Shown here: positions 1-64,000 of the stretch, one piece after another
Layout: each line of letters begins with the position of its first letter
Position numbering within the stretch: position 1 is the stretch's first letter
Assembly: GCA_030062745.1 (NCBI GenBank)
Contig: CP099841.1
Coordinates: 5,216,423 to 5,280,422, forward strand
Length of the DNA stretch: 64,000 nt
Direction: 5' to 3'
Origin: Capitulum mitella
Taxonomy: Eukaryota > Arthropoda > Thecostraca > Pollicipedomorpha > Pollicipedidae
Program-made: the position numbers and the translations under genes
The notes under the pieces: model-generated
The model's input: the letters and a program-made list of their open reading frames with translations, nothing else
What the model was told of the DNA's origin: nothing
Databases searched by the model: none

Positions 1-808
1 GGTAGGTGCTGTTGCAGGGCATTAAACTGCACCACATGCAGAAGCCCGCAAATTAGGGCTGCACGGCTGGGCATGTTCAAAGCCGTGATATCAGCCTGGG
101 CCGAAAACAATCTCCGGAGACAGAGCAACATCTTTCCTTCGCTGATAAGTTACCGCGAAGGAGGGTGCCGCTATACTGGTGATGAGACATCACGAGAATG
201 CTGGGTTAGTGGTTCATAGTCATTCAGATGTCATGCTGAGCAGACTTGCTGTTTCTAAGCTGTTCCACGTCACCCTTGTTTCGTGCTTTGCTGCACATGG
301 TTCTTGTTTGCATGCAGTTGCTCCATTTCCCGCACCATTATATTGTGCAGATTATGCACATATAAATTCCGAAAGTCCAAAGGGTCCGGAACCCATTTTA
401 AAATTATTTAAGGTTTTCCTTAAAAAATTGGCTGTGGGATACTGTATGGGCAAGGGAGAAACAATGATTAAAAACCTCTTTCTGTGAGATCGAAGCCCCA
501 GGGAAAGCAACTTCCCCAATATTTCTTCTGCTTATAGCATGGCCAGTTGCGTTTCATTGGCTTCCAGCTAATGATGTCATCGGAAGCTCTCCAGCTCTCA
601 GCTGGAGGACCAACCAGCATTTCCTTTTTTACAGAAACATTAAATGTCAAGGGGCCGGCCTCTAATGGGGCCATCACCACACCGCATTGGAGATATTTCG
701 AGGTGGGAAGATAACGCCGTTATCATGAGCCCATGCTAAAAAGAAACCTTTGTCATCTGATGAACTCGTCACGACGGAAATATTGGAAGTGTGTCTGACG
801 CTCTGCAT

Positions 809-813
<5 letters not shown>

Positions 814-848
<35 letters not shown>
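814..848. repeat. (TA)n microsatellite
   Basis: About 17 uninterrupted TA units. Confidence 0.97.
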
Positions 849-851
<3 letters not shown>

Positions 852-1039
852 CATGTCTCGGAAAACATCCAGGAACTGGGAAGTACTCATTGACAGGTTG
901 CAGCAAATCGACAATGGATGGGCTTTCAAGTTTCTCCAGAGACGCATTTCAACAGACAGCTCAAGAGCTTGACTGCTTAACTGCGAAAACATGAAAATTA
1001 ATCGCTTACGAAAGCATAAAGACTTTACTCCTTAGAAGC

Positions 1040-1430
1040 CTTCCCTTTGAGGACGAACGGGCCTGAACCTGAGCACAGCACCCGGCCCCTGTTGCACAGC
1101 GCGCTGGGAGGGTGGGGCAGCGCAGTGTGTCACCGCCTGCCGTCAGGGCCGCCGCCCGCCCGGGCCGGCGCAGCGCGCTGTCACGCGCACTATGAAATGT
1201 TGCCGCACGCCAGTTAGAGTGAAAACACTTCACGCCCTCTCTCGGCGGGTATGCAAATACGGCGGCGCGTGACAAATGGCGGACAGGGGCGCCGCCGGGC
1301 CAGCCGCGCTCCTGAGTGGCGGGGCGTCCCCGCGTCCCGCGGCCCACGTCAGAGTGTGTGCCGGGGTGTCTGCAGTCCCGGCGGGGAGTCGTGTGGAACC
1401 GCGAGAGCCACGCGCCACGCCATGTCGACT
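1040..1430. other. CpG-rich block
   Basis: GC-rich island with ATGCAAAT at 1250 and ATGGCGG at 1275. Contains an open frame starting MADRGAAGPAALLSGG on the plus strand with no recognisable domain; a promoter or first exon is possible but unsupported. Confidence 0.3.
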
Positions 1431-4400
1431 GGTTTGCTGGCCGCGCTGCGGTTGTATGGATAACATATCACACGCTGCAGTAGTATGTATAGGAACAAAG
1501 TGCAGTAAGTCTTCCATGCCACAGCAGAGCTCTGATTCGGTGCCGCCTTGTATGGAAGGCAGCACGGGTGTCTTTTAAGGGTTTACTTGCGTCCTGTGTT
1601 GCTTTTATGCTAAGTGTAAAGACAGCCATAGTCAGGTTGTCTGTCTCATTCGTATGGAAGACATATTCAACAGTGATAAGTTGTTCGACGTAATGTTCTA
1701 AACAAAGAATATATTGGTACTTCAGACGATGCCAATTTCAGTGAAAAAGTGAAAAGTAAAGCCGATATTCCTGTAATTTCGTCTTAATTGCCCGTCATAA
1801 GAATGGGCCGGTGAGATCATTTCAAACTGCAAACAAGTAGTATACGGCGATGACGCTAAAATTGTCACGCGTCTTAGACGCAACGGTGGAGTTGCAGGTC
1901 GTCCATTGTTTTTAGATCGCACGATTTTGTCATTAGCTTTGTGTGGCTAACTCCTTATTCGTGCTTTACTTCTCATTAGAGGTTATCAGAAGTTCGTTTG
2001 GAGTTATCAGTACGTGCAAGATGTGATATTCCTGCCGAAAGACAATAACTCCAGCGCTCGCTTTGTTTCTGATCCTTTGTGCAATGTAGCCGACTCATGC
2101 CTGCCTTCAGACATCCTTTCATTGCGGATCAACAAGCATAGCAAGGCGATTCTTCTCTCAAGTGTTTGCTTGCACCAAATCATGACGACAACCTTACCAG
2201 AACGATGACTGGTCAAACCAGGCTCTCTTCTCATGATTCTCACTTTATTATGATTCTGGGAGATAATTAACTTTTTGTACAGTGACGACCAAAGATAAAC
2301 AATGAGCCTGGACAAAAGTACATTTATAAAACAAATAGCTTCCGTCGCCTTTAGTGGCGGTATTGCCACAACAAAAAGACCCTAATTCACCTCGCCGGCG
2401 ACATAATGGGTTAGATTCGCGCTAATGGCTATAGAATTCACGCCTTGCGAAGCGGGGCGCGCCTTTTTGCCCGTCAGCGCACAGTTTGGCGCCGTTTTTA
2501 CAGCCGGCCTCTTCAGGGACTTGGACTGTCTAAAGCCAGATGCGGCCAGTGGCAGGGGGGAGCATTAGCTTTAGCATTAGCAGCCGGTGCACCAGACGAG
2601 ACCCCTGCAACTCTCTCCATCGGGCAGATGGGCGGAAAGAGCAGACGAAGACCATAGGAAATCGAGGAGCTGGTGCATGAGTGCATAAGGTATCCATGCG
2701 TTGGATATTTAGTGATGGAAGATTTTGAACAACTAAGGGACCGAAATGTGAGAGAGGATAGCATACGGGCTCGGTGAAGTCTATGAACTGGAGCCATGAA
2801 AAGACGTTGGGCTGTAAAGTAGTTATTGTCTTGAAAAAAAATGAAAAACCAGGTAAATGCAAAGATGTTCTTCCAAACAGTTGACGGGCCATCACCATCA
2901 GCCACCTGCCCTCGATGAACCAGGTGAGAGGTAGCACTTAAATTCAAATTGGAAAGGATGTACCATTAACGCCAGTCATCTATCCGGTTCAGCCTGGGCC
3001 GACACATTAACGCCTCCTCTGCCAGACAGACGCAGCAGACCCAGACCCACCACGACTAGCCGGCAGCAGCAGCCTTCCTGCCGGTCAGCCCGCGGCCCCG
3101 GGCAGTCGCCCCTGCGGCCGGGGGCGTCCGACAGGACCCGGGGCAGCGCCGGCGGCGGCGCGGCGTCCAGCTCCGTCCGCGCAGGTGGCGCCACTCGGCG
3201 ACAGCAGCGACACCGCCGGGGCGAGCCGGCCGGGGGCGGACGGCCCCCCGCCGGCTTCGATCCCATCAATTACGCCAAACGACCCGCTCTTGTAATTACA
3301 AGTACTACAACTTATTAACTTGGCCTGGGGGCCCGACTTGAAAGCGGCCGCCGCCACCTCGGCCTGTTAGTTTTCCAGCCTACAATAATGATATATTTAC
3401 AGAAAGAATTCCTTCGGCCTTACCGGTACGGCGGCGCGAGAGGGGAATCGGCAGTGGCCGCCATTCCCATTAGCTGCGGACAAAAGGCATCAAAATAGAA
3501 TGAATCAGGCAATATTTTAGGGAAGGAATGGTCTTTCAATTTGAGTTGAAACGCGCCGACACTTTCGTGCCTCATGGGAATGTATTCCGATACTTTCTGT
3601 CGTGATTGATGCCCGGTCTAACGACTGCCAGTGCAGGTGGCTGCAGGATGCCGGCGGAGGCCGAACGAATACAAGCGGCGCACAATGCATGCTTGTTAAA
3701 ACTGAAATGGCCAGTAATTTGCTCTGAAGACGTGGGCCAATACCACGGGGCCCAACAGCATACCTCGCTGTTTAGTGAAGTCAAATGATCTGTTAATAAG
3801 TTTAGGCCTACTTTCATTTTAAGAGATCAGCAGTCACGCTATCGTACGCAAGTGTAACGAACGATGGTCAGGCAGTAGATCTCCACTGCTTGTCATGTTC
3901 TGCGTCCCGACTGGAAACGACTGGGAAACACATTCCATCATCTGGAGTTCTAAAGCTGTTTGGCACCTCCCACCACCTCCCGAGTGGTGGCGGTGCCACC
4001 GCAGGACGGAACGGAGGATGGCGTCGGGGAAAGCTGTCCCCTGACCTGAAAAATTTAACATTATCCCCATGACGATGCATGGGAAAAATCGCAGAAATGT
4101 TTTGTCAGGATGGACTGAATACGCGGCATCGCCAATGCTCCCAGCATGGTGACTTGTACCCTACCCCACTAGCTAAACATATAAGTCTGTACCGGGAACT
4201 CTTAAGACATAGCGAAGTAAATTGTGTGAGGGCATTTGCTGATGATTCATCTACAATGGTCGCGAGAAAGCAGACACAGTTTTTGGTTTCTTCATAGTTC
4301 TGATAGAGATGCTTTACTAAGGGTATGAAAGTCGAGAGAGGAAGGGGGGGGGGGCTGGGAGGAAACGACTTCAGATGACCCATGCAAAATGTTTGTTGAT

Positions 4401-4540
4401 ATATTGATCTTGATATGCGTTAAGTACATGAAATTCTACTTGCGTTCCCGGGAAATCCGCGTTACTGGCCTGAGTGCCTCGGTGCGTGCTGACAATGATC
4501 ATCTTCATTTCCACAAACTGTATGTCCTGTCTACAGGTAC

Positions 4541-4860
4541 TTTTGTCGTCTCTTGAGCCCTTCGTCTCAGTCCAACGCCTCTCAAATCCCCAGAGTGAGT
4601 GTCCACTGGCGTCCCTTGGACATTCCCTGGCCACTCCGTGTCTCTTCCAGAGCCATCGGATTGCTCTCTGGTTGATCCTTGTCGCTCCCTAACTGCTCAG
4701 GTTTCTCTCTGGCCACTCCGCATCGTTCTCAGAGCTGTCCTGGCTGCTGCATGCCACTCAAGAACGCCTCAGGTCCGGCCGCTCTGTGTCGCTCCCTGAT
4801 CGCTGCAGGTCGCTCCCTGGCTGCCGTCTCGCTCGCCGGGCGCCGCCCGCCGCATCAGTC
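4541..4860. repeat. Degenerate 30-36-bp repeats
   Basis: Recurring ctctctgg, cactccg, gtcgctccctg and ctcagg phrases in loose register. Similar in style, not identical, to the arrays near 51, 56 and 62 kb. Confidence 0.5.
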
Positions 4861-5066
4861 GGCGAATTGAATCCTCCACGCGCCGCTGGCCGCGATTGTG
4901 TCGTTTGTCAAACTTATGATCCGCTGCAGATTTATTCTGATTTTATGGCGCCGCGCCGGAATGGGTTCGATCCTTCACACGTCGCCGTCGCCATCTCCCA
5001 CAATGAAGGCCGGCGGAGCCGCTTCACGGCCCGACGCCGCGGCCGCCGCCGACCGCAGCTCGGCCG

Positions 5067-5117
5067 AGACCGGGACCGGGACCGGGACCGGGGACCGGGA
5101 CCGGGATCCGGATCCGG
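5067..5117. repeat. (GGGACC)n-like hexanucleotide repeat
   Basis: Six gaccgg/gggacc units with small interruptions, then ggatccggatccgg. Sits at the end of a CpG-rich block, directly before the 42-bp minisatellite. Confidence 0.9.
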
Positions 5118-5130
5118 ACCAAGATGATGC

Positions 5131-5425
5131 AGAGGCCTGAACAGGGCAGCATAGACCGAGACGGGGAACAGCAGAGGCCTGAACAGGGGAGCAGAGGCCG
5201 AGGCGGGGACCAGCAGAGGCCTGAACAGGGGAGCAGAGGCCGAGGCGGGGAACAGTAGAGGTCTGGACAGGGCAGCAGAGACCGAGACGGCTAACAGCAG
5301 AGGCCTGAACAGGGGGAGCAGAGGCCGAGGCGGGGACCAGTAGAGGTCTGGACAGGGCAGCAGAGACTCAGACGGGGACCAGTAGAGGCCCAGAGACGAC
5401 CAGAGACCGAAACAGAGACAGGTTG
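5131..5425. repeat. 42-bp minisatellite
   Basis: Units of the type agaggcctgaacagggg... start at 5131, 5173, 5215, 5257, 5299, 5342 and 5384: spacing 42 except one of 43, where aggggg replaces agggg. A degenerate tail of cagagaccg motifs runs on to about 5575. The long minus-strand frame here (14-residue repeat) is a by-product of the 42-bp period. Confidence 0.92.
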
Positions 5426-7718
5426 TAGGCCGAGGCTGGGCAGAGGCCGGGCAGAGCAGAGGCCGAAGCAGAGACCGCGACATGGCCGACAACGGCACAC
5501 CGCAGAAGAGGCCGAGACAGACACCGGGAAAGAGTAGAGACCGGAGTAGAGACAGGGACAGACACGGGCGTAAGCACCGAGAAGGAGGGCTGGGGTGAAC
5601 GTGCCCATCAATTTTGGAAAAATTTGTCCCACAATTTTGGTCGGGAAGTTAACGTTTTTTGCAGCTTCGCCGTTAAAAAATTGGGCCAGAGTGCCCCATC
5701 TCGGCTTGTGATTTGTCCGTTCCTCCCCCCCTCCATTTATGGAAGGTAGCCTTACACATAAGTGCAGAGCAAAAGCCTGAACAGGGACTGCGACAGGGCC
5801 GAAACCTCCGAACGGGTCAGAGACAAGTCAGACGCCGATCAGAACAAAGAAAGGAGCTGAAACCTGTAGAGAGGAGAGCAGGGACAGAGATCAGCACAGA
5901 ACAGGATCCGACGCAGGGCACAGGGAAGAGATAGGACGGGTCCCACTCGATGCTTCACACAACTGGGCCTGTACTGAGCCAGACAGTGCAGGACTGGTTC
6001 ACTACGACCCAGCAGCCACAGCAGGCCACCTCTGCAGCCGAGGCGGCTGGCGGACGGCCAAGGGACGGCTTTGCGACGCAAATAAAGTATGTTTTGTCTT
6101 CGTTCGTTTGCGCAGGCTCATACCAGACCGCATAACGAGTAGCTTTACCACTTTGGATTGGGATCCACGAAATTCTATCTCTGCACATCCGTAGAGACAT
6201 TTTTCGGTCACGAGTAAATTAATGAGCCACTCATAAATTCCAAAAGTTCGACCAGAAAACGTCATGAGAACTCGCAAGGAAACCCGTCTTGATGAAGCGT
6301 TTCAGTCATATCTGGCGCGGCAGGCACCGTTGTTCGTTTTCACGTTGGAGCCGGCGCTGTTTGATCCACAACAGAAAAGGCTCCACGGACCAGGGGGACG
6401 GCCGCACTGTGGCCTTGACGACGCGCAAAAGATCTATCGGCCCCATCGGATTCGGTGCCCAGAGCGAAATAACTGTAGACTTGTGGGAACGTGAGCGGCG
6501 GGTGGAAAGTTTGAATAACAATGTCTACTAATAAGGACTGCAGTCCGTCACGTGCTCTAAATGTCCTGTTCGAGAAGAAAAGCTTCCTATATGTCGAGAA
6601 GATTTTAAGGGTCATTCAACACCTGCTCCTAGTTACGATCCGAATTAGGCTGCAAAGAAGCTACAGACTTTCTCCTCATGTAACGGCACATTTTGCCCTA
6701 GTTTTAAATTGAGCTGTATTCTTTACATCATGCTAGGAATACCAGCACCTGTTTCATTCGTTAAGAAGATGAGATCTAAGAAAGACCCGTCTATACGTCC
6801 CATTAATGTACAATTAAGTTTCTTTAAGTCTATTTCACTCATTTGTGTAATGTGTTTTGACTGTCTGTATCTTGGATATGTTTGATTAAAATTGGGCACG
6901 TCATTTTTATAGCAGATTGAGTTAACTCAGGCCAAGAAATGCATCGCCCTGAGAGCACCAGATTATTGCTGATCGGCACTTGATACGTCGTGTAAAAAAC
7001 ACGAACGTACTTAGTCAATATTGAACGTACTCGCAGAACCCAAAACACGTGAAAACTGCAAGAATGGCAGGGAAAAAATTTGATCCCGTTCTGAAAGACA
7101 AAATGAAGGCTTACGCTGAACAAGAGGTCTGTAATTTGTTGATTTCCTGAACAATACATGAAGTGCTGGGGGAACAAAAACAAAATTAGGTGCTAAACCG
7201 CATGATCCAGGCCAGATCCTGAATCAGTCTCAAGCAGGTGAGTCATCGATAGGTTACCCGCGGGAGTTCAGGTGATAATTTTGTGGACTCATCATTTCAA
7301 CAGGAAACGGTGTCACCAGGCCTTAAGCTATGACCAGGCAAAGCCGCGTTGTGCATTTGTTTAAAGTCGTGATCCGAGATAACAAAAAGGAGCGATGAGT
7401 ACTTGCGTGATGGCAGCATTTTTCCGAAATGATTCTATCATAGGAATAGTCGATGTGAATGTTCAGGTCACGCCCCAACACTTATGCGCCATTTGATCCT
7501 AAACCCCTAATCCTCGTAAAAATGAGTTACCTCAGATCGTGCGTTTGCACTCCTTAGTTTCACTGGCCTGGAACTAATCAGAACACGGCGCAGAACCGTG
7601 ATTAAATCGACGAAATCCGCGGCCGTCACGCCGGACTTGGCTGAGCCGAGTGCGTGGCTGGCGTAGATGGCGCGTGCAGCGCTTTAACCTCCCTGCCGGT
7701 GCGCGGCTCGGCCCCTGG

Positions 7719-7774
7719 TGACGTCACTGGACCACCAGACGCCCGGCCGGAGCACGTGGCGGAGCTGTTTATAC
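7719..7774 (+). promoter_or_regulatory. Promoter-like cluster: CRE, E-box, TATA-like
   Basis: TGACGTCA at 7719-7726, CACGTG at 7753-7758 and TTTATAC at 7768-7774 within 56 bp, in a CpG-rich stretch and followed by a CT-rich tract (7858-7991) of the type that binds GAGA factors in arthropods. No gene is confidently attached; the weak ORF at 12677 would be the nearest on this strand. Confidence 0.3.
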
Positions 7775-7956
7775 TGTCGGGTCGCCGTTAGGACGTGAGT
7801 TCGGTCTCCGCTGCAGCGCTGCAGGAGCTGAAGTCGACTGCAGCGGCTGCCATCCCCTAACCTTCTCTCTCCTTCTTACTCTCTCTCTCTCCCTTTCTCT
7901 CTCCTCCCATTTCTGTTCCTTTTTCCCCGCTCTCTCTGCCCCACTCTCTTGTTCTG

Positions 7957-7960
<4 letters not shown>

Positions 7961-7991
<31 letters not shown>
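7961..7991. repeat. (TC)n microsatellite
   Basis: Uninterrupted TC run at the end of a longer CT-rich tract beginning near 7858. Confidence 0.97.
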
Positions 7992-7992
<1 letters not shown>

Positions 7993-9226
7993 TTATTATC
8001 TTCATTACGAGAACCTAATTTCTCTCCTAACTACAACTGGTCCCTGTCATCTATACTAAACATGGGCCAGGCCAGAGAGAGACATACGTATGCCTCTTTT
8101 AAGTATTGCGGAATGTGGCACCGCGCCGGGAATCGTGTGGTGTTTTTTTTTTTTTTGCGACAGCTGTATGACAAGAAAGCACTGAAAATCTCATCTTTTC
8201 TTATCCTGGGGAAAATTCTTTGTCATTTATACCATTTGCCATTATGTTGTGCATGCTGTTGGCGACTGTATGTTTATATAACTGTTGTTTAGGATTTCCT
8301 GCACCTTGCAGACATTCGCTGTTTGTTAGTCTGTTGAGAAACAGCAGTTAGCAGGTCATAAGTTTACAAGATAGATAACGCTGCCGTTACCATATGAGTG
8401 ACCTGGTATGCTGATGCCATGCTTCTTACCAAAGCAGACTGCTTGCATCGATGAAATGCCTGAGCATTTTCTAGACGATTTTTCAACCATTCTAGCTTTT
8501 GAGAGAATCTACTAGTATATGAAATGTAAATAGTTGTTTGAGAAAACATCTATGCTATCGGAAATAATCAAGTTCAAGAACAAACAATTATCTATTTTAA
8601 TGTGGGCATTACACAAATGCCATTTGGTTCACAACGATGGCAATGACATGAAAAGGTCAGACGGTGTTTTTTTTGCGGCAAGCCAAGTTTGACATGATCC
8701 CTCATTATCAAGTCCCTTAAACGACAGAAAAATAACTTAAAACTACGCTCAAACGTCACCGATTTTCTAATCTGCCACTGTTCAAGCTAAGTTCGAAATT
8801 TTCTTCAAAGACGCACGCGTTAAAAAGGTCCGCAGCCGTTTGCCCAGATGCTGTCCGGCTAAACCAATCCTCCTCGCCGTCCGTCGTGATACGCGGAGTA
8901 CAGCCTGTGCCTCAGTCGGCCGGCCGCCGCTGTCCCGTGCCGCCGAGTCTCCGGCTAGTCACCCTCACGGTCTGCCGTTCTGGCCGCGGAGGAGCCGGCG
9001 CCGCCGCCTGGCGCCCGTCCGTCCTATTGCCGGTCCACCCTCTGGCTAATGACCGCAACATATCATCGGAGGCGGCGGCTGGCAGGAGCAAACTCGCCAC
9101 AGGGCAGGGACGCCAGGAAAAGGATTGCGGTTGGGTCGACTGGTGCTGAACTGGGTGCGGCGACAGTGTAACGCGGACTGTGATTTAGATGGCATTTGAG
9201 GGTCGGTGTGCTAAAATCGCGTGCTA

Positions 9227-9238
9227 CCGGGTGTTTCA
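9227..9238. mobile_element. Solo mariner-type terminus
   Basis: ccgggtgtttca after TA, identical to the left end of the element at 21131. No transposase or second end was found nearby, so it is a fragment or a very short MITE end. Confidence 0.4.
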
Positions 9239-12200
9239 GTAACCTCACTTGAGAGACTGGTTCCTTCGGAATTCATGTGGTCTTTTTAATAACGCATGCA
9301 TCTTCATAATCGTTCACCCATGGCCAATATAGTCCGGTCGATAGTACCAAATAATAACACCTCGCGTGAAAATTGAGATTTCTAAGTTTTCTCCACAACA
9401 GCTCTCACGTTACCAAACAATTGAAAATACCAAATAAATCTCGTACTCGACCGCCGTGCTATATTTCCCATATTAGCTGAATTAAATGATATCCGCTTGT
9501 CCTCACACAAGATCGATGGTACATGGTTCACGGTGATTTTGTGCTCTCGAGAATGTTGGCAACACTTGCAAACCACGAAATATACTGCATGATGATCAAC
9601 ACGGGCTAATTAGGACCCACACTGGGAATACGCCTACTACGGTGATTCAGCATTGTAGTTGTGAAAAAGCATCCAAAACTCATTTTGATTTTTAATATTT
9701 TACAGCAGTCTCGCGACTGTGTCACCGACACGTTCCTCCGCGCTCCGCCGCTGATGGATTCTCGTACGCACGAAACATCTCTGGAAATGACCCGCCTGGA
9801 TGAGCGTGGAGTCTATCGCCGAATCTTGTTTTTGACTGGGTGCCCACCTGGCAGGAATTTTCATGACTTCTCAGTCCTAATAACAAGCGACAGCCTCGAT
9901 TTCGTGATTCGTTACCGCCTCGTGGTGAATTGGTTATCGGGCGGCGGGCATAAATTAACACCTTTCTGGGGCGTACATGCATTCTGGTGCCGTTACTCCG
10001 CCCTCTGCCAATGATTTACCGCGGACGCGAGTTCCGCGAGGGCGAAGGGTCCGCGGCGGCGGCGCGTGTCTTCGCTCGCGCGCCACTCTCGCTGCGCCCG
10101 CCCGCTGATGAGTCGGCGCTGCTCGTACATCACGGCAGCCCGACGAGGTGTTACTTTATGTTTTAGTCATGGCTTTTAAATTGAATCCCCGCCGACCCGG
10201 TATAATTTTCTCATTTATAAGTAAACATAGGGGGCCACAATACCAACACGCCGAGGTGTGAAGTACACGGCTGATTGAAAATTCGGCCGGCCGCCTTTTG
10301 GACCGGCCGAGACCATCTGTAATTCAGATCGGCGAAAAGATAAATGAAGCCGGCAAACGTCGGGCTGGGTGGGAAAATATGGAAATATAAACATGGAACA
10401 ACGGCTGCTGAATAGCCAAACACTGTCAGGCCGCGCGGCGGGGCGCGGGCGGGCGGCGCGGCCGAGACGGGACAGCGCAGCAGCACCGCCTGCTGACAAA
10501 GTCATTTACACCGCGGCCAATCAGCGCAGACGCCAGATCGCGGCCGATGCTGACGTTGACGAAAATCGCGCACGGCTCTTGGATTGGAGCGGGGTCACGA
10601 AACGTACCGGCGACCGGCGAGCGTCTAATGCGAGTCTGGAGCCTGCGGAAAGGAGAACGCAGGCGTCAGTCGATACGTGTATTTACGAGCACGGCTGGTG
10701 AATCGAGACGCCTGAGGCAAGCTGACGGCTGACGTCCAGCTGGGAGAAACACAGACTGGGTCGTGCGCGTGCAAATGTTCATGGGTGTAGCTGCGGTCCA
10801 GAAACTGGGAGGGGGGGGGCAACAAACTGACTGCTGTCCACTATGAATAGGCAGGGTGTGGGTAAAAACTACTTTTTTCGGGCGTTGCATAACAAACTTC
10901 GGTTAAAACCGCTTTCATTACATCTAAGAATTCAAGAAATTGTGTCGCGAATGGAAAATACCTATTGAGTACCTTAAAAAACAGGGGACAAAAAATACCT
11001 CTGGGGAACGTGAAGAGAATAGATCCAAGCAGATGTTACGGACGTTTCGTCCGCGCTGATTTTGTTTCCTGTACAACTCAAGCTCCATGACCACGGCTCA
11101 ACGTCCTTAACTCACATGACAGCCTTACGAGAAAAATGCGTGCACAGAGCAGTCTCGAATGTAGCAATAGAAACTTGTAAGTTCCCAGGACCTCACATTT
11201 TCACACCACAAGATGATTACCAGACGAGGAGGACTTTATTGGTTTTTCTCCGAGTAGTTACTGATAAATCAAACAAATTGATAAATCCAGGATCCCTCGG
11301 CTTGCCTTGGGACTGCGTAGTTACAAGAGGTGTTCAGCTTAAATCATGGTGGTGTAACAAGTTCTTCCCCCTTTTAGAATGCTCACTAATTGGGCGACTG
11401 TGCCTGTTGGTGTCTACAATAATAATACCTGACCTCCCATGAACACCGATGCTTGTCACGTATCTAGACCAACGTGTATCACCGTGTAAACGCGGACTGA
11501 ATACCGATGTTTGCCACTTATCTGGAGCGCCATGTATCGCCGCGTAAACGCGGACTCTGTCACCGACCTGTCAGCTAGCGGTCGCCGGGCGCCGCGGGAG
11601 ACGCGGACCATGACTGCCATCACGCCCCCGCCGGTACACGGAACCGCCCGCAGGCCGGCGCGCCAGCCAGCCTCCGACGCCAGCGAGCCGCCGGGACCAC
11701 CGGCGACGCAGTTCAGCCCTGCCGCGTCACCCAAAAAGCGCCCGTGTCAGGCGGCACCTTGCAGGACACCGCGACGCGTGCCTGGCAGAGACAGGCCAGC
11801 TTGATCAGCACCCAGCGCGAGGGTCGGCTGGGTTTTGTGCACGAAAGGGAACGGTCGAATAACGCTGAATAAGGGAGCCTTAGACTTCAGGGGAAAAACG
11901 ATGGAGTACGCGAGACTCACATGCATCAATATTTACTTCACGTTATTTCAGAATATGACCCAATATTCAGGATGCAGGCTTACTTAACGAGAATGCATTT
12001 CTTGATTTTTAAACAGACACCAACGTCCTCATTCCGTTGCGCTATAGTTGGTGTGGGTTGTCTTTACTGTTGAACGAATTTCTTGCTGAGAATCCTGCAT
12101 GAACCCAGGATTTTGCTACGGCACTCTTCAAAGAACGTTAGATAATGACATCAGTTGCTCGTGTTCGATGCGGCTCAAGGACTGTCGGGGTATCGCAAGG

Positions 12201-12676
12201 AAGAGGTTGTAACCACAGAACTGTTTTTTTTTTAATAAGCCTTGAAATAACCACCAAAAGATCGGGACTCATACATCGTCAGATCAGTCCCTGCCGGAAA
12301 AGATAGACGTATGCTCAATGTGTGCCAATGTCTTGGTGCAGGCAGCACCCAGACATCATCTAGTTCGTTAGAACCGAAAAGTCAGCATTCTACGAAGGAC
12401 TGGCCAGCAGTTTGATATAAAAGGAACAATAAACTATAGCGATGTCTCGTTACATTCAGCAGGTCTGTTTATACCATTGGATCATGCATTATCCCTTCTA
12501 CATCATGAAACCCATGTCCCAAGGCATCTTTCACGTAAGTCATTCAGATACTTGGAGATTGGCACGGCTGCAATGCAAAACCTGCGGCCGTGCCCACTCA
12601 TATCTGGGGTGAAGTTATTTCCGCAACGTCGTGGATTTTATTTTGGCGACCAAAAATAAGAGTATTGAAGTAGAAT

Positions 12677-13081
12677 ATGCAGTATAGAAGGAAGGCATGG
12701 GTATATGCCTTATCATTTGTGGCCATACAACTTGTGTTAGCTTTGAAAACACACACAATATTTCAAAATGTTAAATCAGGTCATGATGGGTCAAATGGGA
12801 ATAGGTCGTCCTTGGCACACAAGTTCTTACCATTTATTAGTGCTTCCGAAGGGCATATGACTACCAGGGAACATTCCAAGAGTGTAAACACAGAACTGCG
12901 GGTACTCGACTTAAGATTCGGCAAGAAAGGTGACTTGACCCCAGGCCACAGATCAAGGGGTACAGTTACGTATGTAAATGATGTGAAAAGCATTGAAGAA
13001 GTATCAGCATCAGAGCTGGCTAACCAGTCCCACAATCTCAACAGCAAACGCGAAAAGCCCGAAAGTTTAAGTTTGATTTAA
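12677..13081 (+). CDS. Unassigned ORF with N-terminal membrane anchor (weak)
   Basis: 134 codons. After MQYRRK comes AWVYALSFVAIQLVLAL (residues 7-23), a basic-flanked hydrophobic segment as in type II membrane enzymes such as Golgi glycosyl- or sulfotransferases; the rest is hydrophilic and matches no domain I know. It could be a first exon ending near 12970 (AC|GTATGT) or a chance frame. Its last codons run into AT-rich repeat-like DNA. Confidence 0.28.
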   Translation: MQYRRKAWVYALSFVAIQLVLALKTHTIFQNVKSGHDGSNGNRSSLAHKFLPFISASEGHMTTREHSKSVNTELRVLDLRFGKKGDLTPGHRSRGTVTYVNDVKSIEEVSASELANQSHNLNSKREKPESLSLI

Positions 13082-13335
13082 AGTTAAAGTTTAAGTTAAA
13101 GTTTGACCTAAGGTCAATGGCCTGAAAATTTCCAAAAATTCGAGGTAGCGGAATTGTTCCATTTGTCATGTTCTGTCAAGCTGAGGACTTTAATGTCAAT
13201 CGATACGTTTCACAAAATATTATCCCAGTTCCATTTTTCGAAACATGTTCTTACTCGACCTCGACCTTACTTGATCTTGACGTTAGGTCAGTGACTTGAA
13301 GTGACCCTGAGTTTGAGGACCTAGAAATGTGTAAA
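13055..13335. repeat. AGGTCA-rich low-complexity segment
   Basis: Repeats of aaagtttaagtt followed by many gacct/aggtca words (gacctaaggtcaatgg, ttaggtcagtgactt). Similar wording occurs in the long-TIR elements and at 30.1 kb. Confidence 0.45.
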
Positions 13336-14989
13336 AATGATGCGTGAAAAAATACCTTAAGTTTCGTATATCTGCGTGTCTTATTTCTTCCCGGGGCCTC
13401 AGAAAACCGGAGGGGAATTTCATGAATCCCCTGGCCCGTCATAGATATTTTCCCAGAATCCATCGAGCCAAAGTCAATATCCCAATGCAGAAGGGCTGCG
13501 ATATTTTGAAACATGAACGGCTTATTCAGGACAACGAACGGAATGCGTGCTTCTTAGGTATGTGACATGTGTAGTCTGGATCATCGGGCTGAAATCAACG
13601 AAGAGTATCGTGTGGATACGTAACCAGTAAAATACTTTCAGTTTTCAACATCAGTCTCTTCACCTAAACCTTACTCATCCGTATTTTGTGTACATTGCTT
13701 TTTGTGTTCATGACATGTGGTAAAAAACCTACACACACAAAATGACTCACTGTCGTCAGCACTAACCCACCTTCAACCTTAAATGGTATAATCCATCTTC
13801 CACGTGTAGTGCATAAGCCGGAATCAGCTACAGAAAACTTAATTGGCAAATTTGATAGTTACTGTAAAGTAATTCCTCGAATGGCCAGACTGCGAAATAT
13901 TGGCCCATAGTGCCGGTGAGTAAACGGCTGACCATGCACATCAAAAGTTGGCATGCTGACCTTGCATGCCCTCATGTCGTCACTGCTGAGCAGCATGTGA
14001 AACCTGAATTGTTGATATGCTTTTTAAAAGGGATAGTCTTGAAAAATGACAACATTTCAGCAGTTATATATTATTTACGGTGTAATTTAGGATATGATTT
14101 ATGTATATAGATTTGTATTTTTATTTATTACACACAAGATCATTTATGATAATAGTTATTATTCCCAAACCATCTGCGTTACCGCAAATGGTTTGGATTA
14201 AAATAATCAAAAGACCGATCAGTATCCTTGCATAACACGAACGGCCTAGCCTTTTCATCGCAGGCCGAGGAAACCAAGAGGTAAAAGATATAATACCTAT
14301 GTCATTTTGCATTCGAGAAAAGCCCAAGCATTGACGTTTCGCATCATAAAGTGAAATTTCAGTAAAAGCGAGCCTGGCCAGGGCCGCTGTTTTTCCCAAA
14401 ACGTAGAGTATGCAACTGCAGTGCTGAAATCAATTCTTGTCATTGAATGCCATGGACCTAATATCACTTGCAGGAAGGTGAGATATGCTTGCATCCCGAC
14501 CTCACATTAAGGGTTACATTAATGGCTCCTTAAAGGTGCAAGAACCCAGGAACAGCCGTTCTTGACATACCAGATGGTGTCAGACGGCGCTCTCATTGCG
14601 GGGAAATAAGTGGTTTGAAGTATGTTGCTGGCTGTCACTGAGTGATGTTTGTTTTCATGTTCCAGACAGGGAGTCGTTAACTGCACTTTGAACAAGCCGG
14701 GAGCACTCCGTCTTCCCCAGTTTTGCAAAAAAATAGCATACGCCCTACACACGGTAAAGTTACGTCTCTGACAGAAATGTACTATTGCTGTATAAGGGAA
14801 TATCATTCGTGGTAGCTGAGCCTTTTGGAATTTCCCTCTGGCACGTTCAGTGACATTCTTCACTCATGGGTCAATCATGTTTGTCATTAAGCGGTAAATA
14901 TCAGTCCTTAGTCACTAGGCAGGCGTGATGTTCTTGAACGTGTGCTATAGATCACGTGACCTGAGTGCAACAGGGTGTAGGGACGAGGA

Positions 14990-15437
14990 ATTTTTGAGCC
15001 GCAACCTGCAGCGGCGGGCTCGACTCGGAAGCCAGGTCCGGCACCATTCCCTCTGTCCTGCCCGCAGATCGTTCAGGACGACATCGTCAACAACCCCAGG
15101 TCAGCAGCCGCCATGCGGGCTCCTCCCCTCCATCCTTCCGCCGCCGACAGGGCCCCTCGGTCAGATTACACTGGCGCCGCCGGCGCCGGTGCCTGCCCGG
15201 GAACAAACGCCAGACGCGGCCTGCATGTTTATTGAGCCGGCTGGACGACGTTGCCCCCCAGCCCAGCGACCCAGCGTCCCCCCCCCCTCCGGCCGCCCCA
15301 GCCGCCCCTGCCTTTTGGCTGCGGAGGTGGCACGCGCGACACGCCGCTGTCCTTTCCGTGGACGGCGGGCGGCGGATCTAACGTTCGCGCGCGGAGCGAG
15401 GAGGAAGACGCCGACACTGGCTGCTGAGGGCCGAATC
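14990..15437 (+). promoter_or_regulatory. CpG-rich 5' region of the membrane-protein gene
   Basis: A GC- and CpG-rich stretch directly upstream of the signal-peptide ATG, after AT-rich DNA. No TATA box is evident. Probable promoter and 5' UTR by position and composition. Confidence 0.45.
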
Positions 15438-15483
15438 ATGAAGGCCCTTGCGTTGCTGGTGTTGCTGGTGGGATCTGCCATTG
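15438..15483 (+). CDS. Membrane-protein gene exon 1: signal peptide
   Basis: Forty-six bases code for MKALALLVLLVGSAI plus the first base of a Gly codon, followed by a strong donor (G|GTGAGTG). The hydrophobic core and small residues near the end are typical of a cleaved signal peptide. It lies directly downstream of a CpG-rich stretch that probably contains the promoter. Confidence 0.7.
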
Positions 15484-18400
15484 GTGAGTGTGACAGAGCG
15501 GCAAAATGTCTTTTTGCACATCGCAGCATAAAGTCTAAAATTAGGCAGAACCCGAATGAAAATGATGCATAGTTTAGTATTGCCCGATGCATATGCCTCC
15601 AGCAAGCAAGAACAAAACATTGAACAAAGCTTTGTAGTCTTCGTATCAGTCTTCGTCCGTCCATCCAGGTTTATCGTTTTATCTCCCAGACCGCAGATGA
15701 CCAGTTCATATACGAGGTTGTGATAAATGTTTTGAAATTACAATTTGCCGCCAAATTTGGTGTATGCTGAGGTGTTTGGTACACTCGAGGCTGCGACAAC
15801 GTGAGCATATTCACAGTATGCGGAATTTATCAAAACAAACATTACCCTTCCTAGTCGACAGCAAATGACTTGTCCAGAGATAAACAGGCACAGGCGATAC
15901 GCGTTCTGGGTGTTGCGTTTGATACGAATAACCAGGGAGAGAAAGGTTTTGTGTTGTTTAAATTCTTCAGTGCCAAAAGTTTGGTGAATTAGATAACACG
16001 GCAGTTAATCGTTCTTAGCTTTTATTGATTTGACGTTGTCATGTGGTCGGAATTACTCAGAGCTAATTTACTCAGTGTCACAAGGTTTATTGCATTATGC
16101 AATACCGCAATTAACCTTACCTTTTATTGACTTTAACTCAGCATGCCAACGGGATTACTCTAACGATCTTTTTTTGGCACATTTAAAATTACAGATAATG
16201 TGAGTGATTAGTGGCTAAGACATATACCTTCTTTTATTCCTTGATGATTTTACTGTTTCCGCTAACTGAGTTTCACGAAGGAGTTCCAGTAATCAGCAAA
16301 TTGTTGCAGATTAGATCCGAGAAAGACCTAACGACAGACTCGTTCAGTTGAAACTAATACCTTTAGTGATGGCTCAGAAGAGGTACTGATGCATCTAAAA
16401 ATAGAAACCACGAATACCTAAGGCGCCCACGCAGCTATGAAAGCTTGAAAGGGCCCGAATAGTTGGGGTATCCTCGATAACGCAGCAAGAAGCGGGTGCT
16501 TTATGTAAAAACGTGTCATACAAGTATATTAGGCACTCAGTTACTCATCCTTAAAATCGTTTCCTGAAACCACCTAGATGAATTGTTCGCCAGTATATTT
16601 ATTTGTCAACTTCTTTAGCTGGATTACGGAACTTTGTGGGAATGTTCCACGTACATCCTGCTTTAAATATAGATTTCCTAGCTGTAGACCTGTGCTTTTT
16701 TTTATAATATGTCCCCTTCCTTTCCCTTGTCTGCGAAGAATCGTTGTCGGACTGTATCATTTTTGCGACTGTCGGATTGAATCATTGCTCCGGAATGTAG
16801 AATAATTTGATGCAATTTTTATATGCCATGCGAGCTGCAGCTGTTAATTTTGGATGTCATTTTCCGCTGCTGTTAGCTGGTGCAACTGAAGTGACGCAAT
16901 ACAGATAGCGCAAACCAGCAAACGTTGGAGAGAATGTTTGTTTCTTGGTCGATGGTTCAGAGATTGGCTTTGCTAATGTGAAAATGTGCATGATAATGTT
17001 TTTAAAACTTGCTTTTCGAAAAATGTTTAAAGGACTCGGAAGATGTAATTGATTAAAAGCTTCATTCTGCAGTCTTTCGCCGATACACAGATCTGTGCGG
17101 ACTAATGAACGCAAGCTTTTATTGTTTATTGTTCTGCACCCACTCGTGGCACCATGCTCACACGGAAGAATGTTGGAAATCGTTTCAGACCTTCGTAAAT
17201 GTAGATTTTTAGGCAAAATTACTATTACATATCGGTTTCTAAGACCGCAGATCTCAATTCAAATTAAGTGTTAAAGTGTAGCATTTCCTGTCACAGGATC
17301 ATGACAAATTTTTGGACATGAGATAAAATACCAAAGTGAGCATTGGCTGACCAAGCAGGCTCCAGATCACGGCCATGTCAGTTCTGATCTTATTATTTTT
17401 ATTTTGCGTGACGTATAGCGTATCGAGGCGAGTGTTCTGGGTTTTAAGTTTGACGCACCTGCGGTTTTCTCAGAGACATAAATCCTTCACAAACAATTTT
17501 CAAAACTGCCGGGTATGTTTGAGCCGTTGATGAAATCCTTAAGATAACGGAATAGCTCTTGAAGTTTTGGTGGACCAGCTTTACCTTTACCATTAATATT
17601 TAATAAAAATGTATTAGTTTTTCTTTCATCTTGGCATAAGACCAAAATAACTTAACATGATAATGCACCGTTCTGCGGCTTTTTCCTTCTGATGCAACGT
17701 GGCTCGTGACTTCCCGATAGCGCGGCTTTGCTCGCGGTCTGGACCGAGTGCGTTCCTGACCAGACCATGTGTAATGCCGGGCGGGCGGTAACTGACGTCT
17801 TTCCACCGCCTTTTACCGGGATTAAACCGGAGCTGAGGGGATCAGGAGAGCGCCCGGTCCGGAGCGGCGCACTTTCATTTCGTCCGCACGGAACGCGCCG
17901 CAAAAACAGGCAATTGCGCCTGATTCGTGGCCGTGTCAATCTGATCGGCGGCGTCACGCGAGCTGTTTAGCCGCCTCTGGCCGCGCCGGCCGTCCTCTCG
18001 CTGTCCGTTCCAGTCGAGAGCTCGAGTTTGTCCGGTTCGCGCCGGGTCCCTCCCGCTGCGGGATCGGTTCATGATCGTCCCTCCGTGAGGTCCGGCCGCG
18101 GGCGACAGCTCAGCTGGTCTGGTCAGGGTTTCTCACTCTGTCTGACTGGGTCAGAATCGCTACCTCTGTGTAGTCGTGCCGGTCTGATCATGACAATGCC
18201 ACGGAGCAGCCCGGCTCATGCTTGCCATTCTGTCATCGAGTATGTCTGAAATGTCGCCCGGCGTCTGGTGCAGAGAATACTCACACCGCGTTAGTTTTCA
18301 GCATCTGTTTTTGCTCGCCTGGCGTGAGGAAACGTAACTCTGCTGTCAGGGCCGCCCGGTGATTCCATGGCTGTGTAGGACGCTGCTGATCCTGAGCGTG

Positions 18401-21400
18401 CTCATCCAGACCAGACTTGCGGACGCTTGTTAGTCGGCCGACACATTTTTCTTGCAATGAGTGCGCCGGGCCCACATGTGGGCAAGGCGGCTGTCATTAA
18501 ACATTGCCTTTGGTGCTGAATTCGTTTGTCTTTGAAAAATGTGGCAGTAAAACCGCAAAACCTCGGCTGTTTATCTCGTTTCAGACCAAAATCAGCTCAT
18601 TCTTATGTTCCTTCTGTATTTGAACGCTTCTGTCTCGACTTGCTTCTGCACCGTGCCATGCCGATTTTACATGGCCGCCACTTTATATGCACCAGGAAAG
18701 GAGACCACAAAATGCTAGCGCAAAAGTGCTGGAGCTTGCTCATAGTGCATACTAAGCAGATGTCATGTGTTTTTATATTGGAATGTCCGCTGAAAATGTG
18801 TTGTTTCGATGACAACGTATTTAATGAAATAGCTCGAAGATGTTGCCGATTTCGAGGCGACTTGACGCGTCCTCAATACAAGCAGAAACATCAGCATTTG
18901 TAATGTTCTGTTGAAACTAAGCTAACCTGAACTGAAATGCTTGATGATAGGTAGCGTTTCTTAGCATTGATTTCCACTCCATCATTTGCTGTCGTAGCCT
19001 TCACGTTGACATCTGCTGGACTTACAGCCGACATGGAAGGCTTTGTTTAATGGCTGCCTCCCATTTTAGGCTCCGGTATTCAAAATCCTGGAATGACAGA
19101 TTTTCTCCTGGCTTGGCGCAGGTTTCCAACTACCTCTGGACGTTGAGCCTGATTTGCCACTCTCTGTGGACTTGGATTTGGACGCTAAGGAATACTGGGA
19201 GCTGATTCTGGACTGGCTTAAGACTCGTTTATCTCAGTCTGGTCCCGGAAAAGTTCTCATGACAAAAAGTAAGTGGGTTTTGAATAAGAATGCCTGCCAT
19301 GTCGTCACATTTGTCAGATACTCTCACAATGAGGATGTCATGGAGAAAGGACATGCATGCATTTTGGAGGACAATGCATTTTGCAACTGGGATGTCTTTG
19401 CCGAAGCTGTTAAAGTGGCCTTATCTGTGCGATAAAAGTAATATTAATCCCACCTGATTACACTGGAATCGCACTGATTCGTATTTCTCACGATGACAGC
19501 TAAAATTTGTTCGAATGGAATGCCGGTCATGGATGAACATTCCCAAGTGCCAGAGTTCGCTTTCTGGCGACAGTTTAGGAGCTCAATGCATGAATACTCT
19601 GTGCAGTCATGAATGCGCTTCACGAGAAGTCCGTGAGTCCGATGGAGCTGAGCCTTTACTGTGCTCAGTCTGCCTCTGAGTTTGTCTATCTGGACCCGCC
19701 GCTCCCCGGCGCGTGCACAGCGCGTTCCGTTGAAATAAACAGCGTGGCGGGCGTCTGGCAGTCATCAGGCGGTGCGGCCTGCCGTTCGGCTCTGAATAGC
19801 GCGCATTGTTTGCAGGAGGTGCTCGGGGCCGCTTGCGTGTCATCGTCTTTTGGGATTTTGTAATGCAATATGGGCACCGGAACAGTCACTGCCATTTGAT
19901 GTTATCGTTGTTTCTTGCTACTGCACGTAAGTGAAAGTATTTGAAGAAAATGGCAATTTTCCTCGAATACCGTTACTCCCACAAAAATATAATCAGGTCA
20001 GCAATCACTCGCGTGTCAGACTCTTTCTTTTTACAGTTACCTTCTCTAACCGTAGGTCATCTAACACAGCCGATGCAGGGGCACCAAACAGCTGTACGCT
20101 CCAGTTCTCGAGCATAAACCATGCAGAAACAGTCGCACTCCGTTGCCCGGCTCTTTTGACGCGTTCACGGTGTGCCAGATCTGAGATCAGATCCAGACTT
20201 GCGCGCCATCAGAAACAAATCGCCCATCAGAGCACAGCTGTCCGCCGCCGCCGGGTGGTGATCGACACGTGCGCCGCCGCGACGTCCAACGGTGCAAAGG
20301 GCGGAGCTGTCCAAAGGCCGACAGTGTCGAGGAGCCGCGGGTCCACCTCGCAACAGCCGGCGGAGACTCATCTGGAACGTGGGCTTGTCCTCAAGCTCAC
20401 CATCAAACTTTCGGTATTTCATGGTCGAGGAAATAAAAAGAAAGGCATCGGCGTCCAGAACTTTTGCAGAAATGCCTCCTATTCCTAGCCCTTTCACGGC
20501 TACATTTGTTTTGGATTCTCGCCATGGATGTATTTTCGTGACGCCTGTTATTGTCATCAGGACGCCACAACCGCGCGAGATCCATCCTGTCGGCGGCCGT
20601 CAGGCTCCCACCTGTTGTCATTAGGGTACGGCGGGGAACGGATCCGCGTTTTAGTCGTTCTACCCGCGATCCGCAGAGCGGTGGCGCGCCGGCGGTCGCG
20701 CGCCACCCAGTGGCGAGCGTCACGAACGCCGCAGGACGCCGGTCGGAGCGCCACGAACGCCACAGGACGCGCGCAGCAGGCGCCGCGGCACCGATTCTAC
20801 CCGCTCTCTGCCGTCGTCATTAAGGGTCATTAACGCCGGAGGTCCCGTTTGGAAATGAACCACCGGTCTCTTGTCCGTCTTCATTACGGTATTTATTTGC
20901 GCTTTTGCCGCTTAGGAAACAGTTACGAGGCTTTGCATCTGGGCTGATGTCCATGCATAATATTCCATCATTCACGTTAAATGTCATTAATTATCATGCT
21001 ATATGGACGTAGGGTATTTTAATTAAGCATTTAACTGAAGCACGTAATTGAAAATGCAAAGAAACGAGGGCACGCTGATAATGAAAAACTTTCAATCCGG
21101 TTGGCAGCCGAAATGTCCGACCACAATGTACCGGGTGTTTCAAAGAGAACGTCCACATTTTAGCTGTGTCAGAGAGGTGTGTATGACTCTCGTGAAAAAT
21201 TTTGTGAATCAAAAGCACGAGCGTGGGGCTTCCGTCTTGTATATGTTTTATCAGAACCAAGCATGGTGCTGCTAAACACAGGGATAAAACTCAAGTTGTC
21301 CGTTTATAACGGACAACAAAGTCTGTCCTTTCGACGCATTGTCGCTTCCGAATACTTTACAAAACCCGAAATGCACCTCACTGTAAGAAAATCCTTCGGG

Positions 21401-24400
21401 TGACCGAGGAATTCTTTCTGTTGGATTGCATTCACAACCTTTCCATGAAGCAAAGTGGCCGAAAAATGGCAGAAATGATGCAGCCAGCCTCATTAAGGTC
21501 AGGTCGGCTCTGGACAACAACCCTTCAAAGTCCGCCAGGAACATCGGCCAAGAAGTCGGAATTAGCTCCAGCTCAACCTGGCACATCCTTCGTGACATTC
21601 TCAAACTGACCCCCTACAAGATTACTGTTTTCCAGACGTCAGCTACAGTTGACAAGAAACTGCAACTCAGTTTCTGCAAGTGATTTCGTGGCAAATGCCG
21701 CGCCGATCCGGAGTTCCTGAATAACATCTGGTTCAGCGATGAGGCCCACTTCGACTTGGATGGGGTCGTCAGCACCCAGAACTGCAGGATCTGGGCGTCT
21801 GAGCGGCCGGATACAATGCGGGAGAGTCCTCTGCATGGCTCCAAGGTCACTGCCTGGAACAACAGCGCCAGAGGGATCATTGGACCCTTCTGGTTCACAA
21901 ACAAGGACGGCACCATGGACGCCATCACAAAGGAACGATTCACAAGGACTTTTGGCAAGTTCTGGGCTCAGCTAGAGAGACCACGACTATCACCCGGACC
22001 GTGTCTGGTTCAAACAAGACGGCGTCACCCCACACACGGCGAACATGAACCTAAAGAGGCTTAAGAGACATGTCAGAGCCCGTGCCGTCGGCCGGAAGAC
22101 ACTTCACCCCTGGCCTGCTCACTCACCGGGTCTGACCCCTCTAGACTTTCACTTGTGAAGTTTCCTGAAAAGCCGAATGTATCGGAATGCTCCAGAAGAC
22201 CTCTGATAACTTAAGAGAACCGTCACGTGTGAGAAGGGGCATATCACTTAAGAGACATGCCCCAAGACCATCGGAGAAGATGAGAGTGGAGCTAGGCGTT
22301 CAGCGGAACGGCATCCACCTAGACCATGTCCTGTAAATTTAGTATGTTTACCTTGTCTCCAAGTCTTTCATGCTGGCTAAAACTTTCACTCACGTTTTCT
22401 GATTCCAACAGTGTAATAAACTGGACTCTGCGATAAACAGTTTTGACTACAGGAGAAAGAAAATGCGGACATTGTTTAAAACACCCTGAAGTTTTTGGCC
22501 TGCAAGCATTTCTATGACCTACATATATGACAATGCTGAAAATAAAGTTTAAAGGCCTTTTACCGTCGTCAAAAAATATCAGAATTTTCATCAGATGGTG
22601 TCCATCGGTAAAAATTAGAGGAGGACGATAACGGAGGGCCATGAATCCTCTGTAACTCGAGAAGCTTAAGTTTCAGCTCAGTGGCGTGTCATCAAAGCGA
22701 AAGACTTAAAAGTGGCTTTTGCCCGCTCCATTAAAAACGTTCTTCAGTTGCCGACATGTCCGATGCCAACTGACTGGAACACACCCGTGTTGAGTGCAAG
22801 TCAATGTCAGTACAGAAAATGACATGCACATAACGACGAGCTGGGGCATGCATCGGTTTCTTTCTCGTGTATTTTGCCGCCTACTTCCCTTGACCTTTCA
22901 TTCCCAATGTTGTCGAGAAGACAGGTCCCCACTGCATAGACAGGGCGGCAGTAGAAATTGGCGCATTCAGGATGTATCAGGTTTGCTTCTCACTTGCTCT
23001 TTTTCACGGACGGCCTCATCGCCACGGCCGACAGGACCTGACCCCCAGCTCTGGCTTTTCAGGTCGGCAGACCACGACCAGGGGCCGCACGGCCGTCGGC
23101 ACCCGCAACTACATGACCGTCCGGCAGCCGGACACCAGCATGTCCGCCATCAGCGCCATGGCCAACCTGCTGTCGATGCGCGGCGTGACCATGCAGGTGA
23201 CAGAGGGGCTGCCAAAGAAGGACGGCGACGCCACCCGCCTCCCTCGCAGCTCCATTGTGGACGGCAGGAAGGTGGTCAACAACGACGTCACCTCGCAGAT
23301 CGCGGACATGATCGCCAGGCAGCTGCTGGACGCGGGCGTGACGGCCGAGGATCCTGGCCGACTTCATCGCCAACCAGACGCGCCGGACGCAGGACGTCGG
23401 AGACGAGCAGTTCCCGCACGACGACGGCGGCGCCGCCACCGGCGGGTCCGCCGACGCCGAGGTCTCCGAGTCGGGCGAGGTCGACGACGCCGACGGCGTG
23501 ACGGATGGGAGCGAACCGGCCGCCAACGGAGGAAAGGCGCCGGCGTCTCTCGCGTCGCCCCGCTACCCGAAGCTGCTTCGGGCGCCGGCACCGCCGCCGT
23601 CGCCCGGGGGCAGCGCCCCCGATGTCTTCGGCAACGGCACCGACTACTTCGAGTGGCTGGAGGAGATCTTGAAGGAGGTGAAGGACAGGATGGACAGAAG
23701 CGGAAGTACGGCAGATGGCACGGCCCTGGACGAGAGACCGAAACAGATGGATGGGAAATCGACCGATGACGACGTAGACCGGCCGAGTGACCCTGTAGGA
23801 GAGCAGGGCTTCGAAGCCTGGCAAGAGTCCGAAGATGAACATGGTGGTTTTGACAGCATTCCGAAAGCGGTGCCCATGATTGTCATGTCCGGAAATACTT
23901 ACATAAAGGATATTGGAAACTTCAGAAACATCTATTCTTACGGATCACTGCCTGTCAAGGTCAAGACCATCGAGCCGAATGGCAACGACTCCGGCTTGGA
24001 ACTCGATAAGTCTGAAACGGATGACAGCAACGCCTCCGAAAACAGCGGAAAGCCTCTCCAGGCACTACGCCTCGAGTCCAGTAAGAGGGACGGCAACTCA
24101 CGCAGGAGAGACTACATTAAATCCCGCAGGAGAAACGGTCGCAATGGCGGGACGGATCGTCCCGAATCCAGGAAAACGAGACGGCAACGCGCGTCAGAGG
24201 GACCACCTTCTGTCCAGCAGCGCGCGCAACAGCAAGGTGCACGGACACGACGATGGAGACACCACCACATATCACAGCGCGGTCCATGGCCATGACGACG
24301 GAGACAACAGTGGCGGTCCCATTCACGACGACGGAGATGATAAGGACGACGGTCCTGTCCATGGTCATGATGACGGAGACAGCGGCAGCAGTCATCCAGT

Positions 24401-26063
24401 CCATGGCCATGACGACGGAGACAACAGCAATGGTCCCGTTCACGATGATGGAGATACCAAGGACGACGGTCCTGTCCATGGTCATGATGACGGAGACAGC
24501 GGCAGCAGTCATCCAGTCCATGGCCATGACGACGGAGACAACAGCAATGGTCCCGTTCACGATGATGGAGACAGCAAGGACGACGGCCCTGTTCATGGTC
24601 ATGATGACGGAGACAGCGGCAGCAATCATCCAGTCCATGGCCATGACGATGGAGACAACAGCAATGGTCCCGTTCACGATGATGGAGATACCAAGGACGA
24701 CGGCCCTGTCCATGGTCATGATGACGGAGACAGTGGCAGTAATGGTCCCGTCTACGACGACGGAGACGACAAGGGCGATGGTCCCGTCCATGGCCATGAC
24801 GACGGAGGAGACCCAAGAGAGCGCCCTGTTCACGGCCACGACGATGGGGACGACGGAAGCGACGGACCTGTTTACGACGACAGGGACCCCATGGACGATG
24901 GTCCCGTTCATGGACATGATGATGGAGGCAGACCAATGGAGCGCGCCGTCCATGGACATGACGATGGAAACAGCAGGAACAGAGGCCCTGCCCACGACGC
25001 CGGGGATGCCAAGTTTGATGGCCCCGTTCATGGACATGACGATGGAAACAGCAGGAATAGAGGCCCTGCCCACGACGCCGGGGATGCCAAGTTCGATGGC
25101 CCCGTTCCATGGACATGACGATGGCAACAGCAGGAATAGAGGCCCTGTCCACGACGCCGGGGATGCCAAGTTCGATGGCCCCGTCCATGGACATGACGAT
25201 GGCAACAGCAGGAATAGAGGCCCTGTCCACGACGCAGGGGATGCCAAGTTCGATGGCCCCGTCCATGGACATGACGATGGCAACAGCAGGAACAGAGGCC
25301 CTGTCCACGACGCCGGGGATGCCAAGTTCGATGGTCCCGTTCACGGGCATGACGACGGAAACAGCAGGAACAGAGGCCCTGTCCACGACGCCGGGGATGC
25401 CAAGTTCGACGGCCCCGTTCACGGGCATGACGACGGTGGCTCTCACTCCCGATCTCTCCTGCGCGCCAGCGAGGGGAAGCGGATCACCATGACCATGGTG
25501 AACGTCTCGCTGGCCGTGCTCGGCTCGGCTGCTGCCGTGTTGGTCGTGCTCGTCCTGGTGCACGGTGCTAAAAAGAAACGACTTGGCTTCTTCAAGAGGG
25601 CAGGTACGAAACTTGGGTGTAATTGAGCTGACTGGGAAATGTGACAATGATGAGCGTAGTGCTTGTTCTGAAGACTGCATTTCTGTCAGCTAGGTGAAGT
25701 AATAATGCAAGGCATACTCGTGTGTCAAAAGTCATAGTCCTTAGGCCGAAGTCCAGTTGCGATACTCTGAGCTTGAGAAGTCTGCTGAAATCTGCGCAAA
25801 GGTCTTTCCTTGTCTCACATGTTCCCAATGTCATTACAAATTCGACTCGGCTGTGATTGAAACTGTTTTGTGCGAAACGAATGTGTCTAAAACTTCACCG
25901 GTAGGAAACGGTACTCATTGGCAACGCGAGTCAGACGAGATTGCGGTGTTTCAGAGAATGTTTCTCATTCTTCACTGACCTATCGCCGTTGTTATGATGA
26001 TCCGAACTGCGTTCTACTCACAAACCCACCTCTTCTTTGATTGCAGACTACATCATGGTTTGA
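15438..26063 (+). CDS. His/Asp-repeat type I membrane protein (4 exons, unrecognised family)
   Basis: Four exons (15438-15483, 19122-19268, 23063-25603, 26047-26063) join with GT-AG sites, all in phase 1, to give about 915 residues once three single extra bases in exon 3 are discounted. In order: signal peptide (residues 1-15), acidic ectodomain with helix-like segments EYWELILDWLKTRL and DYFEWLEEILKEVKDRM, N-glycosylation sequons NQT, NGT and NAS, an Arg/Lys-rich stretch with dibasic sites (about 405-445), 19 HGHDDG motifs in tandem repeats (about 456-855), one transmembrane helix (about 876-896), a KKKR stop-transfer and a tail ending DYIMV. I recognise no family. Metal or mineral binding by the His/Asp repeats at the cell surface is inference from composition only. 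The ATG has A at -3. The frame is broken at about 23350, 24173-24176 and 25107. A candidate AATAAA lies at 26593. Confidence 0.72.
15484..19121 (+). other. Intron 1 of the membrane-protein gene
   Basis: This 3.6-kb intron is mostly AT-rich with one CpG-rich block at about 17.68-18.10 kb. A 125-codon open frame at 18526-18903 has no recognisable content. I see no other gene, RNA or clear transposon in it. Confidence 0.55.
19122..19268 (+). CDS. Membrane-protein gene exon 2
   Basis: The exon lies between an acceptor (ggcgcag) and a consensus donor (AAAA|GTAAGT), is 147 bp long, phase 1 to 1, so it fits exon 1 and exon 3. It starts GFQLPLDVEPDLPLSVDLDL and continues with the amphipathic EYWELILDWLKTRL and ends LMTK. 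The open frame reads on to 19435, but the donor is strong and exon 3 joins in phase, so I take the continuation as intron. Confidence 0.65.
21131..22488 (+). mobile_element. Decayed mariner-type DNA transposon
   Basis: Starts at ccgggtgtttcaaagagaac after a TA and ends at an imperfect inverted copy (...aaaacaccctg), about 1.36 kb. Inside, scattered frames match the arthropod-type mariner/Tc transposase: a helix-turn-helix part (ARNIGQEVGISSSSTWHILR, LTPYKI), IWFSDEAHFDLDG with the first catalytic Asp, NCRIWASERPD, WFKQDGVTPHTA with the second Asp, and SPGLTPLDFHL before a stop. Several stops and shifts break it, so it is a non-coding relic. Confidence 0.85.
21426..22334 (+). pseudogene. Mariner-type transposase remnant
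   Basis: Stop codons after LQLSFCK (21681), after LDFHL and in the C-terminal third, plus at least one frame change near 21975, break the frame. The final residues, VQRNGIHLDHVL then stop, resemble the usual C-terminus of this family. Inactive; any intact relative elsewhere in the genome could still mobilise the ends. Confidence 0.75.
23063..25603 (+). CDS. Membrane-protein gene exon 3: ectodomain, HGHDDG repeats, TM helix
   Basis: The exon runs from the acceptor cttttcag to the donor GCAG|GTACGA. It is 2541 bp, with phase 1 at both ends. Three frames are needed in turn: frame one to about 23350, frame two to about 24175, frame three to about 25107, then back to frame one to the end. Each change equals one extra base (in GAGG, AAAA and GTTCC), and three extra bases restore the exon phase. 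The protein text flows across each break: GVTAE/ILADFIANQ, DRPESRK/RDGNARQ, FDGPV/HGHDDG. The last part codes for VSLAVLGSAAAVLVVLVLV, a membrane span, then AKKKRLGFFKRA. Confidence 0.72.
24239..25440 (+). repeat. Coding tandem array: 117-bp block then 78-bp block
   Basis: Block one has a 117-bp (39-residue) period, seen as starts at 24360, 24477, 24594 and 24711, with residues of the form HGHDDGDSGSSHP, HGHDDGDNSNGP, HDDGDTKDDGP. A transition zone follows (24777-24950). Block two has a 78-bp (26-residue) period, HGHDDGNSRNRGP then HDAGDAKFDGP, with starts at 24951, 25029, 25108, 25186, 25264, 25342 and a partial unit at 25420. All spacings are 78 except 25029 to 25108, which is 79. The repeat lacks stops in several frames on both strands, so long antisense open frames here are shadows. 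Confidence 0.92.
26047..26063 (+). CDS. Membrane-protein gene exon 4: C-terminal micro-exon (DYIMV stop)
   Basis: The acceptor (ttgattgcag) is in the right phase; the 17 coding bases complete an Asp codon and add Tyr-Ile-Met-Val before TGA. The call rests on phase, acceptor quality and proximity (443 bp intron), not on homology. Were the exon 3 donor not used, the protein would read on to 25626 and end in KLGCN. Confidence 0.5.
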
Positions 26064-26592
26064 GTGGCTGGAGCTCAGCCATCGTCGATGGATGTTCCAC
26101 GACTATGTCCCCAGGAGCGGGGATCTTCGTGCAACGCTGATGCGCGCAGGGTAGTTGCACGGCACGCGCCCTAGTACCGCGTCCAGTTCTAACCATCGAG
26201 GCCGGCACGTGTTTCCAAAACTGGCACGGAGACTCACCGAGACATTGTGCGAATGTTTACCTGACTTCACTGTCGGCTTTGCATAAAATGTATATTTTTC
26301 CTGTATCCTGTCGATTCGTCTTGTGATACGGAAGTGATGAGTGCTAAGCCTGATATGAACGTTGCGCAAAAACGGGTCAATATAGCCATGCGTTCATTGG
26401 TTAGGTTACTCTCGTGAAAGGCCCAGTGATATTTTTCCATACATTTAGGCCAATTTATGCTATAGCTGCGATAATTCCACGCACTGCACTACTCAGTGAG
26501 ATACAAATGGTTGCACTTTTGCAGTAAGATAAGAAACGAAATTATAAAAAAGTAAGAAACTGCTATATCGTCATGAATTCCGTCGTGGCACC

Positions 26593-26598
26593 AATAAA
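26593..26598 (+). terminator. Candidate polyadenylation signal AATAAA
   Basis: First AATAAA found downstream of the TGA at 26061-26063, about 530 bp away. Distance is plausible for a 3' UTR, but nothing else confirms use. Confidence 0.25.
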
Positions 26599-28961
26599 TC
26601 ACCGAAATGTAGCTTTAAGAAGTCCTGCACAGGATTGAACGAGATGTTAATTGTGGTAACAGGCACTGTGCTGGAATCCACATAGCAATTTTCACGCCAT
26701 TCAGAAAGTTTGGAAGCCATTGTACTGCGTGCTGGCAAGAACAGAATCCATGCCAAAACCGATGGTGGGTTTGCACTAGCATTCTACATATTGGTGCAAC
26801 TTTCCATCCGACTCGCAGTCACCATAAAATTGACGTATTTGGTCAACAGGCTGATGATTTTCGTCTGTATTAACAAAACGCCGCACGACCGCAATAGACA
26901 ATGTGATCAAGATCCATGAAAGCATTACTTAACAGCTCCAGCCGAATTTATTAAGCCAATCGATAAAAACACTGCCGATGAGGCTGATAAAAGACATACA
27001 AGATAATCATGAGACGATGGAGCGCGATTTTATATATGACAGGAAAGTATTTTTTTCACGCATTCTTCTTTGACATGTCGCATGCAACTTGGAGTGACTG
27101 TTCAAACTAGAATAATCTGCAGCTGCCCTTCAAGCGTACAAAATCACTTTGCCACACTAACCACCCACTAGTCCAGTTTTGTACGTACATTTGGTACCGC
27201 CAACATTGTGGTTCCGTGGCCCAGTATTACCGACACCTGATCTCGGTAGACTGACACAAACAACGAATCTTCGGGCGCAGAGAAGCACGGCTTACAGGAC
27301 GGACAACGACAGTCTGTGCAAACGTGACACCACGAAAACACTGAGCATATGCTGGCCTACAGCACCCCGCACATCACATCAAAACTGGTCCGCCATTTAC
27401 ACTGAGCGCGGGACCAGATGTCACACCGGTCAAGCGGAGTGTTCGTGAATCCAAGGTCGCTCTGAACGCAACGGTGACTCGATGAGATGCGTCTTGCGAA
27501 CGTCCAGAGTTCTCAACAGCAGGACATAAACGACAACACCGGTTATCCAGTACTAACAATCGTGATTTCGAACTGGCAACGCATGACATCCTTTGGTCGC
27601 ACACCAAGGCATTCCAAAGGGACGCTTTCGACAAATATTTCCCTGGTATTCCAACAAAGCAGACAACGAAAGTAAAAGACACGCATTACAACCGAAAATA
27701 TTTTCGCTCCACAGTTCGCGAATGAATGCATAAAGGCATGGTATCGAAGTTACATAATGAATAAATGATCAAGTAGATCCTGGTAGATCGGTAAACGAAT
27801 ACAAACCAAGCGAGACCGCACAACTTTTGGCTGAGGATCTACATGAATGCACTTACTTGAAGTTAATGCTAATGTCATTGTCAAGCCTCTGCTTCTGTAT
27901 AAACGGGAAGGACTGTGACAAAAGGTAACTTGTGGACGTTGAAAACAGCACCGTTATACTCGTACAAACAAACATCGGGACCAGAGTCCGAACGTCTCAC
28001 TCCGGTCCTATCGAGCATTCACTCGGTCTTCACGTATTCGTCCTGGGTCCAAGACGCAATGAACGAACGATGATTTATGTTCGCGAAAGTGACCTGCCCC
28101 ATTATGGAAACCGCGCATGCTTTCAATGACACGTAAACCGGGCATGAACGGCCTTTGCAAACTGATTCTCGAGCTGCACGCCGCGCCGTGGTACGGTGCG
28201 GGTTTCCCTGCAGCTGGGGATATTGTCAGAGGCTGAGGACGTGAACGGAAACCACGGGTGACCTAACAACAAGCCTGAAAGTGGCTCTGAGCGACTGGCT
28301 AGTTTTCCATGTTTCCATTGGTTGTCAAGGCGATGGCTTTATCTCCATGACGACACGTCGAAAAATCTCGCAGATAAGGCTGCTGTTGGGCGGAAAGTTT
28401 CATATGATGCCGTGACGCGCATACTCGAGCTTGTCACTTTAATGAAGAGGTGAGTTCCGAAGATACCAGAGGCGATGATATCCGTTGGTCCACAGCTACA
28501 GGATTGTGCAAGTCTTGGACTAGAAAACAGAACACAGCTGGTGTGGTGCCAAACAAAATAATTTTTTTGTCAGTTCAGGTTATAACATTGATCCTTCGGA
28601 AGTTGAAAGAATAAGGAAACGCGTAACACAGCCACAGCATTTCGGGACTTTGAAGCAGTCTTCTTTCAAGAACCTTTACAACCGTGGTTCAGCAATCAAC
28701 CAAATGACTTGAGGATTGTTCGGGAATATAGTATGACGTGTCGTCTGCGATGGGCTGTGACGAGGTTTGGAATTCCAATGACCCCAGGACATTGTTCTCG
28801 CATTCATCATTATGCAATGTGAAAGGCAAAATGAATAACTGAGACCTGCTCACTGTTGGTATGCGGTGTCACTGTCGTACACAAATAATCGCCAGTCAGT
28901 AGCAAGTCTGCATTTAACCATTCATTGCTTGACATGTCTCATACTAATATGATGATAACAA

Positions 28962-29026
28962 CAACAATAATAATACGAAGAAGAAGAATAAGAATAAAAA
29001 TGAGAATAAAAATAATAATAATCTGG
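28962..29026. repeat. (AAT/AAG)n imperfect microsatellite
   Basis: aataata, aagaagaag and aataaaaataataataat runs. Confidence 0.9.
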
Positions 29027-30009
29027 GTAATTTTCGTGATATCTAAAAAAGTAGACAACGGTACCAGCTTGAAACTTTCAGTACATTTCCAAGTGTCACA
29101 TCTGGACACCTAAAGATGCAAATTTGTTTTCATGGCCTGCCATGGCCATGACAAAATGATATTGCAAATGTGACTGTGTCTAAGACTGCTTCCATCTGAT
29201 TCAAATTTATGTGTGCTTTGAGTATACAAATGAGTTGTAAGATGCTAGTACTTGGCGATACATATCACTATGCAATGGCAGGTCAACATCTAGTGCCCTT
29301 AACATAATATTATAGTTCAAAACAATTTTGTCGATTTATTTATGACTGAATGACATCTGCATCATTCTTTTCGAACGGCGATTTTATTATTGACCAAACA
29401 CGCATTTTTCGAGACTGCAAAAGTTTTTCAGAAAGTCAAGCAGTTTTTTTAGGTCCCCTGCCCTTAAATGGGTAGGCAGGAGTGCCCTTTTATGCCCATG
29501 TGATCCAGTTACGTCAATACCAAACCTGAACTCGGGTTGCGGAATAATGTATGATTTGATCAAACCGATGAGGGAACTCCCTAGACAGTGCGTCGTATGG
29601 TACTGAGCTCATTTGACCTCGGACTATAACCTGTACCCGAACAAAAATATTGACAACGTTGGTATGCGCGATACGCTCGAAACATCGAAAACATTTTTGG
29701 CTGGGTGTGAAGGACAGATGATGGCATAGTTCTCTTCCTTAGCAATAAGCACAGCATACAGTAACTTTGGGACCTTCACATGTGACCTCGCTGTTGTTAC
29801 AAAACGTAATTTATGGACGCTGTGACGTCGCATAATGAAGGACTTTTGATTGACCTTCCAATCATTCATATCAGTCCAGTATTTCAAGAGAGTCGTTGGC
29901 TCAGCTTCCCTCCCCCTCCTTCTCCACCTCAGCCAAACGTGTTACGCCGTACGCCATACGTCCATGCCGCGTTAATTCGCCCCCGACTGGGGGGGGGGCG
30001 GTTGAGCGC

Positions 30010-30350
30010 CCCCTGAGGTTTTTCTAGAATTGTGAGAGAACAAACAAACGCAGCGCCACGAAATTTTGTGTTCCTTTTGCTTAATTATTTTTCCGCCTTG
30101 TGTCAAAGTTTTGATCTCAGGTCAAGTGAGGTGTCTGACCTAGGTCAGGTTAAATGGACCCATGTCCAAAAAAAAAAAAAATATTGCTCTGTAACTTTCT
30201 CGGAAAACAAGGCATTACAAAACTACTTTCAGGGATTAGAGATCTTGACAGATGCAACAAATCTGCTATCTCAGATTTTCTGGAATTTTCCGGATTATTC
30301 CCAGAGTCCCAACCCAGTCCCAGTCCTAAGGTCAATCCCATTTTTTAGAC
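30010..30350. repeat. Fragment related to the long-TIR elements
   Basis: gacctaggtcaggttaaatg followed by catgtccaaaa is close to segments inside copies A and B; a poly-A run follows. No coding content. Confidence 0.4.
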
Positions 30351-31118
30351 ATGTCTTCGTTTTTTTCGGAAATGGGCGAAATTTTTCGTAGCATTTTTAG
30401 TATGGAGTGATGCAGGCATCTAGTTACCGTCAATGAGCAAAGTATCAATGACTTCCAGCTATTGACCTGAGTTCAGGTCACGAATAAGTGTTGTGAGCCA
30501 AAATGTACCACCGTCAAAATCAGCAATGTATGACTCAGAATAGGAGAAAGTGGCAGAATTGGCTTACGCAGACAGAAGTAATACCAGAAGTCTCAAAAAG
30601 TAAAAAAAATTGCATATTTTGGAAATCAACAGGCTCTCGCGACTAAAGCTCTGCCAATTATGTAGACAGGTAATTAATGCATTTTCCAAAATTTAAGCAT
30701 AAGAAACCATCACAAGAACCACTAAGATCAACAAAATTTACATGGATAGGACTGTGTCGTAAAAATAAAGGGACGCTAAAATTAGTTCCCGTTAATTCCT
30801 TACTGCTTACGGCTGCGGCGCCCGCCGACAACCGGCGTGAAAATTGCCGTGTCTTTAACTCAACTTTTCGGCATATATATTGAAGAAATCTGAGAAATTA
30901 GACGTGTATCGGCATCTGTAGACCTTTACCCGTGCTCTGGTGCCTTTACATATGAGTTATTAGCCACAGTCATTGAGATTCAGGCCTTTTCCCGGTCTCA
31001 CGCAGTCGACCATGAGAAAACATATATAGGGCGTAAATGGCTTACATATTATCCAAAACTAAAAATGAGACCAGTATCGAGGTCTACTTATCACCAGCTT
31101 TCCAACGGCGTGCTTATT

Positions 31119-31124
31119 TTTATT
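31119..31124 (-). terminator. Candidate RPGR polyadenylation signal
   Basis: AATAAA on the minus strand, about 285 bp past the stop at 31409. Compatible with exon 14 being terminal. Confidence 0.35.
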
Positions 31125-31408
31125 GTGCGACCAGCCGTTCGTGAATTATAGGGGGGCGGTCAACCGTTCCCCCCCAGTCGGGCATGATCGTCGCCGACCC
31201 ACGGTCGGGCGCGGGTGGGACGCTCATGGGACGTGTTAAATAGTTCATCAGTATGTGAGTGCTGGTTTGCTCAAGCTGTGGCCGTTCACCCACACTGGCA
31301 AGCAATCGGCTAGGTGCGCAAAAAAAAAAAAGAAACAAAAAACAATGGAAGGTAGTATACAAGTAGGGATTTCTGTCAAAGGGGTGAACTGTGAAATATC
31401 GGTAGCTG

Positions 31409-31602
31409 TCACGATGAGCACGAAAACTGACCAGAATCTTTCTCTTTTTCTGTTCCTGCGGCTTTTCGGAGGCGGCGTCCTCTTCTTGGTGTTCCTCGGT
31501 TTCGGCGGCCGAGGGCCTCGGGCGTGGCCTCCTCCGGCCGCGGCGAGGGCGTCTTCGGACGCTCCTCCCCCTCGCTGTGGTCAGAGCCGTTCGCAGGCAG
31601 CA
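31409..31602 (-). CDS. RPGR: RPGR exon 14: tail, 3' end unresolved
   Basis: Acceptor ttgccccag, in phase with exon 13, encoding [20 protein letters not shown]. Two continuations are possible. Unshifted, it becomes Arg-rich and stops at 31411-31409, making this the last exon. With one base dropped near 31513-31515 it becomes Glu-rich ([20 protein letters not shown]) and reaches a donor CTG|GTCAGT at 31432, implying further exons I could not find. The Glu-rich frame looks more natural for RPGR. Confidence 0.55.
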
Positions 31603-34600
31603 CTGGGGCAAAGTACGGCGCCATCGGACCAGCCGGCACGGCAGGTAGTCGTAAAAACTTAAGCAGCAGACGGCTGTTGAGAAGAGAGCATTTCCTCCCG
31701 CCCTGCTTGACTGAACATGAGTTCAAGTTTCAATACGCGGTGTCCGTCAGGCAACGCGCAGCAAACGAGAATGAAGGCGAAGAAAACTGCATACACCAAT
31801 ACGCAAACTCCATGTCTTTTCCCATGATATCGTGTAATGGTGCAGGATCCTTTTTATCACGCAAATGTTCAGGAAGCTTTTACATCCACAACCAGATACA
31901 CCCTTAAATGTGATGTTGAATCTGAGAGATTTTTCGCTTGGACATCATCGTGAATATCGCGAAAAAAACAGAAATTTTACCGGACTCGATGCCAACGATA
32001 CATACGCACGAATCTATGGCAGTAAAAAAAAATGGGGATCATCGTGGGAAGACCTATATGCATCCAGGAACCAGGTTATGTCTGTCATTCATCCGTTGAA
32101 CTCGTGCCATACCTCTCTGGACGAACCCATCCGGACGACTCTCTACATCCGGCTCTTCCTTCTCATCCTCAGCTTCAGGTGGTTTATCTTTCACGGGAGT
32201 CTTGGACTTCTTTTTTCTGAATTTTTTGAAAAATCTGCTCAACACGTTGCCTTCTGAAAGGACAACGGCAATGTATGTATCGCATCGGTAATGGTTGGCA
32301 CTGGACAGTGAACGACATATGCAACTGAATGCGTATAAGACTGTTAAAAATACCACGACAAATTGCCAGTGACAAGTTCTACGCAGTGATGATTAGAAAC
32401 AATAGTGATAAAAAATGCGTACGTCCAAAACTCGCAAAAGACAAATTTGTTTCCAAATATCTAAAGATGGCCTATGCACTAACCTTTTTTCGGAGCAGTA
32501 ACAACTTCGTCGTCGTCTTTTGTGCTGTCCGGCTCGTCGCCAGAAGGCTGAGATGGCTGAAAGAAGACATAAACGTGCATGTGTATGGAAGATTTCCCCT
32601 TTTCAGGGAGTACTCCAGTCTACTGGTAGGAGAAGGACCATAAGTTATAGGACAAAAGACGTGAATCCCTCTGTCAAAGCGTTTAATGCGACGTTCATTT
32701 GAAAGAATGCCAAGTTTCATCAGCGTTTTCATGATAACCTTATTCCCCATTTCATATAACGACCGATAAATCCCAAACATCGATGAAAGGGATAAAGAAA
32801 CACAGAACTTTAAGATCGATGCAGGAGCCACGAGTGATGACTCAGACCATCGGCTCGGAGCCCGGTCTCCGCGCCTCTCCTTCCTTCTGACCCGGTTAGC
32901 ACGCAGTTCCGTCATCGACGAGACCGACTGGAGCTCGCAGGTGTCGCCGCTGGGAGGCTTGAGGCCAGAGTCAGGGTTGGATCTCGTCCTCGTGCTGAGC
33001 AGGCAGGTTAGACGGACGCGGAGCACCCTTCAACGGCGGGAGCGTCCTTCCGAGCGGCGGCAGAGACATCTGGTGGAAGGCGGTTATACTAGCAGTTTAG
33101 GAAGCCACCACATAGCCTTAAGGCTGAAAGGGACGGGGCGGACTTTCAAATTAAAACACAGAACGTTCAGAGCGTTCACACCAAACAAGTGCCACCATCG
33201 CTATTATCTGGAACATCGTGACCTGATGTTAACTAGGTTTCCTACAGTACGATGTCTATACTAGTGGCACTGAATCGCAGGATCCATACCTTACCATGAA
33301 TTCCGCAACGACACACCATTTGTAACATGATGTTTTTTATGTGTTTTTTTTTTACAAAAACCATATCCATAATGCCAAACATCGCAAAATTTGGTGGTCT
33401 TTGTCCCGGAAAATACGGGGAGAGCAAATAACAGAAAACATACGGCAAGAACGTATATACTTACTCGTAGAGAAGAAGAAGGAGGGGAAATACAACCGTT
33501 CAGGGGCGTCGATTTCTGTAAAGGTTTCGGGGGTGGGGGTGGGGGGTGGGGGGCGAGCCCAGGGCCACACAACCTTACCTCCCCAAATGTGGGTTTCTCA
33601 ACGGATTAAACTCACCTGATTTTGATGAACGGAAATTTATACGTTTTTTGCTATTATCAAATGAAAAATTGTATATATCCCATTATGTATAGGTATGTAT
33701 ATATATAAGTTAAAAAATAGGTAGACGCATCGTTTTATGTTTTTTTCTATACTTTCAGCCTATCTCTTATCTTCTGCGGCCGTTGTTTTCGTTATTATTG
33801 TCCATTTTCCTTTAAAACCGGCAGAAAATATTGGGGACCCAAACCAACATTTTAGGGGCCCAAACCAACATTTCAGGGGCCCAAACCAACATTGTAGGGG
33901 CCCAAACCAACATTGGAGGGGCCAGGGCCCTCTCAGAAGAATACAGATCGACGCCCCTGGTTTAAAGGATGTGATAAACAGCGAAAGGGGAGAACAGGAA
34001 CAGTGCAGTGGAGCAGGGGGTTAAACGTCACACACCTCCTTTTCCCGGCGCCTCTGCCTGGCTGCGCTATGCAGGTCGTCAGGATCGTGCTGACCGTTCG
34101 TCAAGGGAGGCAGGTCGCGCAGCATGCCGGGCGTCTTTGGCCGGTCGACGAGCACCATGGACTGGCAGCCGCCCAGAACCGCCTGGCAGAGGAGCCGGGT
34201 CACGAGGAGGCGAGGTCAACAAACGGCTTGACTTGGACGGTCTACAGGGAAGTGCTCGAAACTCCCATTGTTTCTGCTCAATGTTTCGCACATGCAAGCA
34301 GTAAATAACTTGGTAATATTTTCATGGCGATGAGTGTGTCAGGTTTGGGATGCAGGGCTGTCAGTCTGATTCAAACGAAGCTCTTGTACAGTTTGTTGCG
34401 AAACTTCCATTTAGTTTTTTTTCTCATGCTTTTCTTGCGTCGAAAAACTTATGCCATTGGAAAACAGAAACGAAAATATTTACCCCGGTACATGTTGTTG
34501 TGATGGACTTATCCATTCGCAAACATTAAAATGCTAGGCGAAACGAGGCGTCGATGGTGGAATCATTTTAGCCGATTACAAAGATAAATCCATTAAGCCC

Positions 34601-37600
34601 TTTGAAAACTGCAAGACACACTGACGCAAATAAACACAGCGTTATGGCGACATCAAGCTTGCTTTACGGGACGACCCCGCCAGCAGTCTGAAGTGACTTC
34701 ATAACTTTGGTCGTTAAATCCCCGCAATGCAAAATAACGAAATGCTTCAAAGGCAAAAGGACTTTACTCGTGACCTACTGATCATCACGAAGACGCCATT
34801 ATCGAAGAAGAGCCTGAATACATTTTTCTACAACCGCAAAGGTTCCAAAGTCTCTTCGAGGGACATGTTTTGCCTCGTGCCATTCGCTCACCTTAGTGAC
34901 AAACAGTTGGTTCAGCTTCAGTAGCTGGTCGCGGCACGAAAACGTTACTCTCCTCCTCTCCGCTGCACAGTTTTCCATGCCGTGAGTCTCCAAATGTCAG
35001 CAGTCTACCATCCTCTGACGGAAGCAAAACAACCCATATGACTCACTGTTCAACTTCATGCCAATTTTGCAACCGCAGTCTTGTCAGAAAACAAGACAAC
35101 TCTGCCCAGCAGGAAATTCCGTTGGCAGTTCTGTGGAGGTAAACCTATCAAGAAGTAAGTATTGCGTCTCAGTCTACGAAAATCACGTAGTGACCTACGT
35201 CAAGGTTTTTCATGGAGCACCGTGACGCAGACCACTTTGAAGTAAAATGCAACGAAAATTTAACCCAGCAGGCATCTCCAATACGTTCTTCATTAAGCAG
35301 AAATGTTCGAGGAGCAAGAACAGAAGGAGCTCAGAAGTTTATGTCCACCACATCTTTAGCGATTCCTCTACCATCAGGCAAGAAAATAATCATGCAAAAT
35401 CTGCTTACGGTCCCCCTTCTTCTTGTCCCTAAGTAAGTGGAAACGTTAAGTTTCTGAGGGTATTTGATGACGTTTGTGCTTCAATGGAAACACCTAAATA
35501 TTTCAAATGCAGGCAAAAAACATAAACATAGACAGGTGCTTTCCCATTGCAATTATATGCCCAACGATTGGTGTTTTCCACAAGTCAGAGCCGAAATGAC
35601 TAATCTCATTTAGTCGCGAAAAATTAACTTCTCGCAAGTCTGAAGATTTCACTTAAAACAAACTTAAAGCTCATAGCGATTTATGGTCCAAAACGCATTT
35701 CTGAGGAATGTTTGTACTAAAATTGGAAACCATGATTGATTAAGGTAACTTTTCGTCTACACACGGATGTAGAATGTCCTAGAAGACAGCACTGAATAAA
35801 AATACAAAATACGAAAAATTAAACCAATTCCAAGCCCAAACAATTTTTTATTGCATGTTATACTTCTCTTTGTTGAAGGTTATACCATCTCCAGAGGGCT
35901 GGTTGCGACGGCTTTACCAACTTCAGAAATCCAGCATTAACTCTACTGTGTTGCATGGAACGAAATTTTCTCAAAATATCTGTGGCCCGGGGCCCCACAA
36001 ACTCCAAAACGCTCCCACATATACACATGGCATATTGCTTACCATTTTCATAGGTTTACAGGACACCCTGATGTATGGAAAAGCACCAGGTATGCATGAA
36101 ATCGAATGGGCTGGGCAGATGCGTGTTTTTTTTTTGTATTCGTCCCGAAGTCAACCATGCGGAAATTTACTGTTGTGCTAAAATATTTCGCTAGGAAATT
36201 GTTTGTTGCCTTTAACATAACTCAAACATTATGACACATCAAATAATTGCCGAAACTGTACACTTTTACATCAAGGTGTGAGTAAAAACATATAAACTCA
36301 AGAATTAAGCATGATTCTCCAAGACATCCCAGAGGCTGTACTCCGTGAATCTTTCATTGTTCAGGCCCAGGCCGTCATTGCTCGTGGTCGCCGCCACTCG
36401 TCCAGACTCGCGGAATCCATGGAACGTGAGGCCAATCGATGCTGAATGCCATTCAGAACGGTCGGTGCTACCTTCCCCCACCCACAGCCATTGTGTAAGT
36501 AATCAATGAATGACGTATCTGGAGCCTGTCGTCGGCCGTTCCATGTCGCCCACTGCCGGTGCTGCCTTCCATGTCCACCGTGTTATTTTGGTACTGAGAT
36601 AAAGGCAGCATATTTTGAATATCTGTCGTAGAAATTTTACGACCAAGCACGCATGAATACACGAACATTTTATTAAGATAAAGGAAAAACAGATGAGCGA
36701 CTTGATAAAAGAAATAAGTTACAAGGTTCCTTAAGAAAAAAATGTTTGCAAGGAAGCAGTCGGGTGATGATTACCTTTTGGCTGCCTTGGTTACGGTATG
36801 GGTATAATCTAACGGTCTGCCTCCAACAATCTAGCGTTCGGTTAGTCTGTGATTGGCCGATATCACCTGTGACGATGGCTGAGTGGCAGTGGCCGGCGGC
36901 GATGTCCCTGACTCTCAGGTCTGCCAGCGGCAGCCGGTGGGGAGAGGTCACGCTGACTACTCTGCTGCCGAGACCCAGCTGACCGTGGTCTCCCGGCACC
37001 GAAGCAGAACACCTCTCCCGACTCTGGGGACAGGCGGACAGACCGTCAGACGAGGCTGAACTTCGGAGAACGGCGGAAACAGAACCGCCGCTTGACTGCG
37101 GGAACAGGCAGCACATCTTTTACATGGGTCGGAGTACAGTACCTCGAAACGGACACCACGCCGGACTCGGGACGTGGGCAGGGGAGCCGTCATACCAGAC
37201 CTGAGCACAGTGCGCATGAAACACATCTCCCGAATCTAAACCATGTCTCGCCTCCAAGTAGGTAGCTGCGCGGCCCGAAATCCCGGCGAAAAGTAATGCG
37301 AAGAAATCGTGCACCTACAGTGATCTATTACGCATTAAGCATGGCCGACGGCAGACTGGCCGTGGTTGTAAACTTCGTGTTAAACATTTTGTTTTTAGAC
37401 GCACGCTGTTCTAACGCGTTCTAAAATTCGACAAACGAAATGCAGCTTGTAGTGTTATAATCCACTTCGATTATGCGTTACTGGTCAAAACACTGTTTGC
37501 GGAATTTCAAAGACAATTTTACGCAAAATTCCTCTGTGGCCAACTTATTCTTGTCTTATTATCATCTGCTACGTGATGACTCGAGTAGGTGCAGGCCACC

Positions 37601-40600
37601 CGTGTTACATGTCCGTATTGTTTCATCAATGAGAAACGACGCCACAATATAGCTACTCAATTAAACACATTCCGTTATCCTTATTGGAATTTCGCCGACA
37701 TCGGTAACGTTTTATGACCAAACAAATCCTTTCGGAGGAAGTCGAACAGGCCAAAACATTTTCTTGCACGACAGAACACCGCTTTGGTAACAATACTACA
37801 GTTGGGCTCGAAATCAGAATGCATTTCTAGCTCCTCTGAGGTTGGTTTTACACCTGACCATTAATCCTTTTCTTCGCTGCGTAACTTAAGTTGAAGTTCT
37901 TATAATAAATATCACACACATTTTCTTAAGTCATCCATACCACTTAAGGCCCTGCTTCAATGGCATAATAGGAAAATTCCCTGAAATTAGTCAGGCATTT
38001 ATTGAATTTAGGAAAAAAAAAGCTTGGTGCATTTCTCTTACACCACAAGAAACATTTTCAACCCAACTATCTTTGTTCGCCTTTGACATTTCAGTCGCTG
38101 TATTGCTCATCCAAAAACGCATTTCATGGCCATCATGCGAAGCTTTTAATACGTTATCAGAATGATCACAAACAAAAAAGAAATCAGCACCATGATCTGA
38201 ACTATGAGTTTAAAGGCGGAACTTTCGCTCTGGTCAAAGGTGTAGATGAATGACAAGAAGCTTGACGGAGAAAATGGTTAAAAAAACGTGCGAGCTGGTC
38301 AGCTGTGCAGGGGCAATGCTAAAGCCCGTGTTCCAATGCCAAAACTGAACAAAAATGGCAGTGTGAAAGCAGAACGGAAAGAAATGGCTGTACAGCTGCA
38401 ACTGGTCAGGCGTTGCATTCAGTTATTCACTCTTTTGAACTTTTATTTTTTATTGTACTCCGTGACAGTTTTCATTTACTGGAAACGTAAAATATTTAAC
38501 TGCAGCGAGATACTCCAAGACTGTCATGTCGTCCACCTGGATTGCATTGCAAAAGAAACTGCTTTCATAAATCACTCCGGCGTAAGTGACGCTGATGATT
38601 GTTTAACAGGCTGCGCAATAATACAATTCCTCTAGGTAAAGAAGAGATAAACAAGTATGTTGACAACGAGAATCAAAGCACAGCTAAGCATTCTAAACCG
38701 AACCCTAATCCTGTTCCGAGCTTGAATTCAGTCCCATCCTGTCACGTTGCACGAAACCACCGCATTAGCGTGACCTTAGGCCGGAGCTCAATCCGACACT
38801 GCCAGCCGGGGGCATCCGGATCAGTCGCCCGCGACAGCCCGAGCCCACCCTGGGCGCCGCGCGGCACTCAGCACGACACGAGCGCGCTCTGAGCCCCACC
38901 TGGGAGCGGCGCGGTGTTCTGCACGACACGAGCGCGCCCTGAGCCCCACCTGGACGCGGCGCGGTGTTCTGCACGACACGAGCGCGCCCTGAGCCCCACC
39001 TGGACGCGGCGCGGTGTTCGGCACGACACGAGCGCGCGCCGGACGGGCCGCGCCGTCCGATGCCGACCGTCAGCACAACTGGACGCCGGCCGGGCTCGGT
39101 CGACCCTCGCGGCCGGGCATTGATCGCCCGGCGGCCGCAGGAGTCGTCCGGTGTGTTACTACCCCTCAGACGCCGGTCATTACGGGTCGGCGCCGACGCC
39201 GGCGGCGGCGGCCGAGGCGCTAAGCGACGCCGGACGTTCCGCCGAGACACGAGGAGGATCCGCGTAATAGGCGAGCAAGGGTTATCAACTGAGAAGGAAG
39301 AAGCGGGCAGAGAGGATACATCAGGTGGAAGGGAGCACGGGAGGGAGGAGAAATAGATGCCAAAATGACGTCAATGTTGTATCTAATGGAGCAAATAATT
39401 TTCATGTGCCCTTTACATTATATTCGTGATCTCACCACATACCTTGTAAACACACCTGACATGAGAGGCAACAACCATAGTAAAATATCCCCCCCCCAGA
39501 AAACTAGGTCCTTAATGTCCCACACGACTAAAATCAAGGGAAGCATTACAAAAACCGATGGGGTTTTAACACCATGCCAGCATGCGCCTGTCCTCGACCA
39601 TTCCTAATGTAACTATTGCGCCGTAATAAGCTGTCCAGGGCGTGACCAAATTAGCCGAAAATCTCCGATTAATGCAGCTTTATGTTTCACGTTTGTTAAC
39701 TAATCCTCGACATGAGTTAATTCTCCTAATACTTTGTGCTCAGCCTGAATATTTATTGAAGTGTTTGGACACTTTATGTATCTGATATTCTGCGGAGGGC
39801 CAAAAGTAAAATACAATGCTAGGCACACATAACATAGCGTGGAATAAGCACTCATTGGAATACGTCAAGAACATGTCTTGAACAGCATGCATTTGTTCAA
39901 CTATCATCACCTTGTTCCTGCGGACCATACAAAAGATTACAAGTTGATGCACGGCTGAAACGGTTGTTTTTATGTGACTTCAACTTTTTTTGGACAACTC
40001 TGAAGCAAGGTCGACCTCGATAAGAAATCAGACCATATATTTCGGACGATTTCGTTCGTCCTTGAACACTGGTCAAGTATGTACTCCACCAGTGTTCAAG
40101 GACGAGAGAAATCGTCCGAAATATATGGTATGATTTTTTTTATCGAGATCGACCTTGCTTCAGAATTCTCCGAAAAAGTCGAAATCACATAAATTACCCT
40201 GAAGATAAACGAAAATGGCATTGCGTCAACATTTGATGATTATGGGATTAATGGCACTACTGACTGCAGGCAATTTGTCGCAGAGGACGATGGTTTACTT
40301 CGATTTGGCTGTGTTAGTATTGATCTCCGGAATGGATCATACTTCTAATGAAATGAAGGCCGGTGAACCATCGCATTACATTATTGCTTCGGTGGTAAGT
40401 TCTGTTAACACGTACAAGCATTTGATTAAGATTAGCGAAAAGCATTATTTCTCTTATGTTGCACTTTGTGAAATGACTCTTTCGTGTTACTTTCGTAGTA
40501 CTCGTTACGCTGTTGCCATGAGTGTGGAAATGGGGCAAATTTTCGCGAGGAAAAAGATATCCATCACACCCTGAAATGTGACATTGATAGCGTATTTACG

Positions 40601-43600
40601 TAACTTTATTTTATTAAAACAAGAAAACACATCAATGAGTCAAAATATTGGTATGGAATTCCATATCAGGAATGTTCCAGAACAAATCGAACAGGCATCT
40701 TCTAAAATTAACATACCATAGTCTCAAATTGCAATGAAACTTTGTCCACGGGTTAATCTGTGGCTGGGATCTCAGATGTCCACTTCACAGCTCCGTCTGA
40801 CCAGTGTTTTTTTTTGCGCTAGAGCAATTCGCAGTTTTTAAATTTGATGATTTTGGCCAAACCCTTGGTGGGATAATGTGGCCTATTTCAGTAACCGATC
40901 ATCACATTTTCAAAAGCTGGGTATCGTTGTGGATGAACACAAAATGCTGCAACTTTCTGCTATTTGCATTGTTCAAAAAAATCTTTTGCTTTTTGTTCGA
41001 CCTTGAAGTCTATTTTCAAGGTCAAATTTCGAAGGCGTGGCCAGTAATTCCGAATGAAATTTTTAGCAGGTAAGATGCCTTCCAAGGAATTCCCATTTAA
41101 TTAAATCGAGAAAAGATACCCATTCTTACTATTTAAGGCTGCAAATTGCACGTCAAATTCGCGATGCTTTCTCTGAAAACGTCCTTGTCGGGGATTTCCG
41201 GCCTGGACCGGTTAAGATTATTATGAACGACCGGGAAAGGTAGTTTTGAACATCACAGGCCATTATTTTCCTTCATTTATATGTTACACATTCCGTTATC
41301 TCATTATATTTATCGCCATCTGTCACCCGCTGCGAAGATATATTTTTCTCCACGATAAAGGCCGTGCCGCATGGCCTTGTCCCACATTACAAACCACACT
41401 GTCGCAGGGGTGGTAAAGTGCTAAAGCTCAGTTGAAAAGAGCGATAATCTGTCACGGACTCGGCCGACGCGGGCTCGATGGAGGAACGGAACGACGCCAC
41501 CCAGATTTTGATGGCGTAACACTTCGACGGACTCGATCGAAAACGCAGTCAGCCGACTGCGTTTGACTGATCATATCCAGCAGTTTCTTTTGCAGTTCCA
41601 GCACTGCATATCCAGCGGTTTACTTCTGCTCTGAGGTGCGAGGTTTGTGAAGACTGTTGATTGGGCCGACTGGGAAGATTTTGTGCTCCTTTTCACTCGC
41701 CCCGTGCCAGTCGTCAGATCCATTTTTCCAGTACCACAGCGGTGTCTGAACACCTGTCCCCTTCAACTCGCGAACCCTAGCCAAAGGATAAAAACAACAA
41801 CGCATTTGGTTAGAGCCATAGAAATAGAGTTTACATTATGCCAAGCAAACCGATTAGACTAAAAAACCTCATTGTCATTCGCAAATGAAAATTTGTGGTT
41901 TTACAACGAGCTCTGCCGCCCACGTCATGCAGCAGAAGCGAAGCCTGCGTGCTGTTTCACCGTCAGCTCAGCCGTACTAGCGGGGGAGGTGACAAGCAGC
42001 ACACTGCCTTTTTTGTTCCACAAAGCATAAGCAACATAATTTTAAAGCATAATCAACATAATTCCACGAAGCATAATCAACATAATTTGCAAGAAGACAC
42101 GACGCAGCTGTATTTGACGCATATCCTTCGTAATGGGCGGGGCTTGTAACGCATACCACCACCCCCTAATTTGAACATTCATGTGCCAAATATACCAAAA
42201 TACTACATAATAAACATTTTACGTGCCTTTCAACTTCCTAACCAGACTTTCTCGGCCCAGATAGGTCTTTGAATTGAGATGACTTTCAACGACCTCAAGT
42301 GACCTTGAGTTAATGACCCGTCAAGTGCTATAGGTGTTACACATCAGGGCTATTTGGGGTGAAAAGGGCAATTCATGTCATAAAACTAAAAAAAATGTTG
42401 TCCCAAAATGCCTGCAATTTATTCAAAAGCGAGATAAAGACAAACGAAATATTACTTTGGCTTCGGGCTGACTTTCGGTGCCCTAAGGTCAGCCATTTTT
42501 TCGCTCATTCTCATGATGCTGTGCTATAACTCTCTACCCCCAAAATGCAATTTTTAAAGGGGAAAATACAGGAAATCGCAATTGCCAAAACGACTAAACC
42601 TTTCCTTGACCACAGGTTATTGACATAATCTTTTCGAGGAATTCTAAAATGAACGTTTTAAGGCATTGATAAGATAAGGTCATGTACCAAAACGGAATAT
42701 GATATCTTCGAATTTGTTAATGTTTTGGCAGCTGAGACTATTTTTGACATGGATCCCTTCAACCAGACCAAGACCTAGGTCAATGATCTGCCCCGACCCA
42801 AAATTAGTATTTGTTCAAAATGCGCGCAATAGACGTAAAAAAGGTACTGAAAAATTTGGCAACGCAGCGCATCGCCGTTTTCTCGCTATTCCGGAAAATC
42901 TGCGGAGGTGCGTCCAAACATATTAGCAGCGTCAAAGACACCGTTCACGATCGCTGAGAAGACGATGGGACATTGGCCTCCCTAGTGAAAGAGCTAAGGA
43001 ACAACCCAGAAGGTTTCGTGAGGTATTTCCGTTTGCCGCGGAAAACACTTGATACTATATTGAGTCAGAAGTTCCCCCCAACCTAATTTGTATTGCCTGC
43101 AGCATTTTCGAAACAAATGGGCACCATTCTCAAGCTACGGCACCAAACACAGTCATGTTAGGTCATGAAGAATATGTCAATGATGATATGACGACGAGCA
43201 TATCAACTACTCTCCATTTCCTTACTTTTCTGTCGTCCATTTTTACGCTCAGGCCGACTGGACTTGCCAGCAGCGCCACGTCACTGCCCATTCTGCGACA
43301 GCATCGACTGACAACTTGGATTTTTCCAAGTTCACGTTGGATTCCGTCGCGAACGACATGGAATGTCTCTTGCACCTGTATTTTATTAAATGTTTCTTCA
43401 TAACAGCATCATGTGATGAACTGAAACGCGTACCATAAAACATTTATATCTGTAATTCCTAAGCATTTTCCGCCGGATACGGACTAAGAAATGTCCCAGA
43501 AGGATTTTTAAGCCAAATGTTTAGTGCTTAGCACAAAAATGGAGAACTTTTCTCTAATTAAAACAAATCAAAACCCTTTGGAGGACATACCTGCCATTTA

Positions 43601-46600
43601 CCTGCCACAGTTTAAATCGGAATCACTGGCCACACCATGAAAATTTGACCTTAAAAACAGGCGTGAAGGTCAAACGAAAACCAAACGAAATTTTGGAAAA
43701 TGTGAATAGCAGAACATCACAGGATTTCTTTCTCATCATAAAGATATCCAGTTTTCGAAAATGTGGTGATCGGTTACTGAAAAAATGCACATTATCTCAC
43801 CAAGGGTTTGGCCAAAAATCGCCAAATCTAAAGATTTCGGATTGCTCTAGCGCAAAAACCACTAGTCAGACAGAGCTGAAAAGTGGAAATCTGACATCCT
43901 AGCTGCAGATTTCCCCGGACGAAATTTAATCACAATTTGAGACTAATGGTGTGTTACCCATTGGCCGGCTTATAATTTCCTTTGGTATGGAAAACTGCAT
44001 GCCAAAAATATACAGAGTTACATTCTTGGCTGTTGTCAATATTGCACGGTTCGATCGGGCGCAGGTTTCGGCTGGGAGCCGCCAGCCGGGATCAGACCGC
44101 CTGTCAAGATCTGGAAGCGGTCGCGGATCTGACCTGGCTTAGCTGCTCGGGACTGCGTGCATTTCTGTCGGCCAGCAGCAGCGGACGAACCCGCGTCGTT
44201 TGTGTGATAGAGCATCAATTTGAAAAGAAACCAGAGGAGCAATTCGCCGTGAATGGCGGGGCGATTTGTGATGAACAAGCAAAATTTTCACCCGAAGTAA
44301 AAGGTGCTCATGTTCGTATCGACTGAATGACCTGATCACCCAACCGAAAGACGCAGAATCAATCGCTGAAAGAAAAGAAGTCGACTTATGGTCGGAAGCC
44401 ACTTCCTGATGGCCCGGTCAACAAAGTCGACCCTGTTAAACGCCTACAAAGTGTTAGCCGTCCAACGTAACTTTGCAACCACTCACCCGTGCTGACGTAC
44501 ATAAAAACAAAAGGAAACAAAAAGGAGATGTGGATGCCTTACACACTGAACGAAACACGAACTTCCGGCGATTGCTGGTGGGTGTCACCACAGCTCACAG
44601 CTCTCCATATGCTTGGGGAAGGGGAAGTGGACGTTAAAAGCCCACACTCAGTTAATCTCGAACCGGTGGACTCATGTGGCTTTTCCCAACCGTAATCGAT
44701 TGTCAAAGATGATAGAAACTCGGCATGCCACATTCTTGAAACTGCAAAATAATTTATAACGTAGCAGATCATATCAACGAGCAAGACAAACATCAAATAT
44801 GAGCGATCGACCATGACTGATTCGTCAGTTTGGAGACATTGTTCCTGCCGTCCTGGCAAGACGGACTCGAGCAGTCTCACCCCTCACAAGTTGGATCGCG
44901 GATGAGCTGGTCACGACTTGGTAGAGCGTCGTGTTAATCACCATATGTTCACGTCGTATCTTTGACGGCACATTTTCGGGGGAAAAATCAGTGGTTGTTC
45001 GGAACTACGTGACACCGAGCGAATTCAGGCATTTTGCAGTGTTCCAATGTAGCTAAAGCGAAATCGAAGATAAACAGAACGATCACGAAACATTGCGTAA
45101 CAGGGTTAAAGTTTTACCTTGGCCACCTGAGGTTTTGATAAGATGGAAAATAGGAACACTGAACACCAAAGTCATATGTACATTATGCATTTTGCATTAT
45201 ATTCATACGTCTGTACTGAGGGCAATAAGGGGTGCACATTCAGCTTCGTGTAGTTGCAACCTAAACTCAGCCCTCAGAAATATCACACTGAAATTCTTTA
45301 AGGGACGGACGATTGATAACCCTGATGTATGAGAAACCATGAAAAGGATTGGTGAGCATCAATGCAAAGGGGAGCTGGATGGGTCTGCGGGGCAGAACTC
45401 ATTTTGTATCTAATCACTCATCATGAGAACAATGGAACTGATCTCAACCAGTGGAAAAATTTTGAGAGCAAAATGCCGTAAGGCCCGAAAAAAATAAAAA
45501 TGACCCAGACTTCAGACTTTGTTGTTTTATGACGTATTCCTGTGACGGATAACTATGACAGTTTATAACAAAATGCGAGCGCTGATAGCTGAACTGAACG
45601 GTAAGGAAAATTTGACCACCCGCAACCGTTTGGTTGCGAAGTTAAACAGCAAAAATCTTCACTACTTCCCCCAACCAAGTACTGGGTTCAAAACTGCTCT
45701 TCTAAATTCCAGTCAGCGATGCTGCAGTGAGCACTGTACGGCCGGAGGAAACCTCTCTGCGATGTCGTCACCACCATCCCTCACCTGACATCAGCCACAC
45801 CCCCGGAGCCTTTCCAGCAACAGCCGCGCACGCCGGCTTTCCCGGGGCGAACGGGGCGGCAGAGCTCATCCAGCCCACGGCAGAGCTCTCCCAGCCCACG
45901 GCAGAGCTCATCCAGCCCGAGGCGAGGCTCAACCGGCCCGCGGCCGAGCTCACGCAGCCAGCGGCGGGACTCACCCAGCAGGACGAGCGTGTGCTGACCA
46001 CCGCAGGCCACCCTGGCTATGTCCTGCAGCTCTGGCACCAGCGCCGGACGGTTCCGGTTCTTTCGGTCGCCGACCCCCAGCTGGCCCTCATCGTTCTCAC
46101 CGCACGTGAACAACTCACCGGCGGCTGGTGGGGAGATCTCGACGTCAGGGTAAATACTGGACCTGATCTGAGGCGTGGCTCACGAAACACCGGCCAATCG
46201 AGGTTTATGCAACTGGCAGAAAGTTGGACATTTTCGGTCACTTTTCAAACATCTGACCACATGGCATCGGTTTGGTGTGACCTTTCAAAACTATGGGTTC
46301 CACATAACATCCGTTCATATACATCAGGACTGCACACCTGGTGAGATTTCAAGATGATTTTTTTCCAGCACAGGGGCGCCACAGGCAGAAACCACCGAAC
46401 GCCCTCACCAGTGACGAACGCCGTATGCCGGTAGCCGCAGCTGACGTTCACAATCTCCTCGTCAGATGGCACCAGAGTGGGGAAGCAGGAGCCGGGAGAG
46501 TCGCCCAGGCCGCACTGGCCCTCGCTGTTGCTACCCCAGGTGAAGAGGCGACCATCAGCTGGCGGGATAGGCAAAAGGCCATGACCTGGTCGTTGACTGC

Positions 46601-49600
46601 GAAGCTACGCTAGTTGCTAACACATGTGGTCTGTTCTCGCATTAGCGTTCCATTACTGTGACCTCAGAAATGTGTTTTTCTAACATCATTTACATGAAAA
46701 CCTCACTTCATTTTGTTAAGCTGATTAAGCCCGCTATCTCAGGAATGTGATATTCTTATCTCATTTACATGAAAACTTCACTTCATTTCGTTCAAATCCC
46801 CAGCACTGGATACAGCCTTAGATACTTTTGAGCCGCGCAGGTGACATGCTGCATTTGCAGCGTCGTGTTGCATTTATTGAAGCATACATTTTTATCCGCG
46901 AAATCGCTTGAATAAGCCACGATTGAAAAGAGCGATCAACGATGTTAGTGGTGCGATGGTACTCAAAATCTAAAGATTAACCCTTACCGGACAAAGGAAG
47001 CATTATTTCTATAATTCATGGCGTTTTCTTGGACTGTCGGCAAACAGCCCGAATCATCGATTCGGTTCCTTCGTTCGTATATGCTATCGCGTGCCTGTGA
47101 AAGCCCCTAGCGTGTGCTACGGTCACCTGTCAGAGCCGCGGTATGCGCGACGCCCGCTCCCAATTGCACGGGCCGACCGGACCACCTGGTGATCTCGTCA
47201 AGGGTCGAGTCGGTGTGTCCCAGCCCCAGCTGGCCGTCCTGGTTCAGACCAAAGGCGAACAACTTTCCGTCCTCTGGAAACAAACACAACACTTGAACTG
47301 GAACACAGCCCTTCGTATTCGGAGACAGTGTGCTGTGGAGCGGAGACTGCAATTGAGAGGAGTTTAAAAGCTGGGAAATGGAGCGTTTTTCTGTCTGAAC
47401 TCAATGCTGAGCTGATACAAGAATTCAGTTCATCACATTGTTCTGCATGTTACAACTCTTACCAGTGCCGACTACCGTGTGCGACTTCCCGCAGCCGACC
47501 ACCTGACATTTCTCAGACTTCAGAGCTGAAAACAGTGCATGCCTCTGTCAGTCAGTGGTGCGGTAGATATTAATTCATTCATATCAAACGTCAATGCGTC
47601 AAACCGTACGAGGTGGATATTTTATTCCAGATGAAAGTTACCTTTGATACAGCTGGGCCGGGTCACAGACTTGTTGTGACCAAGTCCCAGCTGTCCAAAC
47701 TCGTTTGTTCCAAACGCAAAAACTCGGTGAGATTCTGAAACAGTCGAGGTAAAGATGAGAATCCTTGGAACCCATTACCGCGCACGCAGGTACACACAAG
47801 AATTAAAGGAAAGAACACATAGGGAACGTCTGCATTACAATGATTCATTAAAAGGTTTCGCAGAACAGCTTTCAAGACCAACATTTTCGGCGTGTTCTGT
47901 TCGACAGATCCCATTAGGAACATCTTAGCTTTGTTCGATACGACTTTCTTGTCATATTTATAATGTGACATCCCGTGAAGGCGCATGAAAACCCAGTCGG
48001 CCGAAAATAGACGCTAATATAACGTCACGCAAACGATCGTATGTTTTATCACATTAACCGAAGCCATGTCTCCAGTCTCAGATAAAACAGTTTGGAAACA
48101 GTGGAATCTGCATCCAGGACCAACGTAAACGATCTAAGACTAACTTGCCCTGTTTTACTGTACACTGCGCAGAACAATGACAGTGGTGTTCTACGTTATG
48201 ACAGACTTTGCGCGAAATATTACAATTACGGTTTGCGACAGAAGATACATTAGGATGACATGACTGAGCAGCCAGATTTCGGAAAAAACCGCCTGGGCAC
48301 TTTCAGTCTGAATGTGCTGCATATAGGATTTCAAAATTCGCCTTATGCGAAAAAGTACGTTGACATTGACCTCGTTAACGCACCGAATAATCCTCACTGC
48401 GCCAGAAATAGATAACATGTCCTTTGTGTGGTGTGCTTGGTTAGGTGCGTGTTTTCGGGTGGTTGAGGGGAGGACATGCAGGCTTACGGACGTCACGCAA
48501 CGCACGGAGGCTGGAGAGGGTTCTGGCATCAAGGGTGACCGGAGCTGGATCCGCAGCTGGACGGTCACACGACCAGTCAACGATGACACTGATCTGAAGC
48601 TCAGACATCTCTTCATGTCATGGTATAGCCATTCCTCTATGCTGCTCGCCACAGGTGAGGGGAAGAATTCAAAGCCTTAATGTCAGTGTCTTTCAGGTTT
48701 TTGCCTGGAACGTCGCCATCGCTTCTTTCGTCGCTTCTGGACGACGACCTAACTCTCAGAGCTGGCTTACGCGGGTAGCTGGCGAGCGCATCGCTAACCA
48801 GCCGAGAACAGCTCGACGGCACCACAGACGCTGCTGGCCGGATGAGTCGCGGCACGGGCCTCAGTCGATACGACGCCAATTACGGCACCGATCAGCGGAA
48901 CACGCGATCACCGGACCACGTGCGTCCTCCGCCCCCTCAGGCTGGAAACCGTTCCAGCACGGACAGACGGTCAGAACCTGTCACTGGCCTGATCCTGCTG
49001 CCACGAGGATAAAACTGGAGCGAATGGACTGTAAATGAACCACCGGAATACTTAGCACAGACATGTAACCGGATGCCGTATTATCGTGATAGTTTCACTG
49101 TTTTCAATCTGCCCCTTGTTTCGAATATGTATCTTGTCTTACACGCTGCAGTCACAGGTACATTCCATCTTCTGGTGAACAGAGCGGCAATAATGAAATT
49201 CAGACATGCATACCAAATATTGGTTTAGGTGTTCAGGTGTCATTGACAGACCAAGCAAAACCGTCTGTTTACACAAGAAATCAGGAGTCTGTTAAATGCT
49301 AATTGCGGCAGCAAAGCCATAACACTTCCCTGGTAGCGCAACACTACGTCGCAGCACTACAGTCGGATAAACGCCATGTTTGTCCATCTTTTCTGACCCA
49401 TTTCATGGGCTGGATTTTCCGAGTCGTGTTAACTCTGCTGAGGACAAGCATTGTCATCGAGTGACGGTCACAGGTGTATCCGCTCCGGAGAACAGCTCTG
49501 GCAGCCACTGAACTCCGTCATTATGCTAAAGACCATTAGAAACCCAGCGGAGGCGATCACGTATAGTGTTGCCAAATGGACAACACTACTTAGGGAAGGG

Positions 49601-50773
49601 ACGGAAGCACAGCAGTAGGTGAAAAAATGCGCCCGCTATCTTTTTTCACTTATGTTTTGCCTCCATTAGTCAGACGTCTTTGGATCTTTCGACCCACATC
49701 GTTGGCGAGACCAGAGACGATTTTCACTATCTGCCCAGTAGGCTTCATTTTCCTCACCAGCTGTTACCATCTTACCTGATGTGACCGATGTAGGGGTAGC
49801 AAGAATGCGATACGACTAGACTTTCTGACTGGTCCGGCGCTAACAGATGGGTTCACAGCGCGGAGAAAGTTCGGGTCGTGCTACCTTAGCAGTTCTGTAT
49901 GTGTTATGGAGGAGCTATACAGCACAAATGACCTTTGTGAATCCAAAATTTCTCTTCTAGGCAACTCGTGACGTGCACGCAACTTATCCGCTTTGTTTTC
50001 ACAAAGCCTTCCTCATGAAGCCTGCCATATCGTTGGCCGTAAATTGGAGAGTCCCGTAACACAGCACCAGGACAAATCACGCTCTCGCAAACCGCTCCAG
50101 ATATAGACGTGCAGACTCTGTTTCGCCACAGCGGACGGGGCCTCAGCGTCTTAGACAACAATCTCCGAAAATACGTCACATGGCGTTGACCTCCCTCCCC
50201 TCTCAATCTCCCTCTCTCTTCTGCTCTCGTTTTTCCTCTCCCGCCCGTCGAGAACATCTCACCTGCGACGACGACGGTGTGCTCGTCGCCGCACGAGCAG
50301 GCCACGATCTTGTCGTTCTTGATCCAGAACCGGGACGCCTGGTTCTCGGCGAACCGACTTCGGCCAAAGGTCAGCACAGCACCGGTGTCTGCCAAGGTGG
50401 TCAAAAGGGGTCATGTGTAAAGTCACGACGTGTCGCGACGTCATTTCAGTGAGCAGTGACACCCGTAAATAACCTAAGGTAACGTGGCAACGCTCGCTGA
50501 CTAAACGAAGACATGGAGTAGCGATCAACTCGATATCGTTTAACTTATGAGTTCGTTCATTGCATGCAGATCTTAACTTAAGAGCAAATGTTTGAAACTG
50601 CTCAGTCCTATACGCAAATTTCTCCAGATCTGGAGGATTCGATGCCCCGCACCACAGCAAACATTTGAACCAGTCAGCGCCCACCCTTGCCGACCCCTCC
50701 GAGACGAGGTCAGCCACGACCTCCTGTCGAGGCGTAACTCACCGGGCACCTCCGCCTCCGGCTCGGCGGCCAT
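31409..50773 (-). CDS. RPGR: RPGR-like protein: RCC1 propeller with charged C-terminal tail (14 exons found)
   Basis: Orthologue of retinitis pigmentosa GTPase regulator, which in animals sits at the ciliary transition zone and controls protein traffic into the cilium. Exons, 5' to 3' on the minus strand: 50773-50743, 50388-50263, 47734-47642, 47525-47463, 47273-47127, 46558-46409, 46124-45975, 37023-36867, 35014-34892, 34182-34036, 32994-32892, 32556-32484, 32253-32113 and 31602 onward. The start [20 protein letters not shown] matches the vertebrate N-terminus, and FAEN and SCGDEH match exactly. Seven blades are recognisable from repeated FG...GQLGLG...CG..H signatures. Junctions up to the last blade are phase 1. 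Exons 8, 9 and 11, possibly also 14, each hold one extra base. The tail is short and lysine/glutamate-rich, without the long Glu-Gly repeats of mammalian ORF15. The 3' end is uncertain. Confidence 0.9.
32113..32253 (-). CDS. RPGR: RPGR exon 13: lysine-rich tail
   Basis: 141 bp, phase 1-1, acceptor tcctttcag and donor AGAG|GTATGG. Encodes [20 protein letters not shown], then an acidic stretch [18 protein letters not shown]. Confidence 0.72.
32484..32556 (-). CDS. RPGR: RPGR exon 12: acidic tail
   Basis: 73 bp, phase 0 to 1, with acceptor ttctttcag and donor AAAAG|GTTAGT. Encodes [20 protein letters not shown] then APKK. Phases match its neighbours. Confidence 0.72.
32892..32994 (-). CDS. RPGR: RPGR exon 11: tail, one extra base or frameshift
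   Basis: Acceptor ctgctcag. In phase 0 it reads HEDEIQP then meets TGA; with one base dropped from the CCC run (32974-32976) it reads on as [20 protein letters not shown] to TELRANR and a donor CGG|GTCAGA. Length 103 is one above a multiple of three, as needed. The donor is not a strong consensus, so the 3' edge is less certain. Confidence 0.6.
33501..33959. mobile_element. hAT-like MITE, copy 1
   Basis: Bounded by inverted termini caggggcgtcgat and atcgacgcccctg. Contains ccaaatgtgggtttctcaa, the shared aaaaccggcagaaaatattg, and a 21-bp tandem repeat. No coding capacity. It lies in the RPGR intron between exons 10 and 11. Confidence 0.7.
33833..33925. repeat. 21-bp tandem repeat, about 4 copies
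   Basis: ggggcccaaaccaacattt plus two variable bases; unit starts at 33833, 33855, 33876, 33897 and a partial unit at 33918. Lies inside hAT-like MITE copy 1. Confidence 0.95.
34036..34182 (-). CDS. RPGR: RPGR exon 10: end of blade 7 and linker
   Basis: 147 bp, phase 0-0. Encodes [15 protein letters not shown], matching vertebrate LVACGGCHMVVFAAP, then a basic linker ending ARQRRREKE, comparable to the RMRRRERE stretch that follows the propeller in vertebrates. Confidence 0.83.
34892..35014 (-). CDS. RPGR: RPGR exon 9: first part of blade 7, one extra base
   Basis: Acceptor ttccgtcag and donor AAG|GTGAGC. Encodes [16 protein letters not shown] up to FVP, then after a one-base shift (about 34924-34934) [13 protein letters not shown]. 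Vertebrate RPGR has TFGDGRHGKLGLG...FIP...FIVK here, with the same exon end in phase 0. Length is 123, one more than the phase allows. Confidence 0.85.
36867..37023 (-). CDS. RPGR: RPGR exon 8: blade 6, one extra base
   Basis: Runs from acceptor tgtccccag to donor ACAG|GTGATA. It begins [11 protein letters not shown] in one frame and continues [12 protein letters not shown] through [11 protein letters not shown] in the next. Both ends are phase 1, so the length should be a multiple of three; it is 157. One base too many, in the GGG run at 36992-36994, explains both facts. Confidence 0.88.
38841..39037. repeat. 50-bp CpG-rich minisatellite, 4 copies
   Basis: Units start at exactly 38841, 38891, 38941 and 38991, each ending gcacgacacgagcgcg. 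Copies 2-4 are almost identical, the first is diverged. Followed by another 200 bp of CpG-rich DNA. Confidence 0.95.
39970..40192. repeat. Foldback hairpin, arms of about 103 bp
   Basis: Arm one (39970-40072) and arm two (40089-40192) are near-perfect reverse complements around a 16-nt loop. Shared blocks include ccatatatttcggacgattt and cttgaacactgg, and the outer ends are ttatgtga and tcacataa. A foldback MITE is most likely; transcribed, it would form a long hairpin RNA. Confidence 0.9.
40670..43960. mobile_element. Long-TIR element, copy A
   Basis: The left end (about 40.67-41.09 kb) is repeated in inverted, diverged form at the right end (about 43.60-43.96 kb): both share caaatt next to gagact/agtctc, aatctg/cagatt, and a block with ttttggccaaaccctt. 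The middle (41.9-43.5 kb) matches copy B in reverse. No intact transposase was seen, so it looks non-autonomous. A stretch at about 41.1-41.9 kb has no partner in copy B. Confidence 0.6.
45975..46124 (-). CDS. RPGR: RPGR exon 7: blade 5
   Basis: 150 bp, phase 1-1. Encodes [19 protein letters not shown] and ends [12 protein letters not shown]. An open frame continues past the donor but becomes repetitive and is not RCC1-like. Confidence 0.92.
46409..46558 (-). CDS. RPGR: RPGR exon 6: blade 4
   Basis: 150 bp, phase 1-1. Encodes [20 protein letters not shown] and ends [12 protein letters not shown], close to the vertebrate DGRLFMWGDNSEGQIGL...SCGYYHSAFVT blade. Confidence 0.93.
47127..47273 (-). 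CDS. RPGR: RPGR exon 5: blade 3
   Basis: 147 bp, phase 1-1. Encodes [20 protein letters not shown] and ends [11 protein letters not shown]. Confidence 0.92.
47463..47525 (-). CDS. RPGR: RPGR exon 4: second half of blade 2
   Basis: 63 bp, phase 1-1. Encodes [20 protein letters not shown], matching the ALKPEK...CGRNHT segment of vertebrate RPGR. Confidence 0.9.
47642..47734 (-). CDS. RPGR: RPGR exon 3: first half of blade 2
   Basis: 93 bp, phase 1-1, between acceptor tgtttcag and donor AAAG|GTAACT. Encodes [20 protein letters not shown] and ends RPSCIK. Confidence 0.9.
47735..50262 (-). other. RPGR intron 2
   Basis: 2.5 kb. Holds a CpG-rich block (about 48.7-48.95 kb) and an exon-like segment on the plus strand (48479-48654) that does not fit RPGR. 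Nothing else recognised. Confidence 0.6.
50263..50388 (-). CDS. RPGR: RPGR exon 2: blade 1
   Basis: 126 bp, phase 1-1. Encodes [16 protein letters not shown] through [12 protein letters not shown]; the FAEN and CGDEH segments are diagnostic for RPGR rather than other RCC1 proteins. Confidence 0.92.
50743..50773 (-). CDS. RPGR: RPGR exon 1: start codon
   Basis: Ten codons, [10 protein letters not shown], then G|GTGAGTT. The ATG has G at -3 and G at +4, a good context, and the next exon completes an Asp codon to give [11 protein letters not shown], matching vertebrate RPGR. Confidence 0.85.
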
Positions 50774-51300
50774 AGCGGCCGCGCCGGCAGCCGCGTGCAG
50801 TGTGGGCCATAGCACGCGCCACGCCGACCATCGATCGAGCGTCGGCCGACGACGTGCACCAGCCGGACACGGCGTAGTGTGATCGATTGGCCCGGCATAC
50901 CTCACCCGGCCGCCCGCCGGCCCCCTGTCCACCTGCAGCGGAATACCAGCCCCTTTGGCCCCTGCCCGCCTGCAGGGGAACATCCCCTGCCGGCTCCCTG
51001 TCCGGCTGCAGGGGAACAACTCCCTGCCGGCTCCCTGTCCGGCTGCTGGGACCTCCCCCCCTCCAGCCCGAGCTCGGCTGCAGAGGAACAACCCTCCGCC
51101 GGCTCCCTGTCCAAATGCAGAACAACCCCCTGCCGGGCCCCTGTGCAGCTGCAGGGGAACAACCCCCGCCGGCCTTTGTCCGGCTGCAGGGATCATCCCC
51201 CCCCCCCGGCGGCCCCTGTCCGGCTGCTGGGGACGAACCAGCAGGCAGCATCTAGCGGCCGGTCGCGCAAACTGAGCCACTGGACAGGCAGGAGGAGGAA
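50774..51300 (-). promoter_or_regulatory. CpG-rich 5' region of RPGR
   Basis: GC-rich DNA directly upstream of the RPGR ATG (minus strand), without an obvious TATA box. A CpG-type promoter is inferred from composition and position. Confidence 0.4.
50899..51250. repeat. GC-rich minisatellite upstream of RPGR
   Basis: About eight units of roughly 40 bp built on ccggctgcaggggaacaac and ctgccggctccctg. It begins 126 bp upstream of the RPGR start codon, so it lies in the 5' UTR or promoter. Confidence 0.85.
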
Positions 51301-53064
51301 GCAGGAGGAGGATGGACAGGCAGGAGGAGCCAGACGCACGGGCGACGGAAAAGTTTGAGGCTGGTAGAGCCGGAGTCATACTTAGAGTTTCTTTCCACGC
51401 AACACGAGATGGCCTTGGTATGCTGAAGCTCTCAGTCCGCGGTGCTTCCTGTAGCAGAGTTTTCTGCTTGGCGTGATAGTTTGACTATTGGCAACCACGT
51501 CTGTGCTAATATTTCTCTTTGTTCAGTACTCTTTTTGCAAGTTCTCCTCACAAATTCTTCGTTTATTCGGACACACAGAGCTTCCACTTTCACCGCCGAT
51601 ATTCTTCACCTCAAACACCGACCAATCACAGCACTAGCACTTCATTACGTCACGAGCGTCACGGGTCCACCACATGTTGAGCCGATAGATAGATCGACAG
51701 ATGCTGAGCAAAAACGGGCCCGAATTATATACAGCTTATGAACGGAAATGATGAAAAGGGATTGTGCAAATATGATATCATATGCAACGAATCAGGAGGC
51801 GTCTTACATTCCGAATATTCTGGAAAGACTATAGCCAATGAACGGACGTGGGAACGCACGGAATTCAAAGAACTCGGTGATGTGAGGCAGACGCAAGAGC
51901 TCAGACGTTTCCGCGGGTATAAGCTATTTTGAAGTTGAAAAAGATGTATCGTTTAACATTACGGATGCGGTTCACCTAGCGGCACTGCGGCACGAATGAT
52001 GTACTTCAGCCGTTAATGGGCTTGCAGAAGTCTTTGCCTGATTTCCTTCGGTGCCGACTCTGGGAACTAGAGTTAAAGGCATCTGATAGTCTTAAAAAGT
52101 CTCCAAAAGCGAAATGCTTTTGAAAGGAAGTCTCTAAGATTTAGTGAAATTTAGAAAACATTGACATTTGAAGGTTGTCTCATACGGGAGCTCTAGAGCC
52201 ATGACGTGAAGTTTGTTACACTTCTCCCATCTCCTCGTGGGGTGTTGGCTGCTATATCCATGTCCAGATGCGGATCTAGATGGGGCGGAAGCATCAGTGA
52301 CGGATCCAGGGGCATCTCTGCCGTGCCCCCTCGAGCGCGATGGGGTTGGGCAAGTAGGCATTCCCCTAAAAAAGAGAAAAACGACTTTTACCACACTACT
52401 AGTTTGAAATCGTTGACAGAGCTGGAAAACAACGACCAGCGTGCTGAAGGTTCTAGATGGACCTGGAACAACAGTTTTTATTTACATGCAGGAAAAGCAT
52501 TTTGCATGGAATCAGTCTGGCGTCTAATTCAAATCAGAGCGAATATTTATAAAAGTGGCGCAGCGCAACTTGCTCATATATATCGAATATATGTCACTTC
52601 CAACCAGTTCTGGAAGTCAGCTAACCAAATTCAAGTACTCATCCGAAAAATCTGCTTTAGCAAATAGGTTCCGCCTGGTGTGACGTATCCGGCTGCCAGA
52701 TCTGGGACGGTCATGTACCAGTACAAAGCGTCGATGTATTTTTGACTCATGTTCATAGGCATAGGAGGGGGGGGGGGGTCCGTGGGTGTCATGGCGCCCC
52801 CGTTTTCCGAGAATGCTGAACATTAATCTTGGCGATGAACGGAAAGAATCGACTTCAAAATTGTCTTCGGCAGCCCCACTTTCTGGGGCGTCCCTACACC
52901 TATGTTTATGTTAGTTAATTTTTTGCATACAGTGTGGTCGCAGGCATTCCTGCCAATAATTGCACCAATCCATTTATCTCCTATTCGAGTTACCTATTAA
53001 TGTGAGACTATTGATGTTTTTGTAACCAAGGTAATAAATGGAGTGAGATAAAGTGAGATGGACC

Positions 53065-55540
53065 CGGGGGTAACACACCATAGTCTCAAATTTTAACTAA
53101 ATATTATCTCGGGGATAATCTGTGGTTGGAATGCCAGATCTTTGCTTCTCAACTTTGTCTGACGAACGAGTTTCGCGCTAGAACAATCTGAAATTTTAAG
53201 ATCTGATTATTTTTGGACAAACTCTTGGTGAGATAATGTGTTCTTTCGGTAGCCGATCAACACATTTTCAAAAACTGGATATCGTTGTGATGAGGACAAA
53301 ATGCTTCGATGTTCTGTTTTTTGCATTTTCTAAACTTTCTTTTGGCTTCTATTTGACTATGAAACCTATTTTCGACGTCAAATTTTGAGGGCGTGGTCAG
53401 TGATTCCGACTGAATCTATGAACACGTAAAATGTTCGCAAAGGGGTTTTTATTCGTTTTAAATCGAGAAAAGCTTCCCATATTGCTATTAAACACAACAC
53501 ATACACGTATAATTTACGGCATATTGCCTGAAAATGTCCTTGTTGGGCATTTCTTCGTCCGTTGCCGGCGGAAAATGGCACAGACATTACAGGTATAAGC
53601 GATTTTGGGATGTGTGTCAGTTTATCACGTGATGTTGTTATGAACAAACAATGAATAGAAATACAGGTGCAAAAAACACTTCGTGTCGTTCGCGACGGAA
53701 TCGACCGCAAACCTGAAAAAGCTAAGTTTTCAGCCGATGCCGTCGCAAACTGGCCAGTGGGCAGACGATGGGGCGAGTGCAGCTGTCTTGGGTGCCAAAA
53801 TGAACAAAAAAAGTATGGAAATGAGATCAGATGATATGCTCGTCGCCATTCCATCATTGACATATCCTTCATTGACTAACATGATGGTTGTGTTTGGCCC
53901 CGCAGCTTGAGACCGATCGCCATTTGTCTTGAAAATGCTGTGGGCATCAAATATTAAGCTGAGGGCAAGTTTTGACTCAGTTTGGCATTTAATGTCTTCC
54001 ACAGCATGTGGAAATACCTAAAGTGGCCTTCTGGGTCATTTATTCGCTCTCTCACTGGAGGGTGGACGTACTCCCGGCGGTCGAGAACGGCGTCTTTGAC
54101 GTTGCTGATGTATTTAGACACACCCTTTAGGTTTTTCAGAATAGCGAGAAAACGGCAGCGTGTTGCGCTGCCATTTTTTCAGTACCTTTTCTCACCTCTA
54201 TTACGCACATTTTAGACAGACGTCAATTTTGAGTCGGGTTAGACCAATAACTTAGGTCTGGTTAAAGTGACCAATGTCAAAAATAGTTTAGACTACAATA
54301 ACATTAACAAATCCATAGGTATCAGACTGTGTTTTGGTACATGATCTTATCTTGCCAATGGCCTTAAAACGTTGATCTTGGAATTTCTCGACAAGATTCT
54401 GTCAATAACCTTAGGTCAAAAAATGTTTAGCCATTTCTGACAGATTTTATTTCCTGTTTTTTTTCCCTTAAAAATTACATGTTGGGGGCACAGAGTCATA
54501 CCACAGTATCATGAGCAGAATTGAAAAAGTTGATTGACCTCAGTCAATGCACGGGAAGTCAGACCAAGGTCAAAGTTACTTTCCGTTTTTTTCAACTTGC
54601 TTCCAAGTCATTTGCAGGCTTGGGACAGAATTTTTCAGTTTTATGGCATGAATTGCATTTCTCACCCCAAATAGCCCTGATATGTACCACTTATCACATT
54701 TTGGGAGGTCAAGGTCACTTGCAGCCATTGAAGGATATCTCGATTCAAAAACCTATTCGGGCCTGGGAGGTTGGTTAGGAAGTTGGAAAAACATGCAAAA
54801 CGTTTTTATTTCATATTTCGACATATCTTGGCACATAAACACACAAATTAGGGCGTGGTGGTGTGCACTCCAAGCCCCGCCTATTGCAAAAAATACGTGA
54901 CAAGTACGGCGCCTTTGTGTCTTCTCGCAAATTAGGTTTACAACTATGTTTTGTGGAATAAAGAAGACCGTTTGCTACTTGTCACCTCTGCTAGTGCGGC
55001 TGGGCTGACAGGGTGAGACAGCAGGCAGTCTTCGCCTGCTCTTAGTATCGCAAATTTGAAGTGTAATTTGTAACATTAAAAACTAAAATTGGCACTTTCT
55101 CCCGATTTGGAGCAAAAGAGATTTCTGGAGAACATTTCACCCGTCAAACGTTTCAGTTGGGATCACTGGCCACACCTTCAAAATTTTGGCCTTGAAAATA
55201 GGCTTTTAGGCCAAGTAAAAAGGAAAAGACATTTTGGAAAAGGCGAGGAGCACAACAATGCAGCATTTCGTCCTCATCATAACGATACCCAGTTTTGCAG
55301 AATGAGACTATTGGTTATTGAAATAACACACATTACCCCACCAAGAGTTTGGCCTAAAATCAGCAAGTCCCAAAACTTCAGATTTCGCTAGCACAAAAGT
55401 CCCTTGCCCGATCGAGCTTAGAAGTGAAAATATGAAATTGCAGCCACAGATTACTCATCGGACCCAAGTCCATCAAAGTATGACACTTTGGTATGTTAAT
55501 TTTGGTAGGTGCCTGGTCGATTTGTCCTGAAACGCCCCAA
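53065..55540. mobile_element. Long-TIR element, copy B (inverted relative to A)
   Basis: Left end 53.07-53.42 kb, right end 55.12-55.54 kb, inverted to each other. The inner parts (53.6-54.9 and 54.9-55.05 kb) match 43.4-42.2 and 42.2-41.9 kb of copy A in reverse. Both copies share short frames such as VVRDGI and DMLV, too broken to be a working gene. Confidence 0.6.
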
Positions 55541-55949
55541 TTATCAGCTAACTACGTAGGCAAGTACTTCTGGTGTCAAAACCAGGGCCCGGCATACCCA
55601 GCCAAAAGCCCATGTTCCTTCATTTTCCCATCGACGCTCTAGAAAAGCTGGGCCTAGACCGGGCCTTGCCGTGGAATGTTAGATCCCTGGTCCGGTGAAT
55701 TTTCCAAGATGGACACCCTGTTAGGGACAGCTAGGTACCTATCGAAACTCATCGACATATCGGCCACATTGCAAAGCATGGCACCAGTGGCGCAGCCAGG
55801 AGGGTCATAGGGGCCCCAGGACCTCCCGAAATGTTTGAGGGGGCTTACTGAGGTTGGAAAATTACTCTTATAAGAACCGAAACTACTGCCAAAAAGGCTT
55901 TAAAAACGGTAGGCAAGAAAAGACAAAAAAAAATGGAACCTATAGAACC

Positions 55950-56515
55950 AAGCCCATAAAGGGACCCCTTTCGTCCGCTAATGGCACCTCTGCCGACCTG
56001 TGGAGGCCCTAACACCTATAGGACCCTCTGCCAGTCTATAAGGGTCTTTGCTGGCCAGTAGGGGACCCTGCTAGCCTAGGGGCCCCTGCCGGCCTACAAG
56101 GAAACCTCTGCCAGCCCATAGGGGTCCCTTACCGGCCTTTTGGGCCCCTACCGACCTGTAGGGACCATTTGCCGGTTTGAAGGGTCCCCTGCCGGCCCTT
56201 GTTTGTGCCCCTGCCAGCTTTCGGGGGGGGGGGGCCTGCTGGCCTGCGGAGGGACCCCCTGCTGTTCCATGGGGCCCCTGCCGGCCTGTAGGGGCCCACT
56301 GCCAGTCAGAACTGGCCTCCTGCTTGCCTGTAGCTGGCACCCTGTCGGCATGAAGGGACCCCTGTTGACGTGCAGAGGCCCTTGTCGCCGCCTGCAGGAC
56401 ACTCTGCCAGCCTGCGGAGGGGCTCTCTTACGGTCAGTGGAGGGACCCCTGGCCTGTAGAACAGCCCCTGATTGTCTGCAGAGGGGTCCTCTGACAGCTG
56501 TGGAGGCCCTAGAAA
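55950..56515. repeat. Degenerate ~28-bp minisatellite
   Basis: About 18 units of the type cctgccggcctgtaggggcc, with one poly-G run near 56222-56234. Short frames inside it are by-products. Confidence 0.85.
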
Positions 56516-58089
56516 AATTGTTTTTGACGTGTTCATGGGCAATCAGAGAACAGCCAGTAGTTGTAACTAGTAACGTTTAGGACAAGCACGTTACCAGGAT
56601 TTTCCTCAGGGGGTAGCCAAATGTCAAATTTCGTCATATGCCATTGGAGTGTGACGAAATTTATAGTAAAAACAGCAGTTTTATGTAATTTTCCTCGTAT
56701 TTAACGCAGAGGAAAATACACGATGTTTGCTTTTGCAACATAAGTGTAGTCGCTATTCCGTGTTCCTGCAAAACCGCTATGTATCTAGTGTAGACCGCTT
56801 GGCTCGGGGGCATGACCTCCATGCACCCTCTTGGCTAAGTCCCTGGCTTAGGAACGGCAAGCGTCCATTAGCGTAAAATTTCCACTGGCTGATTCTTTTT
56901 GGGGGCCCACCTATGGGATAGGGGCTCACCATTGCTCACGCATCCCGAAATGTTGGGTTGGCTGTGCCCCTGCTGCGAGCCCCCTGTAAAATCTTATGTT
57001 ATTATTTTCGTGCAGGAAGCCCACATGAAGTGCGGGGGCTCGCCGCTGGGCGGGGCCCCTCGAAATTCTCGACTGGCTGCGCCCCTGCATGGCACACACT
57101 AAGACCATAATGTGATCTAGATGCGCAGGGCAGCTACAGCAAAGTAGTGACCGTTTTTTGTGCGTGCATGTGTGTTCATGTGTATTCGATATAACTGCAG
57201 ACGCTGATAACAGATATATCATTCGAGTGGCTGTACGACATCTAGTTCACGAGATATTCGCGTCGGAAGGTACAGTGGCCTTGAAACGCAGCCGGGGCTA
57301 TGTGACGTCACGAAACCCCCGGCGCCGACGAGCTTCGTCGGACTGTAGTCGTTCCTTCCCCGCAGTCCCTGGCTCGCAACGACGCGCTGGTACCAGTGGC
57401 GGAACGTGGTTAACACTGGGACACAGAATCTTCGATTAAACCCTTAAAAAAGTTAATTCCATATCACTTATAACACACTACTGTTCCGCAATCGCGTCTG
57501 TCGTGCTCAGTCCGCACCAGCGTCCGGAGGTTGAGACGATCAATGACAGGCCGTGTGATCTGGACAGTACTCAACACGCTTATCAAAGCCTTCTTTAATA
57601 CTGTTTGTCGTTTCCGAAAACAGGCTGGGAATCAGATGGCAGAATTTATTCCGAGTTACCAGCTTTTTACACATCATGCACCTCAATGGGTATTTCACCG
57701 TCAAGAACACTTGTTATATGGCCACTTGACCGGATTTACCCTCCGTTTGCAGATCTCCGGATACGTGGCTACGACCAGGGTTCTCAGAAAACATTGCTTG
57801 GCTTTCATTGGTAGGAATTTTCAGCATAGGGAGCTAAAACGGTTAAAGAGCCCGGACACTGAGGTAAGATACCCAGCACAGGTGAAGTGAGTATCGTGAC
57901 TGTTTAATCATGTAATTAATAATTTGGTCCCCTTCAGCTTTCTAGTTTTCGCCACGGTCGCCAGTCCAGGGGGATGTGCGACTCCCCAGGCGTTCCCACA
58001 CCTGACGTGCCAAAAGGAGAAAAATAGCAGATAGCCCTGACTGTTCTGTACAGCTTTTACTGAGATCGTTTTAAGATATCTCTTACGGT

Positions 58090-58182
58090 CAGGGATGCCG
58101 ATTTTCATAAGTTATTGGAAGGGGGGGGGGAGCCGAGGGCCTTACAAGCCATTCTCTCCAAAATGTGGGCTTCCCAGCAGGT
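58090..58182. mobile_element. hAT-like MITE, copy 4 (truncated)
   Basis: Begins cagggatgccgattttcata and shares the ccaaaatgtgggcttccca block with copy 1, then is cut short by the palindrome at 58183. Confidence 0.4.
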
Positions 58183-58211
58183 TTCGTTGTAATACACAGT
58201 ATTACAACGAA
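58183..58211. repeat. Perfect 13-bp palindrome with 3-nt loop
   Basis: ttcgttgtaatac, aca, gtattacaacgaa. Confidence 0.95.
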
Positions 58212-58789
58212 TCGACCAAGTGACTTCTGGTGCCCGACGTCAGCAACACCAGCGGTGACACGGCAAGCCGACGACAATAGCAAAGGCGGCGAACGCTGAC
58301 ATAGGAGAAAATACCTAGTTTGTGACTGACCAAAGAAACTTCAGCTTAGTTTTAGCTGGCACCGCTTGTATCAGACAAGGATCGTGTAGCTTTGGACGGT
58401 CGTCTGAAAGTGCCTAGCAGTGTCCGGAATTAACCAAATTCAAAATTCATTTTGGGAAAATATTGCAGCTAAACGAATACTCAAAGCAGCAGTTTAGGTT
58501 GCCACGTCTTAGATTTGAAGGTCGTCTTTCATTTGAATGTCTCTTGGTTACGTTCCAGGTTACAAGCCGAACAATTTCTGACTTGTCCCCACCCCGTATC
58601 CATCCCTTACAAGATCTTCGAACGACTGTTTGTGGGAATGCATTTGATATCGTGGAGAATCTATAACGTTTTTTTCCCAAATTTACGGCTAGTTCTTGAG
58701 ATTCGAGGTGGGGCCGAATATAAATCTCGTCCCCGACACGGATATGCATCCTAACGCTAGGCGGTGGGTACTGAATAGCGTTTATGAGA

Positions 58790-59192
58790 AAGGGGTGTCG
58801 ATTTGTATCCTTTTTAAAGGACTCTGGTACGCTCAGTGTCGATTTGCCCCCCCCCCCCAGTGCTGATTTGGGTTCCCAATATTTTCTGCCGGTTTTAAAG
58901 AGAAATGAATGATAATAACAACGGGAAGAACGGCCGCAATAGATAACAGACAGGCAGAGAGTAACCAAGAAATTCCAAAGCTATGTACCTATCTTTCTAT
59001 CTTCTATTCGCAATATTTTATTTCATAAATAGTAACCAAAAAAACTTATAAATTTCCATTCAGAAGAATAAGGTGGGATAAATTTTGAGAAACCTACATT
59101 TGGGGGGAGTTTAGGTTGTCGGGCACTGAACTCCGCTCCGCCCACCGCACCCCCCCCCCCCCCCTCAATCATGTACAGAAATTGACACCCCC
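58790..59192. mobile_element. hAT-like MITE, copy 2
   Basis: Termini aggggtgtcgattt and aaattgacaccccc; contains caatattttctgccggtttt, the reverse of the block in copy 1, and two poly-C runs. Confidence 0.6.
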
Positions 59193-59927
59193 ACATGAGT
59201 ACACCCGACTCCAATTTTGGCGGGCACTTGAAAAGCATCTTTCGTTGCTAAAATGGCCATGAATGTTTGCGTAAACATGGCAATGGGAATACTTTCGTAT
59301 CGTACGCGCAGGCCTCCCACGTGGTGGGAACGCACCAGTGCGTTTTGCCGGACCAAGTATAACATCTGCGGTAAGTTGTGACCGTTGCGTTGATGCGTGT
59401 TTCACAACAGCATCTGCTCAATATTGGGCTCATCTCCACGAATCTGGGTCGTGGCACGCTCATTGTGTGTGGCTTTTCAAAGCATAGTTCGCACTCTCCC
59501 AGACTTACTTCCTGCCCGTACCATCGGCCAGGCGTCAACTCATCATAAATGCACGTCTTCCGCGATGGTAGCGCCACCAGTGGTGGATTGTGGACTTAGA
59601 AGTTAAGTATAGACTCGTTTGTAGATGTCGGCGGGAAGTGGATCCATATATAGGGATTAAGATTAGGTTGATATATTTATGCTACTAACGTTACTGAAAG
59701 TCAGCGCCTCGCCGACGCAGTTTTTTCACGAAAGTACTGCCAGTGCAGACTACCAGCAGGGAAGTGGATCCATGGTCAGAGGGTAGTATTGGACCCAAAG
59801 ATTTGTATTAGTGGCATTACTGAATGACGGCGTCTCGCCGGTGCAGTTGTGTTGAACGCGAGTATTACCGGCGCAAAGAGAGTCTTCTGATCAGCCAGGT
59901 TAGGGTACGTTAAGTTAGGACTAATAG

Positions 59928-60267
59928 CAGGGGTGCCGATTTTTTTGGATTTGGTTTTCTTTTGGAGAAGCCATGACCTCCCCTCCCCCGATGTGCATCT
60001 TGGCTGGTTTTTCCAAGGCTTATTTCGGCCCGGTCCAATATTTTTTGCAGGTTTTACCAAAGGTAGAGGCAAAAGGTGACGGAAAGAACGGCCATAAAAG
60101 GCGAGCGATTAGGAACAGACAAAAGATAGATCAGAGATAACTGAATGGACAAAAGACAATCAAAACAAAGTAAACTAAATTTGTAGAGAAATCCACATTT
60201 AGGTAAGGTTAGCTTGTCGGATCTCCGGTTCCCTCCCCCCAATCATTTGCACAAAAACGATGCCCCT
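59928..60267. mobile_element. hAT-like MITE, copy 3
   Basis: Termini caggggtgccgattttt and aaaaacgatgcccct, 340 bp; shares gaaagaacggcc and the ccaatattttttgcaggttt block with copy 2. Confidence 0.6.
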
Positions 60268-60819
60268 AATCAGTGGCTTATTCAGTATTTCAGTATTCAG
60301 TATTCAGCTTATTCTTTGATCATCTCAGGGCCCCGGGCCATCTCATGGCCTCTGGTTGTTTCAGGACCTCTGACTACCCATGGCCCCTGACTGTCTCGGC
60401 GCCGCTGACGGCACCAGGGACCCCTGATCGACTTCTAGGAAGAGGCGGTTGCCACCTTCGCCGTCCCTGCGCCACGCCACTGACAAGAGTTGCATTGTTT
60501 TGTTTAGGAGAGGTAGTAAGCACTTATGGCGCACAACCTTATACATCGCGCCAAAGACCCTGACGATGGTCCTCGGTCCACGCAGATTCTTCGAGGTAGC
60601 TGGGATCATTTTAGTTTTGTCACATTTGTGGCCCTCTAAAACTTCCTCACGCAACTTAAGTGCACGCTGTGTACGCATCAGGGCTGGAAATCTAGTTTTC
60701 GTTCTGGTGTCGGAATATAATTTTAGTTTTTGCAGTGCAGAATTTTGCAGAGTTATACTGGTTACTGGTTAGAGTTATACTGGTTCAAGTTGGCGTTCTT
60801 GGTGTTATTCCATTAAGAG

Positions 60820-60965
60820 GGTTGTATTCGCAGCGACCCGGACGACGTAGAATCCTCGTGACGTCATCGTCGTCAACGTCATTCATGACGTCGTACCGCG
60901 AAAATTCTGCGCCTTTTGGTCTTCGCAGTGTCCCGGACGACAAAAATTCTTCGTGACGTCACAAA
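60820..60965. repeat. Duplicated block with CRE palindromes
   Basis: Two related segments about 95 bp apart: ttcgcagcgacccggacgac at 60827 and ttcgcagtgtcccggacgac at 60922, each followed by TGACGTCA (60859-60866 and 60954-60961). No gene attached. Confidence 0.6.
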
Positions 60966-62134
60966 GAATCTTAGCCGGACGCGCAGAATATTTTTCCGGT
61001 ACTTGGTCAATGTAAGACAGAAATGGCGCATCGGGTTAATTTACAAACCGGTTTGTTTACTTTTAGTTCCAAGGGGTACAAGCGACCCAAGACTGTTAAA
61101 TGATAATGCGTATCAGGAAGTGGCAGTGACTAATGGGTTAATCTTTTATTGTGAGGGGACGGCGGATTGCATTTTCCACTGGGGGAGGGGGGGGCAAGCT
61201 CTATCGGATCAACAGCCGACCTCATTTGGGTTACCTTCTTCCCCCTGCCGAACACTCACGTGAATTTCGTTCTTTTTGCTATGGTCCAGTTCTTCGTTAA
61301 ATACACAATTTTTTCCCGGGTTTTGGCGCCAGTGTACACTTGTGTTCTCTAAATCCGTGGATTTTTCTATTCAGATCTGCACCCATTGACATTTTCCAGG
61401 TCTTTGCCCTTGGGCATCCATCTACATAATGGCGAATGACGCAAACTTCTGCTTCTTATGTCGTTTGCGTTTACATCACGAATTCAACATTATTATAAAG
61501 TACATTTGTAAACAGCTGAAAGACAGTTTCCTCCAACAACATTAAATTGCAACTCGACGCTCAGTAACAAAGCTTTTGCAGACTATCACACGGAAACGAA
61601 GTCATTATCTCAAGCACTTGCCAAAGCAGCTTTGCCTGTCCCCCACACATGCATGATGTAATAAGCTAGCACCAAACCTCTGACATAATCGACCAGGGGT
61701 GTAGCTAGGATTCTGCCCAGGGGGGGGGGCAAATCGGATCAAGGGGGCCCTCGTAACCAATGGGAGCCCTCGCCAAGGGCGGATCCGGGATTTCACCAAG
61801 GCGGGGGAGCGGGGAGTGAGTGGAGGCGAATGGTCAGCGCGGGAGCCCTATTTCTTGCCCTTCAGTGAATACCCATATAATAAATTCAGTTAAGAAAATG
61901 ATGTAATTTTACTTTTTTACGATATGAAATAACCAAAAAAATCAGACATGCCATCTTATTTGAGAAAATTCTGAGTTTTGTTTCCGAACGAAGTGGCCAG
62001 AATGTGACAGAAAAGGCGAGATTTCAGGCGGTTCCGTCCCTCCCTCCATTTGAAATGTCGTGTCTGTATCTGGTCCAGGAGCCCGTCAGTCCACCCCTCC
62101 CCCTCCTCCCGTAGCTTGTGGATTTTTTTTAGCT

Positions 62135-63365
62135 TAGTTTAGTTTAGTTTAGTGTAGGTCAGCTTAGTTTAGGTCCCCTCTTGCAGTTACAGGGGCACTT
62201 TTGGTGGCCTCAGGGCCTCTACCGTGCCAGGATCCTCTAGTGGTCTCAGAATTTCACGTGTCTCGTGAAACTCTGAGACGTCTCAGGCGCTCCTTTGGCA
62301 GTTTCAGGGGCACCTCGGACAGTCTCAGGGACCCATCTGGCAGTTTCAGGGACGCTTAAGCCACCTCAGGTTCCCTCCTGTCGTCCCTGGAACGTTTTTG
62401 CCGTCTGAGGAACCCCTCAGGCACTAAAAAGGGCTCTCTGTAAGTCACTCTGCAGTGACAGGGGCGCCTCTTGCAATTATTTAAGTCCTTTGGCCGTTTC
62501 AGGAGCAGCCTGGACGTCTCAAGTTCTAGTGGTTTTACGGGACCCTCTGGTCGTCTCAGGGACCCTTATTGCTAGAGACTTCTAGTTAGCAGTCTCAAAG
62601 ATCTCTCTCTAACAGTGTTACTGGACCCCTGCGGCCCCGGGTACCTTTTTTATCGTCTCTGGGAAACTTTTTTTGCCATCCCAAGGGCCCTCTGGCAGTT
62701 GCAAAATACCTTTTGGCAATTTCAGGACCACTGTGGAGTGTCATAGACCCTGTGAACGTCTCCGGCGATCCCCATCGCTGTATCAGGGGTCTTACTCTGC
62801 TACGTGGGGTATACCTGGCAGTCTTTTAGGGCCCCTCTAGCCGTAACAAGGGGCTTTTGTTGGCGCTTCAGGGGCCTCACTGGCAGTCTCAGGGGAACCT
62901 TACTCGTGCCAGAAGCCCGCTTATTACACTCGAGGACCCTCTGGCCGTCCAGCTCCCCCATAAAACCCAAATACCGTCTCAGAGGCCCTCTTATCGTCAT
63001 TGTCTTGCAGACGCCTTGCGACCTTTTTTGGCGGTCTCAGGGGTGTACAGGCCCATCTTGCCGTCTCAGAAACCACCTGACCTCCCCGGGGGCCCCTGAC
63101 GGCATCGAGAACTCCTCAAGGTTTCAAAAAGGCCAGTGTAGCCCATTCGTGGCTCCTCTCGAGGTTCAGTGGGTCACCGACGAATCCCCGTTCACGGGGC
63201 CCCTCTGGCTGGCCAGGGTCTCCTTATGCCGTGTCAGGCACCCTCTAAAGTTCTTTCCGTCTCAGGTGCCTGTTTGACAATTTTAGCGGTCTCATGGACC
63301 CTTTGCCATGTTGGGGCCCGTTGCGGTCCCAGAGGCCCTCGAAGAGCTTCAAAGACTTGATGGAG
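62135..63365. repeat. Degenerate ~28-32-bp minisatellite
   Basis: Around 35 loose units of the type ccctctggcagtctcagggg, preceded by a (TTTAG)n run. Open frames across it, up to 157 codons, are by-products of the repeat. Confidence 0.85.
62244..62278. repeat. Hairpin inside the 62-kb minisatellite
   Basis: tctcagaatttcacg, tgtct, cgtgaaactctgaga: 15-bp arms with one mismatch. Confidence 0.85.
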
Positions 63366-64000
63366 CACATATTTTTGGGTATTCTTCAAAACCAGAAAAC
63401 ACATCTTCCAACCGCGACCATGACGGTTCTCTTGCAAAACCTACTACGTCCCATTTTTCGTCTTAGCCGAAACTCCTTAAGACCTGCGATTTCATAACTC
63501 TTAATTTCCTGAATGATTACCTTTATTTTTGATGGGAATGCCAATCATAGACTACCACCGCTCGCACGACCTTGATAATGACGGCCGACGGTGGCGGTCA
63601 TCCAGATTGTACTAGCGAGTGAACCTCTGTTGTTAAAGCAATGGCGACGGGCGGCGCCACCGTCGCGGGAGATGCGTGTATAGAGGGAATTGCCGCTTGC
63701 CCGACCATACGGTTTTCGTACTCCCGTTTTCTAGGTAGTGCTGTCATCTGGATAGATCTGATGACGTTTCATCACTTGAGCTCAAACGTATGATGTCATA
63801 CCTCGATGGGATTCGAAAACTTTCAGTGCCGAAAATGATGCGGAATCCAGCGCAGTGGCGACAGAAAATGGCGTGTTAGGAAGTGAATGGCGTCCTTGAG
63901 GTTCGTCTTCGCGGAAGACGTCTTAAGCCGTTGAGTGCGCTGCAAAGCATTATGTAAGCTTCAGGACGGTGCTGTTGGATCAGCCTTAAAAGTGTGGTCT

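Follow-up and report, generated by a model that had tools for sequence, protein, structure and literature searches.

The stretch of DNA analyzed here (the window; 64,000 nucleotides from Capitulum mitella) carries on its plus strand an array of 19 HGHDDG modules and 12 short modules at 24240–25437, delimited by motif count and by periods of 117 and 78 bp. Codon-position tests show that this array is more than a product of chance and that the HGHDDG motif is maintained by selection on the protein. The gene to which it belongs is very probably real, with three exons on the plus strand. Its sequence and the codon-level evidence support a type I membrane architecture: a predicted signal peptide would be followed by an ectodomain of ∼370 residues with a basic start and an acidic middle, by HGHDDG repeats over ∼400 residues, and by a membrane helix with a tail of 19 residues.

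Selection on the HGHDDG repeats

The count of 19 HGHDDG motifs given in the first-pass annotation was exact. Fourteen of them lie in one forward frame and five in another, with none in the three reverse frames; a listing by module pattern gives 18 long modules, the core just past the last of three frame changes (described below) being split from its neighbor. The short modules read HDAGD (six), HDDGD (four), YDDGD (one) and YDDRD (one). Motifs are spaced 14–15 or 25–26 residues apart, and Tandem Repeats Finder reports, among other periods, units of 117 and 78 bp, both multiples of three, i.e. repeat units of 39 and 26 residues.

Across the 19 copies of the core, all 459 pairwise differences fall on third codon positions: each of the six third positions is variable and none of the 12 first and second positions is. 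The core pS of 0.8 indicates that silent sites have been heavily changed while the residues were kept. The cores were selected by their translation, a bias that does not apply to the repeat families, which were defined by DNA period. Third positions make up 10 of the 11 variable columns in the six copies of the 78-bp family (P = 0.00013) and four of six in the three copies of the 117-bp family (P = 0.1, not significant alone). The pN/pS ratios in the HGHDDG frame are 0.04 and 0.12 respectively, from pairwise sums that are not independent. No long module with one or two residue changes was found, the sole near misses being the four short HDDG modules. Both His and both Asp residues are invariant in every HGHDDG module while the spacers between the cores vary, and the motif is therefore what selection sees.

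That the array is instead a minisatellite without coding function, or is translated in a different frame, has next to no probability on these data. Open reading frames of 501 aa (forward) and of 525 and 407 aa (reverse) do span a large part or the whole of the array, and the 117-bp family alone cannot separate the HGHDDG frame from the reverse frame that mirrors its third positions, as the latter has a pN/pS of 0.11 against 0.12. In the 78-bp family, however, the low ratio of the HGHDDG frame contrasts with 0 silent versus 61 changing differences in one of the other forward frames and a ratio of 1.11 in the second; the reverse frames give 0 silent versus 69, 0.16 and 2.15, and the one low value again belongs to the mirroring frame. 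Four of the five alternative frames lack the codon-position pattern. A Pfam search with the 525-aa reverse ORF returned no match. A control array at 5129–5390 (42/84-bp units) shows no codon-position bias: the variable columns in its four in-register copies number 3, 3 and 4 over the three phases, 10 in all, which makes it a small control. Copy 5 contains a slip of one base within a G run, so that it and copy 6 lose register with the others, and including them inflates the counts to 8/8/8 (five copies) and 13/11/12 (six copies).

Gene model and changes of reading frame

Exon 1 (15438–15483, ending in phase 1), proposed from its donor score and hydrophobicity, would supply the ATG and the signal peptide MKALALLVLLVGSAI(G). 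A 7.6-kb intron (15484–23062, GT..AG, placed by splice scores) would join it to exon 2 (23063–25603), which encodes the N-terminal part, the acidic middle, the repeats, the membrane helix and most of the tail, and which is supported by GC content by phase, open frames and the repeat codon tests. A second intron of 443 bp (25604–26046; donor 8.0 bits, acceptor 10.6 bits) would lead to predicted exon 3 (26047–26063), placed by sequence reading and splice scores, which finishes the tail as ...RADYIMV. If exon 3 is right, the stop codon at 26061–26063 closes a short basic tail, in keeping with the short tail previously proposed. Downstream, AATAAA at 26593–26598, the first of four up to 30500, matches the motif of a polyadenylation signal and may serve as one. 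All of these features lie on the plus strand.

Exons 1 and 3 are predicted from splice scores and hydrophobicity, and the scoring uses generic metazoan splice frequencies. Between 15400 and 30000, the exon 1 donor (8.6) ranks fifth among 824 GT sites and the exon 2 acceptor at 23063 (8.5) ninth among 827 AG sites. A scan of the first 23 kb for first exons gave 284 candidates, of which 33 have a donor score of at least 4. The segment at 15438–15483 has the highest hydrophobicity among these 33 and is the only candidate to combine a hydrophobicity of at least 2.5 with a donor of at least 8, a candidate at 19863 falling narrowly short (hydrophobicity 2.61; donor printed as 8.0). The earlier claim of a signal peptide is thus borne out by a strong one at 15438. 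A possible alternative start is the ATG at 22972 in the open frame of exon 2, which needs no exon 1 but has a weaker signal peptide (2.61 versus 3.65). The intron 2 acceptor is the second best up to 30000; the best, at 29933 (10.8), would give a different tail if used. The splice-score sums are 17.1 bits for intron 1 and 18.6 bits for intron 2. In 200 random stretches, 68% reached 9.9 bits and 1.5% reached 17, although these stretches are far shorter than the 7.6-kb intron 1, making its 17.1 less special than the 1.5% suggests. The sequence has a CpG observed/expected ratio of 0.96 and a GC content of 48%, values that together with the long introns point to an invertebrate.

Two other features of the window were seen outside the exons. 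Within intron 1, broken plus-strand ORFs at 21310–22158 resemble, by eye, a mariner/Tc1-type transposase; a Pfam search with four pieces of them gave no transposase match, and the sub-threshold matches included e.g. a helix-turn-helix (E 0.005). On the minus strand there are RCC1-repeat pieces at 36676–37119 (E 6e-6), 45784–46179 (E 5e-15) and 49907–50410 (E 0.025, below the cut-off), which look like parts of a gene with large introns. The second of these pieces matches UVR8, RPGR and HERC structures, and the text of the third resembles the start of RPGR.

The first-pass annotation had described a complete architecture, but the DNA as given cannot be read through: inside exon 2 the reading frame shifts near 23347, 24173 and 25105, three changes absent from that account. 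High third-position GC tracks one frame and then a second clearly across 23347 and follows the change at 24173 less clearly; around 23780–23825 it favors another frame, and within the repeats it is uninformative. No in-frame stop interrupts the protein pieces examined. For the middle piece, an open frame over 275 codons has a probability of 0.00017 by chance given the base composition; for the N-terminal piece the corresponding value is 0.15, which is not significant alone.

Introns bridging the frame changes were considered and rejected. There are 139, 54 and 88 frame-compatible GT-AG pairs for the three changes, with best sums of 9.9, 9.1 and 3.9 bits (those for the third change scored without a stop test), none of which exceeds the mid-range of 200 random draws (median 11.1), against the 17.1 and 18.6 bits of the accepted introns. 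The four exons originally proposed therefore reduce to three, with two introns. Each of the three frame changes coincides with a run of a single base, two to four long. Short single-base runs are a usual spot for long-read assembly errors, although runs of two lend this weak support. Past the third frame change, all nine variable repeat columns are third positions (P = 5e-5), so the frame stayed under selection there and the break is either recent or not real. The most likely reading is that the three changes are single-base indels from assembly error, rather than introns or decay. Second most likely, and unlikely in absolute terms, is that the gene is a young pseudogene in which the changes are real and the signal of selection is left from its working past. 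Three frame changes within 2.5 kb could point to such a gene, but the pieces without in-frame stops, the nine third-position columns after the last change and the location of every change at a short single-base run speak for assembly error instead.

Predicted architecture and comparison with known proteins

After the signal peptide, the N-terminal part (94 aa; 23065–23346) is basic (pI 10.8) and contains one predicted helix near its end (block pLDDT 81). The acidic middle (275 aa; 23348–24172) has a pI of 4.6, four N-x-S/T sequons and dibasic clusters near its end. The ectodomain was previously described as acidic and glycosylatable; the sequons bear out the latter and the acidic character holds for the middle part, but not for the first 94 residues. 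No Cys occurs in any of the five protein pieces. Single-sequence AlphaFold2 predictions of two pieces had mean pLDDT values of 59.1 and 49.5, with two longer helices at low confidence in the acidic middle. Low AlphaFold2 confidence from single sequences is a weak sign of disorder, and the Cys-free ectodomain of ∼370 residues is probably disordered.

The single membrane helix of the earlier description, VSLAVLGSAAAVLVVLVLV (25504–25560), was recovered as a strongly hydrophobic segment (mean hydropathy 2.82 over 19 residues), and it is followed by the basic juxtamembrane tail HGAKKKRLGFFKRA (25561–25603). This tail contains GFFKR (25585–25599), which occurs once across the six frames of the window. 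The sequence KRDGN(S/A)R(R/Q)RD occurs twice, at 24083 and 24174, 91 bp apart and flanking the second frame change; being basic and rich in dibasic pairs, it is a possible convertase site between the ectodomain and the repeats. There are 10 SG sites, and Asp or Glu lies near nine of them.

Family searches returned nothing above threshold. With four pieces and then five sub-pieces (E up to 10), no Pfam match passed the cut-off, and four pieces gave no NCBIfam match. Below the cut-off, the second repeat piece matched the PCF11 repeat (E 0.0018) and DUF4218 (E 0.011), both of which we judged to be composition effects. Three of the four pieces, i.e. all except that with the second repeats and the helix, were compared with PDB sequences and gave one match each (E 0.92, 3.1 and 0.78), none of them credible. 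Pattern searches gave 32 and 165 matches in prokaryote contigs and 21 and 4 in viral contigs, none confirmed, which says little as neither collection is eukaryotic. Among the papers accessible, a literature search did not find the string HGHDDG, nor a His-rich membrane protein of ticks. The earlier statement that the protein could not be placed in any family therefore holds for Pfam-A, NCBIfam and, for three of four pieces, PDB sequences; as judged from these and the prokaryote and virus sets, the protein may be undescribed, although orthologues under names that say little may exist in eukaryotic proteomes.

Its nearest analogues are HRC, in idea, and TGN46, in layout, and the tests run do not place the protein in either. 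TGN46 is a single-pass type I protein. According to the available part of its description, its lumenal domain is disordered and glycosylated, and its tail carries a signal of the YxxPhi type, YQRL, that drives internalization and return to the TGN (PMC10928510). The predicted protein resembles TGN38/TGN46 (TGOLN2) in its probably disordered lumenal domain and, if exon 3 is right, in a tail that ends in YIMV, but here YIMV stands at the very end and the His/Asp motif is not among the TGN46 features covered by that part of the source. No TGN38/46-type family appeared among the Pfam matches at E up to 10, where filters may miss short tails. HRC has a signal sequence, enters the secretory route and combines His with acidic residues in tandem repeats; the accessible text describes units of 29 residues with HRHRGH and 10–11 acidic residues, a poly-Glu run and a Cys-rich C-terminus (PMC6171002). 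The signal peptide (if exon 1 is right) and the tandem His/acidic repeats are shared, whereas the units here are of 26 and 39 residues with HGHDDG, acidic runs within the repeats are at most two residues long, the Cys-rich cluster has no counterpart and there is a membrane helix with a tail; that text describes no membrane helix for HRC. Likewise, the His-rich loops of the ZIP and ZnT zinc transporters are zinc-binding, HxH-rich regions, as far as the consulted portion of the source goes (PMC13027442), but these are multi-pass transporters and the protein here has one helix and no transporter domain in Pfam.

Two further resemblances concern the membrane region and the tail. The Pfam syndecan family (PF01034) matched the membrane region below the cut-off (E 0.04–0.07; 13.6 and 14.3 bits against 25.2). 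Syndecans share the single helix, the short basic tail and a Cys-free, disordered ectodomain with SG sites, but their conserved tail blocks are absent here and His/Asp repeats are not a known syndecan feature. The ectodomain of integrin alpha subunits consists of a propeller and Ig-like domains. GFFKR is their juxtamembrane cytosolic motif, according to the excerpts available, and is shared by the tail here; eight residues, however, separate it from the helix, no integrin domain was found for the ectodomain pieces in Pfam, and the three pieces compared with PDB sequences gave no credible match. The GFFKR in the tail is possibly due to chance and is otherwise unexplained.

Possible functions of the repeats

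HxH with acidic neighbors could plausibly coordinate Zn, Cu or Ca, and the invariance of His and Asp among varying spacers fits ligand binding, although it is also compatible with a protein-interaction repeat or a purely structural one. We put at about even the chance that this is a functional gene for a type I protein whose repeats form a tethered, low-affinity binder of divalent metals and whose trafficking is driven by its tail. In such a protein the many sites, each with the two His and two Asp of a module as ligands, would bind divalent metal ions (Zn, Cu, Ca) and would do so more weakly in acidic compartments, because His titrates near pH 6–6.5. Modeled with generic pK values, the charge on the first repeat piece goes from −56.6 at pH 7.4 to −23.5 at pH 5.5 and that on the second from −8.3 to +4.2, which implies that an acid compartment would alter both charge and metal binding. 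The polybasic tail with its YIMV end may route the protein between the surface and either the endosome or the Golgi, or may direct it to a PDZ partner. YIMV matches YxxPhi, provided that exon 3 is right, and also fits the rule for class II PDZ ligands; we estimate that a YxxPhi end arises by chance in about 1% of cases. Metal, mineral or proton binding, a pH switch, the location of the protein and the function of its tail are all suggestions that we draw from sequence.

Several more specific readings were weighed against this one. An HRC-like calcium store of the secretory lumen, with high capacity and low affinity for Ca rather than a transition metal, is suggested by analogy, since each repeat here likewise joins His and Asp; it seems unlikely, given acidic runs of at most two residues where HRC has 10–11, Cys-free pieces and a membrane helix in place of a Cys-rich end, and a first repeat piece that has no Pfam match at E up to 10. 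A syndecan-like part-time proteoglycan, carrying glycosaminoglycan on the SG sites near acidic residues and holding PDZ proteins on its tail, could account for the weak PF01034 match, the acidic surroundings of nine of the ten SG sites and the YIMV end. It is nevertheless very unlikely: the match covers the helix and the first tail residues well below the cut-off, none of the SG sites falls within the invariant motif and the second repeat piece has none at all, and the His residues are left unexplained.

The repeats could also be a substrate of METTL9, with histidine methylation at HGH tuning their metal affinity. In the sections of the source available, METTL9 methylates the second His of HxH, where x is small and may be G, in disordered regions, and also acts on ER-facing parts of SLC39A7, lowering zinc binding; one methylated stretch listed for human SLC39A7 contains GHGHD (PMC13027442). 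HGH is present in all 19 modules, but the enzyme tolerates most acidic and aliphatic flanks poorly, as the same sections state (PMC13027442), and here Asp stands at +1 in all 19 and position −3 is occupied by Val in 18 modules and by Phe in the remaining one. Among the records available, a literature search combining METTL9 with arthropod gave nothing relevant, and we regard this reading, which is drawn from sequence, as highly improbable.

Within the preferred reading of a tethered metal binder, a more elaborate version, which we consider distinctly unlikely, would make the protein a membrane-tethered metal shuttle: a disordered His/Asp rod whose 19 identical HGHDDG sites would pick up Zn or Cu at the cell surface, where conditions are neutral, be carried inwards by the C-terminal YxxPhi signal and drop the metal once the His residues are protonated in acid compartments. 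If true, metal uptake or detoxification would proceed by a cycling chelator and not by a transporter. More generally, the motif is a clean natural design in which a membrane anchor carries a His/Asp ligand with many sites. Should it bind metal, animal metal handling would gain a tethered, disordered chelator; if it binds protons or partners alone, it would still be a case of a probably disordered repeat under strong selection.
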